Assembly (NCBI RefSeq): GCF_000504085.1
Contig: NC_022792.1
Location: forward strand, 1,454,001-1,518,000
Source of the DNA: Pseudothermotoga elfii DSM 9442 = NBRC 107921
GTDB lineage: Bacteria; Thermotogota; Thermotogae; Thermotogales; DSM-5069
Direction: 5' to 3'
Length of the DNA stretch: 64,000 nt
A program made the position numbers and the translations under genes. The notes under the pieces are model-generated. The model did no database searches. It was not told the origin of the DNA and saw only the letters and a program-made list of their open reading frames with translations. Of the stretch, positions 1-64,000 are shown in pieces; position 1 is the first letter of the stretch; the number at the start of each line of letters is the position of its first letter.

Positions 1-1
1 T

Positions 2-658
2 ATTTCCGCAATGATTAGAAGATTAAAATCTATAAAAAATATAGGTATGGACCTGATCTGGGCAGAAACAAACTTTTTATCTGATGAACTTGGTCTGAAA
101 GACCAACACAGAATTGATTGGGATAAACCAGGTCAGGTCACAGTAATAGATATTTCAAAATTAAGACCAAGAATTCAATCTTTTGTTGTGGGCGCTGTAC
201 TTGTTGAAATTATGAGATCGCGAGAAGAAAAAACAGACCAAGATCCTGTTTTTATATTTCTCGATGAACTCAACAAATATGCCCCGCGGCATGGGGGCGG
301 ACCTCTTGGAAATATCTTCAGAGATATAGCAGAGCGCGGCAGATCATTCCGCGTGATACTTATAGGCGCAGAACAGACGGCTTCTGAAGTAGATTACAGA
401 ATAATAACTCAGTCCTCAACCACAGTAGTTGGGAGGCAAAAAGGAGCAGAACTGGAAAAACCGGAATATTCTCATCTAACAACTGAGCAAAAACAAAGAG
501 CATCCCTTTTACAACAAGGCGAAGTTATAGTCGATCAGCCTTTTATGCGAATCCCTATAACTGTTCGTTTTCCATTGCCAGCATGGTGCACAAGGGAAGA
601 TGGCTTCTACGAGCTGGATAAGGAAAAACTCGAACAAATAGAGAAAAAACTCTTTTGA
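2..658 (+). CDS. HerA/FtsK-type ATP-binding protein, C-terminal part (truncated by window edge)
   Basis: The frame is open to the left edge, so only the last ~218 residues are present and the Walker A region lies outside the window. A Walker B-like strand (VFIFLDELNKYAP, about one third of the way through the visible part) is followed by a sensor/arginine-finger-like stretch (IAERGRSFRVILIGAEQTASEV, described in two parts). Both are typical of HerA/DUF87 hexameric ATPases that translocate DNA, often paired with NurA nuclease. The gene ends 10 bp before the next one and is probably cotranscribed with it. Family assignment is by motif recognition; a TraG/VirB4-like ATPase is the main alternative. 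Confidence 0.75.
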   Translation: MSAMIRRLKSIKNIGMDLIWAETNFLSDELGLKDQHRIDWDKPGQVTVIDISKLRPRIQSFVVGAVLVEIMRSREEKTDQDPVFIFLDELNKYAPRHGGGPLGNIFRDIAERGRSFRVILIGAEQTASEVDYRIITQSSTTVVGRQKGAELEKPEYSHLTTEQKQRASLLQQGEVIVDQPFMRIPITVRFPLPAWCTREDGFYELDKEKLEQIEKKLF

Positions 659-668
659 AGGTGAGAAA

Positions 669-2021
669 ATGATCTTTCGAAACTGTGCTGTCTACAGAAA
701 CGGTAATTTTGAAAAAAGTGATCTATTTGTTGAAAATGGTATCTTCACCGATAGCTCATCTGGACCTGTTATAGATCTTTCAGGAATGTATGTCATGCCC
801 GGTTTCGTGGATTCTCATGCGCACATTCTGGGTGTTGGTCAAAAATGTGAACATCTAAATCTTGAAAAAATCTGCTCCCAGGAAGAATTGTTCCAATTGT
901 TGATAAAACAAGACAAAAAAATAATTCTTGGCAGAGGCTGGAGTGAACAAACTCTCGGAGGTTATCCAGATAAAAAGATGCTTGATAAAATTCAAAAACC
1001 AGTTGTTCTAACACGAAAGTGTGGGCATGTGGCTGTTTTGAATCAATCTGCTATGAATCTGATCAATATGTATAAAGAAGATGGAATTTTCAAAGAGGAC
1101 GAACTGGAAAAAATCAGAGGACGCTTGAACAACGAAGATGCCGAAAGGCTTTTTAAAATTGGCGAGGAAGAGTTCTTAAAACACGGAGTCACATTTGTTC
1201 ACTCGGACGACCTTCATGGCTTGAGCTGGGACGAACTGAAAAGAATTCTCAAAAAATCAAGGATCAGAATTTTTGAAAAACTTCATTTTTCCAGAATAGA
1301 AGATTTAGAACGATTCAACGAATTCGGAGTTTTGACAGAAAGAGTTTATGTAAAAGGCGTGAAAATATTCGCAGATGGATCTCTTGGCGGTAAAACCGCA
1401 TATCTCAGCAAACCTTATGCGGATGAGAAATCCTACAGAGGCATGTGTTTGGCAAACTCACAGCAAATAGAGAGATTTGCTGAAATATGCAGCAGAAAAA
1501 AAGTTCAGTTATGTATACATGCGATAGGCGATGCTGCAGTCCATGAAGTGGCAATGGCACTCAAAAATTATCCGAAAAACAGACTTATACATGCTCAGCT
1601 AATAGATGAAAAAGACCTAAAATATTTAAAAGACACCTATTTTTGTGTGCAACCACATTTTGCATTTGAAGATCAGGAATTAATATCACGAAGAATATCT
1701 AAGGAATTTTATGGATTGAAGTACGATTTCTTGAAATTATTCAAAGAAGGATACAGGGTAACCTTTTCGACTGACGCACCTGTTTCACCACATGACCCCA
1801 AATATGTAATTGAATCAGCTCTAAGGATGGGATTTCACCTCATGGATGCAATAAATTTGTACACATATGCTTCTTCAGAAACAACTGGTCTGAGGAATAT
1901 TGGCAAAATAGAAATAGGTTATGCAGCTGATTTTGCAATTTACGAAAAAAATCCATTGAAACTGGAAGATGATCCGATAGCCGTGTACGTTCATGGAGAA
2001 CAAATATGGCAAAAAGCTTGA
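669..2021 (+). CDS. Amidohydrolase family protein (YtcJ-like, metal-dependent hydrolase)
   Basis: 450 residues with the amidohydrolase hallmarks: VDSHAHI near residues 48-53 (HxH metal ligands after the first strand), a CIHAIGD histidine motif in the middle, and STDAPV near the C-terminus (last metal Asp). The composite fold of a small beta-sandwich plus a TIM barrel is expected for the COG1574/YtcJ group. Those enzymes hydrolyse amide or imine bonds, but substrates are mostly unknown. The ATG has a GAAGGTGAG ribosome-binding site. It sits between the ATPase and sua5 with short gaps (10 and 24 bp), suggesting one transcript. Substrate cannot be named from sequence. Confidence 0.85.
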   Translation: MIFRNCAVYRNGNFEKSDLFVENGIFTDSSSGPVIDLSGMYVMPGFVDSHAHILGVGQKCEHLNLEKICSQEELFQLLIKQDKKIILGRGWSEQTLGGYPDKKMLDKIQKPVVLTRKCGHVAVLNQSAMNLINMYKEDGIFKEDELEKIRGRLNNEDAERLFKIGEEEFLKHGVTFVHSDDLHGLSWDELKRILKKSRIRIFEKLHFSRIEDLERFNEFGVLTERVYVKGVKIFADGSLGGKTAYLSKPYADEKSYRGMCLANSQQIERFAEICSRKKVQLCIHAIGDAAVHEVAMALKNYPKNRLIHAQLIDEKDLKYLKDTYFCVQPHFAFEDQELISRRISKEFYGLKYDFLKLFKEGYRVTFSTDAPVSPHDPKYVIESALRMGFHLMDAINLYTYASSETTGLRNIGKIEIGYAADFAIYEKNPLKLEDDPIAVYVHGEQIWQKA

Positions 2022-2045
2022 AAAACTGTATTTGGAGGAGCCAAA

Positions 2046-3062
2046 ATGACCACATTGATAAAAGTAGATCCACTCAATCCAAACGAAGGTATATTGAGAA
2101 AAGCGGCACAGACGATAAAAGAAGGCGGTGTCGTCGCATTTCCTACTGAAACAGTCTATGGACTTGGCGCAGATTGTTTTAACATCAGTGCCGTATTAAA
2201 AATCTTTCAAATAAAAAACAGGCCCGCAGACAATCCTCTGATAATTCACATATACGACAAAAAACAACTTGAAGAGCTGGTAGAAGGAGATATAGAGCAA
2301 AATTCGTATGTAATGGATGTCTTTTGGCCTGGACCGGTAACATTCATCTTCAGAAAAAAAGCGAATGTACCGAGAGAAGTAACTGGTGGGCTTGAAACTG
2401 TTGCCATCAGAATGCCAAGTCATCCAGTCGCACAGGTTTTTTTAAGGCTTTCCGGTACACCAGTAGCAGCTCCAAGCGCGAACCTCTCTGGAAAACCAAG
2501 CCCAACAAGAGCCGAGCACGTGATAGCTGACCTGTACGGCTCGGTTGATGTAATAATAGACGGTGGTGAAACGCCGCTTGGTTTGGAATCAACTATCGTC
2601 GATCTTTCAAGGGACTATCCTGTCCTGTTAAGGCCGGGACCTGCAACAATTGAGGAAATAAAGAAGATAGTACCTAATCTTTATATCCCGGATTTTCTTC
2701 TGAAAAAAGAGAATGAACCAGTTAAACCTCTTGCACCTGGCATGGCCTACAGGCATTATGCACCGGATAAACCTCTTATCCTTGTAATCAACGAGAAAAA
2801 ACTCGATGAAGTTTTGAGCAAACACCCAGATTCACCAATCATCTGTCCTGAAGAAATGTCAGATAGATTCTATGGGCGCAAAACAATAATAATGGGAAAA
2901 TTAAGAGAGCCATTCACGATAGCTCAAAATTTATTTCATGTGCTTCGCGAAGTAGATTCTCTAAATGCAGAATCGGTCATAGTGATTGGCTTAGAACCTC
3001 AGGGCATACTCTTTTCTGTTATGAATCGCTTGAAAAAAGCGGCGAGCGAGGTTATTGATTAA
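2046..3062 (+). CDS. sua5: L-threonylcarbamoyladenylate synthase (Sua5/YrdC/YwlC)
   Basis: 338 residues: an N-terminal YrdC domain (about 1-200; FPTETVYGLG near residue 35, KNRPADNPL near 57, a conserved APSANLSG) and a C-terminal Sua5 domain (about 230-338). This is the long Sua5 form rather than short TsaC. It makes threonylcarbamoyl-AMP from threonine, bicarbonate and ATP, the first step of t6A37 formation on ANN-decoding tRNAs; transfer is by TsaD/TsaB/TsaE. It starts at an ATG behind GGAGG and ends with a TAA, followed by a 200-bp gap leading to mgtE. Confidence 0.93.
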   Translation: MTTLIKVDPLNPNEGILRKAAQTIKEGGVVAFPTETVYGLGADCFNISAVLKIFQIKNRPADNPLIIHIYDKKQLEELVEGDIEQNSYVMDVFWPGPVTFIFRKKANVPREVTGGLETVAIRMPSHPVAQVFLRLSGTPVAAPSANLSGKPSPTRAEHVIADLYGSVDVIIDGGETPLGLESTIVDLSRDYPVLLRPGPATIEEIKKIVPNLYIPDFLLKKENEPVKPLAPGMAYRHYAPDKPLILVINEKKLDEVLSKHPDSPIICPEEMSDRFYGRKTIIMGKLREPFTIAQNLFHVLREVDSLNAESVIVIGLEPQGILFSVMNRLKKAASEVID

Positions 3063-3095
3063 TAACACTTACGTTTTCAAAACCCCTGACTCTCA

Positions 3096-3112
3096 AATGC
3101 CTTGAATTAATT
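3096..3112 (+). repeat. 17-bp exact copy of an internal mgtE segment in the leader region
   Basis: A 17-base word starting CAAATGCCTTG in the sua5-mgtE gap recurs inside the mgtE coding sequence near 3685-3701. In both places it can be read as K-C-L-E-L preceded by T-P or T-L. The match could be chance or a tiny duplication remnant. No function is claimed. Confidence 0.5.
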
Positions 3113-3199
3113 TTGTAACTTTCGAGTGTTCATATCTTTAAAAACCATGTGAACTAACAGAAGTTTCAAAGCGTAAAATATCTGTGTAGATCATTATTA

Positions 3200-3252
3200 G
3201 GAGGTGAATTGTCTTGGAAAGCACCAGTAGTTCTTTTAGTTTACCACCGTAA
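3200..3252 (+). CDS. Candidate mgtE leader peptide (12 aa, ends Pro-Pro-stop)
   Basis: A strong ribosome-binding site (GGAGGTG, 3200-3206) precedes a TTG at 3214-3216 with 7-base spacing. The frame reads M-E-S-T-S-S-S-F-S-L-P-P and stops at TAA 3250-3252, only 20 bases before the mgtE start. The same GGAGGTGAATTG string is used again for mgtE at 3261. Codons for the last Leu-Pro-Pro (3240-3248) can pair with the mgtE ribosome-binding site. Proline-rich leader peptides are known to sense Mg2+ for enterobacterial mgtA/mgtC, so the arrangement is suggestive. An alternative overlapping frame from TTG 3209 (about 19 residues, stop within 3266-3268) also exists; which is translated is not known. 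Confidence 0.45.
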
Positions 3253-3269
3253 ATTTTTAAGGAGGTGAA
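3240..3269 (+). promoter_or_regulatory. Hairpin sequestering the mgtE ribosome-binding site
   Basis: 3240-3248 (TTTACCACC) can pair with 3261-3269 (GGAGGTGAA) in 8 of 9 positions (one T-G pair, one A-A mismatch), leaving a 12-base A/T-rich loop. The 5' arm is the Leu-Pro-Pro codons of the candidate leader peptide and the 3' arm is the mgtE Shine-Dalgarno. A ribosome paused on the proline codons would hold the stem open. The pairing is seen directly; the regulatory reading is inference. Confidence 0.5.
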
Positions 3270-3272
3270 TTG

Positions 3273-4613
3273 ATGAAAGTAAAAGTCCAGGTTGATATCA
3301 AGAAACTTATTGAAAACGGTGATTTCAGGACTTTGAAAACCATTCTTTCTCAACAGGAACCCGCCGAAATCCTTGAATTGATTGAAGAGCTCCCGGCAGA
3401 TGAAAAAATAATTGTTTTTAGATTCTTGTCCAAAGACCAGGCAGCCGTGGTATTCAGTGAACTTGAAACAGATGACCAAATGGAACTCATAGAGCTCTTT
3501 AAAGAAGAAAGATTAAGTGAAATTATTTCTTCTATGGACCCGGATGACAGAGCAGAATTGCTCGAAGAAATGCCTGCGAATGTTGTGAATAAGCTTCTTT
3601 CCTTTCTGACCCCGGAAGAAAGAAAATTAACCTTATCCTTGCTGAATTATCCTGAAAACTCGGCTGGACGTTTAACTACTCCCAAATGCCTTGAATTAAA
3701 CCCGAATATGACAGTCAGCGAAGCTCTGGAGAAAATTAGAAAAGAAGGTAAAGACAAAGAAACTGTTCATCTGATGCCTGTAATAGATAAATCGAGAATA
3801 CTGCTTGGTACTGTTGAATTGCAGGACCTGATTTTTTCAGAACCAGATTTATACGTGGAACAAACAATGGATTCCGAACCAGTTTTTGTTTATGCAACAA
3901 CAGACCAGGAAGAAGTAGCCCAGATAATGAAAAAATACGATTTGATAGCAATCCCTGTTGTGGATAGTGAACAGAGGCTCATAGGGATAATTACTATAGA
4001 TGATATTGTAGATGTTATCGATGAAGAAGCCACAGAAGACATTCAAAAAATGAGCTCAATCGTGACAACTGAACAACCATATTTACACCTTAGTGGCTGG
4101 AAGCTCATTTTCAAAAGATTACCATGGCTTATAGCTTTACTTTTGATGGAGAGCATAAATGGTAATGTAATAGCAAAATTTGAGCACTTTCTTGCTTCTC
4201 TACCTATAGTTGCTGCTTTTATGCCTACAATGATGGACACGGGCGGGAACATAGGTTCTCAGATATCTGCACTTGTAATAAGAGGCATGGCGCTTGGAGA
4301 CATCAAACTTAAAGATTGGTGGAAGGTTCTTCTCAGAGAAACAGCTATAGGACTCGTTCTTGGTGCCATACTTGGAATAGTCTTATTCTTCAGATCCATG
4401 ATGATAAGTCAAGCCCTTGAAATAGGATTAGCAGTTTCAGTAGCACTTATGGTGGTTGTAATCTTTGCAAATGCTCTTGGGGCGGCTTTGCCATTCCTCG
4501 CCCGTCTGATTAAAATAGATCCTGCGATAATGGCAGGCCCTTTGTTGACAACTATAGTCGATGTTTCTGGAATAATTATGTATTTTATGATAGTTCAGTG
4601 GATACTTCGGTAG
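3273..4613 (+). CDS. mgtE: Magnesium transporter/channel MgtE
   Basis: 446 residues in the MgtE order: a superhelical N-domain (about 1-130, repeated acidic E/L-rich helices), two CBS domains (about 130-255), then a linker helix and five membrane segments (about 275-446, beginning KRLPWLIALLLMESINGNVIAKF as a plug/TM1 region). It is a homodimeric Mg2+ channel closed by cytosolic Mg2+ binding. I choose ATG 3273 (5-6 bases after GGAGGTG) over the TTG at 3270. A short leader frame and an SD-blocking hairpin lie just upstream. A second Mg2+ transporter, CorA, is encoded 3.4 kb downstream. Confidence 0.95.
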   Translation: MKVKVQVDIKKLIENGDFRTLKTILSQQEPAEILELIEELPADEKIIVFRFLSKDQAAVVFSELETDDQMELIELFKEERLSEIISSMDPDDRAELLEEMPANVVNKLLSFLTPEERKLTLSLLNYPENSAGRLTTPKCLELNPNMTVSEALEKIRKEGKDKETVHLMPVIDKSRILLGTVELQDLIFSEPDLYVEQTMDSEPVFVYATTDQEEVAQIMKKYDLIAIPVVDSEQRLIGIITIDDIVDVIDEEATEDIQKMSSIVTTEQPYLHLSGWKLIFKRLPWLIALLLMESINGNVIAKFEHFLASLPIVAAFMPTMMDTGGNIGSQISALVIRGMALGDIKLKDWWKVLLRETAIGLVLGAILGIVLFFRSMMISQALEIGLAVSVALMVVVIFANALGAALPFLARLIKIDPAIMAGPLLTTIVDVSGIIMYFMIVQWILR

Positions 4614-4616
4614 ATT

Positions 4617-4645
4617 TTGACTTTTTTCTTCCAAAAGCGTATAAT
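4617..4645 (+). promoter_or_regulatory. Promoter of the cold-shock gene
   Basis: TTGACT (4617-4622), a 17-bp spacer and TATAAT (4640-4645) form a near-consensus sigma-70 promoter. It starts just after the mgtE stop, so csp has its own transcript with a leader of about 45 nt. Confidence 0.8.
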
Positions 4646-4667
4646 TTTTTAAGCCCGTGAAGGGTTA

Positions 4668-4683
4668 CTTCGTTTTTACGAGG
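4668..4683 (+). promoter_or_regulatory. Possible hairpin at the csp ribosome-binding site
   Basis: CTTCG (4668-4672) can pair with CGAGG (4679-4683, one G-T pair) across a 6-base T-rich loop. This covers the first part of the GAGGAGGAG ribosome-binding region of csp. It is a small, weak stem and any temperature-dependent role is inference. Confidence 0.3.
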
Positions 4684-4695
4684 AGGAGTAGCATC

Positions 4696-4896
4696 ATGAA
4701 AGGTACTGTAAAATGGTTTGACCCCAAGAAAGGGTATGGTTTCATTACAAAGCAGGAGGGTGGAGACGTCTTTGTTCACTGGTCAGCACTGGAAATGGAC
4801 GGTTTTAAGACCCTCAAGGAAGGTCAGGAAGTTGAGTTTGAGATTCAAGATGGTCCTAAAGGTCCCCAGGCAGCCCATGTGAAAGTTGTTGGGTAA
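4696..4896 (+). CDS. csp: Cold-shock domain protein (CspA/CspB family)
   Basis: 66 residues, the full length of a bacterial cold-shock protein. RNP1 (KGYGFIT) and RNP2 (VFVHWSAL; the usual VFVHFSAI with Trp for Phe) are both visible, together with the starting MKGTVKWFD. It is an OB-fold single-stranded nucleic acid chaperone. ATG 4696 follows a GAGGAGGAG site; a longer in-frame extension upstream lacks a ribosome-binding site and was rejected. The gene has its own promoter and a clear terminator shared with the convergent neighbour. Confidence 0.95.
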
Positions 4897-4924
4897 GCTT
4901 AGTTTTCATAAACCTGACCACAAT

Positions 4925-4949
4925 AAAGCCCCGCTTTAAGCGGGGCTTT
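4925..4949. terminator. Bidirectional terminator between csp and the membrane-protein gene
   Basis: A perfect 10-bp stem (AAAGCCCCGC / GCGGGGCTTT) with a TTTAA loop, A/T-rich on both sides. It lies between two convergent genes and can serve both. Confidence 0.9.
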
Positions 4950-4957
4950 CAATATTT

Positions 4958-5482
4958 TTAAAACCTGATGCTTATACTGGCTCCAACAGGTATCGCTGTA
5001 CAGTTGTTTGAACCGTAGGTTCTCATCTCTATACCAGCGCCGGCTCCAATCGAGAAATCAACCATATCATACGTGTAAGCTGCGCCAATACCAACCAGAT
5101 AACCAAAGTTATTGAAATCGGTTATACCTGGTATCGATAATCCACCATAGCCCTTGATTACAACAGATGAAAAGTCGTCGATCGGTAAGATATACTTTGC
5201 ACCAACAATCAAATCAAGTGCATACTGCGTGTTCACACCGAGCAAAGCCGAGGCTGATGTTGCGTCAGGCAAAAAATAAGCAAGTCCTGCCCCTCCACCT
5301 ATTTCTACGCCTTCGGACACTTCATAAGTTATAAGAGCACCAAAAGAAACGTAACTTGTACTGGTTGCTTCAACTGGGGTTGCGGCGATCAGGAAATTAT
5401 AATTACCATAGACATCAAGATTCACCTGAGCCATCGCAACCACTGCAACCAAAGCGGCCAAGAGCACAAGCAGCTTTTTCAT
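4958..5482 (-). CDS. Small outer-membrane beta-barrel-type protein
   Basis: 174 residues. A Sec signal peptide (MKKLLVLLAALVAVVAMAQ, cleavage near residue 18-19) is followed by alternating polar/apolar segments rich in G, Y and V, ending in ...SISIRF. A C-terminal aromatic and paired beta-strand pattern suggest an 8-stranded outer-membrane (toga) barrel. No enzymatic motif is visible. The ATG has a GGGAGG site. It is transcribed alone, convergent with csp. The specific family is not recognised. Confidence 0.7.
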   Translation of the reverse strand: MKKLLVLLAALVAVVAMAQVNLDVYGNYNFLIAATPVEATSTSYVSFGALITYEVSEGVEIGGGAGLAYFLPDATSASALLGVNTQYALDLIVGAKYILPIDDFSSVVIKGYGGLSIPGITDFNNFGYLVGIGAAYTYDMVDFSIGAGAGIEMRTYGSNNCTAIPVGASISIRF

Positions 5483-5529
5483 TCAAATTCCTCCCTTCAA
5501 AATCACAAAAAGTTCTAAAACTAAGTATA

Positions 5530-7002
<1,473 letters not shown>

Positions 7003-7111
7003 TCAAAAATATTTTATCATCCTCTGATCAGGAAATACAGAAGTAAAAATGACAAATGTGTTCTTTGCAAATGAAAAAATAATATGATATCATTTTTCAG
7101 GAGGTGTAACA

Positions 7112-8026
7112 ATGAAAAAACTACTTTTGTTAGCTCTCACTGTGATTTCTGCTATTTCCCTCAGTTTTGATTTAAAAACTTTTAACATTCGTGAGTTTGA
7201 TGGAAAATTGCCTTTAATAAGTCTTGAAACCTTTATGAAGAACAAAAATTATACATCAGTAGAAGGTATTGTTTATGAAATGCCTTCCGAAGAAAAATTT
7301 AGAACAAAAGCCGACGTCGATCAGAATCTGCTTTCGAAAGAAAAAATTGCAGGCATTCTTGTGATCACAATTGACGAGCTTGCTCTTTACAATGGAAAGA
7401 AAAATACTGCTCTGGTAGCTGTTAACGGAGTTGTTTACGATGTATCTTCTTCCAAATTATGGCGAGATGGATCTCACAGAAATATGCACAGCGCTGGTCA
7501 GGAGTTAACATACGAGATCTTGAAATTATCTCCTCATGGACCTGTAAAACTTGATCAAATGAGGCCATTTGGAATACTTGTTTTCACTTATACTCAACTT
7601 GGTAAATATGGGAAAGATGGTACGAAAAATTATGTTTCTGCCTTTGGTGTTGTGTATGATATGGCTGATTCTAAAACTGTACAAAAAGGTGTTCATTTCG
7701 GTTATCCTATGGGCAGCGAGTTGACATTTGAAATTTTGCAAAGACCCGGGCATGAAGATATGTTAAATCGTATTTACCCGGTAGGGTTGCTTGTTTTCAG
7801 CAGGGAAGATTTGAAGCACTTTAACGGAACAAAAGTGAAAGTCATATCAAAAGATTTAATGAAATCTTTCGTGGGGATAAACGGCATAGTTTATGATGTT
7901 ACTGAAATTGATGAATGGCAGCAGAAAATCGGGGTTGATTCAAATTACAGAACCGGGATGTTTTATACAATATCGGATTTTTCTCCTGAGGAAGAATTAA
8001 CCAGAGTCGGATTTGTTATCCAATAA
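7112..8026 (+). CDS. Exported protein with three cytochrome-b5-like heme/steroid-binding-type repeats
   Basis: 304 residues with a signal peptide (about 1-18). Three repeats follow, about 81-151, 154-224 and 226-300, after a degenerate stretch at 30-60. Each has an F/I-T-x-x-x-L-xx-Y/F-N/K-G beginning and a V-N-G-V-V-Y-D-V core; the first two retain the W/H-rich segment and a SPHG or RPGH end. This matches the COG4892 'predicted heme/steroid binding protein' pattern, not classical cytochrome b5: the HPGG heme ligand motif is absent. Whether it binds heme or another ligand is open. The ATG has GGAGGTG. The end lies 17 bp before corA. Confidence 0.75.
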   Translation: MKKLLLLALTVISAISLSFDLKTFNIREFDGKLPLISLETFMKNKNYTSVEGIVYEMPSEEKFRTKADVDQNLLSKEKIAGILVITIDELALYNGKKNTALVAVNGVVYDVSSSKLWRDGSHRNMHSAGQELTYEILKLSPHGPVKLDQMRPFGILVFTYTQLGKYGKDGTKNYVSAFGVVYDMADSKTVQKGVHFGYPMGSELTFEILQRPGHEDMLNRIYPVGLLVFSREDLKHFNGTKVKVISKDLMKSFVGINGIVYDVTEIDEWQQKIGVDSNYRTGMFYTISDFSPEEELTRVGFVIQ

Positions 8027-8042
8027 ATTGGAGATGTTAAAT

Positions 8043-9092
8043 ATGACGCCAAAAAATTATGCAAAAAAACTTGGTTTGCCACCAGGGACACTCATATATA
8101 CTGGAAAAGAAAAGAATCATTTTGAAATCTCAATTCTTGATTATGATGAAAATAATTTCAGAGAAATTCAGGAAACTGATGTAGAGGCATCCTTTTCATT
8201 TAAAGATTCTCCTACAGTAAGCTGGATAAATATCACTGGCTTGCATAATACGGAAACAATACAGAAAATAGGCAAATACTACAGTATACATCCTCTGAGT
8301 CTGGAAGATATTCTAAATATTCATCAAAGGCCTAAAATCGAGCACTTTGATACATACAATTTTATCGTTTTAAAAATGTTGACTTACAATCAGGAATCCT
8401 GTGAGATTGAATCGGAGCAGGTCAGCATAGTTTTTGGAAAGAATTACGTTCTTACTTTTCAGGAAAAATCTGGCGATGTATTTGATTCTTTGAGAAGCAG
8501 GATAAAAGCAGCCAATGGTATTATAAGAAAAAGCGGCAGTGAATACCTCGTATATGCGATTATAGATGCTATAGTTGATCACTATTTCTTGATTCTTGAG
8601 CATCTGGATGAAAATCTGGAAGAACTCGAATCAGAGGTTGTATCAAAACCATCTTTGGAAACTGTTCAAAAAATAAACCAGTTGAAAAAGAACCTCATAA
8701 CGATGAGAAAATCGATCTGGCCATTGAGAGAACTGCTGGCAAAACTTCTCAGAAGTGAATTTGTGCTGGAAAGTTCTGTCATCTACTTTAGAGATGTTTA
8801 TGATCACACTGTGCAAATTATCGACATTATTGAAAGTTTAAGAGATATATCGTCTGGAATATTAGATGTTTATCTATCAAGTGTAAGTAACAAAACAAAT
8901 GAAATTATGAAAACTTTAACTATCATAGCAACCATTTTCATACCACTGACTTTCATTGTGGGCATATATGGAATGAATTTTGCCCATATGCCTGAGCTTG
9001 AATGGGAATTTGGATATCCATTCGTTCTTTTCTTGATGGCAGGCATGGTTATAACAATGATATTTTATTTCAAGAAAAAGAAGTGGTTTTAG
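8043..9092 (+). CDS. corA: Magnesium/cobalt transporter CorA
   Basis: 349 residues, nearly the length of T. maritima CorA (351). Same layout: cytosolic funnel (about 1-240), long stalk helix (PLREL...YFRDVYDHT), then TM1, the signature YGMNF at the pore mouth and TM2 ending in a basic KKKKW tail. It forms homopentameric Mg2+/Co2+ channels. Among several in-frame starts I take ATG 8043 (GGAG at 8030-8033, 9-base spacing); upstream TTG/ATG codons overlap the SD or the previous gene. The 3' end overlaps the convergent FAD gene by 23 bp. Confidence 0.95.
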   Translation: MTPKNYAKKLGLPPGTLIYTGKEKNHFEISILDYDENNFREIQETDVEASFSFKDSPTVSWINITGLHNTETIQKIGKYYSIHPLSLEDILNIHQRPKIEHFDTYNFIVLKMLTYNQESCEIESEQVSIVFGKNYVLTFQEKSGDVFDSLRSRIKAANGIIRKSGSEYLVYAIIDAIVDHYFLILEHLDENLEELESEVVSKPSLETVQKINQLKKNLITMRKSIWPLRELLAKLLRSEFVLESSVIYFRDVYDHTVQIIDIIESLRDISSGILDVYLSSVSNKTNEIMKTLTIIATIFIPLTFIVGIYGMNFAHMPELEWEFGYPFVLFLMAGMVITMIFYFKKKKWF

Positions 9093-10410
9093 AGCATGCA
9101 TGCATATATCCCATGGATGTTGCATATTGTATAGACCTGGTCCAGCCAGAACAATCTCCTATTACGTGAAGATTCTCAACTATATTGTTGTTGAACTTGT
9201 TCGAATAAAATTTCACCTCAACAGCATATAGAAGATTATCAAAATAGGAAACGCCATCAATAACTCTGTTGAGGTTCTCGATAAAATCTATTATAGATTC
9301 TCTTATCTTCGATGGAAAAACAAGGTTTGCATCTCCAAGAATAAAGCTATTTTCATCAAGAGTGGGGTACACTCTGGAGAGTCTTTTTGTTCTTCTGTGT
9401 TCTTTAAAATCGCCATAGGTTTGAAGTAAGACTTTTCTATCATCTCCGGCGAGTATGTTTGCAAGCTTTGCGAGATTCTTCCCATATCCGGTTGGATCTT
9501 TAAACGGTTCTGTGAACCTGGTTGTCACCAGAACCGCGAAATTAGTGTTTTCCGTTTTCTGGTAAGTGTCTGAAAAGCCATTTACAGTGGTAAAATCTTC
9601 ATACTTCTCGAGAGTAACCCTACCCGATGGATTCTGACAAAATAACCTGCACATGTATCCTGTCCTTGTTTTATACCTGACTTTAACTTCATACATATCC
9701 GAATACCTTTCCATTACATGATCCGGCAACTCATATCTCACACCTATATCAACATAATAATTTTCACTCACGAGATCGGGATATTGCTTTTTTATACGTT
9801 CCATTAAACTATGTCCACTTCTTCCAACAGCTATTACAAGTTCATCAAAAAAGTATTCCCCATGGTTTGTCATAACCTTGAACGGTGAGCTAATTTGAAC
9901 ATCCTGAACGATTGTGTTGAAAGAAAAATCTATGTTTTTGAACGATGAAAAATAACTGTATATACTTGTATTTGTCTGTTTTAGTACATCTGTACCCAGA
10001 TGAAAGAAATAGGCTTTTACTGGTTCAAACCCATAATGGTAGAAATTTCGATACACCTCTTCATTTGAAAACGACTCGCCAAATTCGATTTTTTTCCCAT
10101 CTTTCTCAAAAGAACGGAGGTACTGGATTATATTTCTTCTATCGTTCATAGAGGGTTTAAACCCTGAATGCAAAAGATAGAATTCCACTATCTTTGCTTG
10201 AATATCCGCCGGAATGTGTAGATCCCCTCCCATATTTCTTGAGATAAATATTTTTCCGTCCATTCTAACACCAGAAATGGTGTTATGCATATGATCTCTG
10301 CCTCTTTCAAAAATTGTTATCCCGTATTTATCGATTTTTCCACTATCGATTAATCCTTGAACGAAACCTATAGCACTCGCGCCAAAACCAATTATGCCTA
10401 TAGTTTTCAA
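9070..10410 (-). CDS. FAD-dependent dehydrogenase/oxidoreductase (COG2509-like)
   Basis: 446 residues from a TTG start (complement of 10408-10410) behind GGGAGGTG. The FAD-binding GxGxxx motif (IIGFGASAIG) begins at residue 6. A second dinucleotide-type motif (ELVIAVGRSGHSL) lies mid-protein, and the C-terminal VIGDCSGWTRSIQYATSMG is the flavoprotein 'GD' motif seen in COG2509 proteins. Substrate and electron partner are unknown. A longer frame upstream has no ribosome-binding site. It is convergent with corA (23-bp overlap) and monocistronic. A role in anaerobic redox balance is only a guess. Confidence 0.8.
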   Translation of the reverse strand: MKTIGIIGFGASAIGFVQGLIDSGKIDKYGITIFERGRDHMHNTISGVRMDGKIFISRNMGGDLHIPADIQAKIVEFYLLHSGFKPSMNDRRNIIQYLRSFEKDGKKIEFGESFSNEEVYRNFYHYGFEPVKAYFFHLGTDVLKQTNTSIYSYFSSFKNIDFSFNTIVQDVQISSPFKVMTNHGEYFFDELVIAVGRSGHSLMERIKKQYPDLVSENYYVDIGVRYELPDHVMERYSDMYEVKVRYKTRTGYMCRLFCQNPSGRVTLEKYEDFTTVNGFSDTYQKTENTNFAVLVTTRFTEPFKDPTGYGKNLAKLANILAGDDRKVLLQTYGDFKEHRRTKRLSRVYPTLDENSFILGDANLVFPSKIRESIIDFIENLNRVIDGVSYFDNLLYAVEVKFYSNKFNNNIVENLHVIGDCSGWTRSIQYATSMGYMHACSKTTSFS

Positions 10411-10531
10411 TTTAAACACCTCCCGATTCCAAACAAACGTTATGATATCAGATCTTTTTTTCATCTAAAAGATGGTTATATCAAAAATTGCATCAATGCT
10501 CAAGAGTATAATGAATTTAGAGGTGGTTGAA

Positions 10532-10885
10532 ATGAACAAAAACAGGCTTCTATTTTGGATACCGAGAGTTCTATGTATTGCATATATTCTGTTTATAAGC
10601 CTATTTGCTTTTGACGCATTCAGCGAAAAAGTTACCGTATCAGAATCGATTCTGGCATTCCTGATCCATCTTATACCCACCGCGATCCTGCTCGTTGCAC
10701 TGATCATCTCATGGAAATGAGAGTGGATAGGGGGTATTTTGTTTATAATTTTTCCTGCAATTTACCTGACTGTTGCCCGCGGGCAATCATTCCTCACTTA
10801 CCTGATCATATGTACTCCATTAGTTTTAATCAGTGTGCTGTTCTTTGTTAGCTGGTTTTTACAGAACAAAAAATATCGAAAATAA
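10532..10885 (+). pseudogene. Small DUF7670-like membrane protein gene interrupted by an in-frame TGA
   Basis: From ATG 10532 (AGAGGTGG site) the frame gives 62 residues: a short basic N-terminus and two membrane helices, then stops at TGA 10718-10720 after ...ISWK. The same frame continues without another stop to TAA 10883-10885, coding E-W-I-G-G-I-L-F and two further membrane helices. The full ~117-residue product matches a common small bacterial membrane family in which Trp stands where the TGA is (SWKWEWIGG-like). A TGG-to-TGA change would explain it. Alternatively the first 62 residues are still made as a truncated protein. Function unknown. Confidence 0.65.
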
Positions 10886-10913
10886 GATAAACAGTTCACG
10901 AAAAGCAAAGGCA

Positions 10914-10943
10914 GCATACTCGAGCATACGTGAGCATACTTGA
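10914..10943 (+). repeat. Three tandem 10-bp repeats
   Basis: GCATACTCGA, GCATACGTGA and GCATACTTGA follow one another with helical-turn (10-bp) spacing, about 130 bp upstream of the COG2403 gene. This could be a regulator-binding array; no known regulator motif is recognised. Confidence 0.6.
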
Positions 10944-11075
10944 GCCTTGCAGGTACTTTTTTTACCTAATCATCGTTATCGAAACTTTCAGGTGATATTT
11001 TGGAAATGACACAATTATCCCATGATTGGTATACTACCAGGAGGAATTACATCAAAGACCTCGGAGGTGAGTATT

Positions 11076-12398
11076 GTGCGGAAAAAAGTCATCATTATGG
11101 GTGCTGCAGGTAGAGATTTTCACAACTTCAACACATACTTCAGAGACAACGAAGAATATGAAGTGGTTGCCTTTACAGCGACACAGATTCCAGATATTGA
11201 AGGAAGAGTTTATCCTTCAGAACTTGCCGGAAAACTCTATCCAAATGGTATCCCAATTGAGCCAGAATCAAAGCTGACAGAAATAATCAAAAGTCATGAT
11301 GTTGATGAAGTGATACTCGCTTATAGCGACCTGCCACATCAGTACGTTATGGAAAAAGCCGCAATTGTGACTTCAGCTGGTGCAGATTTTAAATTAATGG
11401 GGCCAAAGCACACAATGATAAAATCAAGCAAACCTGTTATAGCAATATGCGCAATAAGAACAGGATGTGGAAAGAGCCAGACCACCAGGAGGGTTCTCGA
11501 TATACTGAGAGAAAAAGGCCTTAAAGTAATTTCGATAAGGCATCCTATGCCTTATGGAAACCTGGTAGAGCAGAAAGTGCAACGCTTTGCAACTTATGAA
11601 GATCTCGATAAACATAAATGTACAATTGAAGAAAGAGAAGAATATGAACCACACATCGATAGGAATTCAGTCATCTACGCCGGTGTTGATTATGAAGCTA
11701 TTTTAAAAAGCGCCGAAGCAGAAAATCCAGACGTGATTTTGTGGGATGGAGGAAATAACGATTTTCCCTTCTACAAACCAAATTTGCTAATAGTTGTGGT
11801 AGATCCTCACAGGCCTGGTCATGAAACAAGTTATTACCCCGGTATGACCAATCTTCTCATGGCAGATGTTGTAGTTATAAATAAAGAAGAGACAGCATCA
11901 ATGGAAGGCATTGAAATCGTCAGGAAAAATATAGAAAAATGGAACCCAGATGCAATAGTTGTTGATGCGAGTTCACCAATTTTTGTTGAAAACTACAAAG
12001 TAATAAAAGGAAAGAAAGTGCTTGTGGTAGAAGACGGGCCTACTCTAACACATGGCGAGATGAAGTACGGTGCAGGATTTGTAGCGGCAAAAAAATTTGG
12101 AGCTTCTGAAATAATTGACCCAAGACCTTTTGCAGTTGGATCTATAGTAGAAACTTATAAAAAATACAATCATCTTGACCTGATACTACCAGCCATGGGA
12201 TATGGAGAAAAACAGATAAAAGAACTGGAAGAGACTATCAACTCATCGAACGCAGATCTGGTTATAATTGGTACACCAATAGATTTGAGACGAGTTATGA
12301 AACTCAATAAACCTGCGGTAAGAGTCAGGTATGAACTGCAGGAAATTGGTAAACCGGATCTCGAAGATGTAATAAACAATTTTCTAGATCAAAAATAA
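11076..12398 (+). CDS. COG2403-type P-loop protein (cyclic 2,3-diphosphoglycerate synthetase-like)
   Basis: 440 residues from GTG 11076, preceded by CGGAGGTGAG; an in-frame ATG at 11022 lacks a good site. It begins KKVIIMGAAGRDFHNFN, a Rossmann-like N-terminus. A P-loop-like AIRTGCGKSQT lies near 126-136, and WDGGNND and later VEDGPTLTHGEM motifs follow. These match predicted GTPases of COG2403, annotated in many genomes as cPGS by resemblance to the Methanothermus enzyme that cyclises 2,3-diphosphoglycerate. Whether it makes this thermoprotectant here is unproven. It is monocistronic, ending before a long gap and a terminator. Confidence 0.75.
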   Translation: MRKKVIIMGAAGRDFHNFNTYFRDNEEYEVVAFTATQIPDIEGRVYPSELAGKLYPNGIPIEPESKLTEIIKSHDVDEVILAYSDLPHQYVMEKAAIVTSAGADFKLMGPKHTMIKSSKPVIAICAIRTGCGKSQTTRRVLDILREKGLKVISIRHPMPYGNLVEQKVQRFATYEDLDKHKCTIEEREEYEPHIDRNSVIYAGVDYEAILKSAEAENPDVILWDGGNNDFPFYKPNLLIVVVDPHRPGHETSYYPGMTNLLMADVVVINKEETASMEGIEIVRKNIEKWNPDAIVVDASSPIFVENYKVIKGKKVLVVEDGPTLTHGEMKYGAGFVAAKKFGASEIIDPRPFAVGSIVETYKKYNHLDLILPAMGYGEKQIKELEETINSSNADLVIIGTPIDLRRVMKLNKPAVRVRYELQEIGKPDLEDVINNFLDQK

Positions 12399-12621
12399 AA
12401 CTGGGTATATGGTTTCTTGAACCTTTTAGTCAACATAAGCGTCTATTTATTGAGAGAAAAAAATTAGACTATTTTTGTCTTAGTATTTTGTTAACAGAAA
12501 CGTTGTTACATAGGAACTTAAAGTGATAGTATTTTTAACTTGAAGTGGATACAATTTAATTAGAAAATGAAGAAACCCCCCTATCCCCCTTGAGATACAC
12601 CCCCCACGGCTTTGGCGGGCT
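12399..12621. other. Intergenic region with three cytosine tracts
   Basis: No gene is apparent. The left 170 bp are A/T-rich. At 12576-12605 there are three C-runs (C6, C5, C6), i.e. G-runs on the minus strand just downstream of the miaB stop codon. A + strand terminator follows at 12615. Confidence 0.7.
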
Positions 12622-12641
12622 TTAGAGCCCGCATTTTTTTT
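12615..12641 (+). terminator. Terminator for the COG2403 gene, overlapping the miaB 3' end
   Basis: Stem GCGGGCT/AGCCCGC with loop TTAG followed by eight T on the + strand. The hairpin includes the last codons and stop of miaB on the other strand, where no T-run follows. Confidence 0.85.
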
Positions 12642-13932
12642 GCAACTTTCCATACAGAGGACCTGCTGTTATCTTATCAATCTTCAGCAAAACATTTTCT
12701 CCTTCAGAAACTTCCTGAGAAGAAAAAATGATCACTTTATTTCTGATATCCCTGCCGTAATACAAACCCTCTTTTGTCTTTCCTTCAACTATTATTTCAA
12801 CAACTTTCCCGAGGTACTGCATATTGAGTTCTCTGTTGATCTGTTTTTGCAACTCAAGTAATTTATTTAATCTTTGAACCTTTTCTTCTCTCGGTACATC
12901 GTCTTTGAAATACTTGCTTGCTACTGTGCCCTGTCTTGGTGAATACACAGCAAGATTAAGTCTCTCGAAACGGGCTTTCCTGACCAGGTCCATTGTTTGC
13001 ATATAATCATATTCAGTTTCGGTTGGAAAACCAACTATGATGTCGCTACTTATAGAGGCATGGGGTATCTTGCTTCTTATTTTTTCCACTAACTGAAGAA
13101 ATTGGTCCCTGTCGTATCTGCGATTCATCAATCGCAAAATCCTATTACTCCCGGATTGAACCGGAATGTGGAATGATTTTGCGGCTTTGGGGTCTTCAGC
13201 AACAGTTTCTATTAATTTATCAGTAATATCAGTTGGATAAGATGTGAGAAACCATATTCTTTTTATCTGCTCAAATTTGCCTGCCTGTTCGATAAGTGAA
13301 GCCAGATTTGTCCCATCTTTTAAATCTTTCCCGTACGCATCTACATTTTGTCCAAGAAATGTTATTTCCTTCACACCGTTCTTCGCAAGTTTTTCAACCT
13401 CTAACAGAACATCCGGTAATGGTCTGCTCTTTTCTCTGCCTCTCGTATAAGGTACGATGCAATACGTACAGAATCTGTTACATCCGTGAATAATAGTTAT
13501 CCACGCATGATGTTTGGAAAACCTCATTCTTGGCGTCTTAGAATCCACGGTACAAATATCATCTTCGAGATAGACAATTTTTTCTCCCCTGGCAGCCTTC
13601 TGAAGAACCTCAGCAATTTTCCCAATTGATCGCGATCCAATGACAAAATCTGCTCCGCTTTTTATTAATTCTTCCCCTTCCAGATTTGAACCACAACCAG
13701 CAATCCCTATCAGTTTTATCTTTCCAGACTTTTTCAGCTTAACAAACTGTCCAAGGGCAGAATGATATTTTTCCTGGGATTTTTGGCGAACAACGCAGGT
13801 ATTCAATATAACAATGTCTGCTTCTTCTGGCAAATTTACTACCTCATAACCATGCTGAGAAAGTATCCCTGCCATAGTTTCAGTATCATTGAGATTCATC
13901 TGGCAACCGTAGGTTTTGAAAAAAACCCTCAT
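12622..13932 (-). CDS. miaB: tRNA-2-methylthio-N6-dimethylallyladenosine synthase MiaB
   Basis: 436 residues (T. maritima MiaB: about 443). The MTTase domain supplies Cys10, Cys46 and Cys80 for the auxiliary [4Fe-4S] cluster. Radical SAM CxxxCxxC lies at 151-158 (C-N-R-F-C-T-Y-C), followed by GREKSRP, and the C-terminus is a TRAM domain (about 370-436). It methylthiolates i6A37 in tRNAs reading UNN codons. It follows rpsB by 33 bp on the same strand with a hairpin between. No clear SD precedes the ATG; the only GGAGG is locked in that hairpin, so translation may be weak or coupled. Confidence 0.95.
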
Positions 13933-13943
13933 AATCTAATGAA

Positions 13944-13963
13944 AAGGAGGCAGAAGCCTCCTT
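13944..13963 (-). terminator. Hairpin between rpsB and miaB
   Basis: An 8-bp stem (AAGGAGGC/GCCTCCTT) with an AGAA loop, followed on the minus strand by TTTTC. It is probably a partial terminator after rpsB, and it contains the only GGAGG near the miaB start. Confidence 0.65.
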
Positions 13964-13965
13964 AT

Positions 13966-14766
13966 TTATTCCTCCTCTTTGAGATCTGTATCTTCAAACA
14001 GGTCAGATATGTCGAGCGAACCTTCCTCTTCTTCACTGGAATCAGACTGAATTGGTTCAGAAGGCGTTTCCTCGGTGAATGACACGCCTTCGCGGCCTTC
14101 GAGGTAAGCTTCAGCTATTTTAGAGGTGATCAATTTTATTGATCTGATGGCATCGTCATTCGCCGGAATAACGAAATCAACAGGATCTGGGTCACAATTG
14201 GTATCCACTACTCCTATAACTGGTATTCCCATTTTATTTGCCTCTGCAACAGCTATTCTCTCTTTCCTCGGGTCTATGACGTAAATTATGTCTGGTATTC
14301 TGTCCATAGCTTTGAGGCCCCCGAGGTTTTTTCTGAGCTTTTCTAAAGCTTTTCTGAGCCTGCTCTGCTCTTTTTTGGGCAATTTTGCAAGCTCACCGTT
14401 TTTCTCCATTTCCTCAAGCTCTATAAGCTTATCGATGCGCGGTTTGATTGTCTTGAAATTCGTTATGAGACCTCCAAGCCATCGGTTGTTAACATAAAAA
14501 GCACCGCACTTTCCAGCTTCTTCTTTTACAACATGCTGAGCCTGTTTTTTGGTCCCAACGAAAATCATTGTTGCTCCTTCGCTTGCTTTGGACTTCACAA
14601 AATCACAGGCTTCCTCCACAAGCTTCAGAGTTTTTTGAAGATCAATGATATAAATACCTTTACGGGCTCCATAAATATAAGGAGCCATTTTGGGGTTCCA
14701 CCTTCTTGTCCTGTGTCCAAAATGAACCCCTGCTTCAAGTAACTGTTTCATGGTTATAACCGGCAT
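13966..14766 (-). CDS. rpsB: 30S ribosomal protein S2
   Basis: 266 residues from an ATG behind GGAGGTG. Typical S2 motifs: [22 protein letters not shown] at the start (seen in parts), [22 protein letters not shown] and a long acidic tail. The tail (EEEEGS...DTDLKEEE) is a lineage-specific extension. It is part of the 30S head/platform junction. Unlike most bacteria, tsf does not follow; miaB does. A structured GC-rich leader precedes it. A longer upstream in-frame extension was rejected because it would run through this leader and has no ribosome-binding site. Confidence 0.97.
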
Positions 14767-14874
14767 TAAAACACCTCCTGAAGTTTTGGTTAAATCTTCC
14801 GTCTTCTTCAACTCCCTCACCGACCCTGCAGAGAGGGCACCGGGGTTTGGGATCTGAAGACGTGCTTTTTTTCA
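14767..14874 (-). promoter_or_regulatory. Structured leader of rpsB (candidate ribosomal-protein leader)
   Basis: In the transcript 5' of rpsB, CGTCTTC (14862-14856) and GAAGACG (14806-14800) form a closing stem. It encloses a G/C-rich block with a CCCT/AGGG hairpin and a twice-used CGGTG. This GC content is far above that of its surroundings. Autogenous control by S2 is an inference from position. Confidence 0.5.
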
Positions 14875-14966
14875 AAAGCCAGTATATTATACACTTAATT
14901 GTTAAGATATGGATCAAACAGATGTAAAAATAGAAATCTGATATGATTATTCTCAGGAGGTATAAA

Positions 14967-15581
14967 ATGCTGCTGATAGGTATTGGTGGAGGAACAGGTT
15001 CTGGAAAAACTACCGTTGCAAACAAAATAATCAAAAAAGTTGGTCAGCAAAAATGCGCCCTTCTGCCAATGGACAATTACTACAGAGACATGAGTCATTT
15101 AACCTTTGAAGAGAGAAAAAAGATTAATTACGATCATCCAAATGTTATAGAACATGAATTACTGAAAGAACACCTTGAGAATCTTCTAAAAGGGTACTCA
15201 GTTGAGATACCGACATACGACTTCGTAAACTACGTTAGAAAAAAAGAGCAGATACATTTTTCCCCGAAAAACGTGATTATTGTTGAAGGAATCTTTGCAC
15301 TTTATTACGAAGAGATCAGCAGATTGTACGGTTTGTCGGTCTATGTTGATGCCGAAAGCGACATAAGATTCATTCGCAGACTCATGCGAGATGTTAAAGA
15401 AAGAGGAAGAACAATGGAATCGGTGATAAATCAGTATCTCGAAACAGTCAAACCAATGCACGATGCTCATGTGGAGCCAACCAAGCGGAAAGCAGATATA
15501 ATAGTGCCAAAGGGTGGATATAACGATAAAGCAATCGAAGTTGTGGTGAATTATATTTTTAAAGAACTGGAGAAAAGCTGA
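14967..15581 (+). CDS. udk: Uridine kinase
   Basis: 204 residues; P-loop GIGGGTGSGKTT at about 5-16, then MDNYYRDM (substrate-binding aspartate region), NYDHPN, PTYDFVNY and a lid-type RRLMRDVKERGR segment. These are the standard uridine/cytidine kinase motifs. It phosphorylates uridine or cytidine in pyrimidine salvage. ATG 14967 follows AGGAGG; a longer frame starts before the site and was discarded. Its stop TGA directly abuts the ATG of the next gene, indicating translational coupling. Confidence 0.92.
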   Translation: MLLIGIGGGTGSGKTTVANKIIKKVGQQKCALLPMDNYYRDMSHLTFEERKKINYDHPNVIEHELLKEHLENLLKGYSVEIPTYDFVNYVRKKEQIHFSPKNVIIVEGIFALYYEEISRLYGLSVYVDAESDIRFIRRLMRDVKERGRTMESVINQYLETVKPMHDAHVEPTKRKADIIVPKGGYNDKAIEVVVNYIFKELEKS

Positions 15582-18017
15582 ATGAAGAAATTTGTTTTTG
15601 CGATACTTATGGCTTGCAGTTTAGCAATTGGAATGGGAAAATTCAAAATGATAAAAACTCTGTGGGTTGATATCGCCTTTGAAGAAGGGCTTGAAAGACA
15701 AGCATTTTTGCTTGCCCAGGAAGCCGATAAAATCTACAGTAAATTATCAGAAGAATTCAACCTTCATCTTGCAAAAAGACCCGTTGTATATTTGATTGAC
15801 AAAACTGATATTTCAAACGGATTTGCAAACCCATTGAATAACGTTATAGTAATCTATCCCAACGATATTGACCCGTACATTTTAACGCCGAACTACAAGA
15901 ACTGGGTCACATTTTGCTTCACCCACGAACTGGCACATCTTTTTATTTCAAATAACTTTGCAGATTACTTTTCGCCTCTGAAAATTTTTGGGCATGCTGT
16001 TCCAGCATTTCTGCAGTCAATCCTTATTCCTATGTATTTACATGAAGGACTCGCAACGTATTTTGAAACCTATATAACAGGTACTGGGCGTGCCAGTGAT
16101 ACACTTTTCGAAAACTACATGGATGTTGCAAAAAGCAGTGACGTGGGAGTAAGGTATGCTTCGTCCATAAATTCACGTAGATGGCTTGCAGGTGGCCCAA
16201 GCTATGTTCAGGGATTGTCATTACTGAAGTATATTGAAACTAAGCACGGTCATGACGCGGTAATGAAACTCTTCGAGAAAATTTCTCAAAATCCATTATC
16301 CGGTTTCTACAGATCATTGAAAACAGTACTTTCAGACAGAGAAATAAAAGATTGGCTTTCTATAAAGAATTATTCCACAAAGGGCGAAAAACTATCAGAA
16401 ACGCTTCTTTCAATAAGCAAACTTGATCTAAATGCGTGGAGAATTTACTATGCAGCCAGGAAATACAATGGTGAGGAGGCAATTTATTATTACGACACCT
16501 TTGCTGAAGAAAATGTCAAATTAATAGACGTTGATAACGTAATATCATTTGCAGTTAACAGAACTCGATTGATTGCCATAGCAAGGTATGCAAATGAAAA
16601 TGGATCATCAATCTCAAAATTGTATCTTTATTCCGGAAGCGTGAAAGACCTTCAAATAACTGGCATTGTTGATATAGCCTGGATGAATGATTTTGAACTT
16701 GCAATGATCAGGCAGCAAAATGGTCAGAGAACTATAGAAGTATATGATTTGAGAAACAGAGAAACAAGAAAGATCCTCGAGCCAAAAGAAAACTTAATAC
16801 CCCTCCAGATAACTGCATCAGAAGATAAAATTATCTTTACTGCAAAAACACAAAATCAGGTGGATTTATTCATGATTGATAAAGAAGCGCACATAATGAA
16901 TCTGACAAACAATATATTTACAGAGGTATCGCCAAAACTTATCTCTAATTCACTTTATTTTTGTGCAGATTATTCGGGAAAATTTACACCATATTTGCTT
17001 GATATAGAAAATGGGAAACTGCTGGAAATTTCTGCAACAGATGCCATATCCTCCCTGATTCTCTATGACAAAATCTATTATTTTAAAGCTGTACCGGGAG
17101 GTTTTTCTCTCTTCAGACAGGATAAAGTTTTAGATCACGAAATTCATTTGTCTTTTAAGGAATTCAGTCCAGAACCTTTGAAATCTGTTATCCTCGATGA
17201 AGAACAATATTTCTATGATTCAATCAAACCGAGATTTGTTCTGCCATTTCCTTATTTTTCACCATCCTTAGAAGGAACAGATTACGGATTAGGAGTTGCC
17301 GCTGGTTTTTGGGACGATCTTATGGATAATTACGCCATTTTTGGATTTATTTGGTCGTGGGAAAACTGGGCTGCAAAACTTTTGCTTAATTCTGGAAAGG
17401 ATGCTTTATTTTCTATACAGTTCGATCAAAAAGATCAACAATTTTCTTTAAGAACAGAACTGGATGTACCATTTCGAATAAATAAAAGCACGGTGTCGGA
17501 AAAGGTAGATTTGATAGCAGGTATTGAGATCAATGAAACACTGAGTTTGACTCCAGACCTGCAAGTTATCTACACAACAGGATCTGTTGGCGGGAAATTG
17601 CATCAGCAAAGTTTTCCAGATCTTGCTCTCTGGATCTCTGCTTTACCGGATTTTCGAATTGGTTTTTCAAAAGCTTTCCTGATAAAAGATTTTTTGCTTC
17701 AACTTTTTGGTCAGGCAGCTAAAGAATTTGTCCAATACGGTGCACATGTGGTAATTCCCGGACCATTGTTGAATATCGGTACGGTAGATGGATTTTGCGC
17801 AACTGACAGCATAAATTTCTCAGCTGGCTTTTCAAACACTCTCAGCGCAAAAGAAAACAGTTACAAAATATGGTTTAGATCTGTCTTTAATTCCCACATA
17901 GCGTATCAAATACCTTTACCAATTTTTGTCGAGATTGGGTTACAATCCGATCAGGGATATATAAAAATTGGTTTGGAAGATATTCTAAGTGAGTTCCTCG
18001 GTATGAAGAATCATTGA
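15582..18017 (+). CDS. Exported gluzincin-type peptidase-like protein with propeller and C-terminal beta-rich domain
   Basis: 811 residues with a short signal peptide (about 1-19). HELAH at 115-119 and HEGLATYFE at 154-162 give the HExxH...E zinc triad of MA-clan (M1-like) peptidases, so the catalytic residues look complete. Residues about 300-560 have repeated short beta-strand blocks resembling a TolB/WD40-type propeller. The last ~250 residues alternate apolar/aromatic strands (FGFIWSWENWAAKLLL-like) suggesting an outer-membrane barrel. It is coupled to udk (adjacent stop/start). I do not know a characterised homologue; a peptidase anchored in the toga is inferred. Confidence 0.7.
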   Translation: MKKFVFAILMACSLAIGMGKFKMIKTLWVDIAFEEGLERQAFLLAQEADKIYSKLSEEFNLHLAKRPVVYLIDKTDISNGFANPLNNVIVIYPNDIDPYILTPNYKNWVTFCFTHELAHLFISNNFADYFSPLKIFGHAVPAFLQSILIPMYLHEGLATYFETYITGTGRASDTLFENYMDVAKSSDVGVRYASSINSRRWLAGGPSYVQGLSLLKYIETKHGHDAVMKLFEKISQNPLSGFYRSLKTVLSDREIKDWLSIKNYSTKGEKLSETLLSISKLDLNAWRIYYAARKYNGEEAIYYYDTFAEENVKLIDVDNVISFAVNRTRLIAIARYANENGSSISKLYLYSGSVKDLQITGIVDIAWMNDFELAMIRQQNGQRTIEVYDLRNRETRKILEPKENLIPLQITASEDKIIFTAKTQNQVDLFMIDKEAHIMNLTNNIFTEVSPKLISNSLYFCADYSGKFTPYLLDIENGKLLEISATDAISSLILYDKIYYFKAVPGGFSLFRQDKVLDHEIHLSFKEFSPEPLKSVILDEEQYFYDSIKPRFVLPFPYFSPSLEGTDYGLGVAAGFWDDLMDNYAIFGFIWSWENWAAKLLLNSGKDALFSIQFDQKDQQFSLRTELDVPFRINKSTVSEKVDLIAGIEINETLSLTPDLQVIYTTGSVGGKLHQQSFPDLALWISALPDFRIGFSKAFLIKDFLLQLFGQAAKEFVQYGAHVVIPGPLLNIGTVDGFCATDSINFSAGFSNTLSAKENSYKIWFRSVFNSHIAYQIPLPIFVEIGLQSDQGYIKIGLEDILSEFLGMKNH

Positions 18018-18055
18018 TTTTTAAAGCCATGGTATAATTCAAAAGAGGTGATAGC

Positions 18056-19516
18056 ATGAGAGTCGCTATGGTTGCTTATGAGGTATACCCATTTGCTAAA
18101 GTCGGTGGACTCGCCGATGTTGTCGGATCTTTACCAAAAGTTATAGAAAAACAGGGGGTAAAAGTTACTGTTTTTATGCCCTTCCATAAAATTGTCTCAA
18201 AAAACTGTGAAAAACTTGGCCTGGAGATAAAAGAAGTGGCCAGGGCAATCTCTTTGCCGAATCTTCAAACCAAAGAAAAATTCGATTTGTACAAATCAAC
18301 TGTACCGGCCACAAATGTTTCAGTTTATTTTATATCGAACGATTATTATTTCTCCGCAGATAATGTATATGAAGGACCTGATTTGGCGGAGCAGTCTATT
18401 TTTTTCTCAAATGCAGCAATTGAAGCCATGAAATACCTTTCAGAAACATTCGACATAGTACATGCCCACGACTGGCAAACTGGCCTGGTCCCGGTTTATT
18501 TAAAAACTTTATATAGGACAGATCCGTTTTTTAATAGAACAGCTACAGTTTTCACCATCCATAATCTTGGTTATCAGGGTGTGTTTAATCCAGGTTACAT
18601 GAAATTCGCAGGTTTACCCGCCTATTTATTCAACATAGACGGTTTGGAATTTTACGGTCAAATAAATTTCCTAAAAGGCGGTATATTATTCAGCGACATA
18701 GTAACAACTGTGAGCCCAACCTATGCTCAGGAAATCCAGACAGAACAATTTGGCGAAAAACTCGATGGTGTTCTCAGACTAAGAGCAGAAGACCTGTATG
18801 GTATTCTGAATGGAATCGATTATTCAGAATACAATCCAGCAACTGATAAAAGAATATATGTTAATTACGATATAGACCATATTGAAAAGAAAAAAATGAA
18901 TAAATCCGAACTGCAGAAGGAACTAAATCTGCAGGTGAGGGACGATGTACCCCTCATAGGTATGATAAACAGACTTGTTGATCAAAAAGGTCTTGATCTT
19001 ATAGAAAAAATTGTCGATTACATGATGATGTTCGACATACAGTTTGTCGTACTTGGAACAGGAGATAAGAAATACGAAGAATTCTTTAAAAATATTGAGA
19101 AAAAATACCCGCAGAAAATTTCCAGCAACATGAAATTCGATGTAGATTTGGCACAGAAAATTTACGCGGCAAGCGATATGTTCCTGATGCCATCAAGATA
19201 CGAACCATGTGGATTGGGTCAGATGTACAGTTTGAGATATGGTACAGTGCCAATAGTTCGTTATACCGGTGGACTTGCTGATTCAGTAAAGGAGTACGAT
19301 CCAAAAACAAGAGACGGTAATGGATTCGGTTTTAGAGAATATGACACGGCACATTTACTTGAAACTGTAGCAAAAGCAGTATATTTTTACAAGAAAGAAA
19401 AAGATCACTGGGGTAAAGTAGTTAAAAACGCAATGAAAACAGATGTTTCCTGGGACAGGTCGGCAAAGCAGTATCTAAAGATTTACCAGGAAGCTTTACG
19501 GAAAAAGCAATTCTGA
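18056..19516 (+). CDS. glgA: Glycogen synthase (ADP-glucose type, GT5)
   Basis: 486 residues, the usual GlgA length. The ADP-glucose motif KVGGLADV is at 15-22, HAHDWQTGLVP near 138, and the C-terminal catalytic block SRYEPCGLGQMYSLRYGT near 382 with TGGL after it. It extends alpha-1,4-glucan chains from ADP-glucose. The ATG has AGAGGTGAT. Next is galT (12-bp gap), so hexose-phosphate and glycogen genes share a transcript. No glgB or glgC is in the window. Confidence 0.96.
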   Translation: MRVAMVAYEVYPFAKVGGLADVVGSLPKVIEKQGVKVTVFMPFHKIVSKNCEKLGLEIKEVARAISLPNLQTKEKFDLYKSTVPATNVSVYFISNDYYFSADNVYEGPDLAEQSIFFSNAAIEAMKYLSETFDIVHAHDWQTGLVPVYLKTLYRTDPFFNRTATVFTIHNLGYQGVFNPGYMKFAGLPAYLFNIDGLEFYGQINFLKGGILFSDIVTTVSPTYAQEIQTEQFGEKLDGVLRLRAEDLYGILNGIDYSEYNPATDKRIYVNYDIDHIEKKKMNKSELQKELNLQVRDDVPLIGMINRLVDQKGLDLIEKIVDYMMMFDIQFVVLGTGDKKYEEFFKNIEKKYPQKISSNMKFDVDLAQKIYAASDMFLMPSRYEPCGLGQMYSLRYGTVPIVRYTGGLADSVKEYDPKTRDGNGFGFREYDTAHLLETVAKAVYFYKKEKDHWGKVVKNAMKTDVSWDRSAKQYLKIYQEALRKKQF

Positions 19517-19528
19517 GGAGGAGAAAGA

Positions 19529-20530
19529 ATGCCTGAGTTCAGAAAAGATCCGGTCATAAAAAGATGGGTGATAATAGCTACCGAGAGGGCAAAGCGGCCA
19601 CATGATTTTGTCAAACCGAAAGTAGAAGAAAAAGCAGGTTTTTGCCCATTTGACTACGGAAACGAGCATACTACCCCGCCGGAGATAATTGCATTCAGAC
19701 CTGCCGACACCGCGCCAAATACACCTGGCTGGTGGGTAAGAGTGGTACCCAATAAATTTGGCGCCGTGAACCCTGACCTGACGCCCAGAAAATATGGAGT
19801 AGGTATGTTTGACGCAATGGATGGCTTTGGTTACCATGAAGTAATTATCGAGACACCAGATCACAACACTCACCTTGCATTGATGGATTACAAACAGGTG
19901 GAAGAGGTTATATGGGCTTACAAGCAGAGATTTGAAACGATAATGAAAGATTCAAAAATACAGTATGTCCTGATTTTCAAAAACCACGGTAGTGATGCAG
20001 GCGCATCTCTTCAGCACCCTCACAGTCAATTAATAGCAATTCCAACAATCCCCAAAAGAGTCCAAGAAGAACTCAGCGGTTCTCAGGAATATTTTTCTTA
20101 CAAAGAGAGATGTGTTTTTTGCGACATAATAGATCAGGAACTTCAGCTTCAAGAAAGAATAGTTGAAGAAAATGAAGATTTCGTTTCGATAGAGCCTTTT
20201 GCTGCAAGATTTCCATGCGAGACATGGATTATACCTAAAAGGCATTCACACGATTTCAGAAACATCCTTGACAAGGAGGTTAAGTCGTTTTCGCAGATAC
20301 TCAAGAACACTCTCTACAAAATATACGGCGCCCTTGACAACCCACCTTACAATTTCATGCTTCACACGGCTCCAAACACAGGGGAAGGAAAGAATTATTA
20401 TCACTGGCATTTAGAAATCGTGCCACGCCTGACGAAAGTTGCTGGATTCGAGTGGGGATCAGGATTTTATATAAACCCGATGCCCCCAGAAGAGGCAACA
20501 AAATATTTACGTGCGGTTGAAATACCATGA
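19529..20530 (+). CDS. galT: Galactose-1-phosphate uridylyltransferase
   Basis: 333 residues, HIT-superfamily GalT. The active-site HPHSQ is at 163-167 with nucleophile His165, after HGSDAGASLQ. Two Cys residues (FCPFD near 39-43; CVFCDI near 195) fit the structural metal sites. HWHLEIVPR appears near the end. It exchanges UMP between UDP-glucose and galactose-1-phosphate in the Leloir pathway. Start ATG behind GGAGGAG. The spoVS promoter overlaps its last codons. Confidence 0.95.
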   Translation: MPEFRKDPVIKRWVIIATERAKRPHDFVKPKVEEKAGFCPFDYGNEHTTPPEIIAFRPADTAPNTPGWWVRVVPNKFGAVNPDLTPRKYGVGMFDAMDGFGYHEVIIETPDHNTHLALMDYKQVEEVIWAYKQRFETIMKDSKIQYVLIFKNHGSDAGASLQHPHSQLIAIPTIPKRVQEELSGSQEYFSYKERCVFCDIIDQELQLQERIVEENEDFVSIEPFAARFPCETWIIPKRHSHDFRNILDKEVKSFSQILKNTLYKIYGALDNPPYNFMLHTAPNTGEGKNYYHWHLEIVPRLTKVAGFEWGSGFYINPMPPEEATKYLRAVEIP

Positions 20531-20544
20531 AATTGTGGTAAAAT
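20517..20544 (+). promoter_or_regulatory. Promoter of spoVS
   Basis: TTGAAA (20517-20522), 16-bp spacer, TGG-TAAAAT extended -10 (TAAAAT 20539-20544). It overlaps the galT stop region. Confidence 0.7.
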
Positions 20545-20582
20545 AATTGCGCACATCCTTTAATCCAAGGAGGATTGGTAGA

Positions 20583-20855
20583 ATGGAGATTTTGAAGGTG
20601 AGCTCAGGGTCAAATCCAAACAAAGTAGCTGGTGCTATTGCTGGTGCCCTTTCAAAAGCAGACAAAGTCGAAATTCAAGCGATTGGTGCGGGGGCTGTTA
20701 ACCAGGCTGTGAAAGCTATCGCTGTAGCGAGAAGATTTTTGAACGAGGGTGGGAAAGACATTTACATGGTTCCTGGATTCATCGAAGCGTTAATCGACAA
20801 TGAAACACGAACAGGAATGTCCTTCAAAGTCTTTGTGACTCAGAAACAATCTTGA
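20583..20855 (+). CDS. spoVS: Stage V sporulation protein S family (SpoVS)
   Basis: 90 residues, nearly identical in pattern to SpoVS: MEILKVSSGSNPNKVAGAIAG (in parts), AIGAGAVNQAVKAIAVARRF, VPGFI and a C-terminal SFKVFV. The Alba-like fold points to nucleic-acid binding. ATG 20583 behind GGAGGATTGG. The host group does not sporulate, so the role must differ from the Bacillus one; SpoVS is common in Thermotoga and Thermus. Four bases separate it from the next small gene, and it has its own promoter. Confidence 0.95.
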   Translation: MEILKVSSGSNPNKVAGAIAGALSKADKVEIQAIGAGAVNQAVKAIAVARRFLNEGGKDIYMVPGFIEALIDNETRTGMSFKVFVTQKQS

Positions 20856-20859
20856 GGAA

Positions 20860-21108
20860 ATGGAAGATGTTCTTCAAGAGATTGTAAGAGCTTGTCGGGA
20901 AGACAAAAGGATTTTTGAGATTGTCCAATCAGTAGCACTGATGAGCAGAGAAGAAAAAGAACAGCTTAGGGCAAAGGTTAAAAACTATTTTCTTGACAAA
21001 ACAGGGCAAATGGATGTACAGGCTTATCGATTTTATAATTTCATTCTCGATAATGCCAACGCACAGAAAATTGTTGAGATTGTTTCATCAGATGGACTGT
21101 GTGTTTAA
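20860..21108 (+). CDS. Conserved hypothetical protein downstream of spoVS
   Basis: 82 residues, predicted mostly alpha-helical and charged (MEDVLQEIVRACREDKR... SREEKEQLRAKVKNYF). No signal peptide, membrane segment or known motif. The start ATG is 4 bp after the spoVS stop, with a modest GAGGA site inside the spoVS end, so the two are cotranslated. A Thermotogales-specific partner of SpoVS is plausible, but function is not recognised. Confidence 0.75.
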   Translation: MEDVLQEIVRACREDKRIFEIVQSVALMSREEKEQLRAKVKNYFLDKTGQMDVQAYRFYNFILDNANAQKIVEIVSSDGLCV

Positions 21109-21146
21109 TTTTTGTTGTGATAAGTTCATGTACCCGGAAACTGTGG

Positions 21147-21152
21147 TATAAA
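21147..21152 (+). promoter_or_regulatory. -10 element before tRNA-Gly
   Basis: TATAAA in a GTGGTATAAAT context, 8 bp before the tRNA. The -35 region (TTCATG or similar, 16 bp upstream) is weak. Confidence 0.5.
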
Positions 21153-21160
21153 TGTTTTGT

Positions 21161-21235
21161 GCGGGTGTAGCTCAGCGGTAGAGCATCAGCTTCCCAAGCT
21201 GAGGGTCGCGGGTTCGAATCCCGTCGCCCGCTCCA
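21161..21235 (+). tRNA. tRNA-Gly (anticodon CCC)
   Basis: 75 nt cloverleaf with encoded CCA. Acceptor GCGGGTG/CGCCCGC (one G-T), D stem GCTC/GAGC, anticodon stem TCAGC/GCTGA with loop TTCCCAA (anticodon CCC), T arm GCGGG-TTCGAAT-CCCGT. It reads GGG. The rpsO leader begins immediately after the CCA. Confidence 0.95.
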
Positions 21236-21302
21236 GCCCCAACTTGGACATGGGACTGAACCCTGCCTGGGTTGGTGGACTTCGACTATGGAGGTGCAGT
21301 TA
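21236..21302 (+). promoter_or_regulatory. Structured rpsO leader following the tRNA (candidate S15 autoregulatory RNA)
   Basis: Between the tRNA CCA and rpsO there are nested G/C-rich pairings: AACCC/GGGTT around TGCCT, CCAAC with GTTGG, and GGGACTGAACCC. S15 is known to repress rpsO through diverse mRNA structures in several phyla. That this one acts so is inferred from position and pairing. Confidence 0.5.
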
Positions 21303-21566
21303 ATGAATCAAGAGGAGAAGAAGAAAATCATCGAACAGTTTAGAATCAACGAGAAAGACACGGGATCTGCAGAGGTACAGGTAGCTATTTTAACGGCAAG
21401 AATAAGACACCTTACTGAGCATTTAAAAGCCCACCCAAAAGATTTTCACTCTCGGCGTGGTCTAATGAAAATGGTTGGAAGGCGTAGAAAGCTCCTTAGA
21501 TATTTGAGAAAATCAAATCCCGAGTCCTATAAATCCCTGATTGAAAAACTAAATCTTAGAGGTTAA
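21303..21566 (+). CDS. rpsO: 30S ribosomal protein S15
   Basis: 87 residues, the standard S15 length: [10 protein letters not shown] near 20, [18 protein letters not shown], and RRRKLLRYL before the C-terminus. Primary 16S rRNA binder of the central domain. ATG 21303 follows GGAGGTG; the ATG at 21288 sits inside that site. It is probably cotranscribed with tRNA-Gly and followed by pnp, the classical rpsO-pnp pairing. Confidence 0.97.
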
Positions 21567-21586
21567 CAAGTTAAAATTTATAAAAG

Positions 21587-21606
21587 GCGGGCATCTGCCC
21601 GCTTTT
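21587..21606 (+). terminator. Hairpin between rpsO and pnp
   Basis: GCGGGC/GCCCGC stem with ATCT loop followed by TTTT, 34 bp before the pnp start. It probably reduces read-through to pnp and may also protect the rpsO mRNA 3' end. Confidence 0.8.
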
Positions 21607-21639
21607 GGTTTCTTCAAAGCAAAAGTTGAGGTGATTAAT

Positions 21640-23772
21640 TTGAAAACTTGGAAACGCGAAATACTTGGAAGAGAATTTATTGTTGAACATGGAAAAGTGG
21701 CCAAACAGGCCAATGGTGCTGTTGTTGCCAGAATTGGCGATACGACAGTCCTTGCAACTGCTGTCATGTCTGATTCCGCAGTAGAAGGGATCGATTTTGT
21801 CCCTTTGACTGTTGAATTTCAGGAGAGATTTTACGCCGCAGGTAAAATACCGGGAGGATTCATAAAAAGAGAAGGAAAACCAAGCGAAATGGCTATACTC
21901 TCGGCAAGAACTATCGACAGGCCAATAAGACCTCTTTTCCCAAAACACCTGCGCAATGAAGTTCAGGTGGTTGTGACAGTTATATCGACAGACTCGGTTA
22001 ACACACCGGATATAGTTGGTGTTTTTGCTGCTTCGCTCGCTTTGAACATATCAGACATACCATTCAATGGAATCGTCGCGGCAGTGAGAGTGGGATTGGT
22101 TGATGGAAAAATAGTACTGTTTCCAACTGAAGATCAGCTTCAAAAAAGTCTGCTTGATATAGTTGTTGCTGGTACTGAAGACACCATAACAATGGTTGAA
22201 GGTGAAGCAAAAGAAGTCAGCGAGTCTCAGATGCTTCAGGCTCTTCTCAAAGCACACGATGCTATCAAGCAAATCATTGATTTCGAGAAAGAAATTCTTT
22301 CCTATTTCAATATTGAAAAAGCACAGATTGCGGAAAAAACTTTGCCAGAAGAAATTGAAAAAGAATTTTCGCAATTGCTTGATGGCAACGAATTGAGAGA
22401 AAGACTTTTAATCCAAGGGAAAAAAGCAAGAAGCAACGCTCTGAGTGAGTATTTCAAAAAAATCTATGAAATCTTAGAGGCCAGATATGGAACTGAAAAA
22501 ATCGAAGAATTGTCAGTTTTGTTGAAAGACAAATATGAAGAAGCACTGAAGTATAAAATGAGAAGAATCATAGTGGAAGAAGGCACTCGACTGGATATGA
22601 GGAAACCGAAAGATATAAGACCAATAACCTGTGAAACAGGCCTGCTTCCGCGAGTTCACGGCTCCGCGTTGTTTACCAGAGGCGAGACACAGAGTCTCGG
22701 TATAGTTACTCTTGGGGCACCAATGGATGAACAGATAATAGATTCTCTACTCGAAGAGGGAACAAAAAGATTCATGCTCCATTATAATTTTCCTCCCTTC
22801 TCCACAGGTGAAGTAAAACCGCTTAGAGGACCAAGCAGGCGTGAAATTGGGCACGGACATCTGGCGGAAAGGGCTTTAAAATTTGTATTACCTGATGAAG
22901 ACAGATTTCCATACACAATTCGTATTGTTTCGGAGATTCTCGAATCCAATGGCTCTTCTTCGATGGCAACAGTGTGTTCTGGTTCTCTCGCCCTTATGGA
23001 CGCCGGCGTACCAATTAGCAAACACGTAGCCGGTGTAGCTATGGGGTTGATACTCGAAAAAGATTCGCAGATAGTTTTGACGGACATTCTCGGCGCAGAA
23101 GACCACTGGGGAGATATGGACTTCAAAGTTGCAGGTACTCGCGATGGTATAACAGCATTTCAGATGGATTGCAAAGTATCTGGAGTTTCTGCCGATCTAC
23201 TTGAAAGAGCTTTAAATCAAGCTAAGGAAGCGAGATTATATGTACTTGAAAAACTTTACGAAACGATTTCCAAACCAAGAGACACTTTATCCAAGTATGC
23301 CCCTGTAATAAAAGTAATATCAATAGATCCATCAAAAGTGGCTGAGATAATTGGCCCGGGAGGAAAAATCATAAAAGCCCTGATAAAAGACTATGATGTT
23401 AAAATCTCGGTTGACGATCTCACAGGTAAAGTAAGTGTGATCGGCGGCAACGAGGAAAAAGTAGATGCTGCTATTGAGCAGATTAATTCTATATTAAAAG
23501 AAATCTCCGTTGGCGACGTATTTAGTGGAAAAGTGACACGTATTGAACCTTTTGGTGTTTTTGTGGAAATATCTCCCGGAAAAGTGGGACTGTTGCACCA
23601 GAGCAAACTTATAACAGACTTGAAAACTGTAAAAATAGGAGAAACAATGCGTGTCAAAGTTAGCAACATAGATAATCTTGGAAGACTTCAACTCGAGGAA
23701 TTTTCCGATTCTCCGGATCATAAGCATGGCGAGAAGCGTTCATTCAAGAGACATAGAAAAAACGATAATTAA
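21640..23772 (+). CDS. pnp: Polyribonucleotide nucleotidyltransferase (PNPase)
   Basis: 710 residues from TTG 21640 with GAGGTG spaced 6 bases. Domain order: RNase PH-like 1 (about 10-210), helical linker, RNase PH-like 2 (about 310-540, with the catalytic-core region around [12 protein letters not shown]), KH (about 555-610, [12 protein letters not shown]) and S1 (about 620-690, [15 protein letters not shown]). It degrades RNA phosphorolytically from the 3' end. A terminator follows. An S1 tail rich in basic residues ends the protein. Confidence 0.97.
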
Positions 23773-23795
23773 GAGAGAATCTTTAACCAACAAAT

Positions 23796-23817
23796 GCCAG
23801 CATTTTGCTGGCTTTTT
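23796..23817 (+). terminator. Terminator of pnp
   Basis: GCCAGC/GCTGGC stem, ATTTT loop, TTTTT tail. The next gene starts 24 bp later. Confidence 0.85.
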
Positions 23818-23840
23818 GTGTAAAACAGGGAGGATTATGC

Positions 23841-25067
23841 ATGCAAATTGAGATAAAAAAAACAAATTCAAATAAGATCTACATTGTACCGGTAAACGGT
23901 GTTGAAACTGTATCAATTGCATTCATTGTTCCGGCAGGTTCAACATCTGAAGACAAAGAATATGCAGGCTGCGCACACCTTCTGGAACATATAGTATTTA
24001 AAGGTACGAAAAGATACGATGAGTTCTCGCTGAAATATGAACTGGAAGTTTTCGGAGGTAGTTTAAACGCGTTCACCACAAAAGATTTCACAGTGTACTA
24101 TGCCAGAGTTCCATACTTTCATTTTGAAAAAGCTGTGGACATACTCGGAGAACTTGTCTTTAGCCCTCTCATCGAAGAAGAGGCGGTAAATCTGGAGAAA
24201 TCTGTGGTCATAGAGGAAATAAAATCCTATAACGAAGATCATTTAACTCGCGTTCATGATCTGTTTGCTGAGAGTATATTAAAAGAACCTTATTCCAGGC
24301 CGATCAGTGGATACGAAGAAACGGTGAAAAAAATCGACGCCGATGTGCTGAAAAAATTTCATCAGAAACACTACGGTAGTATCAAGGTTATTGTCGTGGG
24401 CAAGGTAACTGATGATCTCTTAAAAACAATTGCGAATATCCTGAGAAATGATAAACCCGTTTCTGAAAACAACCTGAAAGTGAATTTCAGCAATCCTTCC
24501 AATGCTTATGAAGCCAGATCGAACATAACTCAGGTACACATGATTACAGGAACTCCAATCGAAATAGGTCTTGAAGATAAGAGATATCCTGCCCTTCTCG
24601 TTCTCAATACTCTATTGGGAAGTGGAATGAGCTCTTTATTATTCAACACGATAAGAGAAAAGCTTGGATTGGTTTATGAAATTGACACAGTTGGCAATTT
24701 CTGGAAAGAATCTTCTTTAATAGGTATCTATGCATCTACAAGTACTGAAAAGTTTCCAAGATATGTACAGGAAATAAACACCATATTGAAAAGGGCCACA
24801 ATAGAAAAACATTATTTTGAATACGGCAAAAAGAGGTTAATTGGAAAACTTCAAATGATCACAGAAAGTGTTCCGAGTGTGTTTGCTTATGTACTCGAAT
24901 TTCTCATATCAAGAAGTGAACCACTACCGATTGAAAGGTTATTCGAAAAAATCGAATCTGTTGAATACAATCATGTTCAAAATCTATGGCGAGAGATTTG
25001 TGAAAACAGATGGCACTGGACCTGTATAATTCCACATGGAGAAGAAAGGTTGATGAAAGAGCTATGA
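23841..25067 (+). CDS. M16 family zinc peptidase (insulinase/processing-peptidase type)
   Basis: 408 residues. Inverted zinc motif HLLEH at 46-50 in the context AGCAHLLEHIVFKG, with the downstream glutamate region (EEIKSYNEDH near 135). The second half carries the inactive-domain pattern (GMSSLLFNTIREKLGLVYEI). This matches single-chain bacterial M16B peptidases (YmxG/PqqL-like), often located next to pnp in Bacteria. Cytosolic, no signal peptide. ATG 23841 behind GGAGGATT. Its stop overlaps the next start (ATGA). Confidence 0.93.
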   Translation: MQIEIKKTNSNKIYIVPVNGVETVSIAFIVPAGSTSEDKEYAGCAHLLEHIVFKGTKRYDEFSLKYELEVFGGSLNAFTTKDFTVYYARVPYFHFEKAVDILGELVFSPLIEEEAVNLEKSVVIEEIKSYNEDHLTRVHDLFAESILKEPYSRPISGYEETVKKIDADVLKKFHQKHYGSIKVIVVGKVTDDLLKTIANILRNDKPVSENNLKVNFSNPSNAYEARSNITQVHMITGTPIEIGLEDKRYPALLVLNTLLGSGMSSLLFNTIREKLGLVYEIDTVGNFWKESSLIGIYASTSTEKFPRYVQEINTILKRATIEKHYFEYGKKRLIGKLQMITESVPSVFAYVLEFLISRSEPLPIERLFEKIESVEYNHVQNLWREICENRWHWTCIIPHGEERLMKEL

Positions 25068-26119
25068 CTCAAACTGAAGGTCAGCTTATCTGGAAAGTGG
25101 TAGATTCTTTGCTTCCCGGAGATATATGTATGGAAACTATAAAACTTTCTAAGGAGCAGCCACCGGTAATCAAAATGGGGGAAATGCTCGATTCAGAAAA
25201 AATTGAAATCCTCAAAAAATCGAATGTAAGATACCTGTGGGTCAAGATACCACCAGCAATTCCACCTGTAATAGAATCACAGAAAATAGATAAAATCAAG
25301 AAGGATATCAAAGATATTTTTAAAACCGCAGGCGAAAAAATGACCATAAACAAAAAAAATATTGAAAATCTTTCGCAGGAAATTGTGAACAACGTGGTGA
25401 AAAATTTTTCTGACAAGATATCTTTGATTTTTCTTATTCAGGAAAATGACGAAGAATACACTTATGTTCATGAAGTCCATGTTGGAATAATTTCATCTCT
25501 TGTAGCAATGGAGATGGGACTTAAGATAAGCGACATAGCAAGACTGACTTTTTCAGCCATTATCCACGATGTAGGAAAAATAATGGTACCTAAAGATATT
25601 CTGTATGCTCCGAGAAGACTTACCCAAAATGAGTTCGAGGTCGTAAAGCGACATGTTGAATTTGGAGAAAGAATATGTAAATTGTCCAAAGTGGAAGATG
25701 AATTTGTCCTGAGTGGCGTAAAAGATCATCACGAAAAACTTGATGGGACAGGCTATCTAAGAGGGCTTAAATCAGATAGTATATCACTGCCAGCCAGAAT
25801 TATTGCCGCTGCAGATATATACGATGCTCTAATCTCAAACAGATCTTACAAAGCACCATGGTCACCATACAAAGCCATATCTGAGTTAATAAGAATGGCC
25901 TCCGTAGGAAAGATTGATAAGAAAGTTTTGTCTGCCTTCATATCAATTATGGGACTTTATCCCATTGGAACAACAGTTTTATTAAGCAACAACGAAAAAG
26001 CAGTCGTTGTCGCAAACACAAAAAATCATATTACTCGGCCTGTTGTTCGATTACAAGATGGTTCTGTCGTAGATATATCGAAAGAAAAAAATTTAAGGGT
26101 AATTCAGGTTTTAGACTGA
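25064..26119 (+). CDS. HD-GYP domain phosphodiesterase-like protein
   Basis: 351 residues. N-terminal ~120 residues are of the DUF3391-like type (LLPGDICMETIK...). The HD-GYP domain follows: HDVGK at 168-172, HHE at 222-224 and DGTGYL at 227-232, i.e. GYL replaces canonical GYP. Such domains hydrolyse cyclic di-GMP (or cGAMP) using bound metals. The metal-binding His/Asp are present, so activity is plausible despite the Pro-to-Leu change. Start ATG 25064 overlaps the M16 stop by four bases (ATGA), so the two genes are translationally coupled. Confidence 0.88.
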   Translation: MTQTEGQLIWKVVDSLLPGDICMETIKLSKEQPPVIKMGEMLDSEKIEILKKSNVRYLWVKIPPAIPPVIESQKIDKIKKDIKDIFKTAGEKMTINKKNIENLSQEIVNNVVKNFSDKISLIFLIQENDEEYTYVHEVHVGIISSLVAMEMGLKISDIARLTFSAIIHDVGKIMVPKDILYAPRRLTQNEFEVVKRHVEFGERICKLSKVEDEFVLSGVKDHHEKLDGTGYLRGLKSDSISLPARIIAAADIYDALISNRSYKAPWSPYKAISELIRMASVGKIDKKVLSAFISIMGLYPIGTTVLLSNNEKAVVVANTKNHITRPVVRLQDGSVVDISKEKNLRVIQVLD

Positions 26120-26120
26120 T

Positions 26121-26600
26121 CTAAAAAAGAGGCACAAAGCCCTGATCATCCCAGAACTGTTTCATTGATTCATCATAGAGTTCTCTGAGCATATCTCTAT
26201 GTTCCTTTTCCCAGTTAGCAAGAGAAATAAGCGAATCTTTCATCTTCAAATCATCTGTTTTTTGAGCGGCACTCTCGTAAAAATTTGCAAAATCATGTTC
26301 TATCAGATATGCCATTCTTAAAACAGACAGATCTGTCAGAAACTCATCTTTTTCTCCTATCTCCTGAAGTTTTCTATTTTCAAAATATTGTGAACCTTGA
26401 AAAGATAATCCTGCATCAATTTCATCTTTTAAAAGAGATTCTATATACTCGGCGTGCGCCTGTTCCATCTCTGCAAGTTGTTTGAATATGTCCTTCAATT
26501 GAGAATTGCTTAATTTGGAAAGCCAGTCTTTATAAAAATTTCTGCCTTCTATCTCGCGTGCAAGGGCATATTTGAGCACCAATTTCGTCTGTTCATTCAT
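26121..26600 (-). CDS. Rubrerythrin/ferritin-like diiron protein
   Basis: 159 residues, all-alpha. Duplicated E...ExxH iron-ligand pattern: E16/E18, E46xxH49, E101, E109 and E131xxH134. It has no C-terminal rubredoxin domain, so it is the short 'rubrerythrin-like' type, with likely peroxide or iron handling under anaerobiosis. The ATG has GGAGGTG. Only 20 bp upstream the mobile-element patch begins (after TTTAAC 26615-26620), so its natural promoter is probably gone. It is convergent with the HD-GYP gene, one base apart. Confidence 0.85.
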   Translation of the reverse strand: MNEQTKLVLKYALAREIEGRNFYKDWLSKLSNSQLKDIFKQLAEMEQAHAEYIESLLKDEIDAGLSFQGSQYFENRKLQEIGEKDEFLTDLSVLRMAYLIEHDFANFYESAAQKTDDLKMKDSLISLANWEKEHRDMLRELYDESMKQFWDDQGFVPLF

Positions 26601-26626
26601 TGTTTCACCTCCTCTTTAACAAAAAT

Positions 26627-27500
26627 TTAGCAAGAAGTCTCCATCTTATAGAAGATGGAGATGAATTGCTGACAAATATAGCTATTGTTTCTACATATCA
26701 GATTGAGTTTTTCTGAATTTATCTGTTTGTATTTGCCTGAAACTTGCAGATACTCACCATAAATATTCTGCACATATACCCACTTTCCTGTAAAACCGCT
26801 TATAAACCCTGCTATTTGTAGTTCTGGTATATACACCTTGTCCCATAAACACCATTTCTTTTTTCTTGTTACTATTTCTTTTGTGTTCTTACTGTTTCTT
26901 TTTGCTTCTCTATTAGGTTGACTTCTACCTTTACGAGGAATTTCTTCATGCAAACTACGTTTCTTTTTCCTAACTTGCTTCACAATAATACCACACATCA
27001 TCTTGCTTCTTTGGCCTTATCCCTGTAATAGCAATAGCATCATTAATATGCGATTTCTCTAACCCCCACTCTCTTCTTGTCCTTTTAGTATATAACCCAA
27101 ATGTATACGCTATTTTTTGTAATTTAGGCACAAGATAATCTCTTAAAACATTCATAAAAACTGTTGACCGAAAATCTCTTATTTTCGGTAACTTTTTCCC
27201 TGTAAACTCTTCATACGACATATTCCCCTTTGCCATATTATGAGTCTCACAACAACAGACTAAATTGGTTGGATTATCTGTCCCGCCTTTACTACGCGGT
27301 ATTATATGGTCTGCTGTTAGTTTTTCTGAACATTGTATATCAGATCTTAAATCTTTATAATGACATTGATAGTTATCTCTTATCTTTACGTATTCCTTTA
27401 TACTGTCAAAGTCTTTCATCACACCATTCTGATACTCTGCTCTTCGAATGTTGGGATTTATAATAGCCTGTACATCAAATTGTCCTACTTCTACTTTAAC
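26627..27500 (-). pseudogene. iscB: IscB-type RNA-guided nuclease, 5'-truncated and frameshifted
   Basis: Read from 27500 down: VEVGQFDVQAIINPNIRRAEYQNGV (seen in parts) is the IscB RuvC-II region. HNH follows (YQC...LTADHIIPRSKGGTDN...CCCETHNMAKG), then RuvC-III (WGLEKSHINDAIAITG). The frame then stops at 26970, and the C-terminal domain (KQVRKKKRSLHEEIPRKGR...) continues in another frame from about 27001, showing a frameshift near 26985-27000. RuvC-I and the bridge helix are missing because the frame begins exactly at the TTTAAC where the next element inserted. IscB proteins are omega-RNA-guided Cas9 ancestors; this copy cannot be active. Confidence 0.88.
26631..26668 (+). repeat. IS200/IS605 left-end hairpin, copy 1
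   Basis: 38 bp identical to copy 2 at 27512. Contains CCATCTT/AAGATGG (7-bp stem, ATAG loop). It lies 10 bp after TTTAAC, a probable target/TAM. Confidence 0.85.
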
Positions 27501-27511
27501 AAGAAATCCGA

Positions 27512-27549
27512 CAAGAAGTCTCCATCTTATAGAAGATGGAGATGAATTG
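27512..27549 (+). repeat. IS200/IS605 left-end hairpin, copy 2 (left end of the tnpA-tnpB element)
   Basis: Identical to 26631-26668; 11 bp after TTTAAC 27495-27500. TnpA-type transposases recognise such imperfect-palindrome ends as single strands. Confidence 0.88.
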
Positions 27550-27563
27550 TTGGAGAAAAAGTA

Positions 27564-27591
27564 TTGACAAAAATCAGTTTCGGTATATAAT
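27564..27591 (+). promoter_or_regulatory. Promoter of tnpA
   Basis: Consensus TTGACA (27564-27569), 16-bp spacer, consensus TATAAT (27586-27591). This is the strongest promoter seen in the window, within the element. Confidence 0.85.
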
Positions 27592-27607
27592 GATATAGGT
27601 GACGATT

Positions 27608-28021
27608 ATGAAGTTAGATACTAATAAACATTCAGTATTTCTTTTACATTATCATCTTGTGCTGGTAATAAAATATAGACGTGATGTGATTACTGACCAA
27701 ATTTCTAAAAGACTCAAAGAAATATTTGAGTATATCCAACCGAGCTATAACATAACACTGTTGGAATGGAATCATGACAGAGACCACGTACACGTCTTAT
27801 TTAAAGCTACTCCAACAACGCAACTTTCAAAATTCATAAACGCCTACAAAAGTGCTTCATCAAGACTTATAAAGAAAGAATTTCCAGAAATTAGAAAAAA
27901 GCTTTGGAAAGGAAATTTTTGGTCCAGAAGCTATTGTTTGATATCGACAGCTGGAGTACCAATTGAGATAATTAGAAAATACATCGAAAGTCAAGGTGCT
28001 AAGAGTGCTCAGAGCCTATAA
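27608..28021 (+). CDS. tnpA: IS200/IS605 family transposase TnpA (Y1 HUH)
   Basis: 137 residues. HUH motif H60-V-H62 (DRDHVHVLF) and catalytic Tyr125 in IIRKYIESQG, with the N-terminal HLVLVIKYR pattern. Such transposases excise and insert single-stranded DNA at specific tetra- or pentanucleotides without target duplication. ATG 27608 follows AGGTGA; GTG 27599 is an alternative in-frame start. It overlaps tnpB by about 17 bp. All key residues are intact, so it may be functional. Confidence 0.96.
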   Translation: MKLDTNKHSVFLLHYHLVLVIKYRRDVITDQISKRLKEIFEYIQPSYNITLLEWNHDRDHVHVLFKATPTTQLSKFINAYKSASSRLIKKEFPEIRKKLWKGNFWSRSYCLISTAGVPIEIIRKYIESQGAKSAQSL

Positions 28022-29177
28022 GTACAGAATTTATCCGACAAAGGAACAAAGAGAATTTTTTGAAAAAACCTTTGGCAGCTGTAGATTTGTTTGGAATAAA
28101 ATACTTGAAGAAAAATTGCAAGCTTTGGAACGCGGTGAAAGACTTCCAAGAATAACTCCTGCCAAATATAAAGAGGAATTTCCTTTTCTAAGGGAAGTAG
28201 ATAGTCTTGCACTTGCTAATGTACAGTTACAACAAGAGCAAGCATTCAGAAATCACTTCAAAAATAGAAAAATGTTTGGAATACCGAAATTCAAAAAGAA
28301 AAAAGACAAACAATCTTTTACTACAAACAACCAAAACGGAACAGTAATGCTTATTGCCGAGTATCTGAAAATACCAAAACTAAAAACACTAATAAGAATG
28401 AAACAGCACAGAACATTTGAAGGAACTATAAAGTCAGTAACAATTTCAAAAACAAAAACAGGGAAGTATTATGTTAGCGTGCTTGTTGAAGAAGAACCAA
28501 AGCAAGATTACAACAATAACAAGAAAAATCTAATATGTGGAATAGACGTTGGAATTATAAGCTTTGCTACAATCGCAACTGATACAGGAATTGTGAAGAT
28601 TGAATATCCAAAATACCTTATTAAAAACGAAAAACGACTAAAAAGATTACAAAGGCAGTTATCAAGAAAACAACGGAATTCGAAAAACTATGAAAAAGCA
28701 AGAATAGTGCTTGCCAAAAAGCATGAATATATAAGAAACGCAAGAGAAGATTTTCTTCATAAATTGTCAAAGACCATCATAGACGATAACCAAGTCGTGG
28801 TGGTTGAAGGATTAAATATTAAAGGACTGACAAGAACAAAACTTGCCAAACACATCCTTGATAATTCATGGTCAAAGTTTATAAGTTTTCTAAAATATAA
28901 AGCAGACATGTATGATGTAAAAGTAATAGAAGCAGGTCAATTTTTTCCTTCTTCAAAAACATGTAGTATATGCGGATACATTAACAAAGAACTTGAATTG
29001 AAAGACCGCGTCTGGACATGCCCTAAATGTGGAACAACTCACGATAGAGATGAAAACGCTGCAATAAACTTGAGAGAGTATGGATTAGATTTATATAACC
29101 AATTAGTAGGGATGGAACAGCCCGAATTGACGCCTGTGGAGACTGGACCTCTACCGCAAGGCAAGTCTGGTCGATGA
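28005..29177 (+). CDS. tnpB: RNA-guided endonuclease TnpB (IS605 OrfB)
   Basis: 390 residues from GTG 28005 (AAGGTG site; GTG 27996 alternative). RuvC-I Asp181 (CGIDVGIISFA), RuvC-II Glu268 (VVVVEGLNIKGL), zinc finger C320/C323 and C339/C342, RuvC-III Asp349 (DRDENAAINL). TnpB is the Cas12 ancestor; with an omega-RNA from the element's 3' end it cuts sites next to a TAM and helps keep the transposon. All catalytic and zinc residues are present, so activity is plausible. The N-terminal AYKYRIYPTKEQ is typical. Confidence 0.96.
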   Translation: MLRAYKYRIYPTKEQREFFEKTFGSCRFVWNKILEEKLQALERGERLPRITPAKYKEEFPFLREVDSLALANVQLQQEQAFRNHFKNRKMFGIPKFKKKKDKQSFTTNNQNGTVMLIAEYLKIPKLKTLIRMKQHRTFEGTIKSVTISKTKTGKYYVSVLVEEEPKQDYNNNKKNLICGIDVGIISFATIATDTGIVKIEYPKYLIKNEKRLKRLQRQLSRKQRNSKNYEKARIVLAKKHEYIRNAREDFLHKLSKTIIDDNQVVVVEGLNIKGLTRTKLAKHILDNSWSKFISFLKYKADMYDVKVIEAGQFFPSSKTCSICGYINKELELKDRVWTCPKCGTTHDRDENAAINLREYGLDLYNQLVGMEQPELTPVETGPLPQGKSGR

Positions 29178-29216
29178 AGCAGGAAGCCTTCGTTTCTAAA
29201 AGCGGAGGTAGTTCAC
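29090..29216 (+). ncRNA. Probable omega-RNA / right end of the TnpB element
   Basis: The 3' end of tnpB and the following ~40 bp carry the typical GGTCGATGAAGCAGGAAGCC ... AGCGGAGGTAGTTCAC right-end sequence found in IS605-type elements, with several short inverted repeats (ACCTCTACCGC.../..GCGGAGGT). In characterised TnpBs this RNA ends at the right end and its guide is the adjacent flank, here beginning ACTTTATTCATC. Exact 5' end unknown. Confidence 0.6.
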
Positions 29217-29235
29217 ACTTTATTCATCTGTAATT

Positions 29236-29241
29236 ATTATA
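29236..29241 (-). promoter_or_regulatory. Stranded -10 element of the rubrerythrin-like gene (candidate)
   Basis: On the minus strand TTG-TATAAT lies just beyond the right end of the element. If the element is removed in thought, this would be about 65 bp upstream of the rubrerythrin-like start codon. The -35 is weak (TGATAA-like). Confidence 0.35.
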
Positions 29242-29291
29242 CAACGAGTGTATAAAAATTATCAGGACTGAAAAAACAGGAGGCTGGTAAA

Positions 29292-29738
29292 ATGACTCTA
29301 AAAGAAAGGTTAGCTTTCGACTTGAAAGATGCTATGAAGAACAGAAACGAAGCAAAAATCAGAACTGTGAGATTACTTATGTCTGCTATCAAGAACTTTG
29401 AAGTAGAAAAGATGGCACAGGCCACCGACGAAGAAATTGTTCAAATTATGATCAAAGAAGCCAAAAAGAGAATAGAGTCAATTGATATGTACAAACAAGC
29501 TGGAAGGAATGATCTTGTATCAGAAGAGCAGGAAGAATTAGATATTATCAATTCGTATCTACCAGAACAAATGAGTGAAGACGAAATAAGACAATTAGTC
29601 ATGAAAATCATCCGGCAAAACAATCTTTCGAATCCGAAGGACCTGGGCACAGCTATGAAATTGATAATGCCACAAGTGAAGGGAAAAGCTGATGGAAAAC
29701 TGGTTAATAAAATAGTGAAAGAGTACTTGGGAGGGTAA
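29292..29738 (+). CDS. GatB/YqeY domain protein
   Basis: 148 residues. YqeY pattern: RTVRLLMSAIKN, MIKEAKKRIESIDMYKQAGR, SYLPEQMSEDEI and a C-terminal GKADGKLVNKIVKEYL. It resembles the tail domain of GatB (amidotransferase) but is free-standing, and a tRNA-related function is suspected without proof. ATG behind ACAGGAGG. It ends 5 bp before mnmE, so the two are cotranscribed. Confidence 0.9.
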   Translation: MTLKERLAFDLKDAMKNRNEAKIRTVRLLMSAIKNFEVEKMAQATDEEIVQIMIKEAKKRIESIDMYKQAGRNDLVSEEQEELDIINSYLPEQMSEDEIRQLVMKIIRQNNLSNPKDLGTAMKLIMPQVKGKADGKLVNKIVKEYLGG

Positions 29739-29743
29739 AATAT

Positions 29744-31096
29744 TTGCCGGACACAATAGTTGCAATCTCAACACCAATAGGAACTGGTGCTATATCAGTA
29801 ATTAGAATGAGTGGCAGCAAATCTTGGCAAATATGTCAGAATGTCTTGCTTAGGAAAACAAAAATTGAACCAAGAAAAGCTTTTCACAACTATGTTAAAG
29901 ACTCTGATGGAACAATACTCGACGAAGTAATGGTGATTTTCTATAAATCGCCAAACTCATATACCGGAGAAGATATGATTGAAATAATGTGCCACGGCGG
30001 AATAGCTGTAACCCAATCTATTCTTGATACTCTAATTTCTCACGGTGCAAGGCCTGCTGAACCGGGTGAATTTACGAGAAGAGCTTTTCTTAATGGAAAA
30101 ATTGATTTGACAAAAGCAGAGGCTGTAAAGCAAATTATAGAAGCTTCTTCACGCAAAACAGTTAAACTTGTTGCCGCAAATCTTGCAGGAAGGCTATCCG
30201 AAATTGTTCATAAATTGAGAGAAACATTGCTTGGAACACTTGCAAAAATAGAGGTAGAGTTTGATTACCCAGACGAAATCCTGACAGATCCCTATTTGAT
30301 AGAAAAGGAACTAAACGATGCTATTTTGCAAATTGAGGAAATTCTCAAAAACGCTCAGAACAGACTTATTTTATCATCCGGTATTAAAGTAGTAATTATT
30401 GGAAAACCGAATGTTGGAAAATCTACCTTGCTGAACACTTTAGTAAAAGAGGAACGGGCTATAGTAACAGACATACCCGGAACAACGAGAGACTTAATAG
30501 AAGTTCCGTTGATGATAAATGGAATTTCCTTCACTTTGATTGACACTGCTGGTATAAGACATTCTCATGATGAAGTCGAAAAAATAGGTGTCGAAAGGGC
30601 TATAAAAGCTGCTGATGAAGGGAATTTAATCCTTTTTGTCCTTGATGCAACCACACCGGTAGACGAAAACGACAAAAAAATACTGAGCCTTATAAAAGAA
30701 AAGAAGTACATAGTTGTTATAAATAAAATCGATGCAACAGATTTAATAGATCGAGAAGAACTAAAAAAAATCTTGGGAACTAACACACATGTATTGACCA
30801 TCTCAGCTTTAAAAAAGGAAGGTATACAGCGTTTAGAGGAAGAAATAATAAAATCTGTGAAGGATCTTATTCAACAAACCGATGGGTACATAACCACCCA
30901 AAGGCAATATGAATACCTCGCAAGTTGTAGAAAAGAATTATCAGATTCAATAGAAGCATTCAAAAAAAAGCTGCCTCTGGATATAGTTGCTCAAAAAGTT
31001 AAAGAGGCTTTGGGCAGTATTGATAAGCTACTTGGGACAGATTATACAGACGATCTGCTTGATAGGATATTCAAAGATTTTTGTGTGGGAAAATAA
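29744..31096 (+). CDS. mnmE: tRNA uridine-5-carboxymethylaminomethyl modification GTPase MnmE
   Basis: 450 residues from TTG 29744 (GGGAGGG site). N-terminal tetrahydrofolate-binding domain (IGTGAISVIRMSG at about 9-21), helical domain, an inserted G domain (G1 GKPNVGKST, DTAG, NKID) and the obligatory C-terminal CVGK. With MnmG it forms (c)mnm5U34 in tRNAs. It is followed by a shared terminator and by HU on the opposite strand. Confidence 0.97.
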   Translation: MPDTIVAISTPIGTGAISVIRMSGSKSWQICQNVLLRKTKIEPRKAFHNYVKDSDGTILDEVMVIFYKSPNSYTGEDMIEIMCHGGIAVTQSILDTLISHGARPAEPGEFTRRAFLNGKIDLTKAEAVKQIIEASSRKTVKLVAANLAGRLSEIVHKLRETLLGTLAKIEVEFDYPDEILTDPYLIEKELNDAILQIEEILKNAQNRLILSSGIKVVIIGKPNVGKSTLLNTLVKEERAIVTDIPGTTRDLIEVPLMINGISFTLIDTAGIRHSHDEVEKIGVERAIKAADEGNLILFVLDATTPVDENDKKILSLIKEKKYIVVINKIDATDLIDREELKKILGTNTHVLTISALKKEGIQRLEEEIIKSVKDLIQQTDGYITTQRQYEYLASCRKELSDSIEAFKKKLPLDIVAQKVKEALGSIDKLLGTDYTDDLLDRIFKDFCVGK

Positions 31097-31098
31097 AA

Positions 31099-31117
31099 GG
31101 GGGCAGTCAAAGCCCCC
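31099..31117. terminator. Shared terminator of mnmE and hup
   Basis: GGGGGC/GCCCCC stem with AGTCAAA loop between convergent genes; the T-run is weak. Confidence 0.65.
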
Positions 31118-31126
31118 CACACTCTC

Positions 31127-31399
31127 TCATTTAACCTTCTCTTTGAGAGCTTTACCAGGTTTGAACTTCGGGACTTTTCTTGAAGGAATAGTTATAGGCT
31201 TCTTGGTTTGTGGATTGACTCCTTTTCTCTGAGCTGCTTTCCTTACTTCAAAACTCCCAAAGCCAACAAGCTGAACCTTTTCGCCTTTTGCAAGAGCGTC
31301 TGTCACAGTGTCAAAAACCATGTCAACGACTTTCTTAACATCCTTCTTCTTAAGGCCAGCTTTTTTTGATACTTTGTCGACGAGTTCTTTCTTGTTCAT
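31127..31399 (-). CDS. hup: HU family DNA-binding protein
   Basis: 90 residues: MNKKELVDKVSKKAGLKKKD (in parts), a G-FGSF-V turn (QLVGFGSFEVR), and a DNA-arm region with RKGVNPQTKKPITIPSRKVPKFKPGKALKEKVK seen in parts. Histone-like dimer that bends DNA. ATG behind a GGAGGGGG site. Monocistronic, convergent with mnmE. Confidence 0.97.
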   Translation of the reverse strand: MNKKELVDKVSKKAGLKKKDVKKVVDMVFDTVTDALAKGEKVQLVGFGSFEVRKAAQRKGVNPQTKKPITIPSRKVPKFKPGKALKEKVK

Positions 31400-31498
31400 C
31401 CGTCATCCCCCTCCTTTATTGGGATTTGGGAGACTTCATCTCCCTCTTTTACGAATCATAGCACTTTTTTGATGGTAATTTCAAGTCCCCCCTGATGA

Positions 31499-31538
31499 AA
31501 GGCTAAAAAACGGATTGTTGTGAATCTGAAATAGCCTT
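31499..31538. other. Two-part inverted repeat in the hup / 31669 intergenic gap
   Basis: AAGGCTA (31499-31505) pairs with TAGCCTT (31532-31538), enclosing GATT/AATC (31513-31516 / 31523-31526). The 269-bp gap shows no gene. This may be a regulatory structure for either flanking gene; no further support. Confidence 0.35.
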
Positions 31539-31668
31539 CTATAAAGAACTTTAGCCGTATAACAGAGAGAAAACCTTTGATTTAAAGCGTTTTTGGGAGT
31601 AAAAGATTCTTCATCGCCATTTTCGTGGTATTATTGAGTGAAAAGGTCAACAAACAGGAGGGATTGTC

Positions 31669-32973
31669 ATGAAAAAGTTGTTGTTTTTTTTCTTTATTGT
31701 GTTAGTCGCATCACTTTACGGGATCACTCAATTTGTTCCGATAGACTATGAGCAGATTTTTATTGCAAAAGATAATGCTACTCATTACTCACTTGCGAAA
31801 AATACACAGCTGGTAGATATACTGGCTAACAGTCTTGGTATTGAGCCCATGATTCAGGGATTTCTTGCAAGCTCACTTGTTCAATACGGTGCAACAGCAG
31901 AACAATTGACCGATTTAATAAGCAAAGATGTCATGATCGTCACAAAAAAAGATAACATTGCCATTATAGTGGGGCCTTCCTCAAATGCTCTGAAACTTTT
32001 AAAGGCAGTTACAGAAATACTCGGGGCAAATTTCCAGGCGGCTGTGAGCGGCAGTTATCTCTTAATATCTACTGATAAGGAATTTTTGGAACAATGCTTA
32101 AAGGGCGGAGGAACTATCCCCGAGGAAATACTGGAAAAGTTTTCCGACAGCTCAGTCTGGGCCGTGCTATTTTCACCCAGAATTTCTATGCAGGATTCAG
32201 TTTTCTCGCTGAAAGGAACTATCAAGGTTTTTTCTGATAAGATATCGGGAGAATACTCGATATATCCGGAAAATGATAAAGCAAGAGATCTTTTAAAAGG
32301 TATGAAATCAACGAAAGAATTCAATATGTATACTGATCCAAATCTTGGCGGAGAAATATTCATATTTGCCAACGTGGGTAATTTCTCAGTACTTTCAAAA
32401 CTTTATCAGAGTTTGAATTTATCTTCTACATATTCAAATCTCTTTTCAAACATGGAAACCTTTCTCCCCGAGGGGACAAAGACAGAAAACTTAGAAGGAC
32501 AATTCGAAGAATTAACAGAGCTTTCCGACAAACTTACTGGCCAATTTGCCCTCTCTTTAAAAATTTCGAATATGATTGAAGCTTTCTTGTTCTCGGAAGA
32601 AGATCAACAAATACCAAACCCTGTTTTGTATGCCGTAGTAGGAGGCAAAATCAGCATAGAAGAGTTAAATCAGACAACAAATGGACAGATAAAAGTTGAT
32701 TCAGGGATTCGCTATATAGATCTTGAAGGAATATACATAACAAGTGAATCAGACAGACTGAAAGTGTACTCAACTATGCCAGCCCAGTTCAAAAATGAAA
32801 AAGGTTCTCTTGAAAAAGCATTGAGCTTTTACAAATCAGATATGCCATTTTTCATCTTTGTGGATTTCTCACCAATTCTTGAAAAACTGACTGGCATAAC
32901 TGTGGACTCAATATTGCTTTTAACAAGCTCTGTCAATGATAAAATTTTTACTGTAAATTGGTATCTAAAATGA
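31669..32973 (+). CDS. Exported protein of unknown function (DUF3352-like)
   Basis: 434 residues with a signal peptide (MKKLLFFFFIVLVASLYG, about 1-18) and then mixed alpha/beta with no Cys and no enzymatic motif. Blocks such as LLISTDKEFLEQCL and IYITSESDRLKVYSTM resemble the repeated beta-alpha units of the DUF3352 group. It precedes ppdK by 12 bp, so it is in the same transcript, but no functional link is known. Likely periplasmic. ATG behind GGAGGG. Not recognised further. Confidence 0.75.
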   Translation: MKKLLFFFFIVLVASLYGITQFVPIDYEQIFIAKDNATHYSLAKNTQLVDILANSLGIEPMIQGFLASSLVQYGATAEQLTDLISKDVMIVTKKDNIAIIVGPSSNALKLLKAVTEILGANFQAAVSGSYLLISTDKEFLEQCLKGGGTIPEEILEKFSDSSVWAVLFSPRISMQDSVFSLKGTIKVFSDKISGEYSIYPENDKARDLLKGMKSTKEFNMYTDPNLGGEIFIFANVGNFSVLSKLYQSLNLSSTYSNLFSNMETFLPEGTKTENLEGQFEELTELSDKLTGQFALSLKISNMIEAFLFSEEDQQIPNPVLYAVVGGKISIEELNQTTNGQIKVDSGIRYIDLEGIYITSESDRLKVYSTMPAQFKNEKGSLEKALSFYKSDMPFFIFVDFSPILEKLTGITVDSILLLTSSVNDKIFTVNWYLK

Positions 32974-32985
32974 GGAGGTGCTGTG

Positions 32986-35634
32986 ATGGCAAAAAAATTT
33001 GTCTATTTTTTTGCAAATGGAGTAGCCGAAGGTAAAGCCGGGATGAAAGATATCCTCGGTGGAAAAGGCGCGAACCTTGCTGAAATGACGAATCTTGGTA
33101 TACCTGTCCCGCCTGGTTTCACGATTTCTGCTGAGGTGTGTAAATATTTTTATCAGAACAATCGTACATATCCTGATGGTTTGAGAGAAGAAGTAAAAAA
33201 CGCGATGAAGAAATTGGAAGAAGCAACAGGAAAGGGTTTTGGAGATCCAGAGAAACCTCTTCTTGTTTCTGTAAGATCCGGAGCAGCTGTCTCGATGCCT
33301 GGAATGATGGACACAATCCTAAATCTTGGATTAAATGATAAGACTGTCGAAGGTCTTGCAAAAATGACGAGCAATCCTCGCTTTGCATACGACGCCTATA
33401 GAAGATTCCTTCAGATGCTTGGTGACACAGCTCTCGGTATTCCAAAACACAAATTTGAAACAGCTCTCGATAACATGAAAAAAGCTAAAGGCGTAAAACT
33501 TGATGTCGAACTTGATGAAAACGACCTTAAAAAACTTGTAGAACTTTATAAAAAGATCTATGAAGAAGAAAACAAGCAATTCCCACAGAATGTAGAAGAA
33601 CAACTATGGCTTGCTATTGATGCCGTTTTCGGTAGCTGGATGAGTGAGCGTGCAATAAAATACAGGGAGATAAACAACATTAGAGAAGACCAGATGCTTG
33701 GAACTGCGGTAAATATAGTTGCCATGGTTTTTGGAAATATGGGAGAGAAATCAGGCACAGGTGTGGCTTTCACGAGAAATCCTAATACTGGCGAAAACGA
33801 GATATACGGTGAATTTTTGCAGAACGCACAGGGAGAAGATGTAGTTGCTGGTATAAGAACTCCTCTTCCACTTGACGAACTCAAAAGATTGATGCCAAAC
33901 GTTTATGATGAACTGATTGGAATAATGAAAAAACTCGAAAAACACTACAAAGACATGCAAGATATAGAATTCACAATCGAAGAAGGAAAGCTTTACATGC
34001 TCCAAACACGAAACGGTAAAAGAACGTCAAAAGCCGCGATAAAGATTGCTGTAGATATGGTTCACGAAGGATTAATTAACAAAGAAGAAGCTGTAATGCG
34101 CGTAAAAACAGAAGATGTCGAAAGAGTGCTCCACCCAAGATTTGATGAAAAAGCATTATCTCAGGCTAAATCTATAGCCAAGGGCTTACCTGCATCCCCC
34201 GGCGCAGCCACAGGAGTTGTGATTTTCGATTCATCGAAAGCCGAAGAGTTAGGGCGAAAAGGCGAGCAGGTTATTCTCGTCCGACCCGAGACAAGCCCGG
34301 AAGATGTTGGAGGAATGGCTTTTGCTCAGGGAATATTAACGTCGAGAGGCGGGATGACATCTCATGCAGCAGTTGTGGCTCGCGGTATAGGTAAACCTGC
34401 TGTTGTTGGAGCCGAAACAGTTGAAGTTAAAGAAGAAGAAGGTTTCTTCAGGGTAAACGATACTGTGGTAAGAGAAGGAGACTGGATCTCAATAAATGGC
34501 TCTACCGGGGAGATACTGCTCGGAAAAATTCCGACAATTAAACCTGTTGGTTTAGAAGGCGAAGTAGCAAAATTACTGGAGTGGGCAGATGAAATAAGAA
34601 GATTGGGAGTAAGGGCAAACGCAGACATACCAAGGGATGCCGAAGTAGCCAGGAAGTTTGGGGCAGAGGGAATCGGACTGTGTAGAACAGAACACATGTT
34701 CTTTGAAAAAGATAGAATACCAAAAGTCAGAAAAATGATTGTTGCTAAAACAAAAGAAGGAAGAGAAAAAGCATTAGAAGAACTCCTTCCACTTCAAAAA
34801 GAAGACTTCAAGGGTCTATTCAAGGCAATGGCAGGATATCCAGTAACAATAAGACTTATCGACCCACCGCTCCACGAATTTCTACCTCACGACGATGAGC
34901 AGATAGAAGCAACAGCAAAAGATCTTGGAATCTCATCCAAGGAATTAAAAGATGTTGTAATCTCTTTGAGCGAACTCAATCCCATGCTCGGACACAGAGG
35001 TTGTAGATTGACTATAACTTATCCTGAAATAGCTGTTATGCAAACTAAAGCAATCATTGGTGCAGCAATAGAGCTGAAAAAAGAATCAAATCTTGATGTT
35101 GTACCAGAAATAATGATCCCACTTGTTGGACATATAAACGAACTGGTCTTTCTCAAAAAAATAATCAAGGAAGTAGCGGATCAAATGATAAAAGAAGCAA
35201 ATGTCCACATTGATTACAAAATAGGTACAATGATTGAAGTTCCAAGAGCAGCAATAACAGCTGATGAAATTGCTAAAGAAGCCGAGTTTTTCAGTTTTGG
35301 TACAAATGACTTAACTCAGATGACTTTTGCATTCAGTAGAGATGATGTTGGCAAGTTCCTGCCCGAATATTTGCAAAAAGGCATACTCGAGCATGACCCA
35401 TTCAAAACTCTCGATTATGAAGGCGTTGGCGCATTAGTAGAGATGGGAACCAGAAAAGGAAAATCAGCAAGAAGCAACCTCAAAGTCGGCGTATGTGGCG
35501 AACATGGAGGAGACCCACGATCTATTAGTTTCTTCCATAAAGCAGGTCTTGATTATGTGAGCTGTTCACCTTATAGAGTTCCCGTAGCAAGATTAGCAGC
35601 TGCGCAGGCTACTCTTGCCAGTAAGGAGAAATAA
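32986..35634 (+). CDS. ppdK: Pyruvate, phosphate dikinase
   Basis: 882 residues, typical PPDK size. N-terminal nucleotide domain (LGGKGANLAEM, SVRSGA.VSMPGMMDT in parts), swivelling phosphohistidine domain with GGMTSHAAVVARGIGKP (catalytic His in SHAA), and a C-terminal TIM barrel with SFGTNDLTQM and GVCGEHGGDP. It interconverts pyruvate+ATP+Pi and PEP+AMP+PPi and in anaerobes usually acts in glycolysis or gluconeogenesis. ATG 32986 preceded by GAGGAGGTG. The C-terminal methyltransferase gene follows after 32 bp. Confidence 0.97.
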   Translation: MAKKFVYFFANGVAEGKAGMKDILGGKGANLAEMTNLGIPVPPGFTISAEVCKYFYQNNRTYPDGLREEVKNAMKKLEEATGKGFGDPEKPLLVSVRSGAAVSMPGMMDTILNLGLNDKTVEGLAKMTSNPRFAYDAYRRFLQMLGDTALGIPKHKFETALDNMKKAKGVKLDVELDENDLKKLVELYKKIYEEENKQFPQNVEEQLWLAIDAVFGSWMSERAIKYREINNIREDQMLGTAVNIVAMVFGNMGEKSGTGVAFTRNPNTGENEIYGEFLQNAQGEDVVAGIRTPLPLDELKRLMPNVYDELIGIMKKLEKHYKDMQDIEFTIEEGKLYMLQTRNGKRTSKAAIKIAVDMVHEGLINKEEAVMRVKTEDVERVLHPRFDEKALSQAKSIAKGLPASPGAATGVVIFDSSKAEELGRKGEQVILVRPETSPEDVGGMAFAQGILTSRGGMTSHAAVVARGIGKPAVVGAETVEVKEEEGFFRVNDTVVREGDWISINGSTGEILLGKIPTIKPVGLEGEVAKLLEWADEIRRLGVRANADIPRDAEVARKFGAEGIGLCRTEHMFFEKDRIPKVRKMIVAKTKEGREKALEELLPLQKEDFKGLFKAMAGYPVTIRLIDPPLHEFLPHDDEQIEATAKDLGISSKELKDVVISLSELNPMLGHRGCRLTITYPEIAVMQTKAIIGAAIELKKESNLDVVPEIMIPLVGHINELVFLKKIIKEVADQMIKEANVHIDYKIGTMIEVPRAAITADEIAKEAEFFSFGTNDLTQMTFAFSRDDVGKFLPEYLQKGILEHDPFKTLDYEGVGALVEMGTRKGKSARSNLKVGVCGEHGGDPRSISFFHKAGLDYVSCSPYRVPVARLAAAQATLASKEK

Positions 35635-35638
35635 TATT

Positions 35639-35656
35639 GGGGCCTTTAAGGGCCCC
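35639..35656 (+). terminator. Weak hairpin after ppdK
   Basis: GGGGCC/GGCCCC stem with a short loop immediately after the ppdK stop and only TTT after it. Perhaps a weak terminator or mRNA stabiliser. Confidence 0.4.
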
Positions 35657-35666
35657 TTTGATAGCT

Positions 35667-36269
35667 ATGGATCACTACTATACCAGAAAACCAAATAGCG
35701 TACTAAAAATCAGAACAGCTAATTTAAAATTAAAAAATGGGAGAATCTATAAATTCAAGACGCCTTCGGGTGTTTTCAGTTTTGGTAAGGTAGACAAAGC
35801 CACAAAAATTCTCGTTGAACATGCTATTGTACATGGTAAAAAAGTGCTTGATCTTGGTTGTGGTTATGGCGTTGTGGGAATTGTCGTGAAAGGTGAATAT
35901 CCAGACAGTGAAGTTTACATGAATGATGTAAATGAAAGAGCTGTGGAATTCGCCAGAATAAATGCAAAAGATAACAACGTCGATGTTACCATAAAATGTG
36001 GATCATTTTACGATCCATGGCAAGAAGAAAAATTCGATGTGATATTATTGAACCCTCCCATGGCAGCCGGAAAGGCAACTGTGCTGAGAATGATCTACGA
36101 ATCAATCAAACACTTGAATGAAAAAGGTTCTCTTCAGGTTGTTGCTTATCACAACAAGGGTGGTTCTTATATAAAGAAAGCAATGCAGGAAACTTTCGGA
36201 AATGTTGAAGATATCTGTAAAGAAGGCGGAATAAGAATATACAAATCAGTGAGGTTGAAAGGTGCTTGA
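35667..36269 (+). CDS. Class I SAM-dependent methyltransferase (RsmC-like domain)
   Basis: 200 residues. SAM motif I LDLGCGYGVVG at about 67-77, and catalytic-type NPPMAAGKA near 126. It matches small COG2813 (MTS-domain) RNA or protein methyltransferases, cf. T. maritima TM0273-type proteins. The target (N2-G in rRNA, or a glutamine) is not determinable. I take ATG 35667; an earlier in-frame start lies in a GGGGCC hairpin (35639-35656). Its stop overlaps the next gene's GTG by eight bases. Confidence 0.85.
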   Translation: MDHYYTRKPNSVLKIRTANLKLKNGRIYKFKTPSGVFSFGKVDKATKILVEHAIVHGKKVLDLGCGYGVVGIVVKGEYPDSEVYMNDVNERAVEFARINAKDNNVDVTIKCGSFYDPWQEEKFDVILLNPPMAAGKATVLRMIYESIKHLNEKGSLQVVAYHNKGGSYIKKAMQETFGNVEDICKEGGIRIYKSVRLKGA

Positions 36270-36963
36270 AATAATTGATTTAACTTTCTATTATGGAAAC
36301 ATAAAAGCCCTTGATAGAGTTACCTTCAAAATTAAAGATGGGAGCTTCGTCCTCATCGTAGGCGCAAACGCTTCTGGGAAAACAACTTTATTGAAAATTC
36401 TTTGTGGCCTGTTACCCATTCAAAAAGGAAAGATAATGTTTGACAAAAAAGAATTGTCACAAAATGATCTGAGATACCTGTGCGGATATGTCTTCCATAA
36501 CCCACTAAATCAGATTGTAGGTACCACTGTTGAAGAAGATATAGCATTCGGTCTCGAAAATATTGGCATGGAAAGAAACCGGATGATAAAAGAGGTAGAA
36601 AAAACTTTGAAATCTTTTGGACTGTACGAATTGAAAGAAAAGGACCCAGCCACACTTTCTGCCGGGCAGCTTCAAAAGCTTGCTACTGCTTCTGTCACTG
36701 TCCTTAAACCAAAATATTTGTTTCTCGATGAACCAACTTCTATGCTCGATGAGCAGGATTCAAAACAGATAAAACAATGCTTGAAAGACCTGAATGATTC
36801 TGGTATAACAATACTGGTCTCCACTCATGATTTAGAGCAGTTTCTTGATACTTCAAACTGGATAATCCACCTGAACAACGGAAAAATCGATTTTGAAGGA
36901 GAGATTAAAGAGTTTCTCGAAAAAGATTTTCCTGATGTGGAGAGACCGGGATGTTTCAATTAA
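36262..36963 (+). CDS. ecfA: ECF-type ABC transporter ATPase (EcfA/CbiO-like), first of a pair
   Basis: 233 residues; Walker A GANASGKTT, Q-loop in VFHNPLNQIVG, signature LSAGQLQKLA (A for G) and Walker B LFLDEPTSMLDEQD with H-loop STHD. The Q-loop NPLNQ/NPDNQ form is typical of energy-coupling-factor A subunits that power vitamin or metal uptake with a T and an S subunit. No EcfT or S gene lies nearby. It starts with GTG overlapping the preceding stop, and overlaps the second ATPase by 13 bp. Confidence 0.9.
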   Translation: MLEIIDLTFYYGNIKALDRVTFKIKDGSFVLIVGANASGKTTLLKILCGLLPIQKGKIMFDKKELSQNDLRYLCGYVFHNPLNQIVGTTVEEDIAFGLENIGMERNRMIKEVEKTLKSFGLYELKEKDPATLSAGQLQKLATASVTVLKPKYLFLDEPTSMLDEQDSKQIKQCLKDLNDSGITILVSTHDLEQFLDTSNWIIHLNNGKIDFEGEIKEFLEKDFPDVERPGCFN

Positions 36964-37607
36964 ACCTGAAAAATATTGATTTCTCCTATGACAGTTCAAG
37001 AAAAATCCTTCAGAAAGTGAATATGGAAATTTCACAGGGGGATTTCATAGCTATAACCGGCAGAAGCGGATCTGGAAAAACTACTCTTTTGAAAATAATG
37101 GCGGGTATTTTAAATCCGTCATCTGGCACTGTTGTGATAAACGGTCAACCTATAAAAAAAGATGAACATTATTATCAGAAAATAGGTTATGTTATGCAAT
37201 ATGCGGAAGATCAGTTTTGCTGTGAAACTGTTTTTGAAGAAATAGCGTTCGCATCAAAAAATTTTGGATTAAATGGAATAAAAGCTCGTGTTGAAAAAGC
37301 AGCAAGCTTTGTTGGTCTTGATAAGAAAATACTTTTAAGAAATCCCTTTGATCTGTCAGGTGGGGAAGCGCGAAAGGTGGCAATTGCGTCCGCAATCGCT
37401 CATGATCCTTTTTTTCTATTTCTTGATGAACCATTCTCTGGTCTGGATAAACTGGGAAAAGAAAATCTTAAGAAAATACTCTCAAAGTGGAAAGACTCTA
37501 AAAAACCTGTTGTTATAACTTCGCACAACTTAAAATATATCCATGACTTTACAAATAAGATCTTTTTGCTCAAAGATGGTTTCCTTACTCAGAAATTAAT
37601 GATGTGA
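36951..37607 (+). CDS. ecfA: ECF-type ABC transporter ATPase, second of a pair
   Basis: 218 residues; Walker A GRSGSGKTT, YAEDQF Q-loop, signature LSGGEARKVA, Walker B LFLDEPFSGLD, H-loop TSHN. It is shorter than canonical EcfA (about 265), lacking most of the C-terminal domain. It pairs with the upstream ATPase as EcfA-A' heterodimer partner. The island scar begins 5 bp after its stop. Confidence 0.9.
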   Translation: MFQLNLKNIDFSYDSSRKILQKVNMEISQGDFIAITGRSGSGKTTLLKIMAGILNPSSGTVVINGQPIKKDEHYYQKIGYVMQYAEDQFCCETVFEEIAFASKNFGLNGIKARVEKAASFVGLDKKILLRNPFDLSGGEARKVAIASAIAHDPFFLFLDEPFSGLDKLGKENLKKILSKWKDSKKPVVITSHNLKYIHDFTNKIFLLKDGFLTQKLMM

Positions 37608-37612
37608 AATGA

Positions 37613-37713
37613 TTATCCTTTAACGCTCCCCGCTGCCAGCCCACGAACCAGATTATTTTGCACGAGCAGAGCAAAGATAATCATTGGCAATGCGGTAATC
37701 ACTGCAGCAGCGC
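37613..37713 (-). repeat. 101-bp direct repeat, left copy (3' end of a CUT1 permease gene)
   Basis: Identical over 101 bp to 47368-47468, same orientation. It encodes the last 33 residues and stop of the permease. Confidence 0.97.
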
Positions 37714-37744
37714 CAAAGTCAACTATTCCAAGTCTTCTCATCAT
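37613..37744 (-). pseudogene. Chimeric 43-residue scar reading frame: foreign 5' end fused to a permease 3' end
   Basis: Starts at ATG 37744 with a good GAGGGGAC ribosome-binding site and begins M-M-R-R-L-G-I-V-D-F-G. From A-A-A-V-I-T-A-L-P onward it is identical to the C-terminal 33 residues of the CUT1 permease at 47368-48198 (same DNA, 101 bp). The DNA diverges at 37714, just after a GCTGCTGC-type microhomology. This looks like the recombination scar left where a gene was cut and joined to the permease end; no full gene is present. Product, if any, would be a useless fragment. Confidence 0.8.
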
Positions 37745-38024
37745 TTGTCCCCTCATGGTTTATTAAATCACTGATTTTCTATGTTCGATGCTTTCAGGCT
37801 TTTAGACAGTTTCATTTGAGATTTCGTAGACATAAGTGTAGCTTCCAAGATGATCAGTAACCTTTCCTCTTGATCTATTTTTTGTTTCAAAGTTTGTGAT
37901 GTTGTAGATCTCACATGATTTATACCTATCTTTTTGTTTTTCTCATAACAGTTACACACTCGACTTTTTCATGACTCTAATGAAATGATTGACATAGGAA
38001 ACAAAAGTGAATGACGCCTCCTGC
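37745..38024. other. Unassigned gap at the left border of the island
   Basis: A 63-residue minus-strand reading frame (37768-37959, starting M-C-N-C-Y-E-K-N) is present, but it has no recognisable motif. It may be debris from the same rearrangement. Otherwise nothing is seen before the deoR promoter. Confidence 0.5.
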
Positions 38025-38054
38025 TTGACAAACGTGTTAGTCTAGAAGTATAAT
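38025..38054 (+). promoter_or_regulatory. Promoter of the deoR-led operon
   Basis: TTGACA (38025-38030), 18-bp spacer, TATAAT (38049-38054). Confidence 0.8.
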
Positions 38055-38091
38055 GATCGTGTAAGGATCAAAAATGATCAGATGTGTGATC
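38054..38091. promoter_or_regulatory. Candidate DeoR operators
   Basis: Two inverted repeats, TGATC-N7-GATCA (38054-38070) and TGATCA-N6-TGATC (38075-38091), lie over and after the transcription start. The position suits autorepression; the match is only by symmetry. Confidence 0.5.
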
Positions 38092-38117
38092 GATATGATA
38101 TTAAAGGGTGGCGTGTA

Positions 38118-38882
38118 ATGAACAAAGCGGAAAGGTTACAGAGGATATTTGAAATTCTCTTAGCAGAAGGGAATGCTTCAACAAAATATCTTGCTGAAGC
38201 ACTTGGTGTATCAGAGATAACTATTAGAAGAGACATAAACAATCTTTGCTCAGATGCAAACTCACCAATAAAGAAGGTGCATGGCGGGGTAGTCTATTCG
38301 CTTGAAAAATCCGGATTTGAACCAATGTTTGACCTAAAGATTTCACAAATGGCTGAAGAGAAGAAGAAAATAGCTCGGATGGCTCTGAAACTGGTCGAAA
38401 ATGGAGACACAATCTTTCTTGACTCGGGAACTACCGTCTACTACTTTGCAAAGATGCTCAGGAGCAAGAGAGGTCTGAGGATTGTAACGGTGGATGTTAG
38501 GATCGCAGAATCGTTAGCAGAACAGCCGCAAATCAAGACAATTGTAGCTTGTGGAGAAGTTCGCCCAGGATATTACTCCATTGGTGGCGCTGAGACAGTC
38601 GAATTTCTGGAGGCATTCAGAACAGACAAGGCCTTCATAGCGGCTGATGCCTGGAATCTTGATGGTGTGTTCAATTCGTCGAATTTTGAAGTGGCTGTAA
38701 AGCGGAAAATGATTGAATTAGCGAGAAGTAGTTATCTTCTGGTTGATCACACAAAATTCAACAAGAATGCATTCATAAGAGTATCGGACATAGATGTTTT
38801 CAAAGCCATCATTACCGATCAACCTTTGCCGTCAGATATATCGAATAAGCTTAGCAAGAGAGGAATAACAGTGATGTTCTAA
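38118..38882 (+). CDS. DeoR/GlpR-family transcriptional regulator
   Basis: 254 residues. N-terminal winged helix (ILLAEGNASTKYLAEALGVSEITIRRDINNL, described in parts, about 12-45, with the DeoR signature VSEITIRRD). C-terminal sugar-phosphate sensor domain with DSGTTVYYFA and a VDHTKFNK motif. ATG 38118 is used; an upstream in-frame ATG at 38082 would overlap the operators. It heads the island's sugar operon, and an effector such as a phosphorylated sugar from the FGGY kinase is inferred. Arginine codons are mixed AGA/CGN. Confidence 0.93.
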   Translation: MNKAERLQRIFEILLAEGNASTKYLAEALGVSEITIRRDINNLCSDANSPIKKVHGGVVYSLEKSGFEPMFDLKISQMAEEKKKIARMALKLVENGDTIFLDSGTTVYYFAKMLRSKRGLRIVTVDVRIAESLAEQPQIKTIVACGEVRPGYYSIGGAETVEFLEAFRTDKAFIAADAWNLDGVFNSSNFEVAVKRKMIELARSSYLLVDHTKFNKNAFIRVSDIDVFKAIITDQPLPSDISNKLSKRGITVMF

Positions 38883-38902
38883 ACAACGGAGTGATATTGG
38901 AT

Positions 38903-38923
38903 CTAAGCGAAAAAACCGCTTAG
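38903..38923 (+). promoter_or_regulatory. Hairpin between deoR and the binding-protein gene
   Basis: CTAAGCG/CGCTTAG stem (7 bp) with a 7-base A-rich loop. No T-run; may be an operator or mRNA processing site. Confidence 0.4.
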
Positions 38924-38954
38924 AACTTAATTTCATCAAAAGGGGGTATGCGAG

Positions 38955-39968
38955 ATGTTGAAAAGACTTTATTTGCTGGTCAGTGTCTTGGCTTTAGTTG
39001 GTGCTATGCTTCTTCTTCCAAACGGAGAGGTTTTCGCGACTTCCAAGGGAAATTTTGTAATGGGAACCGTTGTCAAGTCCATCGCATTTAACTGGTTCAT
39101 GCGTATGGAGGAAGGTGTAAAACAATTTGGAAAAGACTATGGTGTTACTGCGTTCATGCAAGGACCATCCGTAGCTGATTCGGCGCAACAGGTTGCAATA
39201 ATCGAACAATTGATTGCTCAGGGTGTTGATGCGATAATTAACGTCCCATACGGAGTACAAGAAAATGATCTGGTTCAAAAACAGGCAATGGATAGTGGAA
39301 TCATTGTAGTGACGCATGAGGCAGCTACCGCCAGATATGCTCATTATGATGTTGAAGCTTTTGATAACAAGAGCTACGGCGAGGAAATGATGAGACAGTT
39401 GGCCCAACGTATGGGTTATGAGGGTGAATATGTGCAGTTTGTTGGTTCACTCACAAATGCTTCACACAACGAGTGGCAAGATGCTGCGCGTGTTTATCAG
39501 GAAAAGAACTTCCCGAAGATGAAATGCATTGGAAAGTTCGAGTCCAGAGAAGATATCGAGGCTGCCTATACCACTATGAAAGATCTTTTAAAGAAATATC
39601 CAAATATCAAGGGAGTTTTGGGATCTGCAGCAGGTGATGTTGTCGGTGTCGGCAGAGCTGTCCAGGAAGCTGGTCTGTCTGATAAGATCGTGGTAGTTGG
39701 AACCAGTATCGTATCCTATGCGGGAGAGCTTTTGAAAACTGGCGCAGTTGATTTGGCGATGTGTTGGGATCCTGCTTTGGCAGGGTATGCTGCCAATGTC
39801 GTTGCCTACAAGCTTTTGAAGGGAGAAAAAATCGAGGAAGGTATGGATCTTGGTGTTCCCGGATACACGAAGATTCACATTGTCAAGAACGAGTACGGTG
39901 TCCCAGTAATCTACGGTCAAGGCTGGATCTTGATAGATGCATCGAACATGGATAAGTACAACTTCTGA
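38955..39968 (+). CDS. CUT2 (ribose/xylose-type) sugar ABC transporter substrate-binding protein
   Basis: 337 residues. Signal peptide to about residue 29 (hydrophobic ...LLVSVLALVGAMLLLP, cleavage near FATS), then the periplasmic-binding-protein type I fold: AQQVAIIEQLIAQGVDAIINVP, hinge-region strands and VLGSAAGDVVGVGRAVQEAG. It belongs to the RbsB/LsrB-like family 2/4. The sugar is not determined. ATG behind GGGGG; first structural gene of the RbsB-A-C-C set. Folds in the periplasm. Confidence 0.92.
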   Translation: MLKRLYLLVSVLALVGAMLLLPNGEVFATSKGNFVMGTVVKSIAFNWFMRMEEGVKQFGKDYGVTAFMQGPSVADSAQQVAIIEQLIAQGVDAIINVPYGVQENDLVQKQAMDSGIIVVTHEAATARYAHYDVEAFDNKSYGEEMMRQLAQRMGYEGEYVQFVGSLTNASHNEWQDAARVYQEKNFPKMKCIGKFESREDIEAAYTTMKDLLKKYPNIKGVLGSAAGDVVGVGRAVQEAGLSDKIVVVGTSIVSYAGELLKTGAVDLAMCWDPALAGYAANVVAYKLLKGEKIEEGMDLGVPGYTKIHIVKNEYGVPVIYGQGWILIDASNMDKYNF

Positions 39969-40010
39969 GCTGGTTTTGTAGTTTTGTCAAGTAGTACTAA
40001 GGCTTTTAAC

Positions 40011-40057
40011 GCTCGCTTCCAGACCTACCAGTGTAAGTTGGTGGCTTGGAGGCGAGC
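40011..40057 (+). promoter_or_regulatory. Large hairpin between the binding-protein and ATPase genes
   Basis: GCTCGC/GCGAGC outer stem continued by TTCCA...TGGA and CTACCA/TGGTGG, a ~47-nt near-continuous hairpin. It probably stabilises the upstream mRNA segment or limits read-through, giving more binding protein than transporter. Confidence 0.75.
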
Positions 40058-40109
40058 ATGAAAAGGTTGAGTTTTGAATCTTTGAAAGTCTTGGAGGTGT
40101 ACTCAAAAG

Positions 40110-41615
40110 GTGAATGATGATTCCTTAGTACGAGTAGAGCATATCACTAAGAAATTCGGAGGGATCACTGCTTTAAACGATGTGAGTTTTCAAATAAAGA
40201 CGGGAGAAGTAGTGGGGCTGATAGGAGAAAACGGTTCGGGCAAATCCACCATGATCAAGATTCTGTCGGGGGTTTACAAATCCGATTCCGGTGATATTTA
40301 CATCTTGGGACGCCATTATAAACAGCTGAACCCTATGCGATCTATACAAGAGGGCATACATGTGATCTACCAAGATTTTTCTCTGTTCCCCAATCTGACA
40401 GTTGCCGAAAATATCGCTATTCCCCACATAATATCTCAGCGAAGAAAAACAATCAACTGGCAGAGAATGTATGAAATAGCCAAGGAAAATCTTGAGAAGA
40501 TCACCTCGGACATCTCCTTAGATGCAGAAGTCCGGCAACTTTCTGCTGCAGAGCGCCAGATCGTTGCGATTGCAAAAACACTTGTCCAGGGAGCCAGACT
40601 CATCATAATGGATGAACCTACGACTGCTTTGACCCGCCAAGAGGTTAGATCTCTGTTCGGAATCATCAACCAGCTGAAGAAACATGGAATCTCTGTTCTT
40701 TTTGTCAGCCATAAGCTCTACGAGGTTAAAGAGGTTGCAGATAGAGTCATCATTTTCAGGGATGGTAATAAGGTCTTGGATGCGCCTATGCAGGAACTGG
40801 ATCTCAGGACCATGGAATTGCACATGATTGGACGAAAGATTGACAGCGAGGAATTCTCCGTTCTTCAACGGTCAGAAAATAATCCAGAACTTCTGAGAGT
40901 TGAAAACCTTTCTCATGAGCCCTATTTCTCTGATGTATCATTCGATGTGAGATACCATGAGATAGTGGGGATTACCGGTTTGTTGGGATCGGGTCAAAGA
41001 GAACTGGCACTCTCACTTTTTGGCGTATTGCCAGCACGCTCTGGTCATATCTATCTCGACGGGCATCAGATTCACATACGAAGCATACCCGACGCGATGA
41101 AAAATGGAATAGGCTATATACCCGAAGATCGTATCACTGAGGGAATCTTTGCCTCACAATCGGTTACAAACAATCTTGTTGTCACGGTTGTGGACAATTT
41201 GTCAAGCCGAATCGGCGTTCTCAAGAAAAACAATATCTGGCAGACTGCTGAAAAATGGGTAAGAGAACTAAACGTCAAAACCCAGTCACCTGCCACTGCC
41301 ATCCAGAATCTCTCGGGTGGAAACCAACAGAAGGTGGTTATTGCAAAGTGGATGGTCAGCGGACCCAAGCTTTTCATACTCAATGGTCCAACTGTAGGTA
41401 TTGATGTTGGTTCGAAGGCCGATATTCACAAGTTGATTAGAAACATGGTTAAGGAGCAACAGATAGGGGTTATTCTCGTTTCTGATGATATCCCCGAACT
41501 GTTGCATCTCTGTGATCGGATATTGCTGATGAAGCAAGGTAAGTTATCAGGACAGTTCAAGCGTGAAGAGATAGATGAGGTAGGACTTTATCAAAGACTG
41601 CTTGGGGAGATATAG
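40110..41615 (+). CDS. CUT2 sugar ABC transporter ATPase (RbsA-like, two nucleotide-binding domains)
   Basis: 501 residues, tandem NBDs as in RbsA/MglA. First NBD: Walker A GENGSGKST, signature LSAAERQIVAIAK, Walker B LIIMDEPTTAL. Second NBD: degenerate Walker A GLLGSGQREL, a good LSGGNQQKVVIAKW and FILNGPTVGIDVG. Asymmetric sites are normal for the family. GTG start at 40110, GGAGGTG 10 bases upstream. Together with two permeases it powers the same sugar uptake. Confidence 0.95.
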   Translation: MNDDSLVRVEHITKKFGGITALNDVSFQIKTGEVVGLIGENGSGKSTMIKILSGVYKSDSGDIYILGRHYKQLNPMRSIQEGIHVIYQDFSLFPNLTVAENIAIPHIISQRRKTINWQRMYEIAKENLEKITSDISLDAEVRQLSAAERQIVAIAKTLVQGARLIIMDEPTTALTRQEVRSLFGIINQLKKHGISVLFVSHKLYEVKEVADRVIIFRDGNKVLDAPMQELDLRTMELHMIGRKIDSEEFSVLQRSENNPELLRVENLSHEPYFSDVSFDVRYHEIVGITGLLGSGQRELALSLFGVLPARSGHIYLDGHQIHIRSIPDAMKNGIGYIPEDRITEGIFASQSVTNNLVVTVVDNLSSRIGVLKKNNIWQTAEKWVRELNVKTQSPATAIQNLSGGNQQKVVIAKWMVSGPKLFILNGPTVGIDVGSKADIHKLIRNMVKEQQIGVILVSDDIPELLHLCDRILLMKQGKLSGQFKREEIDEVGLYQRLLGEI

Positions 41616-41618
41616 AAT

Positions 41619-42635
41619 ATGGCAAGAAAAGGAAAGACTTTTTCACATGAAATAACATTGGCTATCTTGATCGGAGTTGTATCTTTTGTTATAAGTCTTT
41701 TCAGTCCTGCGTTTTTATCTTTTGCCACTCTGTTCGATCTTGTGAGGAGTTCACTTCCACTTTCTATCATGGCCTTGGGAATCTTGCCAGTTCTTATCGC
41801 TGGTGAAATAGACATATCATTTGTTTCAGTAGCGGCGATGAGCTCATTCGCAACTCACATGATGTTGCTCAAGTTCAACTACCAGGGTGGAATAAGTCTC
41901 TATTTGATAATTGCTTCGATCATAGGCGCTTTGGCTGGTTTGGTTGTTGGAATCATTGCCACCAGTTTCAATCTTCCAGTCTTTCACGTTTCCCTGGGAC
42001 TTTGGATGTTCTGGTACGGGTTCAATCTTTATTTTCTCAGCCCAACGATGAATTTCAAGCTTCCTCAAGGATTAGTAGGATACTATTCTCGATATCTGGT
42101 GACCGTGAAGGACCCCGTTGTTGGTATCACGGGCTTGCACACTTCTGTTATCTATCTTTTGATCATCACATTGTTCATATGGTGGCTGCTCAAATACACC
42201 TTGTTGGGACGCGCTTTGTATGCAATAGGTGGAAACCGTGAGGTGGCTATAAGAACCGGATACAACGTAAAGCTAACGCTTCGCGTAGCCTTGATCATCG
42301 ATGGGGTGCTGGCAGCTATCGCTGGTGTAGTTCAAAGTTCTTACAGTCGCTTTTTTAATCCCATACTGTTCAGAGGAAATGAGCTTCTTGTTATTGCTGC
42401 AGCTGTAATTGGGGGAGTTTCCATTACAGGAGGATACGGCTCTGTGATAGGAGTTATCCTTGGTGTGTTTTTCATTCAGATATCAACTAGGGGTTTGATC
42501 TACCTTGGAATACCGGCTGAGTATCAGCAGTTTGTATTAGGTGCTATACTTATCATTTTCTTTGCCATCTCATCGGCCATCACCGAGAATGACGGAGGAA
42601 GATCTTTTTTGAGGAGGTTGTTCCGCAGAAACTGA
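41619..42635 (+). CDS. CUT2 sugar ABC transporter permease (RbsC-like) 1
   Basis: 338 residues, about 8-10 membrane helices; family motif LPLSIMALGILPVLIAGEIDIS (in parts) near residue 45 and the conserved GGxxxxGGYGS (IGGVSITGGYGSVIGVILG). ATG 41619 follows the ATPase stop by three bases, using a GGGGAG site inside the preceding gene. With permease 2 it forms the heterodimeric channel. Confidence 0.93.
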   Translation: MARKGKTFSHEITLAILIGVVSFVISLFSPAFLSFATLFDLVRSSLPLSIMALGILPVLIAGEIDISFVSVAAMSSFATHMMLLKFNYQGGISLYLIIASIIGALAGLVVGIIATSFNLPVFHVSLGLWMFWYGFNLYFLSPTMNFKLPQGLVGYYSRYLVTVKDPVVGITGLHTSVIYLLIITLFIWWLLKYTLLGRALYAIGGNREVAIRTGYNVKLTLRVALIIDGVLAAIAGVVQSSYSRFFNPILFRGNELLVIAAAVIGGVSITGGYGSVIGVILGVFFIQISTRGLIYLGIPAEYQQFVLGAILIIFFAISSAITENDGGRSFLRRLFRRN

Positions 42636-42668
42636 ATTGTGAATACTCCGTTGTGAGAGGGGTTTTCG

Positions 42669-43697
42669 ATGAAATCGAGTATGAGCGGGAACACCACGAG
42701 AGCAAGACGAATGTTTGTAGATAAGTACAACGTGTTTTTGATTGTAATTCTTGCAATTGTGATCTTTGTATTTGGTTTGAGCACCAAACGTTTCTTGAGT
42801 GTGAGAAATTTCTCAGTTATAGTGTCTCAATCCGCTGAGATTGGACTCATGGGATTGGGCATGGGACTTGTCACAATGGTAAACGGTGTTGACCTATCAG
42901 TTAATGACACCGCGAATTTGTCAGCACTCATTGCCGGACTATTTCTCAAAGCTATATCCCAGAACTTCTCGTCAATTTCCGCTCCGTTCTTTATTCTTAT
43001 CACAGTACTCATAGCGATCTCAATAGGTTTTGCCTGCGGGTCTCTCAATGGACTTTTAGTGGGTTATTTACGCATTCCACCCATACTTGCAACTCTAGGT
43101 ACACTCACTCTATACCGCGGTATCTCCGCAGGTATCACAAGAGGAAAAAGGCTTGCAGGTTTCCCCAGCGAGTTTTCATTGATCGGCCGAGGTCAAATCT
43201 TCGGCATTCCCACACCGTTTGTAATACTGCTCATCTGCGGGGTTATCATTCATTTTGTAATTGAATACACGAAGGTAGGCTACAAAATACGAATGGTCGG
43301 TACTAATCCAAATGCTGCGAGATTTTCAGGGATTCCTGATAAATCCATTACGATGAAGACTTATATCATGAGTGGTATTTTGTGTTCCGTTGCAGGAATA
43401 ATAATAATGAGCCGAACCGGTTCCGTTGCATACGAGTACGGTACACAAACTTATACGCTCTTGAGCCTTGCGATCGTTGCACTGGCCAATGTCTCACCTG
43501 GGTTTGGAAGTATGGTATCTTTGATCTTGGCTACTGTCATTCTTCAGACGCTTTCGACCGGTTTCTACGCTCTTTTGATGACATCACCAAGGGGAAGTTT
43601 CTTCAAAGACCTTTTCTGGGGTGCCTTTTTGGTTGTGGTACTCATAGTCAGGAGAATCGCACAGAGAATCGGAATCAACATAAAGGGGAATTCATGA
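42669..43697 (+). CDS. CUT2 sugar ABC transporter permease (RbsC-like) 2
   Basis: 342 residues; same architecture as the neighbour (EIGLMGLGMGLVTMVNGVDLS, ANVSPGFGSMVSLILATVILQ, both in parts). Membrane helices about 20-330. ATG behind GAGAGGGG. The two-permease arrangement is found in some CUT2 systems such as autoinducer-2 or xylose-type importers, so the transporter is likely complete. Confidence 0.93.
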   Translation: MKSSMSGNTTRARRMFVDKYNVFLIVILAIVIFVFGLSTKRFLSVRNFSVIVSQSAEIGLMGLGMGLVTMVNGVDLSVNDTANLSALIAGLFLKAISQNFSSISAPFFILITVLIAISIGFACGSLNGLLVGYLRIPPILATLGTLTLYRGISAGITRGKRLAGFPSEFSLIGRGQIFGIPTPFVILLICGVIIHFVIEYTKVGYKIRMVGTNPNAARFSGIPDKSITMKTYIMSGILCSVAGIIIMSRTGSVAYEYGTQTYTLLSLAIVALANVSPGFGSMVSLILATVILQTLSTGFYALLMTSPRGSFFKDLFWGAFLVVVLIVRRIAQRIGINIKGNS

Positions 43698-43713
43698 TCT
43701 GGGAGGTAATCAC

Positions 43714-44781
43714 ATGGACGAGAGATGGAGAAAATTGGGTGATTTATTGGTCAATTATTCCTTAGAGATCAAAAGAGATGAGAAGTTACTCATAACTATG
43801 GAGGAGATCAATTCCTACCCTGCGACTTGCGGAGTGTATGAAGCTGCAGTAAAGGTTGGTGCCTATCCGCAGATCGTTTTTCGCTCTGAAAAACTGAACC
43901 GGATCCTGACAAAGTTCGGTTCTGATGAACAAATAGCGCGGATACCCGAGATAGAGTCCTATGGTATGGAGTGGGCAGATGTTTACATCGGATTGCGAGG
44001 GGCTGCAAATCTCAACGAATGCTGGGCTGTTCCCGCTGATAAGCTTTCCAAGCTGCGCCGTGCTCTTGGCAAATTGTCGACCTTACGCTGGCAAAAGACG
44101 CGGTGGTGCCTGGTAAGAATACCCTCTGTGACACTCGCCCAGCAAGGTGGAATTGATGAAGATACCCTTGAAGAAATGTTTTTCGACGCATGCTTCCTGA
44201 ACTGGCCACAGATCAGTAAGAAGTGGAACGATTGTGTCAAGATTCTTAACAAAGGCAAGCATGTGCGCCTTGCGGGGAAGAGAACTGATCTGAGTTTTTC
44301 TGTTGAAGGGCGTAGTTGGAGTGTGGATGATGGGCGTATCAATATGCCCGGAGGTGAGATTTCTACTGCACCCGTTGAACATACAGTTGAAGGAACCATT
44401 TATTTCGATTCCCCTGCTGTGTTTGGTGGCAAGGTCGTTCAGGATATAACGCTTCGCTGGAAGATGGGAGAACTCGTACAAGCAACTGCGTCAAAGAATG
44501 AAGAATTTTTGAAGGCAGTTCTGAGTACCGATCCTGGTGCGAGTCGAATCGGTGAGTTTGCTATTGGCACTAACCCAGGTCTTAAACATATGTGCGGAGA
44601 TATTTTGTTGGATGAAAAAATATATGGCACCATTCATATAGCTATGGGCAGAGCCTATCCTGACGTTGGTGGAACCAATCAATCGGCAATACATTGGGAT
44701 ATCATCAAAGATCTTCGCGATGAAGGGGAAATATACCTGGACGGTGAACTTATCTTCAAAAATGGGCAGCTACTGATTTGA
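43714..44781 (+). CDS. M29-family aminopeptidase-like protein
   Basis: 355 residues. Motifs of the thermophilic aminopeptidases (AmpS/aminopeptidase T): INMPGGEISTAPVE (metal Glu), IGEFAIGTNP (second metal Glu), and HIAMGRAYPDVGGTNQSAIHWDII (metal His, Tyr, His, Asp; described in parts). All expected metal ligands and the Tyr are present, so it looks catalytically competent. An aminopeptidase in a sugar operon is unusual and may act on an aminated or peptide-linked glycan substrate. ATG behind GGGAGG. Arginine codons: 14 CGN versus 6 AGA by hand count. Confidence 0.85.
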   Translation: MDERWRKLGDLLVNYSLEIKRDEKLLITMEEINSYPATCGVYEAAVKVGAYPQIVFRSEKLNRILTKFGSDEQIARIPEIESYGMEWADVYIGLRGAANLNECWAVPADKLSKLRRALGKLSTLRWQKTRWCLVRIPSVTLAQQGGIDEDTLEEMFFDACFLNWPQISKKWNDCVKILNKGKHVRLAGKRTDLSFSVEGRSWSVDDGRINMPGGEISTAPVEHTVEGTIYFDSPAVFGGKVVQDITLRWKMGELVQATASKNEEFLKAVLSTDPGASRIGEFAIGTNPGLKHMCGDILLDEKIYGTIHIAMGRAYPDVGGTNQSAIHWDIIKDLRDEGEIYLDGELIFKNGQLLI

Positions 44782-44798
44782 TGCAGAGGTGAAGGTGT

Positions 44799-46352
44799 GT
44801 GGGGAAAACTTGTTTACTTGGTGTAGACGTAGGTACATACTCTTCCAAAGGTGTTCTGGTAGATCTTGATGGAAATGTGTTGGCAAGCCATGTGGTACCT
44901 CACCAGATAGAAATACCCAAACCAGGTTTTGTTGAGCACGACCCGGAAAAAGTTTGGTGGAACGATTTCGTGGTGATCGTCAGAAACTTGATGAAAGCTA
45001 CCGATGTACAACCCAAGAACATAATTGGCATCGGTACGAGTGGCATAGGCCCTTGTGTGTTACCGGTGGACAAAGATGGGAAACCCCTTCGCAAAGCGAT
45101 TTTGTATGGAGTGGATACCCGTGCGGGTGATGAGATAGATTATCTTGAGGAAGTGCTCGGTGAAAAGAAGATTCTGAGCCTGGCGGGCTCCAAATTGACC
45201 TCCCAAGCCGCAGGGCCCAAAGTCCTATGGATCCGGCGAAATGAACCCGAAGTCTATTCAAAAGCGCGCTGGTTTTTGACAAGTCAATCTTATATAATAT
45301 ACAAATTGACTGGCAAACCTGCAATAGACATTTATTCTGCTGCTGGTTACGCCCCACTTTTTGATGTATTCAATCGAAAATGGGTAGACGAAATGGAGAT
45401 GATTGTTTCTACCAAAATGCTTCCTGAGGCTTTCTGGAGTCATGAGATCGTGGGACGAGTTACATCAACAGCTGCGAGTGAAACTGGGCTTTCTGAGGGA
45501 ACTCCTGTGGTTGCTGGAACGACCGATGCAGCCGCTGAGGCCATTAGTGCCGGTGTATCGCAAATAGGAGATATGATGTTGATGCTTGGTAGTAGCGTGT
45601 TTTTCATCGTCAGAACACCAAAGATAATAATGTCTGAGAATTTCTGGAGTTCCAATTTCATGCAGGAAAATACTTTCGCAGCTTTGGGTGGTATGTCAAC
45701 AGGAGGCAGTCTTATCACGTGGTTCCGGGATCAATTTGGACAAATCGAACTCGAAATGGAAAAAAATGGCAAAGGCAATGCATTTGAAGAGCTGTCGAAA
45801 TTGGCTTCGAACTCTCCTAAGGGTGCAAGAGGCATCATCGTGTTGCCTTACTTTGCGGGTGAGAGGACCCCTATAAATGACCCTGAGGCAAAGGGCATAT
45901 TTTTTGGCCTGACGCTTCAACATACCAGAGGCGACCTTATACGTGCAATTCTGGAATCGATCGCATACGGTATAAGGCACAACTTTGAAGTGATGACACA
46001 AGAAGGGATACAACCTCGGCGTGTCATACTCGCTGGTGGTGGTCTGAAAAATCCATTATTGACACAGCTCATAGCGGATATTTGCACAAGCAAACTGAAT
46101 ATTCCCAATCAGCAAATTGGTGCATCTTATGGAGATGCATTTCTTGCTGCAATAGGAGTTGGTGTTTTCAAAAACATCGAGGCCATAAACAACTGGATTG
46201 AGATTCAGGGTGCTATCGAACCAGACCTGAGTTTCTCCGACATTTACGAAATCAAGTACAGATTGTTCAGAGAACTCTACTCTCAAACAAAGGCACTAAT
46301 GCACGATGTTCACAATCTTCAGGTTCGTCTGTCAGATCAGCAACTATCATAA
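44799..46352 (+). CDS. FGGY-family carbohydrate kinase (xylulokinase-like)
   Basis: 517 residues, GTG start 44799 with GAGGTG. N-terminal phosphate loop LGVDVGTYSSKGVLVD at about 6-21, the FGGY N-domain Asp region (GTDTRAGDEID-like VDTRAGDEID), and the C-domain adenosine motif ILAGGGLKNPLLTQLIADI. Resembles xylulokinase, but gluconate-, ribulo- or erythrulo-type kinases share this layout, so the sugar is unknown. It would phosphorylate the sugar brought in by the adjacent CUT2 transporter. Confidence 0.93.
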   Translation: MGKTCLLGVDVGTYSSKGVLVDLDGNVLASHVVPHQIEIPKPGFVEHDPEKVWWNDFVVIVRNLMKATDVQPKNIIGIGTSGIGPCVLPVDKDGKPLRKAILYGVDTRAGDEIDYLEEVLGEKKILSLAGSKLTSQAAGPKVLWIRRNEPEVYSKARWFLTSQSYIIYKLTGKPAIDIYSAAGYAPLFDVFNRKWVDEMEMIVSTKMLPEAFWSHEIVGRVTSTAASETGLSEGTPVVAGTTDAAAEAISAGVSQIGDMMLMLGSSVFFIVRTPKIIMSENFWSSNFMQENTFAALGGMSTGGSLITWFRDQFGQIELEMEKNGKGNAFEELSKLASNSPKGARGIIVLPYFAGERTPINDPEAKGIFFGLTLQHTRGDLIRAILESIAYGIRHNFEVMTQEGIQPRRVILAGGGLKNPLLTQLIADICTSKLNIPNQQIGASYGDAFLAAIGVGVFKNIEAINNWIEIQGAIEPDLSFSDIYEIKYRLFRELYSQTKALMHDVHNLQVRLSDQQLS

Positions 46353-46379
46353 ATCGTACGGCGAGGGAGGTAATCAAAA

Positions 46380-47192
46380 GTGCAGAATTGGTTAGAAGAA
46401 ATGTTCAAAGTAAAAAAACCATTCATAGGCATGTGTCACCTACTCCCACTACCAGGAGATCCATACTACAGTGACGGAGATTTAAAGCAGGTTATCGAAT
46501 GGGCAAAAAGAGATCTGATGGCACTGCAGAATGGTGGCGTTGATGGTGTACTTTTCTCAAACGAATTCAGTATGCCATATGTCACGAAAGTCCCCACGGT
46601 TACCGTGGCTTGTATGGCGAGAATCATAGGTGAGCTGAGAACTTATATCAAGGTCCCGTTTGGAGTAGATGTATTGTGGGATCCCATAGCGACGCTCGAT
46701 CTTGCTGTTGCAGTCGATGCCTACTTTGTCAGAGAGGTTTTTTCGGGTGTGTACGCGAGTGATTTCGGCTTGTGGAACCTGAACTTTGGCGAAGTGGCAA
46801 GGCACAGACGCGCCATAGGAGCACAAAAGGTGAGATTACTCTTCAACATAGTTCCTGAAAGTGCCCGATATCTTGCCGATAGAGAGCCGGTAGAAATAGC
46901 AAAATCTACGGTCTTCAACCATCGGCCAGATGCGTTATGCGTTTCTGGGTTAACGGCAGGGGTACCGGCAAACACCAGTACGTTGCAGAAGATAAAGGAA
47001 GTGTTACCTGATGTGATTATTTTTGCGAATACGGGTGTTTGCATCGAAAACGTCGAAGAGATAATAAGAGTCGCAGATGGTGCAATTGTTGGTACAGCGT
47101 TCAAATACGACAAGAGATTTGAAAATCACGTGGACGAAAACAGGGTAAAGGAACTCATGGACAAGGTGAAATCGCTGCGCGCAAGGACTTGA
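46380..47192 (+). CDS. BtpA/SgcQ-family protein
   Basis: 270 residues, GTG start 46380 behind GGGAGGT. TIM-barrel pattern: IGMCHLLPLPGDPYY (N-term), GGVDGVLFSNEF, PFGVDVLWDP, and ANTGVCIENVEEIIRVADGAIVGTAFK (in parts). The family (COG0434) includes BtpA, needed for photosystem I in cyanobacteria, and SgcQ in an enterobacterial sugar cluster. Biochemical activity is unproven, but its repeated linkage to sugar kinases implies a role in sugar-phosphate metabolism. Last gene of the island operon. Confidence 0.92.
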   Translation: MQNWLEEMFKVKKPFIGMCHLLPLPGDPYYSDGDLKQVIEWAKRDLMALQNGGVDGVLFSNEFSMPYVTKVPTVTVACMARIIGELRTYIKVPFGVDVLWDPIATLDLAVAVDAYFVREVFSGVYASDFGLWNLNFGEVARHRRAIGAQKVRLLFNIVPESARYLADREPVEIAKSTVFNHRPDALCVSGLTAGVPANTSTLQKIKEVLPDVIIFANTGVCIENVEEIIRVADGAIVGTAFKYDKRFENHVDENRVKELMDKVKSLRART

Positions 47193-47199
47193 GGCTTAT

Positions 47200-47236
47200 G
47201 CAAAGGGTGGGCAAATATCCTACCCTTTTGCTTTTC
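47200..47236 (+). terminator. Terminator of the island operon
   Basis: Near-perfect stem GCAAA-GGGTGGG ... CCTACCC-TTTTGC followed by TTTT. Confidence 0.8.
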
Positions 47237-47324
47237 CAAATTTCTTGTAGCTATCTTTTGTCCACAATTCTTATCTGCATGTTTTCGAATTCCCTCAACT
47301 ATCAAAGACAGAAAATAGATCAAG

Positions 47325-47340
47325 GTGCACGATCGTGCAC
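47325..47340. repeat. Perfect 16-bp palindrome near the right island border
   Basis: GTGCACGATCGTGCAC, 28 bp from the right direct repeat (47368). Could be a regulator site or a recombination-related sequence. Not present at the left border. Confidence 0.85.
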
Positions 47341-47367
47341 TATATGCTTCATATGGCTAATTGTAAC

Positions 47368-47468
47368 TTATCCTTTAACGCTCCCCGCTGCCAGCCCACG
47401 AACCAGATTATTTTGCACGAGCAGAGCAAAGATAATCATTGGCAATGCGGTAATCACTGCAGCAGCGC
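47368..47468 (-). repeat. 101-bp direct repeat, right copy
   Basis: Identical to 37613-37713; spans the stop and the last 33 codons of the CUT1 permease, with 9,755-bp separation. Confidence 0.97.
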
Positions 47469-48198
47469 TCATTGCCCCCCAATCGATATTTCTCTCTGAT
47501 ACAAACATGTTGACAAGCACCGGGAGAGTCCTTGTGGAAGAATTTGTCAGAACAACAGCAAACATAAATTGATTCCAAGCAATTAGAGCAGAGAGAATTG
47601 ATGTAGCAGCAAGACCAGGCGCTATTACTGGAAGAATAACTTTTCTGATAGCCTGTGAACGAGTACATCCGTCAATTAAAGCAGCTTCTTCCAATGATCC
47701 TGGGACCTCAGCAAAAAATCCTCTCATCATCCACAAAGCAAATGGTACGCTGAGAAAAGATGAAGCTATAATGATTGGAAAATATGTTCTATTCAATTCC
47801 AAAAATCTGGCAATTAAGAAAAACGGAACCACCATAACTATAGGGGGTGTCATTCTTGCAAGTAAAATGAGAAAGGCAAAGAGATTTCTAAATTTAAATT
47901 TAAATCTTGCAAGAGCGTATGCTCCCGGTAAAGCCATTATTAATGAGATAGCCGTTGATGATACTGTCACAAGAATACTGTTAGAAAATGATCTAATAAA
48001 ATCCGCTCTTTTAAAGAATTCTGCATAATTTTGAACAGTCCATCTTTTTGGAAATAAAGTTGGCGGTATATTCATCTGCTCGGCCCTTTCTTTAAAAGAG
48101 GTCATAACGATCCACAAAATGGGCGTCATAGTCCATATCAAACCAATCAACACTACAATAGCAGTGGCTATTTTGAATCTTAATGGGATTTTTCTCAT
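47368..48198 (-). CDS. CUT1 sugar ABC transporter permease (MalG-type)
   Basis: 276 residues, six membrane segments, with the EAA loop EEAALIDGCTRSQAIRKVILPV (in parts) near residue 185. The C-terminus ends ...VRGLAAGSVKG, as in MalG-like permeases. It overlaps MalF-type neighbour's end by four bases (translational coupling). Its last 101 bp are the repeat found again at the left end of the island. The gene itself is complete. Substrate unknown. Confidence 0.95.
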   Translation of the reverse strand: MRKIPLRFKIATAIVVLIGLIWTMTPILWIVMTSFKERAEQMNIPPTLFPKRWTVQNYAEFFKRADFIRSFSNSILVTVSSTAISLIMALPGAYALARFKFKFRNLFAFLILLARMTPPIVMVVPFFLIARFLELNRTYFPIIIASSFLSVPFALWMMRGFFAEVPGSLEEAALIDGCTRSQAIRKVILPVIAPGLAATSILSALIAWNQFMFAVVLTNSSTRTLPVLVNMFVSERNIDWGAMSAAAVITALPMIIFALLVQNNLVRGLAAGSVKG

Positions 48199-49070
48199 TC
48201 AACTTCAACTCCAATGACTCGCATATAGATGATCGTAAAAATCATCGCGATGAATAGAATGAACATATTTGCTGCTGAGGATAACCCCACGTCATAAGAA
48301 ATAAAAGCTTGACTGTAAGCAAAAAACGATAAAGTTTCAGTCAACCTCCCAGGTCCGCCACCAGTCATTATATAGATCAAATCAAAAACTTGAAGACAAG
48401 TAAGGGTTCTCAAAACAGCAGCCACTAATATAGATGGTCTTAAAAGGGGTACTGTAATATAAATAAATTTTTTAAAGGGTGTTGCACCATCAATGGTTGC
48501 AGCTTCATAGGGTTCTGACGGCAGAGATTTAAGGCCCGCTAAGAGAATGAGCATGACGACAGGCGTGAATTCCCAGATATCCGCTATTATAAGCATTAGC
48601 AAAGCTGTTTTCGGATTGGCCAGCAATGGAAAGTGTTCCACTGTTTTTCCTAACCCCATGAATTTAATAATATAAGGAACTAACCCAAAATTGTTGTCTA
48701 ATATGAATTTCCATATAAAACCAACCACAACTGGAGCTATTATGAATGGCACGAGGTAGAGTGATTGAACAATTTTCCACCCAAAAAATTCTGTGTTCAA
48801 TGCCAGTGCAAAAGCCAGTCCCAGGACTATTTCTATTGATACTGCACCAGCAACAAAAAGAAGCGTCACCTTCAGAGAATACCAGGTGAAAGAGTCGGTG
48901 AAAAGATTGACATAGTTACGCAATCCAATAAATCTGATTCCTAAATCAGGCCTTAATAATGACCATTTGGTAAACGACGTGAAAGTAGCATATATCAAGG
49001 GAATTAGAAATATTATTATTACGAACAACAATGATGGAAGGAGATAAAAATACACTGCCTGCCTCTTCAT
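48195..49070 (-). CDS. CUT1 sugar ABC transporter permease (MalF-type)
   Basis: 291 residues from ATG 49070, six membrane segments and the EAA motif YEAATIDGATPFKKFIYITVPLLRP (in parts) around residue 195. I use this ATG, with GGGGGTG about 10 bases upstream; a longer in-frame frame up to 49145 has no ribosome-binding site. Downstream of the binding-protein gene by 76 bp. Pairs with the MalG-type gene; no ATPase is encoded in the cluster, so it likely shares an MsmK/UgpC-type ATPase, as usual for CUT1. Confidence 0.93.
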   Translation of the reverse strand: MKRQAVYFYLLPSLLFVIIIFLIPLIYATFTSFTKWSLLRPDLGIRFIGLRNYVNLFTDSFTWYSLKVTLLFVAGAVSIEIVLGLAFALALNTEFFGWKIVQSLYLVPFIIAPVVVGFIWKFILDNNFGLVPYIIKFMGLGKTVEHFPLLANPKTALLMLIIADIWEFTPVVMLILLAGLKSLPSEPYEAATIDGATPFKKFIYITVPLLRPSILVAAVLRTLTCLQVFDLIYIMTGGGPGRLTETLSFFAYSQAFISYDVGLSSAANMFILFIAMIFTIIYMRVIGVEVE

Positions 49071-49146
49071 TCTTAGCAAACACCCCCAGGCAAAGTTCAA
49101 ATAATAAATATGGTGGAGAGAGAAGATACTCTCCACCAGGGTCATT

Positions 49147-50442
49147 TCACTTGCCTTTGTAATAACCTTGTTCTTCTAAAAGCTTGTATACACCATTTGC
49201 AGCGTCATCCAGTGCTTGTTTAGCCGTTTTAACACCGGATAGATAATCACTAATATTCGGTGCTAAGTAGTCAGAAAGTATTTGCTGCCCCTCGGGTATT
49301 AATGGATACAAAGGTGTTGGTATACAGTTTTCTATTGCTTCTTTGAACATAGATAGCCATGGAAGTTTTTCGATCAGCCTCGAATCATCCAATGCAGATA
49401 GACGTGCTGGTATACATCCAATTTGTGAAACCTTGATCTCGTTTTCTGGTTTAGTAGCAAACTTAATCCATTCGAGGGCCTTTTCTTTGTCTTTAACAGA
49501 AGAACTTATAGCAAATCCCCAGGTAATATACAACATTGGCAATTTCGCGCCAAGTAGTTTTTCATCTCTCGGAAAACCCGCAAATGACACTTTACCAGCA
49601 ACTTTGGAAATATCAGGATTATTTGCGTAGAAAAGAGCTGTTGTCCAGATTTCCGCCATTGCGCTCTTTCCGTTTTCAAATTCACTCAATGCATCCTGAA
49701 AAACGTAATTTTTTGATGAAGGGCTCGCATATTTGAAAAATTCCTTCATATTTTCGAGAGCTGCTATTCCTACATCTGAATTAAAAACAGGCTTCATGTC
49801 TGAATCAAAAAGTTGTCCTCCCATTGCCCAGAGTCTCTGCATGAAGTGAGTAACAAGATGTATGCTCCTCTGCCCCATCAAGGTAACTCCATATAAATCA
49901 GGTGGCCTATAAAAAAACTTTGCAACGTCCAGATATTGCTTCAAAGTCTCAGGGGGTTGAAGTTCATAACCAAATTGTTCTTTGAACTTCTTCCGTTCTT
50001 CTGGATTATTGAAAAGATCTGTTCGATAAACTATACCACCAAGTTCTTGATAAAACGGTACCAGATATACTTTACCGTCAATCACAGCATTTGATATTCC
50101 TGGGATGTCATCGAAATTTAATTGATTTGAACCTGGTATATCCGATATGGGGGAAATATAACCAGCTTTTGCGAGAGCTGGGTACCACAACAGTGAAATA
50201 TAGGGCACATCGTAATCACCACGTCCAGAAGTGTAGCTTAAAAGTAATTGGTTAAAATATTGTGCATATGGAATCTGCTCAACTTCGATATTAATATCTG
50301 TCTGATCTGTAAAATCTTTGATTAAAGCTTTCCATGCTTCTGTGTGAATACCAACCTCGCTTACTAATCTCAGGTCTGCTGATAACAAAGTCCCGGATAC
50401 AATGAGTACAAATACTGCAAAAACAAAGCTAAAAGTTTTCAT
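49147..50442 (-). CDS. CUT1 extracellular solute-binding protein (family 1)
   Basis: 431 residues from ATG 50442 behind GAGGAGGGG. Signal peptide about 1-21 (MKTFSFVFAVFVLIVSGTLL...), then the family-1 pattern: DLRLVSEVGIHTEAWKALIKDF, ISLLWYPALAKAGYI and a C-terminal WIKFATKPENEIKVSQ (in parts). Periplasmic capture protein for the MalF/MalG-type permeases. No lipobox is apparent. Ligand not known; cluster content (nucleoside phosphorylase) suggests a nucleoside or N-glycoside. Confidence 0.92.
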   Translation of the reverse strand: MKTFSFVFAVFVLIVSGTLLSADLRLVSEVGIHTEAWKALIKDFTDQTDINIEVEQIPYAQYFNQLLLSYTSGRGDYDVPYISLLWYPALAKAGYISPISDIPGSNQLNFDDIPGISNAVIDGKVYLVPFYQELGGIVYRTDLFNNPEERKKFKEQFGYELQPPETLKQYLDVAKFFYRPPDLYGVTLMGQRSIHLVTHFMQRLWAMGGQLFDSDMKPVFNSDVGIAALENMKEFFKYASPSSKNYVFQDALSEFENGKSAMAEIWTTALFYANNPDISKVAGKVSFAGFPRDEKLLGAKLPMLYITWGFAISSSVKDKEKALEWIKFATKPENEIKVSQIGCIPARLSALDDSRLIEKLPWLSMFKEAIENCIPTPLYPLIPEGQQILSDYLAPNISDYLSGVKTAKQALDDAANGVYKLLEEQGYYKGK

Positions 50443-50467
50443 AACCAATCCCCTCCTCTCAACTCTC

Positions 50468-51274
50468 TTAACTTTTATCAAGCTGCCTGTAAAGATTAAT
50501 CGCCGCGTTCAATGTCATAATTATTGCCTTTTCTTCAGAGTTCTGTATATGTGAACGGTTGATATCTGGAACCGAAAGATCGACCACACCATTTTCTGTT
50601 TGTAGAAATCTGTTAGCATAGCAAACACCAACAAAACCAGCCATTACATTTCTTAAGTGTGCAATAACAAACAAAGCAGACGCTTCCATGTCCATTGAAA
50701 TGATTCCCACTCGATGCCATCGTTGAAAATATTCAGCTGATCTACTGTAAAAATATGAATGTGTCCAGTGTATACCTGTTTTTACTTTGACCCCCATTTG
50801 CTCGGCTGCATTCATCAGTTCCCAATAAACTGGGGGCGAAACAACGGCAGGAAAATTTTCAGAGATGTAGTAATTGGTAACACCATCATCTCTAACGCAG
50901 GCGTACGGAACAACTATGTCACCTTCGTTAATATCTTTCTGAAGTCCTGCAACGCTCCCTACCCTTATCAAAATTCTTGCACCCACGTTTATTAATTCTT
51001 CATAAACTATGCTGGCAGACGGTCCGCCCATACCGGTTGAAGTGACACTTAAAGTGAATCCTTTATACGTTCCTGTATAAGTGATAAACCCTCTATTTTC
51101 TGCTACTTTACGAGCTTTTTCCATATGCTTGATTATCTTGCTAACCCTATTCTGATCGCCTGGCACAAGCACCACAGGAGCTATATCGCCTGCACTGCAT
51201 TGAATATGATACTGTTTCCTACCTTCAAGACCCGTCGGCAGCCGAAAATCGATCTGATACGAAAACACTATCAT
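50468..51274 (-). CDS. NP-I family nucleoside phosphorylase (uridine/purine phosphorylase-like)
   Basis: 268 residues. Phosphate-loop VPGDQNRV near 36-43, TSTGMGGPSASIVYEEL and IRVGSVAGLQ near 100, and the catalytic-region ISMDMEASALF near 200. This is the uridine-phosphorylase/UDP-like NP-I fold, which splits nucleosides with phosphate to base plus (deoxy)ribose-1-phosphate. Base preference is uncertain. ATG behind GAGGGGG. It lies between the GntR regulator and the ABC binding protein with 12-26 bp gaps. Confidence 0.92.
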   Translation of the reverse strand: MIVFSYQIDFRLPTGLEGRKQYHIQCSAGDIAPVVLVPGDQNRVSKIIKHMEKARKVAENRGFITYTGTYKGFTLSVTSTGMGGPSASIVYEELINVGARILIRVGSVAGLQKDINEGDIVVPYACVRDDGVTNYYISENFPAVVSPPVYWELMNAAEQMGVKVKTGIHWTHSYFYSRSAEYFQRWHRVGIISMDMEASALFVIAHLRNVMAGFVGVCYANRFLQTENGVVDLSVPDINRSHIQNSEEKAIIMTLNAAINLYRQLDKS

Positions 51275-51286
51275 TCCCCCTCGCTC

Positions 51287-52027
51287 CTATATTCTTTTTC
51301 TTACAAGTTTCAGGGTAAATATACTGGTATTTACATAATCTTCTGAATACATCCATGGAATTCCATCACCGTCGAAATGAATTTGAGATAGAAAAACAAG
51401 AGGAGTACCCTCAGGTATTTCTAAAAGCTTTGATAGTTTTTTATTACTTAAAAACGTCTTGATCTCAGCAACTGCGTATTTTATTGACACCCCATATTCC
51501 TTTTCCAGAATATCGAACAAAATTTTTTCTGAATTTGCGTGAAAAATGCCTGCGAATTTTTCGAAATATCCTGGTAACCTTGAAATTGCCACAAAAGTTT
51601 CCGCATAAAGTACTGGAATGCCATCAGCCGCATACAATTGTTTTGCTACAGCAATTTGAGCATTGAGTTCAAGATTAAGATGTTTAGCAATTTCTCTATT
51701 TGCGAATAATTTTTCACACTCGTTCATAAGGAAAGAAGGAGCTCTTCCTGAAGAAGAAATTATGTTGAAAAGTCCTCTTAAATATTCAATGCCTGTATGA
51801 ACAAAGGCTTCATTTTTTATAACAAAAGTTCCTAAACCCTGTTTTCTCACAATCAACCCTTCTCTTTCAAGGGCAACCAGTACTTCCCTCACAATTGTTC
51901 TGCTAACACGCAGTTTTTCACATAATTCATCTATAGGTGGAAGCTTTGTGCCCTCAGGAAGCTCGATTATCTCTGCTCTCAGTTTATCAAGGACCTCTCT
52001 ATACAGGGATTTTCTAAAATGTGCCAT
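51287..52027 (-). CDS. GntR-family regulator (HutC/UTRA subfamily)
   Basis: 246 residues. N-terminal winged helix with the GntR pattern KLPPIDELCEKLRVSRTIVREVLVALEREGLIVRKQGLGTFV (in parts, about 29-70), then a UTRA ligand domain. ATG 52027 behind GGGAGGG. It is the first gene of the minus-strand operon, with phosphorylase and ABC genes after it. A palindrome straddles its start region, so it likely autoregulates. Effector unknown. Confidence 0.95.
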   Translation of the reverse strand: MAHFRKSLYREVLDKLRAEIIELPEGTKLPPIDELCEKLRVSRTIVREVLVALEREGLIVRKQGLGTFVIKNEAFVHTGIEYLRGLFNIISSSGRAPSFLMNECEKLFANREIAKHLNLELNAQIAVAKQLYAADGIPVLYAETFVAISRLPGYFEKFAGIFHANSEKILFDILEKEYGVSIKYAVAEIKTFLSNKKLSKLLEIPEGTPLVFLSQIHFDGDGIPWMYSEDYVNTSIFTLKLVRKRI

Positions 52028-52046
52028 TAAATTCCCTCCCAAAACA

Positions 52047-52063
52047 TATTACGTAATACGTAT
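52047..52063. promoter_or_regulatory. Candidate GntR operator
   Basis: TATTACGTAATA (perfect 12-bp palindrome) followed by ACGTAT; two ACGTA cores in 17 bp, 20-36 bp upstream of the GntR ATG. Confidence 0.6.
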
Positions 52064-52110
52064 GATGATATTAATTATATAACATTTATGTCATTAAAAT
52101 GCAAGAATAA
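52064..52110 (-). promoter_or_regulatory. Probable promoter of the GntR operon
   Basis: On the minus strand TTGCAT is followed after 17 bp by TATATAAT. The -10 lies about 20 bp upstream of the palindrome, so a bound regulator would block the start site. Confidence 0.55.
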
Positions 52111-52216
52111 TTTTCAGTTATTTCTAACGTCTAATCCCAATAAAAAATCATGGAAGGAAGAAAACCGACAATTTCGCTTTTTTTCTCTCGATTGCTCGAG
52201 ATGGTGTCCTTTTTCT

Positions 52217-53026
52217 CTAAAACTCCGTCAGCAGTTTTTTTACTAAAAAATCTACATCGTAAAAACCGTAAAGTCTTCCAGCATCTCGATTGTGAAATTC
52301 TCTAAGTAATGTTTGATAAACCCTCTGAACAAGAGGTTTTCTGCAGTACACCCAGCTGCCCCATGGAAGCCTTCCTATTACTACTGAAAGATTTAATGGA
52401 TACATGAGCAAATCAACCACACAGAGAAACTCATCGTCATCATCACATTCTGCAATAGCTAAGGTGAGTTTATCTTTAACTATTTCTATATTTGAGATAT
52501 GTTTGATAAATTTCTGGTAATCTTTCACTTTTCCAGAAAGAACCACTTCGAAAACTTCATCGAGCGGGCGATCACAGAGAAACTTTGCAAGATATTCAAG
52601 TTCTTCACCTTTGGCTGCTTTTAGAAATCCAGTATCAGTAACAAGTGCTACGGCAAAAGCAAAAAGTATGTCTTCCTCAAGATCTATTCCATCACTCAAA
52701 TCATAGAGGTTCATAACATTAGCTGTTCTAATTCTTACATATTTCATAAAAGCCTTCTTGAGGAACTGAGAATCAGGATTTGCGTGATGGTCAAAAACAG
52801 CATAGTTGTAAACTCTGAATGGGATTTTTTCTGGTTCAGATGTGTCGTAAATATAAAAGGCGTGGATTTTTTCTGGAAATATACTGTTTTCTACTTTCAA
52901 TTTTCTCATGAGATTCAAAACCGTTACATCCGGCTGATGAACAAACAAATATCCACCTATGATTCTATATCCCCAGTAAACACTTGCAAAACCATCGGCA
53001 TCGGCATTCAAATGAGTTGTGTGCAA
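52217..53026 (-). CDS. DHH-family phosphoesterase-like protein
   Basis: 269 residues. Motif I in NADADGFAS at residues 7-15 (DxD), motif III FDHHANPDS around 80, then ALVTDTGFL and an acidic ECDDDDEF. These are the metal ligands of the RecJ/NrnA/PPX1 superfamily, though the DHHA1 nucleic-acid module (GGxxxA) is not clear. TTG start 10 bp after the mutS stop, on the same strand; cotranscription with mutS suggests nuclease or oligonucleotide turnover. Short for the family (about 320). Confidence 0.8.
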   Translation of the reverse strand: MHTTHLNADADGFASVYWGYRIIGGYLFVHQPDVTVLNLMRKLKVENSIFPEKIHAFYIYDTSEPEKIPFRVYNYAVFDHHANPDSQFLKKAFMKYVRIRTANVMNLYDLSDGIDLEEDILFAFAVALVTDTGFLKAAKGEELEYLAKFLCDRPLDEVFEVVLSGKVKDYQKFIKHISNIEIVKDKLTLAIAECDDDDEFLCVVDLLMYPLNLSVVIGRLPWGSWVYCRKPLVQRVYQTLLREFHNRDAGRLYGFYDVDFLVKKLLTEF

Positions 53027-53036
53027 TACTGGAAAA

Positions 53037-55472
53037 TCACCACAGTTGGGCTTGATTCGGATGCACCTTCTTTTTTTTGAGTTTTTTCAATTTTTCACTG
53101 CTGATAACTCTTAATTTGTCCTCAAGTTCGCTCTTATTGGCTATAACATCAAGTACTTCTCGAGCCCGTTGAATGATCTCACCCGGCAATCCGGCGATGC
53201 CGGCTACTTCAATTCCATAACTTCTATCAGCTATTCCATCAACAACCCTGTGCAAAAAAATCACCTGATTTTTTTCTTCAATTACCTGAACAGTCTTATT
53301 AACTATGCCGTCGTACATTTTTGCAAGTTCTGTGAGTTCAGTAAAATGAGTCGCAAATATGCATTTACAGCTTATCTGATTTTGTAAATATTCCGATACA
53401 GCCCAGGCTATACTTATTCCATCGAAAGTACTGGTACCTCTTCCAACTTCATCAAGCAAAATAAGACTATTTTCTGTTGCTTGATAAACTATCTTGGCAA
53501 CCTCATTCATCTCTATTAAAAACGTACTCTTACCAGATGCTATATCGTCTCGAATACCCATTTTTGCAAAAATCCTGTCGAAAACAGGTAATATCGCTTC
53601 ATCTGCCGGTACAAAACTGCCCATCTGCGCCATAATAGAAACCAGCGCTACCTGCCTTATAAAAGTTGATTTGCCGCTCATATTTGGGCCAGTCAAAATA
53701 ATAAAATTCTTTGTACGATCCATTTCCAGATCATTTGGTACAAAGGTATCCACAAGTCTTTCAACAACCGGGTGCCTTGAATTTCTCAGCAGGAGTTTTC
53801 CATCATTACTGAAACTCGGTTTGGTGTAGCCATAGCGAATAGCAACATATGCAAGTGTGGAGAGAACATCTATCTGTGCAAGAAATTCAGCCAATTCTAT
53901 AATCAAGCCAACTTTTGAAGAAAGTGATGCGCATATCTCATCATAAATCTCTTTCTCGCGCCTTTCAAGATTTTCTTTAGCAGTCAACATCTTCTGCTCG
54001 AATTCTTTCAGTTCATCTGTTATGAACCTCTCTGCGTTGACGAGTGTTTGTTTTCTAACATAATTGGGTGGAATTTTTGATAAATGTGATTTGGTTATTT
54101 CAATATAATAGCCGAATACTGAATTATACCCAACTCTCAAATTGGGTATACCAGTTCGATCTCTTTCACGTTGTTCAAAATTGTTCAAGAATTCTTGAGA
54201 ATGATAGACAAGTTCTCTCAACTGATCAAGCTGTTCATCATAACCTTCTTTGATAACTTTTCCTTCACCTATAACAGATGATGGTTCTTCTTTTATCGCA
54301 TCATTGAGAATTTCGCAAATATCATGCAAGCAGTCAACCATAGCCGCCTCAGGAAACGCTTCATTTGTTAAAAGAACTTCTTTTATATACGGACATACCT
54401 GAAGTGTTGATCGGAGAGCAACGAGGTCTTTCACTGAGGCTTTTCCGTAGTTGATTCTATTTGCAATTCTCTGAATATCTCTCACGGCTTGCAAATACTC
54501 TCTAATTTCATTGAGAAGAATCGAATCTTCTACAAATGCCTGCACTTTGTCAAGTCTTTTATTTATCTCATAAAGATCTCTGAGTGGTTGGAGAATCCAA
54601 TTTTTTAACAACCTGGACCCCATCGATGTTTTAGTGTGGTTCAAAACATCGAATAAATTTTTTCCTTTTTCTCCGCCAACCAGGCTAAGATGCTCTATTG
54701 TTGCAGGATCGAGAAAAACATACATCTGATCTCTGATAATCCTCGGTGGCTTAACAAGTGTGCATGGCGACATTAATGTGTATCTTAAATACCTTACAAG
54801 CGCTCCAAAAACTTTTAGATTACTTCCAAGCTCGAGGTGGTCTATGTCAGAAACCTTGAATACTTCTGCAATATCTTTTTCGAGTAAAGCATCGTCCAGA
54901 TGCCAATCAGCAAGCGATTCTATCATTATATCAGCCAGATTTTTCTCAAGATCTTGCCTTAAATCTGGTTCGCAAAGTACCTGAGATACTTTCACTGACC
55001 CAAGAAAATCAATCATAGATTGAAAATCTTTGAAAGACACCACAAAACTCTCACCTGTTGAAATATCTACACCTGCGACCGAGTATTCGCTTTTCCTGCA
55101 TATGGCAACAAGGTAATTATTGGAATTTTGATCAAGTAGATCATCCTCTAAAACTGTACCTGGCGTGACAATGCGGGTTACTTCTCTTTTTACAAGACCC
55201 TTAGCTGTAGAAGGATCTTCCACCTGATCACATATTGCTACTTTGTACCCGAATTGGACAAGTTTTTTCAAATATGTGTTCAAAGCATGATAAGGTACAC
55301 CAGCCATGGGAGCATCCTGCCTGTGAGTCAGGACAAGATCCAGAGTTTTAGAAACAATCTCAGCGTCTTCAAAAAAAGCCTCGTAAAAATCTCCGAGGCG
55401 AAAGAGAAGAATAGCATCTTTATACTTTGATTTTATATCCATGTACTGTTGCATCATCGGGGTGAGCTTCAA
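53037..55472 (-). CDS. mutS: DNA mismatch repair protein MutS
   Basis: 811 residues. N-terminal mismatch domain with the Phe-x-Glu-type region FRLGDFYEAFFEDA near 24, connector and lever domains, and the C-terminal ATPase (Walker A GPNMSGKST, Walker B LILLDEVGRGTSTFDG, in parts). The start is TTG 55472 behind AAGGTGAG. A DHH gene follows 10 bp after the stop. mutL is not in the window. Confidence 0.97.
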   Translation of the reverse strand: MKLTPMMQQYMDIKSKYKDAILLFRLGDFYEAFFEDAEIVSKTLDLVLTHRQDAPMAGVPYHALNTYLKKLVQFGYKVAICDQVEDPSTAKGLVKREVTRIVTPGTVLEDDLLDQNSNNYLVAICRKSEYSVAGVDISTGESFVVSFKDFQSMIDFLGSVKVSQVLCEPDLRQDLEKNLADIMIESLADWHLDDALLEKDIAEVFKVSDIDHLELGSNLKVFGALVRYLRYTLMSPCTLVKPPRIIRDQMYVFLDPATIEHLSLVGGEKGKNLFDVLNHTKTSMGSRLLKNWILQPLRDLYEINKRLDKVQAFVEDSILLNEIREYLQAVRDIQRIANRINYGKASVKDLVALRSTLQVCPYIKEVLLTNEAFPEAAMVDCLHDICEILNDAIKEEPSSVIGEGKVIKEGYDEQLDQLRELVYHSQEFLNNFEQRERDRTGIPNLRVGYNSVFGYYIEITKSHLSKIPPNYVRKQTLVNAERFITDELKEFEQKMLTAKENLERREKEIYDEICASLSSKVGLIIELAEFLAQIDVLSTLAYVAIRYGYTKPSFSNDGKLLLRNSRHPVVERLVDTFVPNDLEMDRTKNFIILTGPNMSGKSTFIRQVALVSIMAQMGSFVPADEAILPVFDRIFAKMGIRDDIASGKSTFLIEMNEVAKIVYQATENSLILLDEVGRGTSTFDGISIAWAVSEYLQNQISCKCIFATHFTELTELAKMYDGIVNKTVQVIEEKNQVIFLHRVVDGIADRSYGIEVAGIAGLPGEIIQRAREVLDVIANKSELEDKLRVISSEKLKKLKKKKVHPNQAQLW

Positions 55473-55478
55473 TTAATC

Positions 55479-56078
55479 TCACCTTCTTTTTGATTCTATT
55501 ACTTTATCCACCAGCCCGTAATCGAGAGCTTCATAAGCACTCATAAAGAAATCTCGATCAGTGTCTTTTTCTATCCTATCCAGGGGCTGTCCCGTCTTCT
55601 CGCTCAGTATTGTGTTAATGAGATTTTTAATCCTCAGCAGCTCTTTTGTGATTATCTCGACATCTTTCACAGGTCCCTCTGCTCCTCCAAGTGGTTGATG
55701 AAGCATTATCCTGGCGTTGGGTAGGGCAAATCGTTTGCCCTTTGTACCGCTTGCAAGAAGAACCGCCGCCATCGAAGCAGCCTGTCCTACACATATAGTC
55801 ACAACATCACTCTTTATGTACTGCATAGTATCGTATATGGCCAGGCCAGCTGTTACAGACCCACCGGGACTGTTTATATAAAGCTGAATATCCTTATCTG
55901 GATCCTCAGCCTCAAGGAACAGAAGTTGCGCAACAACGAGGTTTGCCACATGATCGTCTATAGCGTAACCAAGAAATACTATACGATCTTTTAGAAGGCG
56001 GGAATAGATATCATAAGCCCGCTCATATCTTCCTGTAGATTCAATAACAGTCGGTATTAATTGGTCAGTTATCTTCAT
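55479..56078 (-). CDS. clpP: ATP-dependent Clp protease proteolytic subunit ClpP
   Basis: 199 residues from ATG 56078 (GGAGG site). Catalytic Ser102 (GQAASM), His127 (LHQPLGG) and Asp176 (DTDRDFF) are present. Assembles with ClpX/ClpA. Overlaps the tig stop by about 14 bp; the tig-clpP order is common in bacteria (usually tig-clpP-clpX). Here clpX does not follow, mutS does. Confidence 0.97.
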
Positions 56079-57363
56079 TTTTTTGAGCCTCCTTGCCCTC
56101 ATTCTGAAGTTCTTCCGGCTTAACATCAACTATCTTTGCGCGCTGAACAATAAGTTCGGCAACTTTTCTTTTCAACAATTCCCAGCGAACATCCTCAAAG
56201 ATATCGTTTCTTGACTTCAGAATACTTTTCGCTCTTTCAACCGATATTCCCCAGGCAATTGCCAGATTTTCTGCTTCATTTTGAACCTCATCTTCCGACA
56301 CATCCAGGTTATTTTCCCGGGCAACTTTCCGAATAGAATAGGTTTCTTTCATATCTGTTATATAGTAGTTCTTAAGTGCCTCTCTCAGTTTTTCCGGATT
56401 ATTGTCATGATCTTTCAGTAATTTCTCATACTCTTCTCTGTCGCGCCTGATCTTATCAAAGACCGTTTCTACTAACTGCGACAGCGTCCTTTCAGATACC
56501 AAAAGCTGTGAAGTTTTAACCAGTGAATCCAGAGCCTGTGTTTTCAAAAATTCATCCATCTCTTTCTCGTACAGTTCGTTTCCTTCTCTTTCTATGGCAT
56601 CTTTCAACTGCTCAAGTGTTTCATATTCGGCGCTTACCGTTTTTGCAAGTTCGTCTGAAATATCAATCAATCGCCTCTTATTTACCTGCTCTATTTCTAT
56701 TTTGTAATGGTATACCTTTCCCTCTCCGAAATCTCTGTCAAATTCAACCACATCGCCAGACTTCTTGCCTACTATCTCACTGACTACAGGTCTGTCGTCC
56801 TCTTTGTAAAGGACGTATTCACTTACCTTCTGATTCATTATTACTTTGCCATCTGTCGTAATAGTCATTTTTACTCTTACCATATCGTCGTATTCCGCAG
56901 GTCCTTCTTTTGGTTCAAGTATCGCGTGTGTTTGCTGAAGCTCTTTCAACTTTCTCTCAATATAGTCTTTCATGACAGAAGGTTTGTCAACTTTCTTCAA
57001 CTCAAAATCCTCGAATGGTTTGATCTCAACATCTGGCAATCTGTGAACCTCTATTGTCATTCTTGCTCTGTTATTGGATAACTCGAAATCGACCAGGATA
57101 GGAGGTAAAAGCATGTTTTCCTGTTCATCTATTTGTTTTACAATTTTTTGCCAGAAAAAGTCAATCATTTCAGATTTTACAGTTTCCGGGTATCTTGATC
57201 TTACAATTTGCTTTGGAGCCCTCCCTTTTCTAAATCCGGGTATTTCCACTCTGTTAACTACCTGTCTTAATGCAACTTCCTCAGCTTCTTCGATCTCATC
57301 TTTTGTGAATGTGTATTCACATACAACCATGTTTTTATCCTCTGTTTTAACTACTCGCTCCAT
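56065..57363 (-). CDS. tig: Trigger factor (ribosome-associated chaperone)
   Basis: 432 residues. N-terminal ribosome-binding domain with the signature [13 protein letters not shown] (40-52), a PPIase-like middle domain (about 155-240) and a helical C-terminal chaperone part. ATG with GGAGG. It heads the tig-clpP-mutS-DHH run of minus-strand genes. Confidence 0.96.
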
Positions 57364-57417
57364 TTCGTTGACCTCCTTAGCTTTTGTACAGAAAAATTAT
57401 AGCATGTTTGCACGATC

Positions 57418-57442
57418 AAAAAAAAAGCAGGCTTTCGCCTGC
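57418..57442 (-). terminator. Terminator after tRNA-Gln
   Basis: GCAGGC/GCCTGC stem with GAAA-type loop, followed on the minus strand by nine T. Confidence 0.9.
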
Positions 57443-57447
57443 GACCC

Positions 57448-57521
57448 TGGCTGGGAGGGGAGGACTCGAACCTCCACCGGCGGATCCAGAGTCCGCTGTC
57501 CTACCATTAGACGACCTCCCA
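57448..57521 (-). tRNA. tRNA-Gln (anticodon CTG)
   Basis: 74-nt cloverleaf on the minus strand with encoded CCA. Acceptor TGGGAGG/CCTCCCA, anticodon stem GCGGA/TCCGC with loop CTCTGGA (anticodon CTG), T arm GGAGG-TTCGAGT-CCTCC. Lies between ftsI and tig. Confidence 0.95.
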
Positions 57522-57557
57522 ACGCCAGTCAAATTATATCATCACGGGGGATCACGG

Positions 57558-59333
57558 TCAAGGCTCTTCTAATATCAAGACAACTTCTCTTAAATCACTG
57601 GAACCAGCTTCTGGATATTGATCAGCAACCAGACCTGTTCCGTTAAATCTCACGTTTTTCACACCCAGCTCGTTCATAATTATGAGCGCATCTCTTAGGC
57701 TCAATCCTTTCAAATTTGGCATTATTCCTTTCGGAAAACTGATCCACCTTTCCCTTGAAAGATCTATAATTTTTCTAACGATCGAGGCGAAGACAGGAGC
57801 CGCCACTTCACTTGCAAGATATCTCTCATTCGAGGGTTCGTCTATGTAAACAAGTATTGTGTACTTTGGATTTTCGTACGGATAAAACCCTGCGAAAATC
57901 GAAAAATATTTTCCCTCCCCGGCCGCTATTTTTTGTGCTGTACCAGTTTTGCCAGCTACATTTACACCGGGAACCTGTGCTTTTATTCCTGTACCCTCTT
58001 CTACAACCTTTCTGAGCATTTGACAGACCAGAGAAGATGTTTTTTCACTGACAATTCTTCTGGTTTCAGGTATCTTTTCTTCAAGCAAAGTGGGATAAAC
58101 ATACTCTCCTCTGTTTGCAATAACATTAAATGCCGCAAGAAATTGAAGAGGAGGTGTACCTATACCATGACCTATTGAGATCATTGCAAAATCTATTTTC
58201 GACCACTGTTCAGGCCTTCTAAGTACACCATCTATTTCCCCGGCTATTTCCACACCTGTTTTTTCACCTAAACCGAAACGCCTTAACCAACTATAATATC
58301 CATATTCTCCCATTTTTTCCTTTATCTTCTTAGCTATCAGGATCGTCGCAGTATTGCAGGATACAGCAAGTGCCTTCTGAACATCAACTTGTCCATGTGC
58401 TTCAAGATCCTTCACCACTATGTCAAGATCTTCAACTGGTTTCACACTGCCATTACATTCAAAAACATCATCTGGCCCAACTATGTTATTCTCAATAGCA
58501 ATCGAATAAATCACAGGCTTAATTGCTGAACCAGGTTCAAAATAACCCAAAACTGCGTCGTTCCAATCTCTCGTTGTGACCATAGCCCGTATCTTTCCTG
58601 TATTTGTTTCCATTACAACAACTCCGCCCGCAATTGCGTTGTTTTCCAAAACGGCTTTCTGAATTTCCTCATAACAAATTTTTTGAATGTCTATATCTAT
58701 GCTTAATTTAACATCGCTGCCATCTTCGGGTTCTATGATCTGTTCTATATTCGGAGACAAACTGACAAACCCATGGTATTTCAGCAGCAATTTTCCATCT
58801 TTTCTCTTTTTGAGAATCTTATCAAGTTTTTCTTCCACGCCTCCAGTACCGTGTCCATCAATTACTCTGCCAACAATTTTATCCAGAGCATAATCAGAGA
58901 TTTGCCGTCTTCTGGTTTGAATTTCAATCGATATAAATGGAAGCAACGAAGTTGGGATTTTGTTGACTATAGCCTCCCTGTCACGAGATTCATCCAATCT
59001 TATAAAACGTGTCTTGCCATTTAGCAATTCGGCTGGTGAATAAGGCAGGTTAAAATTTTTCACAAGTAGAGAAAGCTGCGCGTCAATACTATCAATATAT
59101 CTCTGCTTAAGATAATTTACATCCAGATAAGCAACATAAAACGCTTCATCGACAGCACAAAGTCGATCATTGACATCAAGCAACTTACCTCTTGTGGCAG
59201 GCAAAGTAATCATCCAGTGCTTCGGCGAATACGCAGCGTTTCCTTTTAGAAGGAAAGAAACAACCATCACCGCTGAAAATATAGCTGCCACATAAAATAT
59301 CAATTTCACGCGCAACCTGAATACATTATTCAT
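57558..59333 (-). CDS. ftsI: Penicillin-binding protein 2/FtsI-type transpeptidase
   Basis: 591 residues. One N-terminal membrane helix (about 10-30), pedestal domain, and the transpeptidase motifs SxxK (SAIK 269-272), SxN (SCN near 327) and KTG (near 455). It has a short PASTA-like C-terminus (PNLKGLSLRDALIIMNELGV, in parts). It crosslinks septal peptidoglycan. Overlaps ftsL-like gene by eight bases. Position after rsmH and ftsL is the start of the classical dcw cluster, but the remaining mur/fts genes are absent here. Confidence 0.94.
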   Translation of the reverse strand: MNNVFRLRVKLIFYVAAIFSAVMVVSFLLKGNAAYSPKHWMITLPATRGKLLDVNDRLCAVDEAFYVAYLDVNYLKQRYIDSIDAQLSLLVKNFNLPYSPAELLNGKTRFIRLDESRDREAIVNKIPTSLLPFISIEIQTRRRQISDYALDKIVGRVIDGHGTGGVEEKLDKILKKRKDGKLLLKYHGFVSLSPNIEQIIEPEDGSDVKLSIDIDIQKICYEEIQKAVLENNAIAGGVVVMETNTGKIRAMVTTRDWNDAVLGYFEPGSAIKPVIYSIAIENNIVGPDDVFECNGSVKPVEDLDIVVKDLEAHGQVDVQKALAVSCNTATILIAKKIKEKMGEYGYYSWLRRFGLGEKTGVEIAGEIDGVLRRPEQWSKIDFAMISIGHGIGTPPLQFLAAFNVIANRGEYVYPTLLEEKIPETRRIVSEKTSSLVCQMLRKVVEEGTGIKAQVPGVNVAGKTGTAQKIAAGEGKYFSIFAGFYPYENPKYTILVYIDEPSNERYLASEVAAPVFASIVRKIIDLSRERWISFPKGIMPNLKGLSLRDALIIMNELGVKNVRFNGTGLVADQYPEAGSSDLREVVLILEEP

Positions 59334-59610
59334 ACTCCTCTGGTCTAACTATTTCCTGTCTGGCGAGAATTAATGATTGCTCTTTTTCAAGCTGCTCGAT
59401 TTGTTTCTCAAGCTCAAAAATTCTCATCTGGAGTGCTTTGTTTTGTAGAGAGAGCTGAGCAGATACTTTTGTCAGTCTGATAGCTGGAATTGTAAATATG
59501 ATTACGAGTGTTCCAAAGAACAGAATAAGTAACAATCTTGGTAGGTCACGAACCAAGGTGCGCGTAATAGCCTTTGAATTCCGCTTCGCTTGAATTCTCG
59601 CGAGGGCCAA
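59326..59610 (-). CDS. ftsL: FtsL/DivIC-like septum protein
   Basis: 94 residues from TTG 59610 (GAGGAGG site upstream; a GTG at 59628 overlaps that site and is less likely). A basic cytosolic N-terminus, one membrane helix (LLLILFFGTLVIIFTIPAI, in parts) and a heptad coiled coil (LQNKALQMRIFELEKQIEQL, in parts). Sequence is poorly conserved in this family; identity comes from position between rsmH and ftsI. Overlaps ftsI by eight bases. Confidence 0.8.
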   Translation of the reverse strand: MALARIQAKRNSKAITRTLVRDLPRLLLILFFGTLVIIFTIPAIRLTKVSAQLSLQNKALQMRIFELEKQIEQLEKEQSLILARQEIVRPEEYE

Positions 59611-59624
59611 ACCCCCTCCTCCTC

Positions 59625-60503
59625 TCACTTTCGCTCCGCTATACGCATCTTTGCGCTCCGAGCTTTCGGATTTTCTCTGACCTCCTCCAAACTCGGTCTT
59701 ACAGGCTTTCTTGTTAATACATCTAATTCTTGAATGGATCTGAAAGCTTCCTTCACTATTCTGTCTTCAAGTGAATGAAAAGAGATCACAATTATTCGCC
59801 CATTTTGATTTAAAATATCTGGCACCTGAACCAAAAAATTTCTTAGATTCTCAAGTTCGTTGTTTACAGCTATCCTGATCGCCTGAAAAACTCTGGTTGC
59901 AAAATGCCTTCTTCGAAATCTTCTTTCTTTTTCAGGTAAAGCTCTTGCTATAACTTCAACGAGCTTTGCCGTTGTTTCTACAGGTCTGTTTTTGACAATA
60001 AAACGCGCTATACGACCTGCATACCGTTTCTCTTCCCCATACTCAAAAAATATTCGTCGTAGCTGGTTTTCCTGCCAGAAATTAACGATATCATACGCTG
60101 TAAGACGCTGCGTCTTATCCATTCTCATATCTAATGGGCCATCTGAAGAAAACGCAAAACCACGCTCGCCTTTCATAAGCTGCAGCGTGGATACGCCGAG
60201 ATCCATTATTATTCCATTAACTGCCTTTACTCCAAGCTGGCTTAAAACTCTTTGCGCCTCCACATACGTAGCTTTCAGTAACTTCGCTCTGCCTTCGCTT
60301 TCGTATTTTTTCAATCGCTGCTTCGCCACACTTAAGATTTCTTCATCTACATCAATTCCTATGACCACGCTGCCTTTAATGTTTTCGAGTATCGCCTCGC
60401 TATGTCCACCTGCCCCTACAGTACAATCCAGAAACACTCCTCTTAAATTGCTGAAATAACTCAGCACTTCTTTTACCATGACTGGGACATGAACAATTTC
60501 CAT
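59625..60503 (-). CDS. rsmH: 16S rRNA (cytosine1402-N4)-methyltransferase RsmH (MraW)
   Basis: 292 residues from ATG 60503 (GGAG at 8-base spacing; an ATG at 60509 is also possible). SAM motif LDCTVGAGGHSEAIL near 27, a later DLGVSTLQL and the C-terminal VISFHSLEDRIVKEAFR, all in parts. Methylates C1402 of 16S rRNA. First gene of rsmH-ftsL-ftsI; mraZ is not present upstream. Confidence 0.95.
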   Translation of the reverse strand: MEIVHVPVMVKEVLSYFSNLRGVFLDCTVGAGGHSEAILENIKGSVVIGIDVDEEILSVAKQRLKKYESEGRAKLLKATYVEAQRVLSQLGVKAVNGIIMDLGVSTLQLMKGERGFAFSSDGPLDMRMDKTQRLTAYDIVNFWQENQLRRIFFEYGEEKRYAGRIARFIVKNRPVETTAKLVEVIARALPEKERRFRRRHFATRVFQAIRIAVNNELENLRNFLVQVPDILNQNGRIIVISFHSLEDRIVKEAFRSIQELDVLTRKPVRPSLEEVRENPKARSAKMRIAERK

Positions 60504-60799
60504 CAACATCGCTCCGCTTTAAACGTGTCTTTATTATAAAGATATAAGCCATCCAATGCAAACAAAAAGCACTTAAAAGAAAACGATTTCCAATACGCTT
60601 GTAGACAAATGTTTCGCTATGTTTTTGTTTGGTAATCTTATGTTTACATATATCAACATAATCTTTTTTCTGGAATTCTAAGCAAAAAAATCTCCTGTAT
60701 AGTTACAAATGTATGTACAATAAACAGTTATTTTTAATATAAAGTAAAAAAAGAAGAAAAACAGCGATTCAAAAAGATCAGGTCAGTTTCGCAGGAACA

Positions 60800-60830
60800 T
60801 TTTCATATTTTTTCCGAAAAAACGTGAAAA
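60800..60830. promoter_or_regulatory. 31-bp imperfect palindrome (operator candidate)
   Basis: Two 15-base arms around a central C (60815): TTTTCA...TTTTTTC and GAAAAAA...TGAAAA match at 13 of 15 positions. Upstream of the GH130 gene. Confidence 0.65.
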
Positions 60831-60841
60831 TTACAGTTGCT

Positions 60842-60857
60842 ATGAAAATGTTTTCAT
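60842..60857. promoter_or_regulatory. ATGAAAA-TG-TTTTCAT inverted repeat (operator candidate)
   Basis: Seven-base perfect arms with 2-bp spacer, 12 bp right of the 31-bp palindrome and sharing its TTTTCA/TGAAAA core. Confidence 0.65.
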
Positions 60858-60915
60858 GAGAGCCTAATTTTTGGTCAAGAAAGGTCTAAATAGGACATTA
60901 AGGAGGACATATTGC

Positions 60916-61896
60916 TTGAAGGTTTTTGGCGAGAAAATTCATAACCTTCCTTGGGAAAACAAACCGCAAGGATGTAGAGAAGTTGTATGGCGATACAGCA
61001 AAAACCCTATAATTAAAAGAAACCCTATTCTCAAAGGTTCGAGAATTTTTAATTCAGCTATAGTACCTTACAAAAATGAGTTTGTGGGAATATTTAGAGT
61101 GGATCATAAAGATGGGGTACCATTTTTGCATTCTGGCAGAAGCACAGATGGCATTCAATGGCATATTGAAGAAGAAGATATAAAATGGGTCGATATTGAT
61201 GGAAAACCATTCCCGGTAAATTACGCTTATGATCCCAGACTGACAAAAATCGATGATTCCTATTACATAACTTTTTGTACAGACGATCATGGCCCCACTA
61301 TCGGTATAGGCACAACAAAAGATTTTAAAACTTTCGTCAGGCTTCCAAATGCTTATGTTCCTTTTAACAGAAATGGTGTTTTATTTCCAAGAAAGATAAA
61401 CGGAAAATACATCATGCTAAACAGACCAAGTGACAATGGCCACACCCCTTTTGGTGATATATTTCTCAGCGAAAGCTTTGACATGATACATTGGGGAAAT
61501 CACAGATATGTCATGGGAACAAACAAACAAAACTGGTGGGAAAATTTAAAAATAGGAGCTGGTCCTGTCCCAATAGAGACAGACGCTGGATGGCTTCTTA
61601 TATATCATGGTGTTACACTCACTTGCAACGGCTATGTGTACAGCTTCGGTGGAGCCCTTCTTGACATAGATAATCCAGACAAGGTTCTTTACAGAGGAAA
61701 ATATTATCTTTTAACACCCGAAGAAGATTATGAGACATCTGGCTTTGTCCCAAATGTGGTTTTCCCATGCACGGCAATCTGCGATGTTGAGACGGGAAGA
61801 CTCGCTATATATTACGGGGCAGCCGATAGTTACATCGCGTTGGCATTTGCATATATAGATGAAATTATAGATTTCATCAGGAAAAATCCAAACTGA
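60916..61896 (+). CDS. GH130-family glycoside phosphorylase/hydrolase (mannoside, TM1225-like)
   Basis: 326 residues from TTG 60916 (AAGGAGG site). Five-bladed propeller pattern: NPILKGSRIFNSAIVPYKNEFVGIFR in parts, RNGVLFPRKINGKYIMLNRPSDNGHTPFGDIFLSES in parts, GAGPVPIETDAGWLLIYHG. Almost the same as T. maritima TM1225. Known GH130 members phosphorolyse beta-1,4-mannosyl bonds. The adjacent transporter and family context fit mannan oligosaccharide use. No signal peptide; cytosolic. Confidence 0.92.
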   Translation: MKVFGEKIHNLPWENKPQGCREVVWRYSKNPIIKRNPILKGSRIFNSAIVPYKNEFVGIFRVDHKDGVPFLHSGRSTDGIQWHIEEEDIKWVDIDGKPFPVNYAYDPRLTKIDDSYYITFCTDDHGPTIGIGTTKDFKTFVRLPNAYVPFNRNGVLFPRKINGKYIMLNRPSDNGHTPFGDIFLSESFDMIHWGNHRYVMGTNKQNWWENLKIGAGPVPIETDAGWLLIYHGVTLTCNGYVYSFGGALLDIDNPDKVLYRGKYYLLTPEEDYETSGFVPNVVFPCTAICDVETGRLAIYYGAADSYIALAFAYIDEIIDFIRKNPN

Positions 61897-61918
61897 ACTT
61901 CCACAAGGGGGTGTTTGC

Positions 61919-63595
61919 ATGAAAAAGTTTCTGGTTCTATCCATGGTTCTTCTGATAACAATTGCAGCCTTCGGCGAAACATTTGAAAGAAGCAAAACAG
62001 TCTATGTTGGAGGAGGTATGTGGTCTCCACCATCAAACTGGAATCCGTTCACATCATGGAACGCTGTGACTGGGACTATCGGATTGGTTTATGAAACACT
62101 GTTTCTGTATGATCCATTATCAGGTGAATTCGAACCATGGCTTGCGGAGAGTGGTAGATGGATTAACAGCAATACGTATCAGATCAAACTCAGAGAAGGT
62201 ATCTCATGGCAGGATGGAAAACCACTCACGATCGATGATGTAATTTTCACTTTCGAGATTGCCAAAAAGTACACCGGAATAAACTACAGTCCTATCTGGG
62301 AGTGGCTCGAGAAAATCCAGAAAATTGATAACCTCACTTTAAATTTCGTATTCTCTGATCCAAGATATCAAGAATGGGGACAACAACTCATAAGTATAGC
62401 AATCGTACCCAAACACATCTGGGAAAATAGAACTGAAGAGCAGATATTACAGGGTGCAAACGAAAAACCTGTTGGCTCTGGGCCATATTATGTTGAGAGC
62501 TGGGCTGATGACAGAAATGTGTACAGGAAAAACCCGCAGTGGTGGGGCATCAAAGTTGGATACGATCCAAAACCTGAAAGGGTTGTAATTCTCAGGATTC
62601 TCAGCAACAATGTTGCCGTAGGGATGTTGATGAAAGGTGAGCTTGACTGGAGTAACTTTTTCTTGCCGGGCATACCTATACTGAAAAAATCGTATGGAAT
62701 CCACACATGGTACTCGGAAGCACCTTACATGTTACCAGCTAACACGACAGGCATATTTCTGAATGTCAAAAAATACCCTCTCAATATCGCTCAATTTAGG
62801 AGGGCTATGGCTTTTGCCATTGATCCAAATAAAATTGTTGATAGAGCTTTCGAAAAAATGGTAGAACCATCCAACGCAGTTGGCATCATGCCAATTCCCG
62901 GCTGGATAAAGTATTATCCATCTGAAGTAGCAGAAAAATATGGTTTCAAATATGATCCACAGATGGCTAAAGAGATCCTGGATGAACTTGGTTTCAAAGA
63001 TGTGAACGGAGACGGACTCAGGGAAGATCCAAATGGGAAGTCGTTTAAGCTAACGATAGAATGCCCGTATGGCTGGACAGACTGGATGGTTTCAATACAA
63101 TCCATAGCAGAAGATCTGAGAAAAGTGGGTATAAATGTGGAACCATCTTATCCTGATGCCTCCAAGTATAATGATGATTTGTATGGTGGAAAATTTGATA
63201 TCATATTGAACAATTATGTCACAGGAGTTTCAAGCACCATATGGTCATATTTTAATGCCGTATTTTACCCTGATGCTGTTGAATCAGAATATTCATACTC
63301 TGGTAACTTTGGAAAATATGAAAACCCTGATGTAGAGGTTCTTCTGGATGAACTCAACCGAACACCCTTCACAAATGAAGAGAAAATAAGGCAAACCGTT
63401 GCACAGCTCTCAGAAATATTGCTCAGAGAATTGCCGTTTATTCCTCTCTGGTATAACGGAGCATGGTTCCAGGCCGTAGAAAACGTTTGGACCAACTGGC
63501 CAGATGAGAACAATCCTTATGCATGGCCTATCTCCTGGGGAGGTCACTGGCAACTCTGCGGTGTAAAAGTGCTTTTCAACATAAAAGCAAAATAG
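61919..63595 (+). CDS. Family-5 ABC transporter substrate-binding protein (mannoside-type)
   Basis: 558 residues, ATG behind GGGGG. Signal peptide about 1-18, then the oligopeptide/nickel-type family 5 fold: WNPFTSWNAVTGTIGLVYETLFLYD, WQDGKPLTIDDVIFTFE, RRAMAFAIDPNKIVDRAFE (in parts). In Thermotoga such proteins bind beta-mannosides and other oligosaccharides rather than peptides (cf. TM1223). The next gene is a Dpp-type permease. Ligand inferred from the GH130 neighbour. Confidence 0.9.
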   Translation: MKKFLVLSMVLLITIAAFGETFERSKTVYVGGGMWSPPSNWNPFTSWNAVTGTIGLVYETLFLYDPLSGEFEPWLAESGRWINSNTYQIKLREGISWQDGKPLTIDDVIFTFEIAKKYTGINYSPIWEWLEKIQKIDNLTLNFVFSDPRYQEWGQQLISIAIVPKHIWENRTEEQILQGANEKPVGSGPYYVESWADDRNVYRKNPQWWGIKVGYDPKPERVVILRILSNNVAVGMLMKGELDWSNFFLPGIPILKKSYGIHTWYSEAPYMLPANTTGIFLNVKKYPLNIAQFRRAMAFAIDPNKIVDRAFEKMVEPSNAVGIMPIPGWIKYYPSEVAEKYGFKYDPQMAKEILDELGFKDVNGDGLREDPNGKSFKLTIECPYGWTDWMVSIQSIAEDLRKVGINVEPSYPDASKYNDDLYGGKFDIILNNYVTGVSSTIWSYFNAVFYPDAVESEYSYSGNFGKYENPDVEVLLDELNRTPFTNEEKIRQTVAQLSEILLRELPFIPLWYNGAWFQAVENVWTNWPDENNPYAWPISWGGHWQLCGVKVLFNIKAK

Positions 63596-63608
63596 TTTCA
63601 GGTTTTTC

Positions 63609-63637
63609 CCCTGCCCGGAGTTCTGGGCAGGGTTTTT
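63609..63637 (+). terminator. Hairpin between binding-protein and permease genes
   Basis: CCCTGCCC/GGGCAGGG stem with GGAGTTCT loop and TTTTT tail. Partial termination would give excess binding protein. Confidence 0.85.
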
Positions 63638-63651
63638 AAGGAGGGAATCTG

Positions 63652-64000
63652 TTGAGAAAATTCCTGTGTAAGAAAGTCCTCATATACATCTTGACATTCT
63701 TTTTCGCTGTAACTATAGATTGGGCTATTCCCAGATTTATGCCAGGTAATCCCATTCATTTTTTGATATCAAGATTTGCCACTTTGCCTGAATCTGCAAA
63801 GGTTCTCCAGAGTTATTTTACACAAGCTTTTGGGCTCGATAAACCTTTATTCGAACAGTATATTAATTTCTGGAAAGCATTATTAAAAGGCGATCTTGGT
63901 ACAAGTATATATTTATATCCTCAACCAGTTCTGAAAGTCATTCTTCGCGCTCTTCCTTACTCTATCGGATTGCTTCTGCCAGCCATCCTGGTCAGTTTTC
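63652..64000 (+). CDS. DppB-type ABC transporter permease (truncated by window end)
   Basis: Starts at TTG 63652 with AAGGAGGG; frame open to the window end, 116 residues seen. One N-terminal membrane helix (VLIYILTFFFAVTIDWAIPRF in parts), then P-G-N-P and FGLDKPLFEQYINFWKALLKGDLGTSI in parts, a hallmark of DppB/OppB N-termini. Belongs to the mannoside operon. Confidence 0.92.
   Translation, partial: MRKFLCKKVLIYILTFFFAVTIDWAIPRFMPGNPIHFLISRFATLPESAKVLQSYFTQAFGLDKPLFEQYINFWKALLKGDLGTSIYLYPQPVLKVILRALPYSIGLLLPAILVSF

Follow-up and report, generated by a model that had tools for sequence, protein, structure and literature searches.

Enterobacteria are known to gauge Mg2+ with peptide leaders, those of mgtA, mgtCBR, mgtB and corA. 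Functionally, the nearest known systems to the leader reported here, which precedes the Mg2+ channel gene mgtE in Thermotogota, are mgtQ and mgtL. The former is an ORF of 8 amino acids before Salmonella mgtB and resembles the mgtE leader in its very small size, in standing directly before the gene of a Mg2+ transporter, in its acidic residue 2 and, as is most likely here, in controlling translation of the downstream gene; it differs in its 219-nt operon gap, its alternative stem-loops and a proline that is dispensable (PMC8092293). In Thermotogota, in contrast, 11–33 nt separate leader and gene, a search for a conserved stem was negative, every leader ends in Pro-Pro-stop and MgtE belongs to a different protein family. 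The first-pass annotation of this locus had taken a translational version before mgtE in Thermotogae to be new; for a translational leader of a Mg2+ transporter gene in general, mgtQ, which controls translation of mgtB, is a precedent (PMC8092293). The mgtL leader of E. coli and Salmonella mgtA likewise combines early acidic residues with prolines ahead of a Mg2+ transporter gene, and these residues destabilise ribosomes, an effect that Mg2+, bL31 and EttA counteract (PMC11552253, PMC11282234). Neither mgtL nor the mgtE leader has a known protein partner. Unlike the mgtE leader, mgtL acts by Rho-dependent transcription termination via a long structured leader, carries its EPDP motif N-terminally and lacks a Pro-Pro end; the destabilising motifs that have been studied are repeated (EPDP in MgtL), whereas most mgtE leaders have a single early acidic residue.

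Three further systems share individual features with the mgtE leader. The uORF of corA in E. coli and Salmonella, corL, has a weak UUG start and its translation is inversely related to transporter expression, as is proposed here, but it acts by Rho termination in a long leader and has few acidic or proline residues (PMC11552253). In TnaC, the leader of the tryptophanase operon, a Pro codon is in the P site with a stop codon in the A site, an arrangement encoded by all 40 mgtE leaders that we identified. TnaC also needs Trp12 at a fixed distance together with free tryptophan (PMC8429421, PMC8092293), whereas in the mgtE leaders the distance from start to Pro-Pro is anywhere between 8 and 18 residues, each of the three stop codons is used, and no tunnel residues were found at a constant spacing from the last proline. 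The M-box (ykoK, RF00380) is also an upstream control of mgtE but is a 169-nt Mg2+-binding RNA; we found it before 5 of the 20 Bacillota and Spirochaetota mgtE genes searched. Before mgtE of our window, the 64,000-nt stretch of Pseudothermotoga elfii DNA that was analysed, and of 17 Thermotogota relatives, no Rfam riboswitch or element was detected and RF00380 gave no match. The only sub-threshold Rfam match, at 3036–3103, was to an animal microRNA family and was taken as chance.

In composition the leaders would fit the mgtL/mgtQ type, with Pro-Pro in 40 of 40, an acidic residue in 39 of 40 and usually only one such residue early on, but no alternative RNA stems switched by leader translation and no conserved stem masking the Shine-Dalgarno (SD) sequence were found. 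We have not filed the mgtE leader with mgtL and mgtQ because its sequence, transporter family, RNA architecture and universal Pro-Pro-stop are different. A literature search found nothing on an mgtE leader peptide or a Thermotogota uORF, which is a weak negative given that subscription journals were thinly covered. Thus we found no earlier report of the mgtE leader peptide of Thermotogota; the kind of system is known and the leader sequence is unrelated.

The leader ORF and its surroundings

All features described here lie on the forward (+) strand of the window. The leader is a frame of 12 codons plus stop at 3214–3252 (TTG GAA AGC ACC AGT AGT TCT TTT AGT TTA CCA CCG TAA), with its TTG at 3214–3216 and its TAA at 3250–3252, and encodes M-E-S-T-S-S-S-F-S-L-P-P. 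It is preceded by a strong SD, GGAGGTG (3200–3206), has glutamate as residue 2 (3217–3219) and terminates in CCA CCG TAA, that is Pro-Pro-stop (3244–3252). The SD of mgtE, again GGAGGTG (3261–3267), begins 8 nt past the leader stop, and the ATG of mgtE at 3273 lies 20 nt from that stop. The first-pass annotation, which had reported a 12-residue frame from TTG 3214 with a strong GGAGGTG and a Leu-Pro-Pro-stop end 20 nt before mgtE, was confirmed in the sequence on each of these points. The mgtE gene (3273–4613) encodes a Mg2+ channel with MgtE_N, two CBS and MgtE domains (Pfam PF03448, PF00571 and PF01769) and is the sole PF01769 match in the whole genome; sua5 is the gene upstream of the leader and mgtE. 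By MgtE, the nearest named relatives are an uncultured Pseudothermotoga and a Thermotogota bacterium.

A putative promoter −10 element, TAAAAT, is predicted at 3174–3179, and the distance from its expected start site to the leader start is about 28 nt. The same TAAAAT stands 40–43 nt upstream of the leader start in 10 of 10 loci of the window's own family (f1), and TAGAAT stands 42–45 nt upstream in 8 of 8 loci of family f2. The 5' UTR implied by this conserved element in f1 and f2 is close to the 'common' class of 26–32 nt in T. maritima (PMC3636130), and the predicted promoter would make the leader the first ORF on the mRNA. Among the 51 long ORFs of the window, only 2 are preceded by an SD-led short ORF placed in this way, and only the one at mgtE ends in Pro-Pro.

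Conservation of the leader and selection on its peptide

We gathered mgtE orthologs from Thermotogota and read their upstream regions in gene orientation, with the conservation set defined as 46 loci whose MgtE is at least 50% identical to that of the window. At 40 of the 46, an SD-led ORF of 8–18 codons ending in Pro-Pro-stop was found 11–33 nt before mgtE, so that the conserved Pro-Pro frame for which the first-pass annotation proposed a comparison of relatives is present. These leaders span at least five families; each has an SD-like sequence ahead of its start and lies immediately upstream of, and co-oriented with, mgtE. The gap between leader stop and mgtE SD ranges from 0 to 21 nt. Aspartate or glutamate occurs within residues 2–4 in all leaders except that of L036, and the middle of the peptide, which is hydrophilic, varies in both sequence and length. 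Examples, with the first residue written as the codon reads although it would be Met, are LESTSSSFSLPP and LEGTSSSLSLPP in f1, VESTSLPP in f2, VEYPSYSSNKPP and VDYPSCCNPLNKPP in f3, MEDYPGSRPP in f6, MGEDYPSSRPP in f8, and MDSTGSFFEFSDLPP, MGSKSKNYSDLPP, MDNCDSSKQKPP and MEDPLSSYSNKPP in f9. Since it is conserved at 40 Thermotogota mgtE loci and unique in the window, the leader goes beyond what chance would give.

Six of the 46 close mgtE loci (L026, L039/L183, L042, L043/L181, L044 and L045) lack a leader; two of these are second copies of mgtE, with a leader present before the other copy of the same genome. More generally, the second copies L042, L044, L050 and L176 are without a leader in genomes that also have a leader-bearing copy, which suggests a division of labour between a regulated and an unregulated mgtE. 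In L026/L182 (G055), GTG GAA CAA AGA AGG TGA alone precedes an mgtE of the leader-bearing clade, and this short frame is possibly a decayed leader. The more distant MgtE relatives (37–45% identity) have no leader.

The peptide itself is under selection, because pN/pS is low in the leader frame (0.14, 0.16, 0.26 and 0.40 in four groups of equal leader length) and 0.61–3.9 in the other two frames of the same groups. Columns at third codon positions vary more often, 23 of 51 against 20 of 102 (Fisher p = 0.002, an optimistic value given that the leader sequences are related). Pro-Pro is kept in every leader while its codons vary between CCA, CCG, CCT and CCC. An overlapping 19-residue frame from TTG 3209, pointed out earlier as an alternative, does exist, but protein selection on it is absent (pN/pS 0.79 in the family against 0.14 for the 12-residue frame) and we rejected it as coding.

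The leader was also sought outside this set. No Pro-Pro leader was found before mgtE at any of 75 loci of Bacillota and Spirochaetota, the two phyla to which the outgroup sample was confined. A DNA pattern for the leader, run on 103 Thermotogota genomes, returned the mgtE leaders and about seven other matches; five of these loci were read, and none had an SD or a plausible downstream gene. From the five loci read, a Mg2+ regulon sharing the leader was rejected. Sites of the CCNCC/GGAGG pattern number 12 in the genome, against 6 in a reversed control, and that of mgtE is the only SD-led short leader of such kind recognised among them. A search of viral contigs found no leader. At one further locus, L061 (G000:C1:1824310-1824338), the SD of a gene for an S-layer-like protein is preceded, a few bases upstream, by a short frame ending in GERIPP-stop.

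Pairing of the leader with the mgtE ribosome-binding site

The first-pass annotation had proposed that the Leu-Pro-Pro codons mask the mgtE SD. The segment TTTACCACC (3240–3248), a potential anti-SD arm, does pair with GGAGGTGAA (3261–3269) at 8 of 9 positions, including one G-U pair and with an A.A mismatch; the codons, placed in that same segment, are actually at 3241–3249. The hairpin is predicted at −11.4 kcal/mol at 37 °C, −2.7 kcal/mol at 65 °C and −0.3 kcal/mol at 75 °C, and in the window the RNA of the leader and mgtE start folds no better than shuffled sequences (z = −0.54). The outer helix is not kept in close relatives, being lost even within the window's own family, and is kept in few relatives overall.

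CCNCC pairs with GGAGG automatically, whatever the rest of the leader. We therefore compared the leaders with synonymous recodings, using uniform codons at 37 °C and the codon use of the window genes at 65 and 75 °C. Real leaders pair less than recoded ones: mean SD pairing is 0.34 against 0.49 at 37 °C, and mean SD-to-proline pairing is 0.26 against 0.48 at 65 °C and 0.21 against 0.44 at 75 °C. At 65 and at 75 °C alike, 33 of the 40 loci have an mgtE SD that is more open than the mean of the controls. The recodings at all three temperatures and the pairing counts led us to reject SD masking as a conserved mechanism, and no conserved pairing of the leader with the downstream SD, as in a translational attenuator, was found. 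Because the leaders pair less than their recodings, the window hairpin is weak at 65 °C and its helix is unshared, masking is not the conserved part, and the hairpin is largely peculiar to the window sequence. The covarying masking stem that the first-pass annotation proposed to look for in relatives is thus not borne out. In f2 (L012-L019), a genus-level group, the first proline codon is mostly CCT, giving full CCTCC/GGAGG complementarity, unlike other groups, and f2 may be the one group with real masking.

Placement of the leader, proposed mode of control and alternatives

In 31 of the 40 loci, 17–32 nt separate the last proline codon from the start codon of mgtE, and the footprint of a ribosome is roughly 28 nt. 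By these distances, a ribosome waiting at Pro-Pro-stop would run into initiation at mgtE, or leave it little space, in most loci; in the remaining nine the spacing is 35–39 nt and a parked ribosome need not clash with it. In L174 (G100) and L175 (G099) the leader stop is 0–1 nt from the core of the mgtE SD, so near that a ribosome stalled at the prolines would cover this SD. As the leader end and the mgtE SD have no room here for simultaneous use, the two loci lend themselves to a natural test of occlusion. The geometry favours occlusion or restart over a halted ribosome that opens the SD, and the earlier idea that slowing on the prolines frees the SD is geometrically doubtful in most loci and impossible where stop and SD adjoin, as in L174 and L175. 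Nothing resembling a terminator was detected between leader and mgtE, and the few bases there could not accommodate one; control is therefore most likely exerted at the level of translation. To that extent the translational-control leader first suggested for this locus stands, although masking by leader codons does not stand as its general mechanism.

The leader is very probably translated, conserved as a peptide and active in cis on mgtE, as far as comparison of sequences can tell. In E. coli, a stop codon that follows Pro-Pro is terminated poorly (PMC3834316); PP-stop is depleted at bacterial protein ends (odds ratio 0.44), and clades without RF3 show a stronger depletion of C-terminal proline (PMC7246954). 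No RF3 scored above the curated cut-off in any of 103 Thermotogota genomes, the matches seen scoring like related GTPases, and bL31 and EF-P are present in the phylum. We propose that Pro-Pro-stop would slow termination here as in E. coli, that a ribosome finishing the leader would sit on or beside the mgtE initiation site, and that leader occupancy would consequently compete with mgtE initiation. At low Mg2+, ribosomes would leave the acidic, proline-containing leader early, or fewer would be parked, and the mgtE start would be freed; with ample Mg2+ the leader would be completed and parked ribosomes would hold mgtE down. This last step, in both signal and direction, is the least certain part and is proposed because of the analogy with mgtL and because the regulated gene is a Mg2+ channel. 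By that analogy Mg2+ is, on balance, the probable signal, and occlusion, with mgtE switched on at low Mg2+, is a tentative choice to which we give slightly less than even weight. The combined reading, a cis-acting nascent-peptide leader with slow termination beside the mgtE start and Mg2+ as the likely signal, seems to us evenly poised between right and wrong. More speculative, though possible, is that a universal Pro-Pro-stop set against the mgtE start forms a minimal Mg2+ sensor, in which the ribosome would be both sensor and roadblock without an RNA switch or a terminator.

Coupling without sensing, in which leader ribosomes, merely kept in place by slow termination, restart at mgtE 11–33 nt further on and the leader thereby raises mgtE output, would suit the tight and conserved spacing, the strong leader SD and the overlap-like layout of L174 and L175. 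Alone, however, it leaves the selection on the peptide and the near-universal early acidic residue unexplained, and the mgtE SD is strong and needs no help; we consider it rather unlikely. The switch originally put forward, in which ribosomes slowed on the prolines at low Mg2+ keep the proline codons and the mgtE SD from pairing and so free mgtE translation, has in its favour the hairpin predicted for the window at 37 °C and the full CCTCC/GGAGG pairing of most f2 leaders, but the reduced pairing relative to recodings, the feeble hairpin at 65 and 75 °C, the helix lost within the own family and the covered SD of L174 and L175 make it an unlikely account.

Instead of Mg2+, the leader might read proline supply, charged tRNA-Pro or the activity of EF-P, a kind of signal that has been proposed for Salmonella mgtP. 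Pro-Pro is universal in the leaders, and mgtP is described as sensing charged tRNA-Pro (PMC8092293), but most leaders have only two proline codons, at the very end, where release rather than proline incorporation follows, and EF-P is reported not to help release after proline (PMC7246954), so we hold this signal to be quite improbable. That the leader is conserved as a protein sequence would also fit a peptide acting in trans as a small MgtE partner. This is hardly plausible for a hydrophilic peptide of 8–18 residues that varies in its middle and length and always lies immediately 5' of mgtE. Although the leaders are short and those of f1 are closely related in sequence, chance, or an RNA or promoter element that resembles a frame, deserves almost no weight against 40 loci in five or more families, in-frame purifying selection and outgroups at 0 of 75.

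If the leader does gauge Mg2+, the use of the ribosome for this purpose would have arisen more than once, here apparently without an RNA switch; more than one origin would follow from the unrelated leader sequence, the deep-branching and mostly heat-loving phylum and the different transporter family. The locus would also offer a compact, conserved natural case for regulatory use of slow Pro-Pro-stop termination, in a phylum where RF3 was not found. The leader suggests that the ribosome itself sets the amount of MgtE channel, probably according to Mg2+. A second ORF resembling a Mg2+ transporter, of CorA type, lies about 3.4 kb downstream of mgtE (8013–9092, + strand) and has a GMN motif near its C-terminus, recognised by eye; two types of Mg2+ transporter, mgtE and the CorA-like ORF, thus share one neighbourhood.
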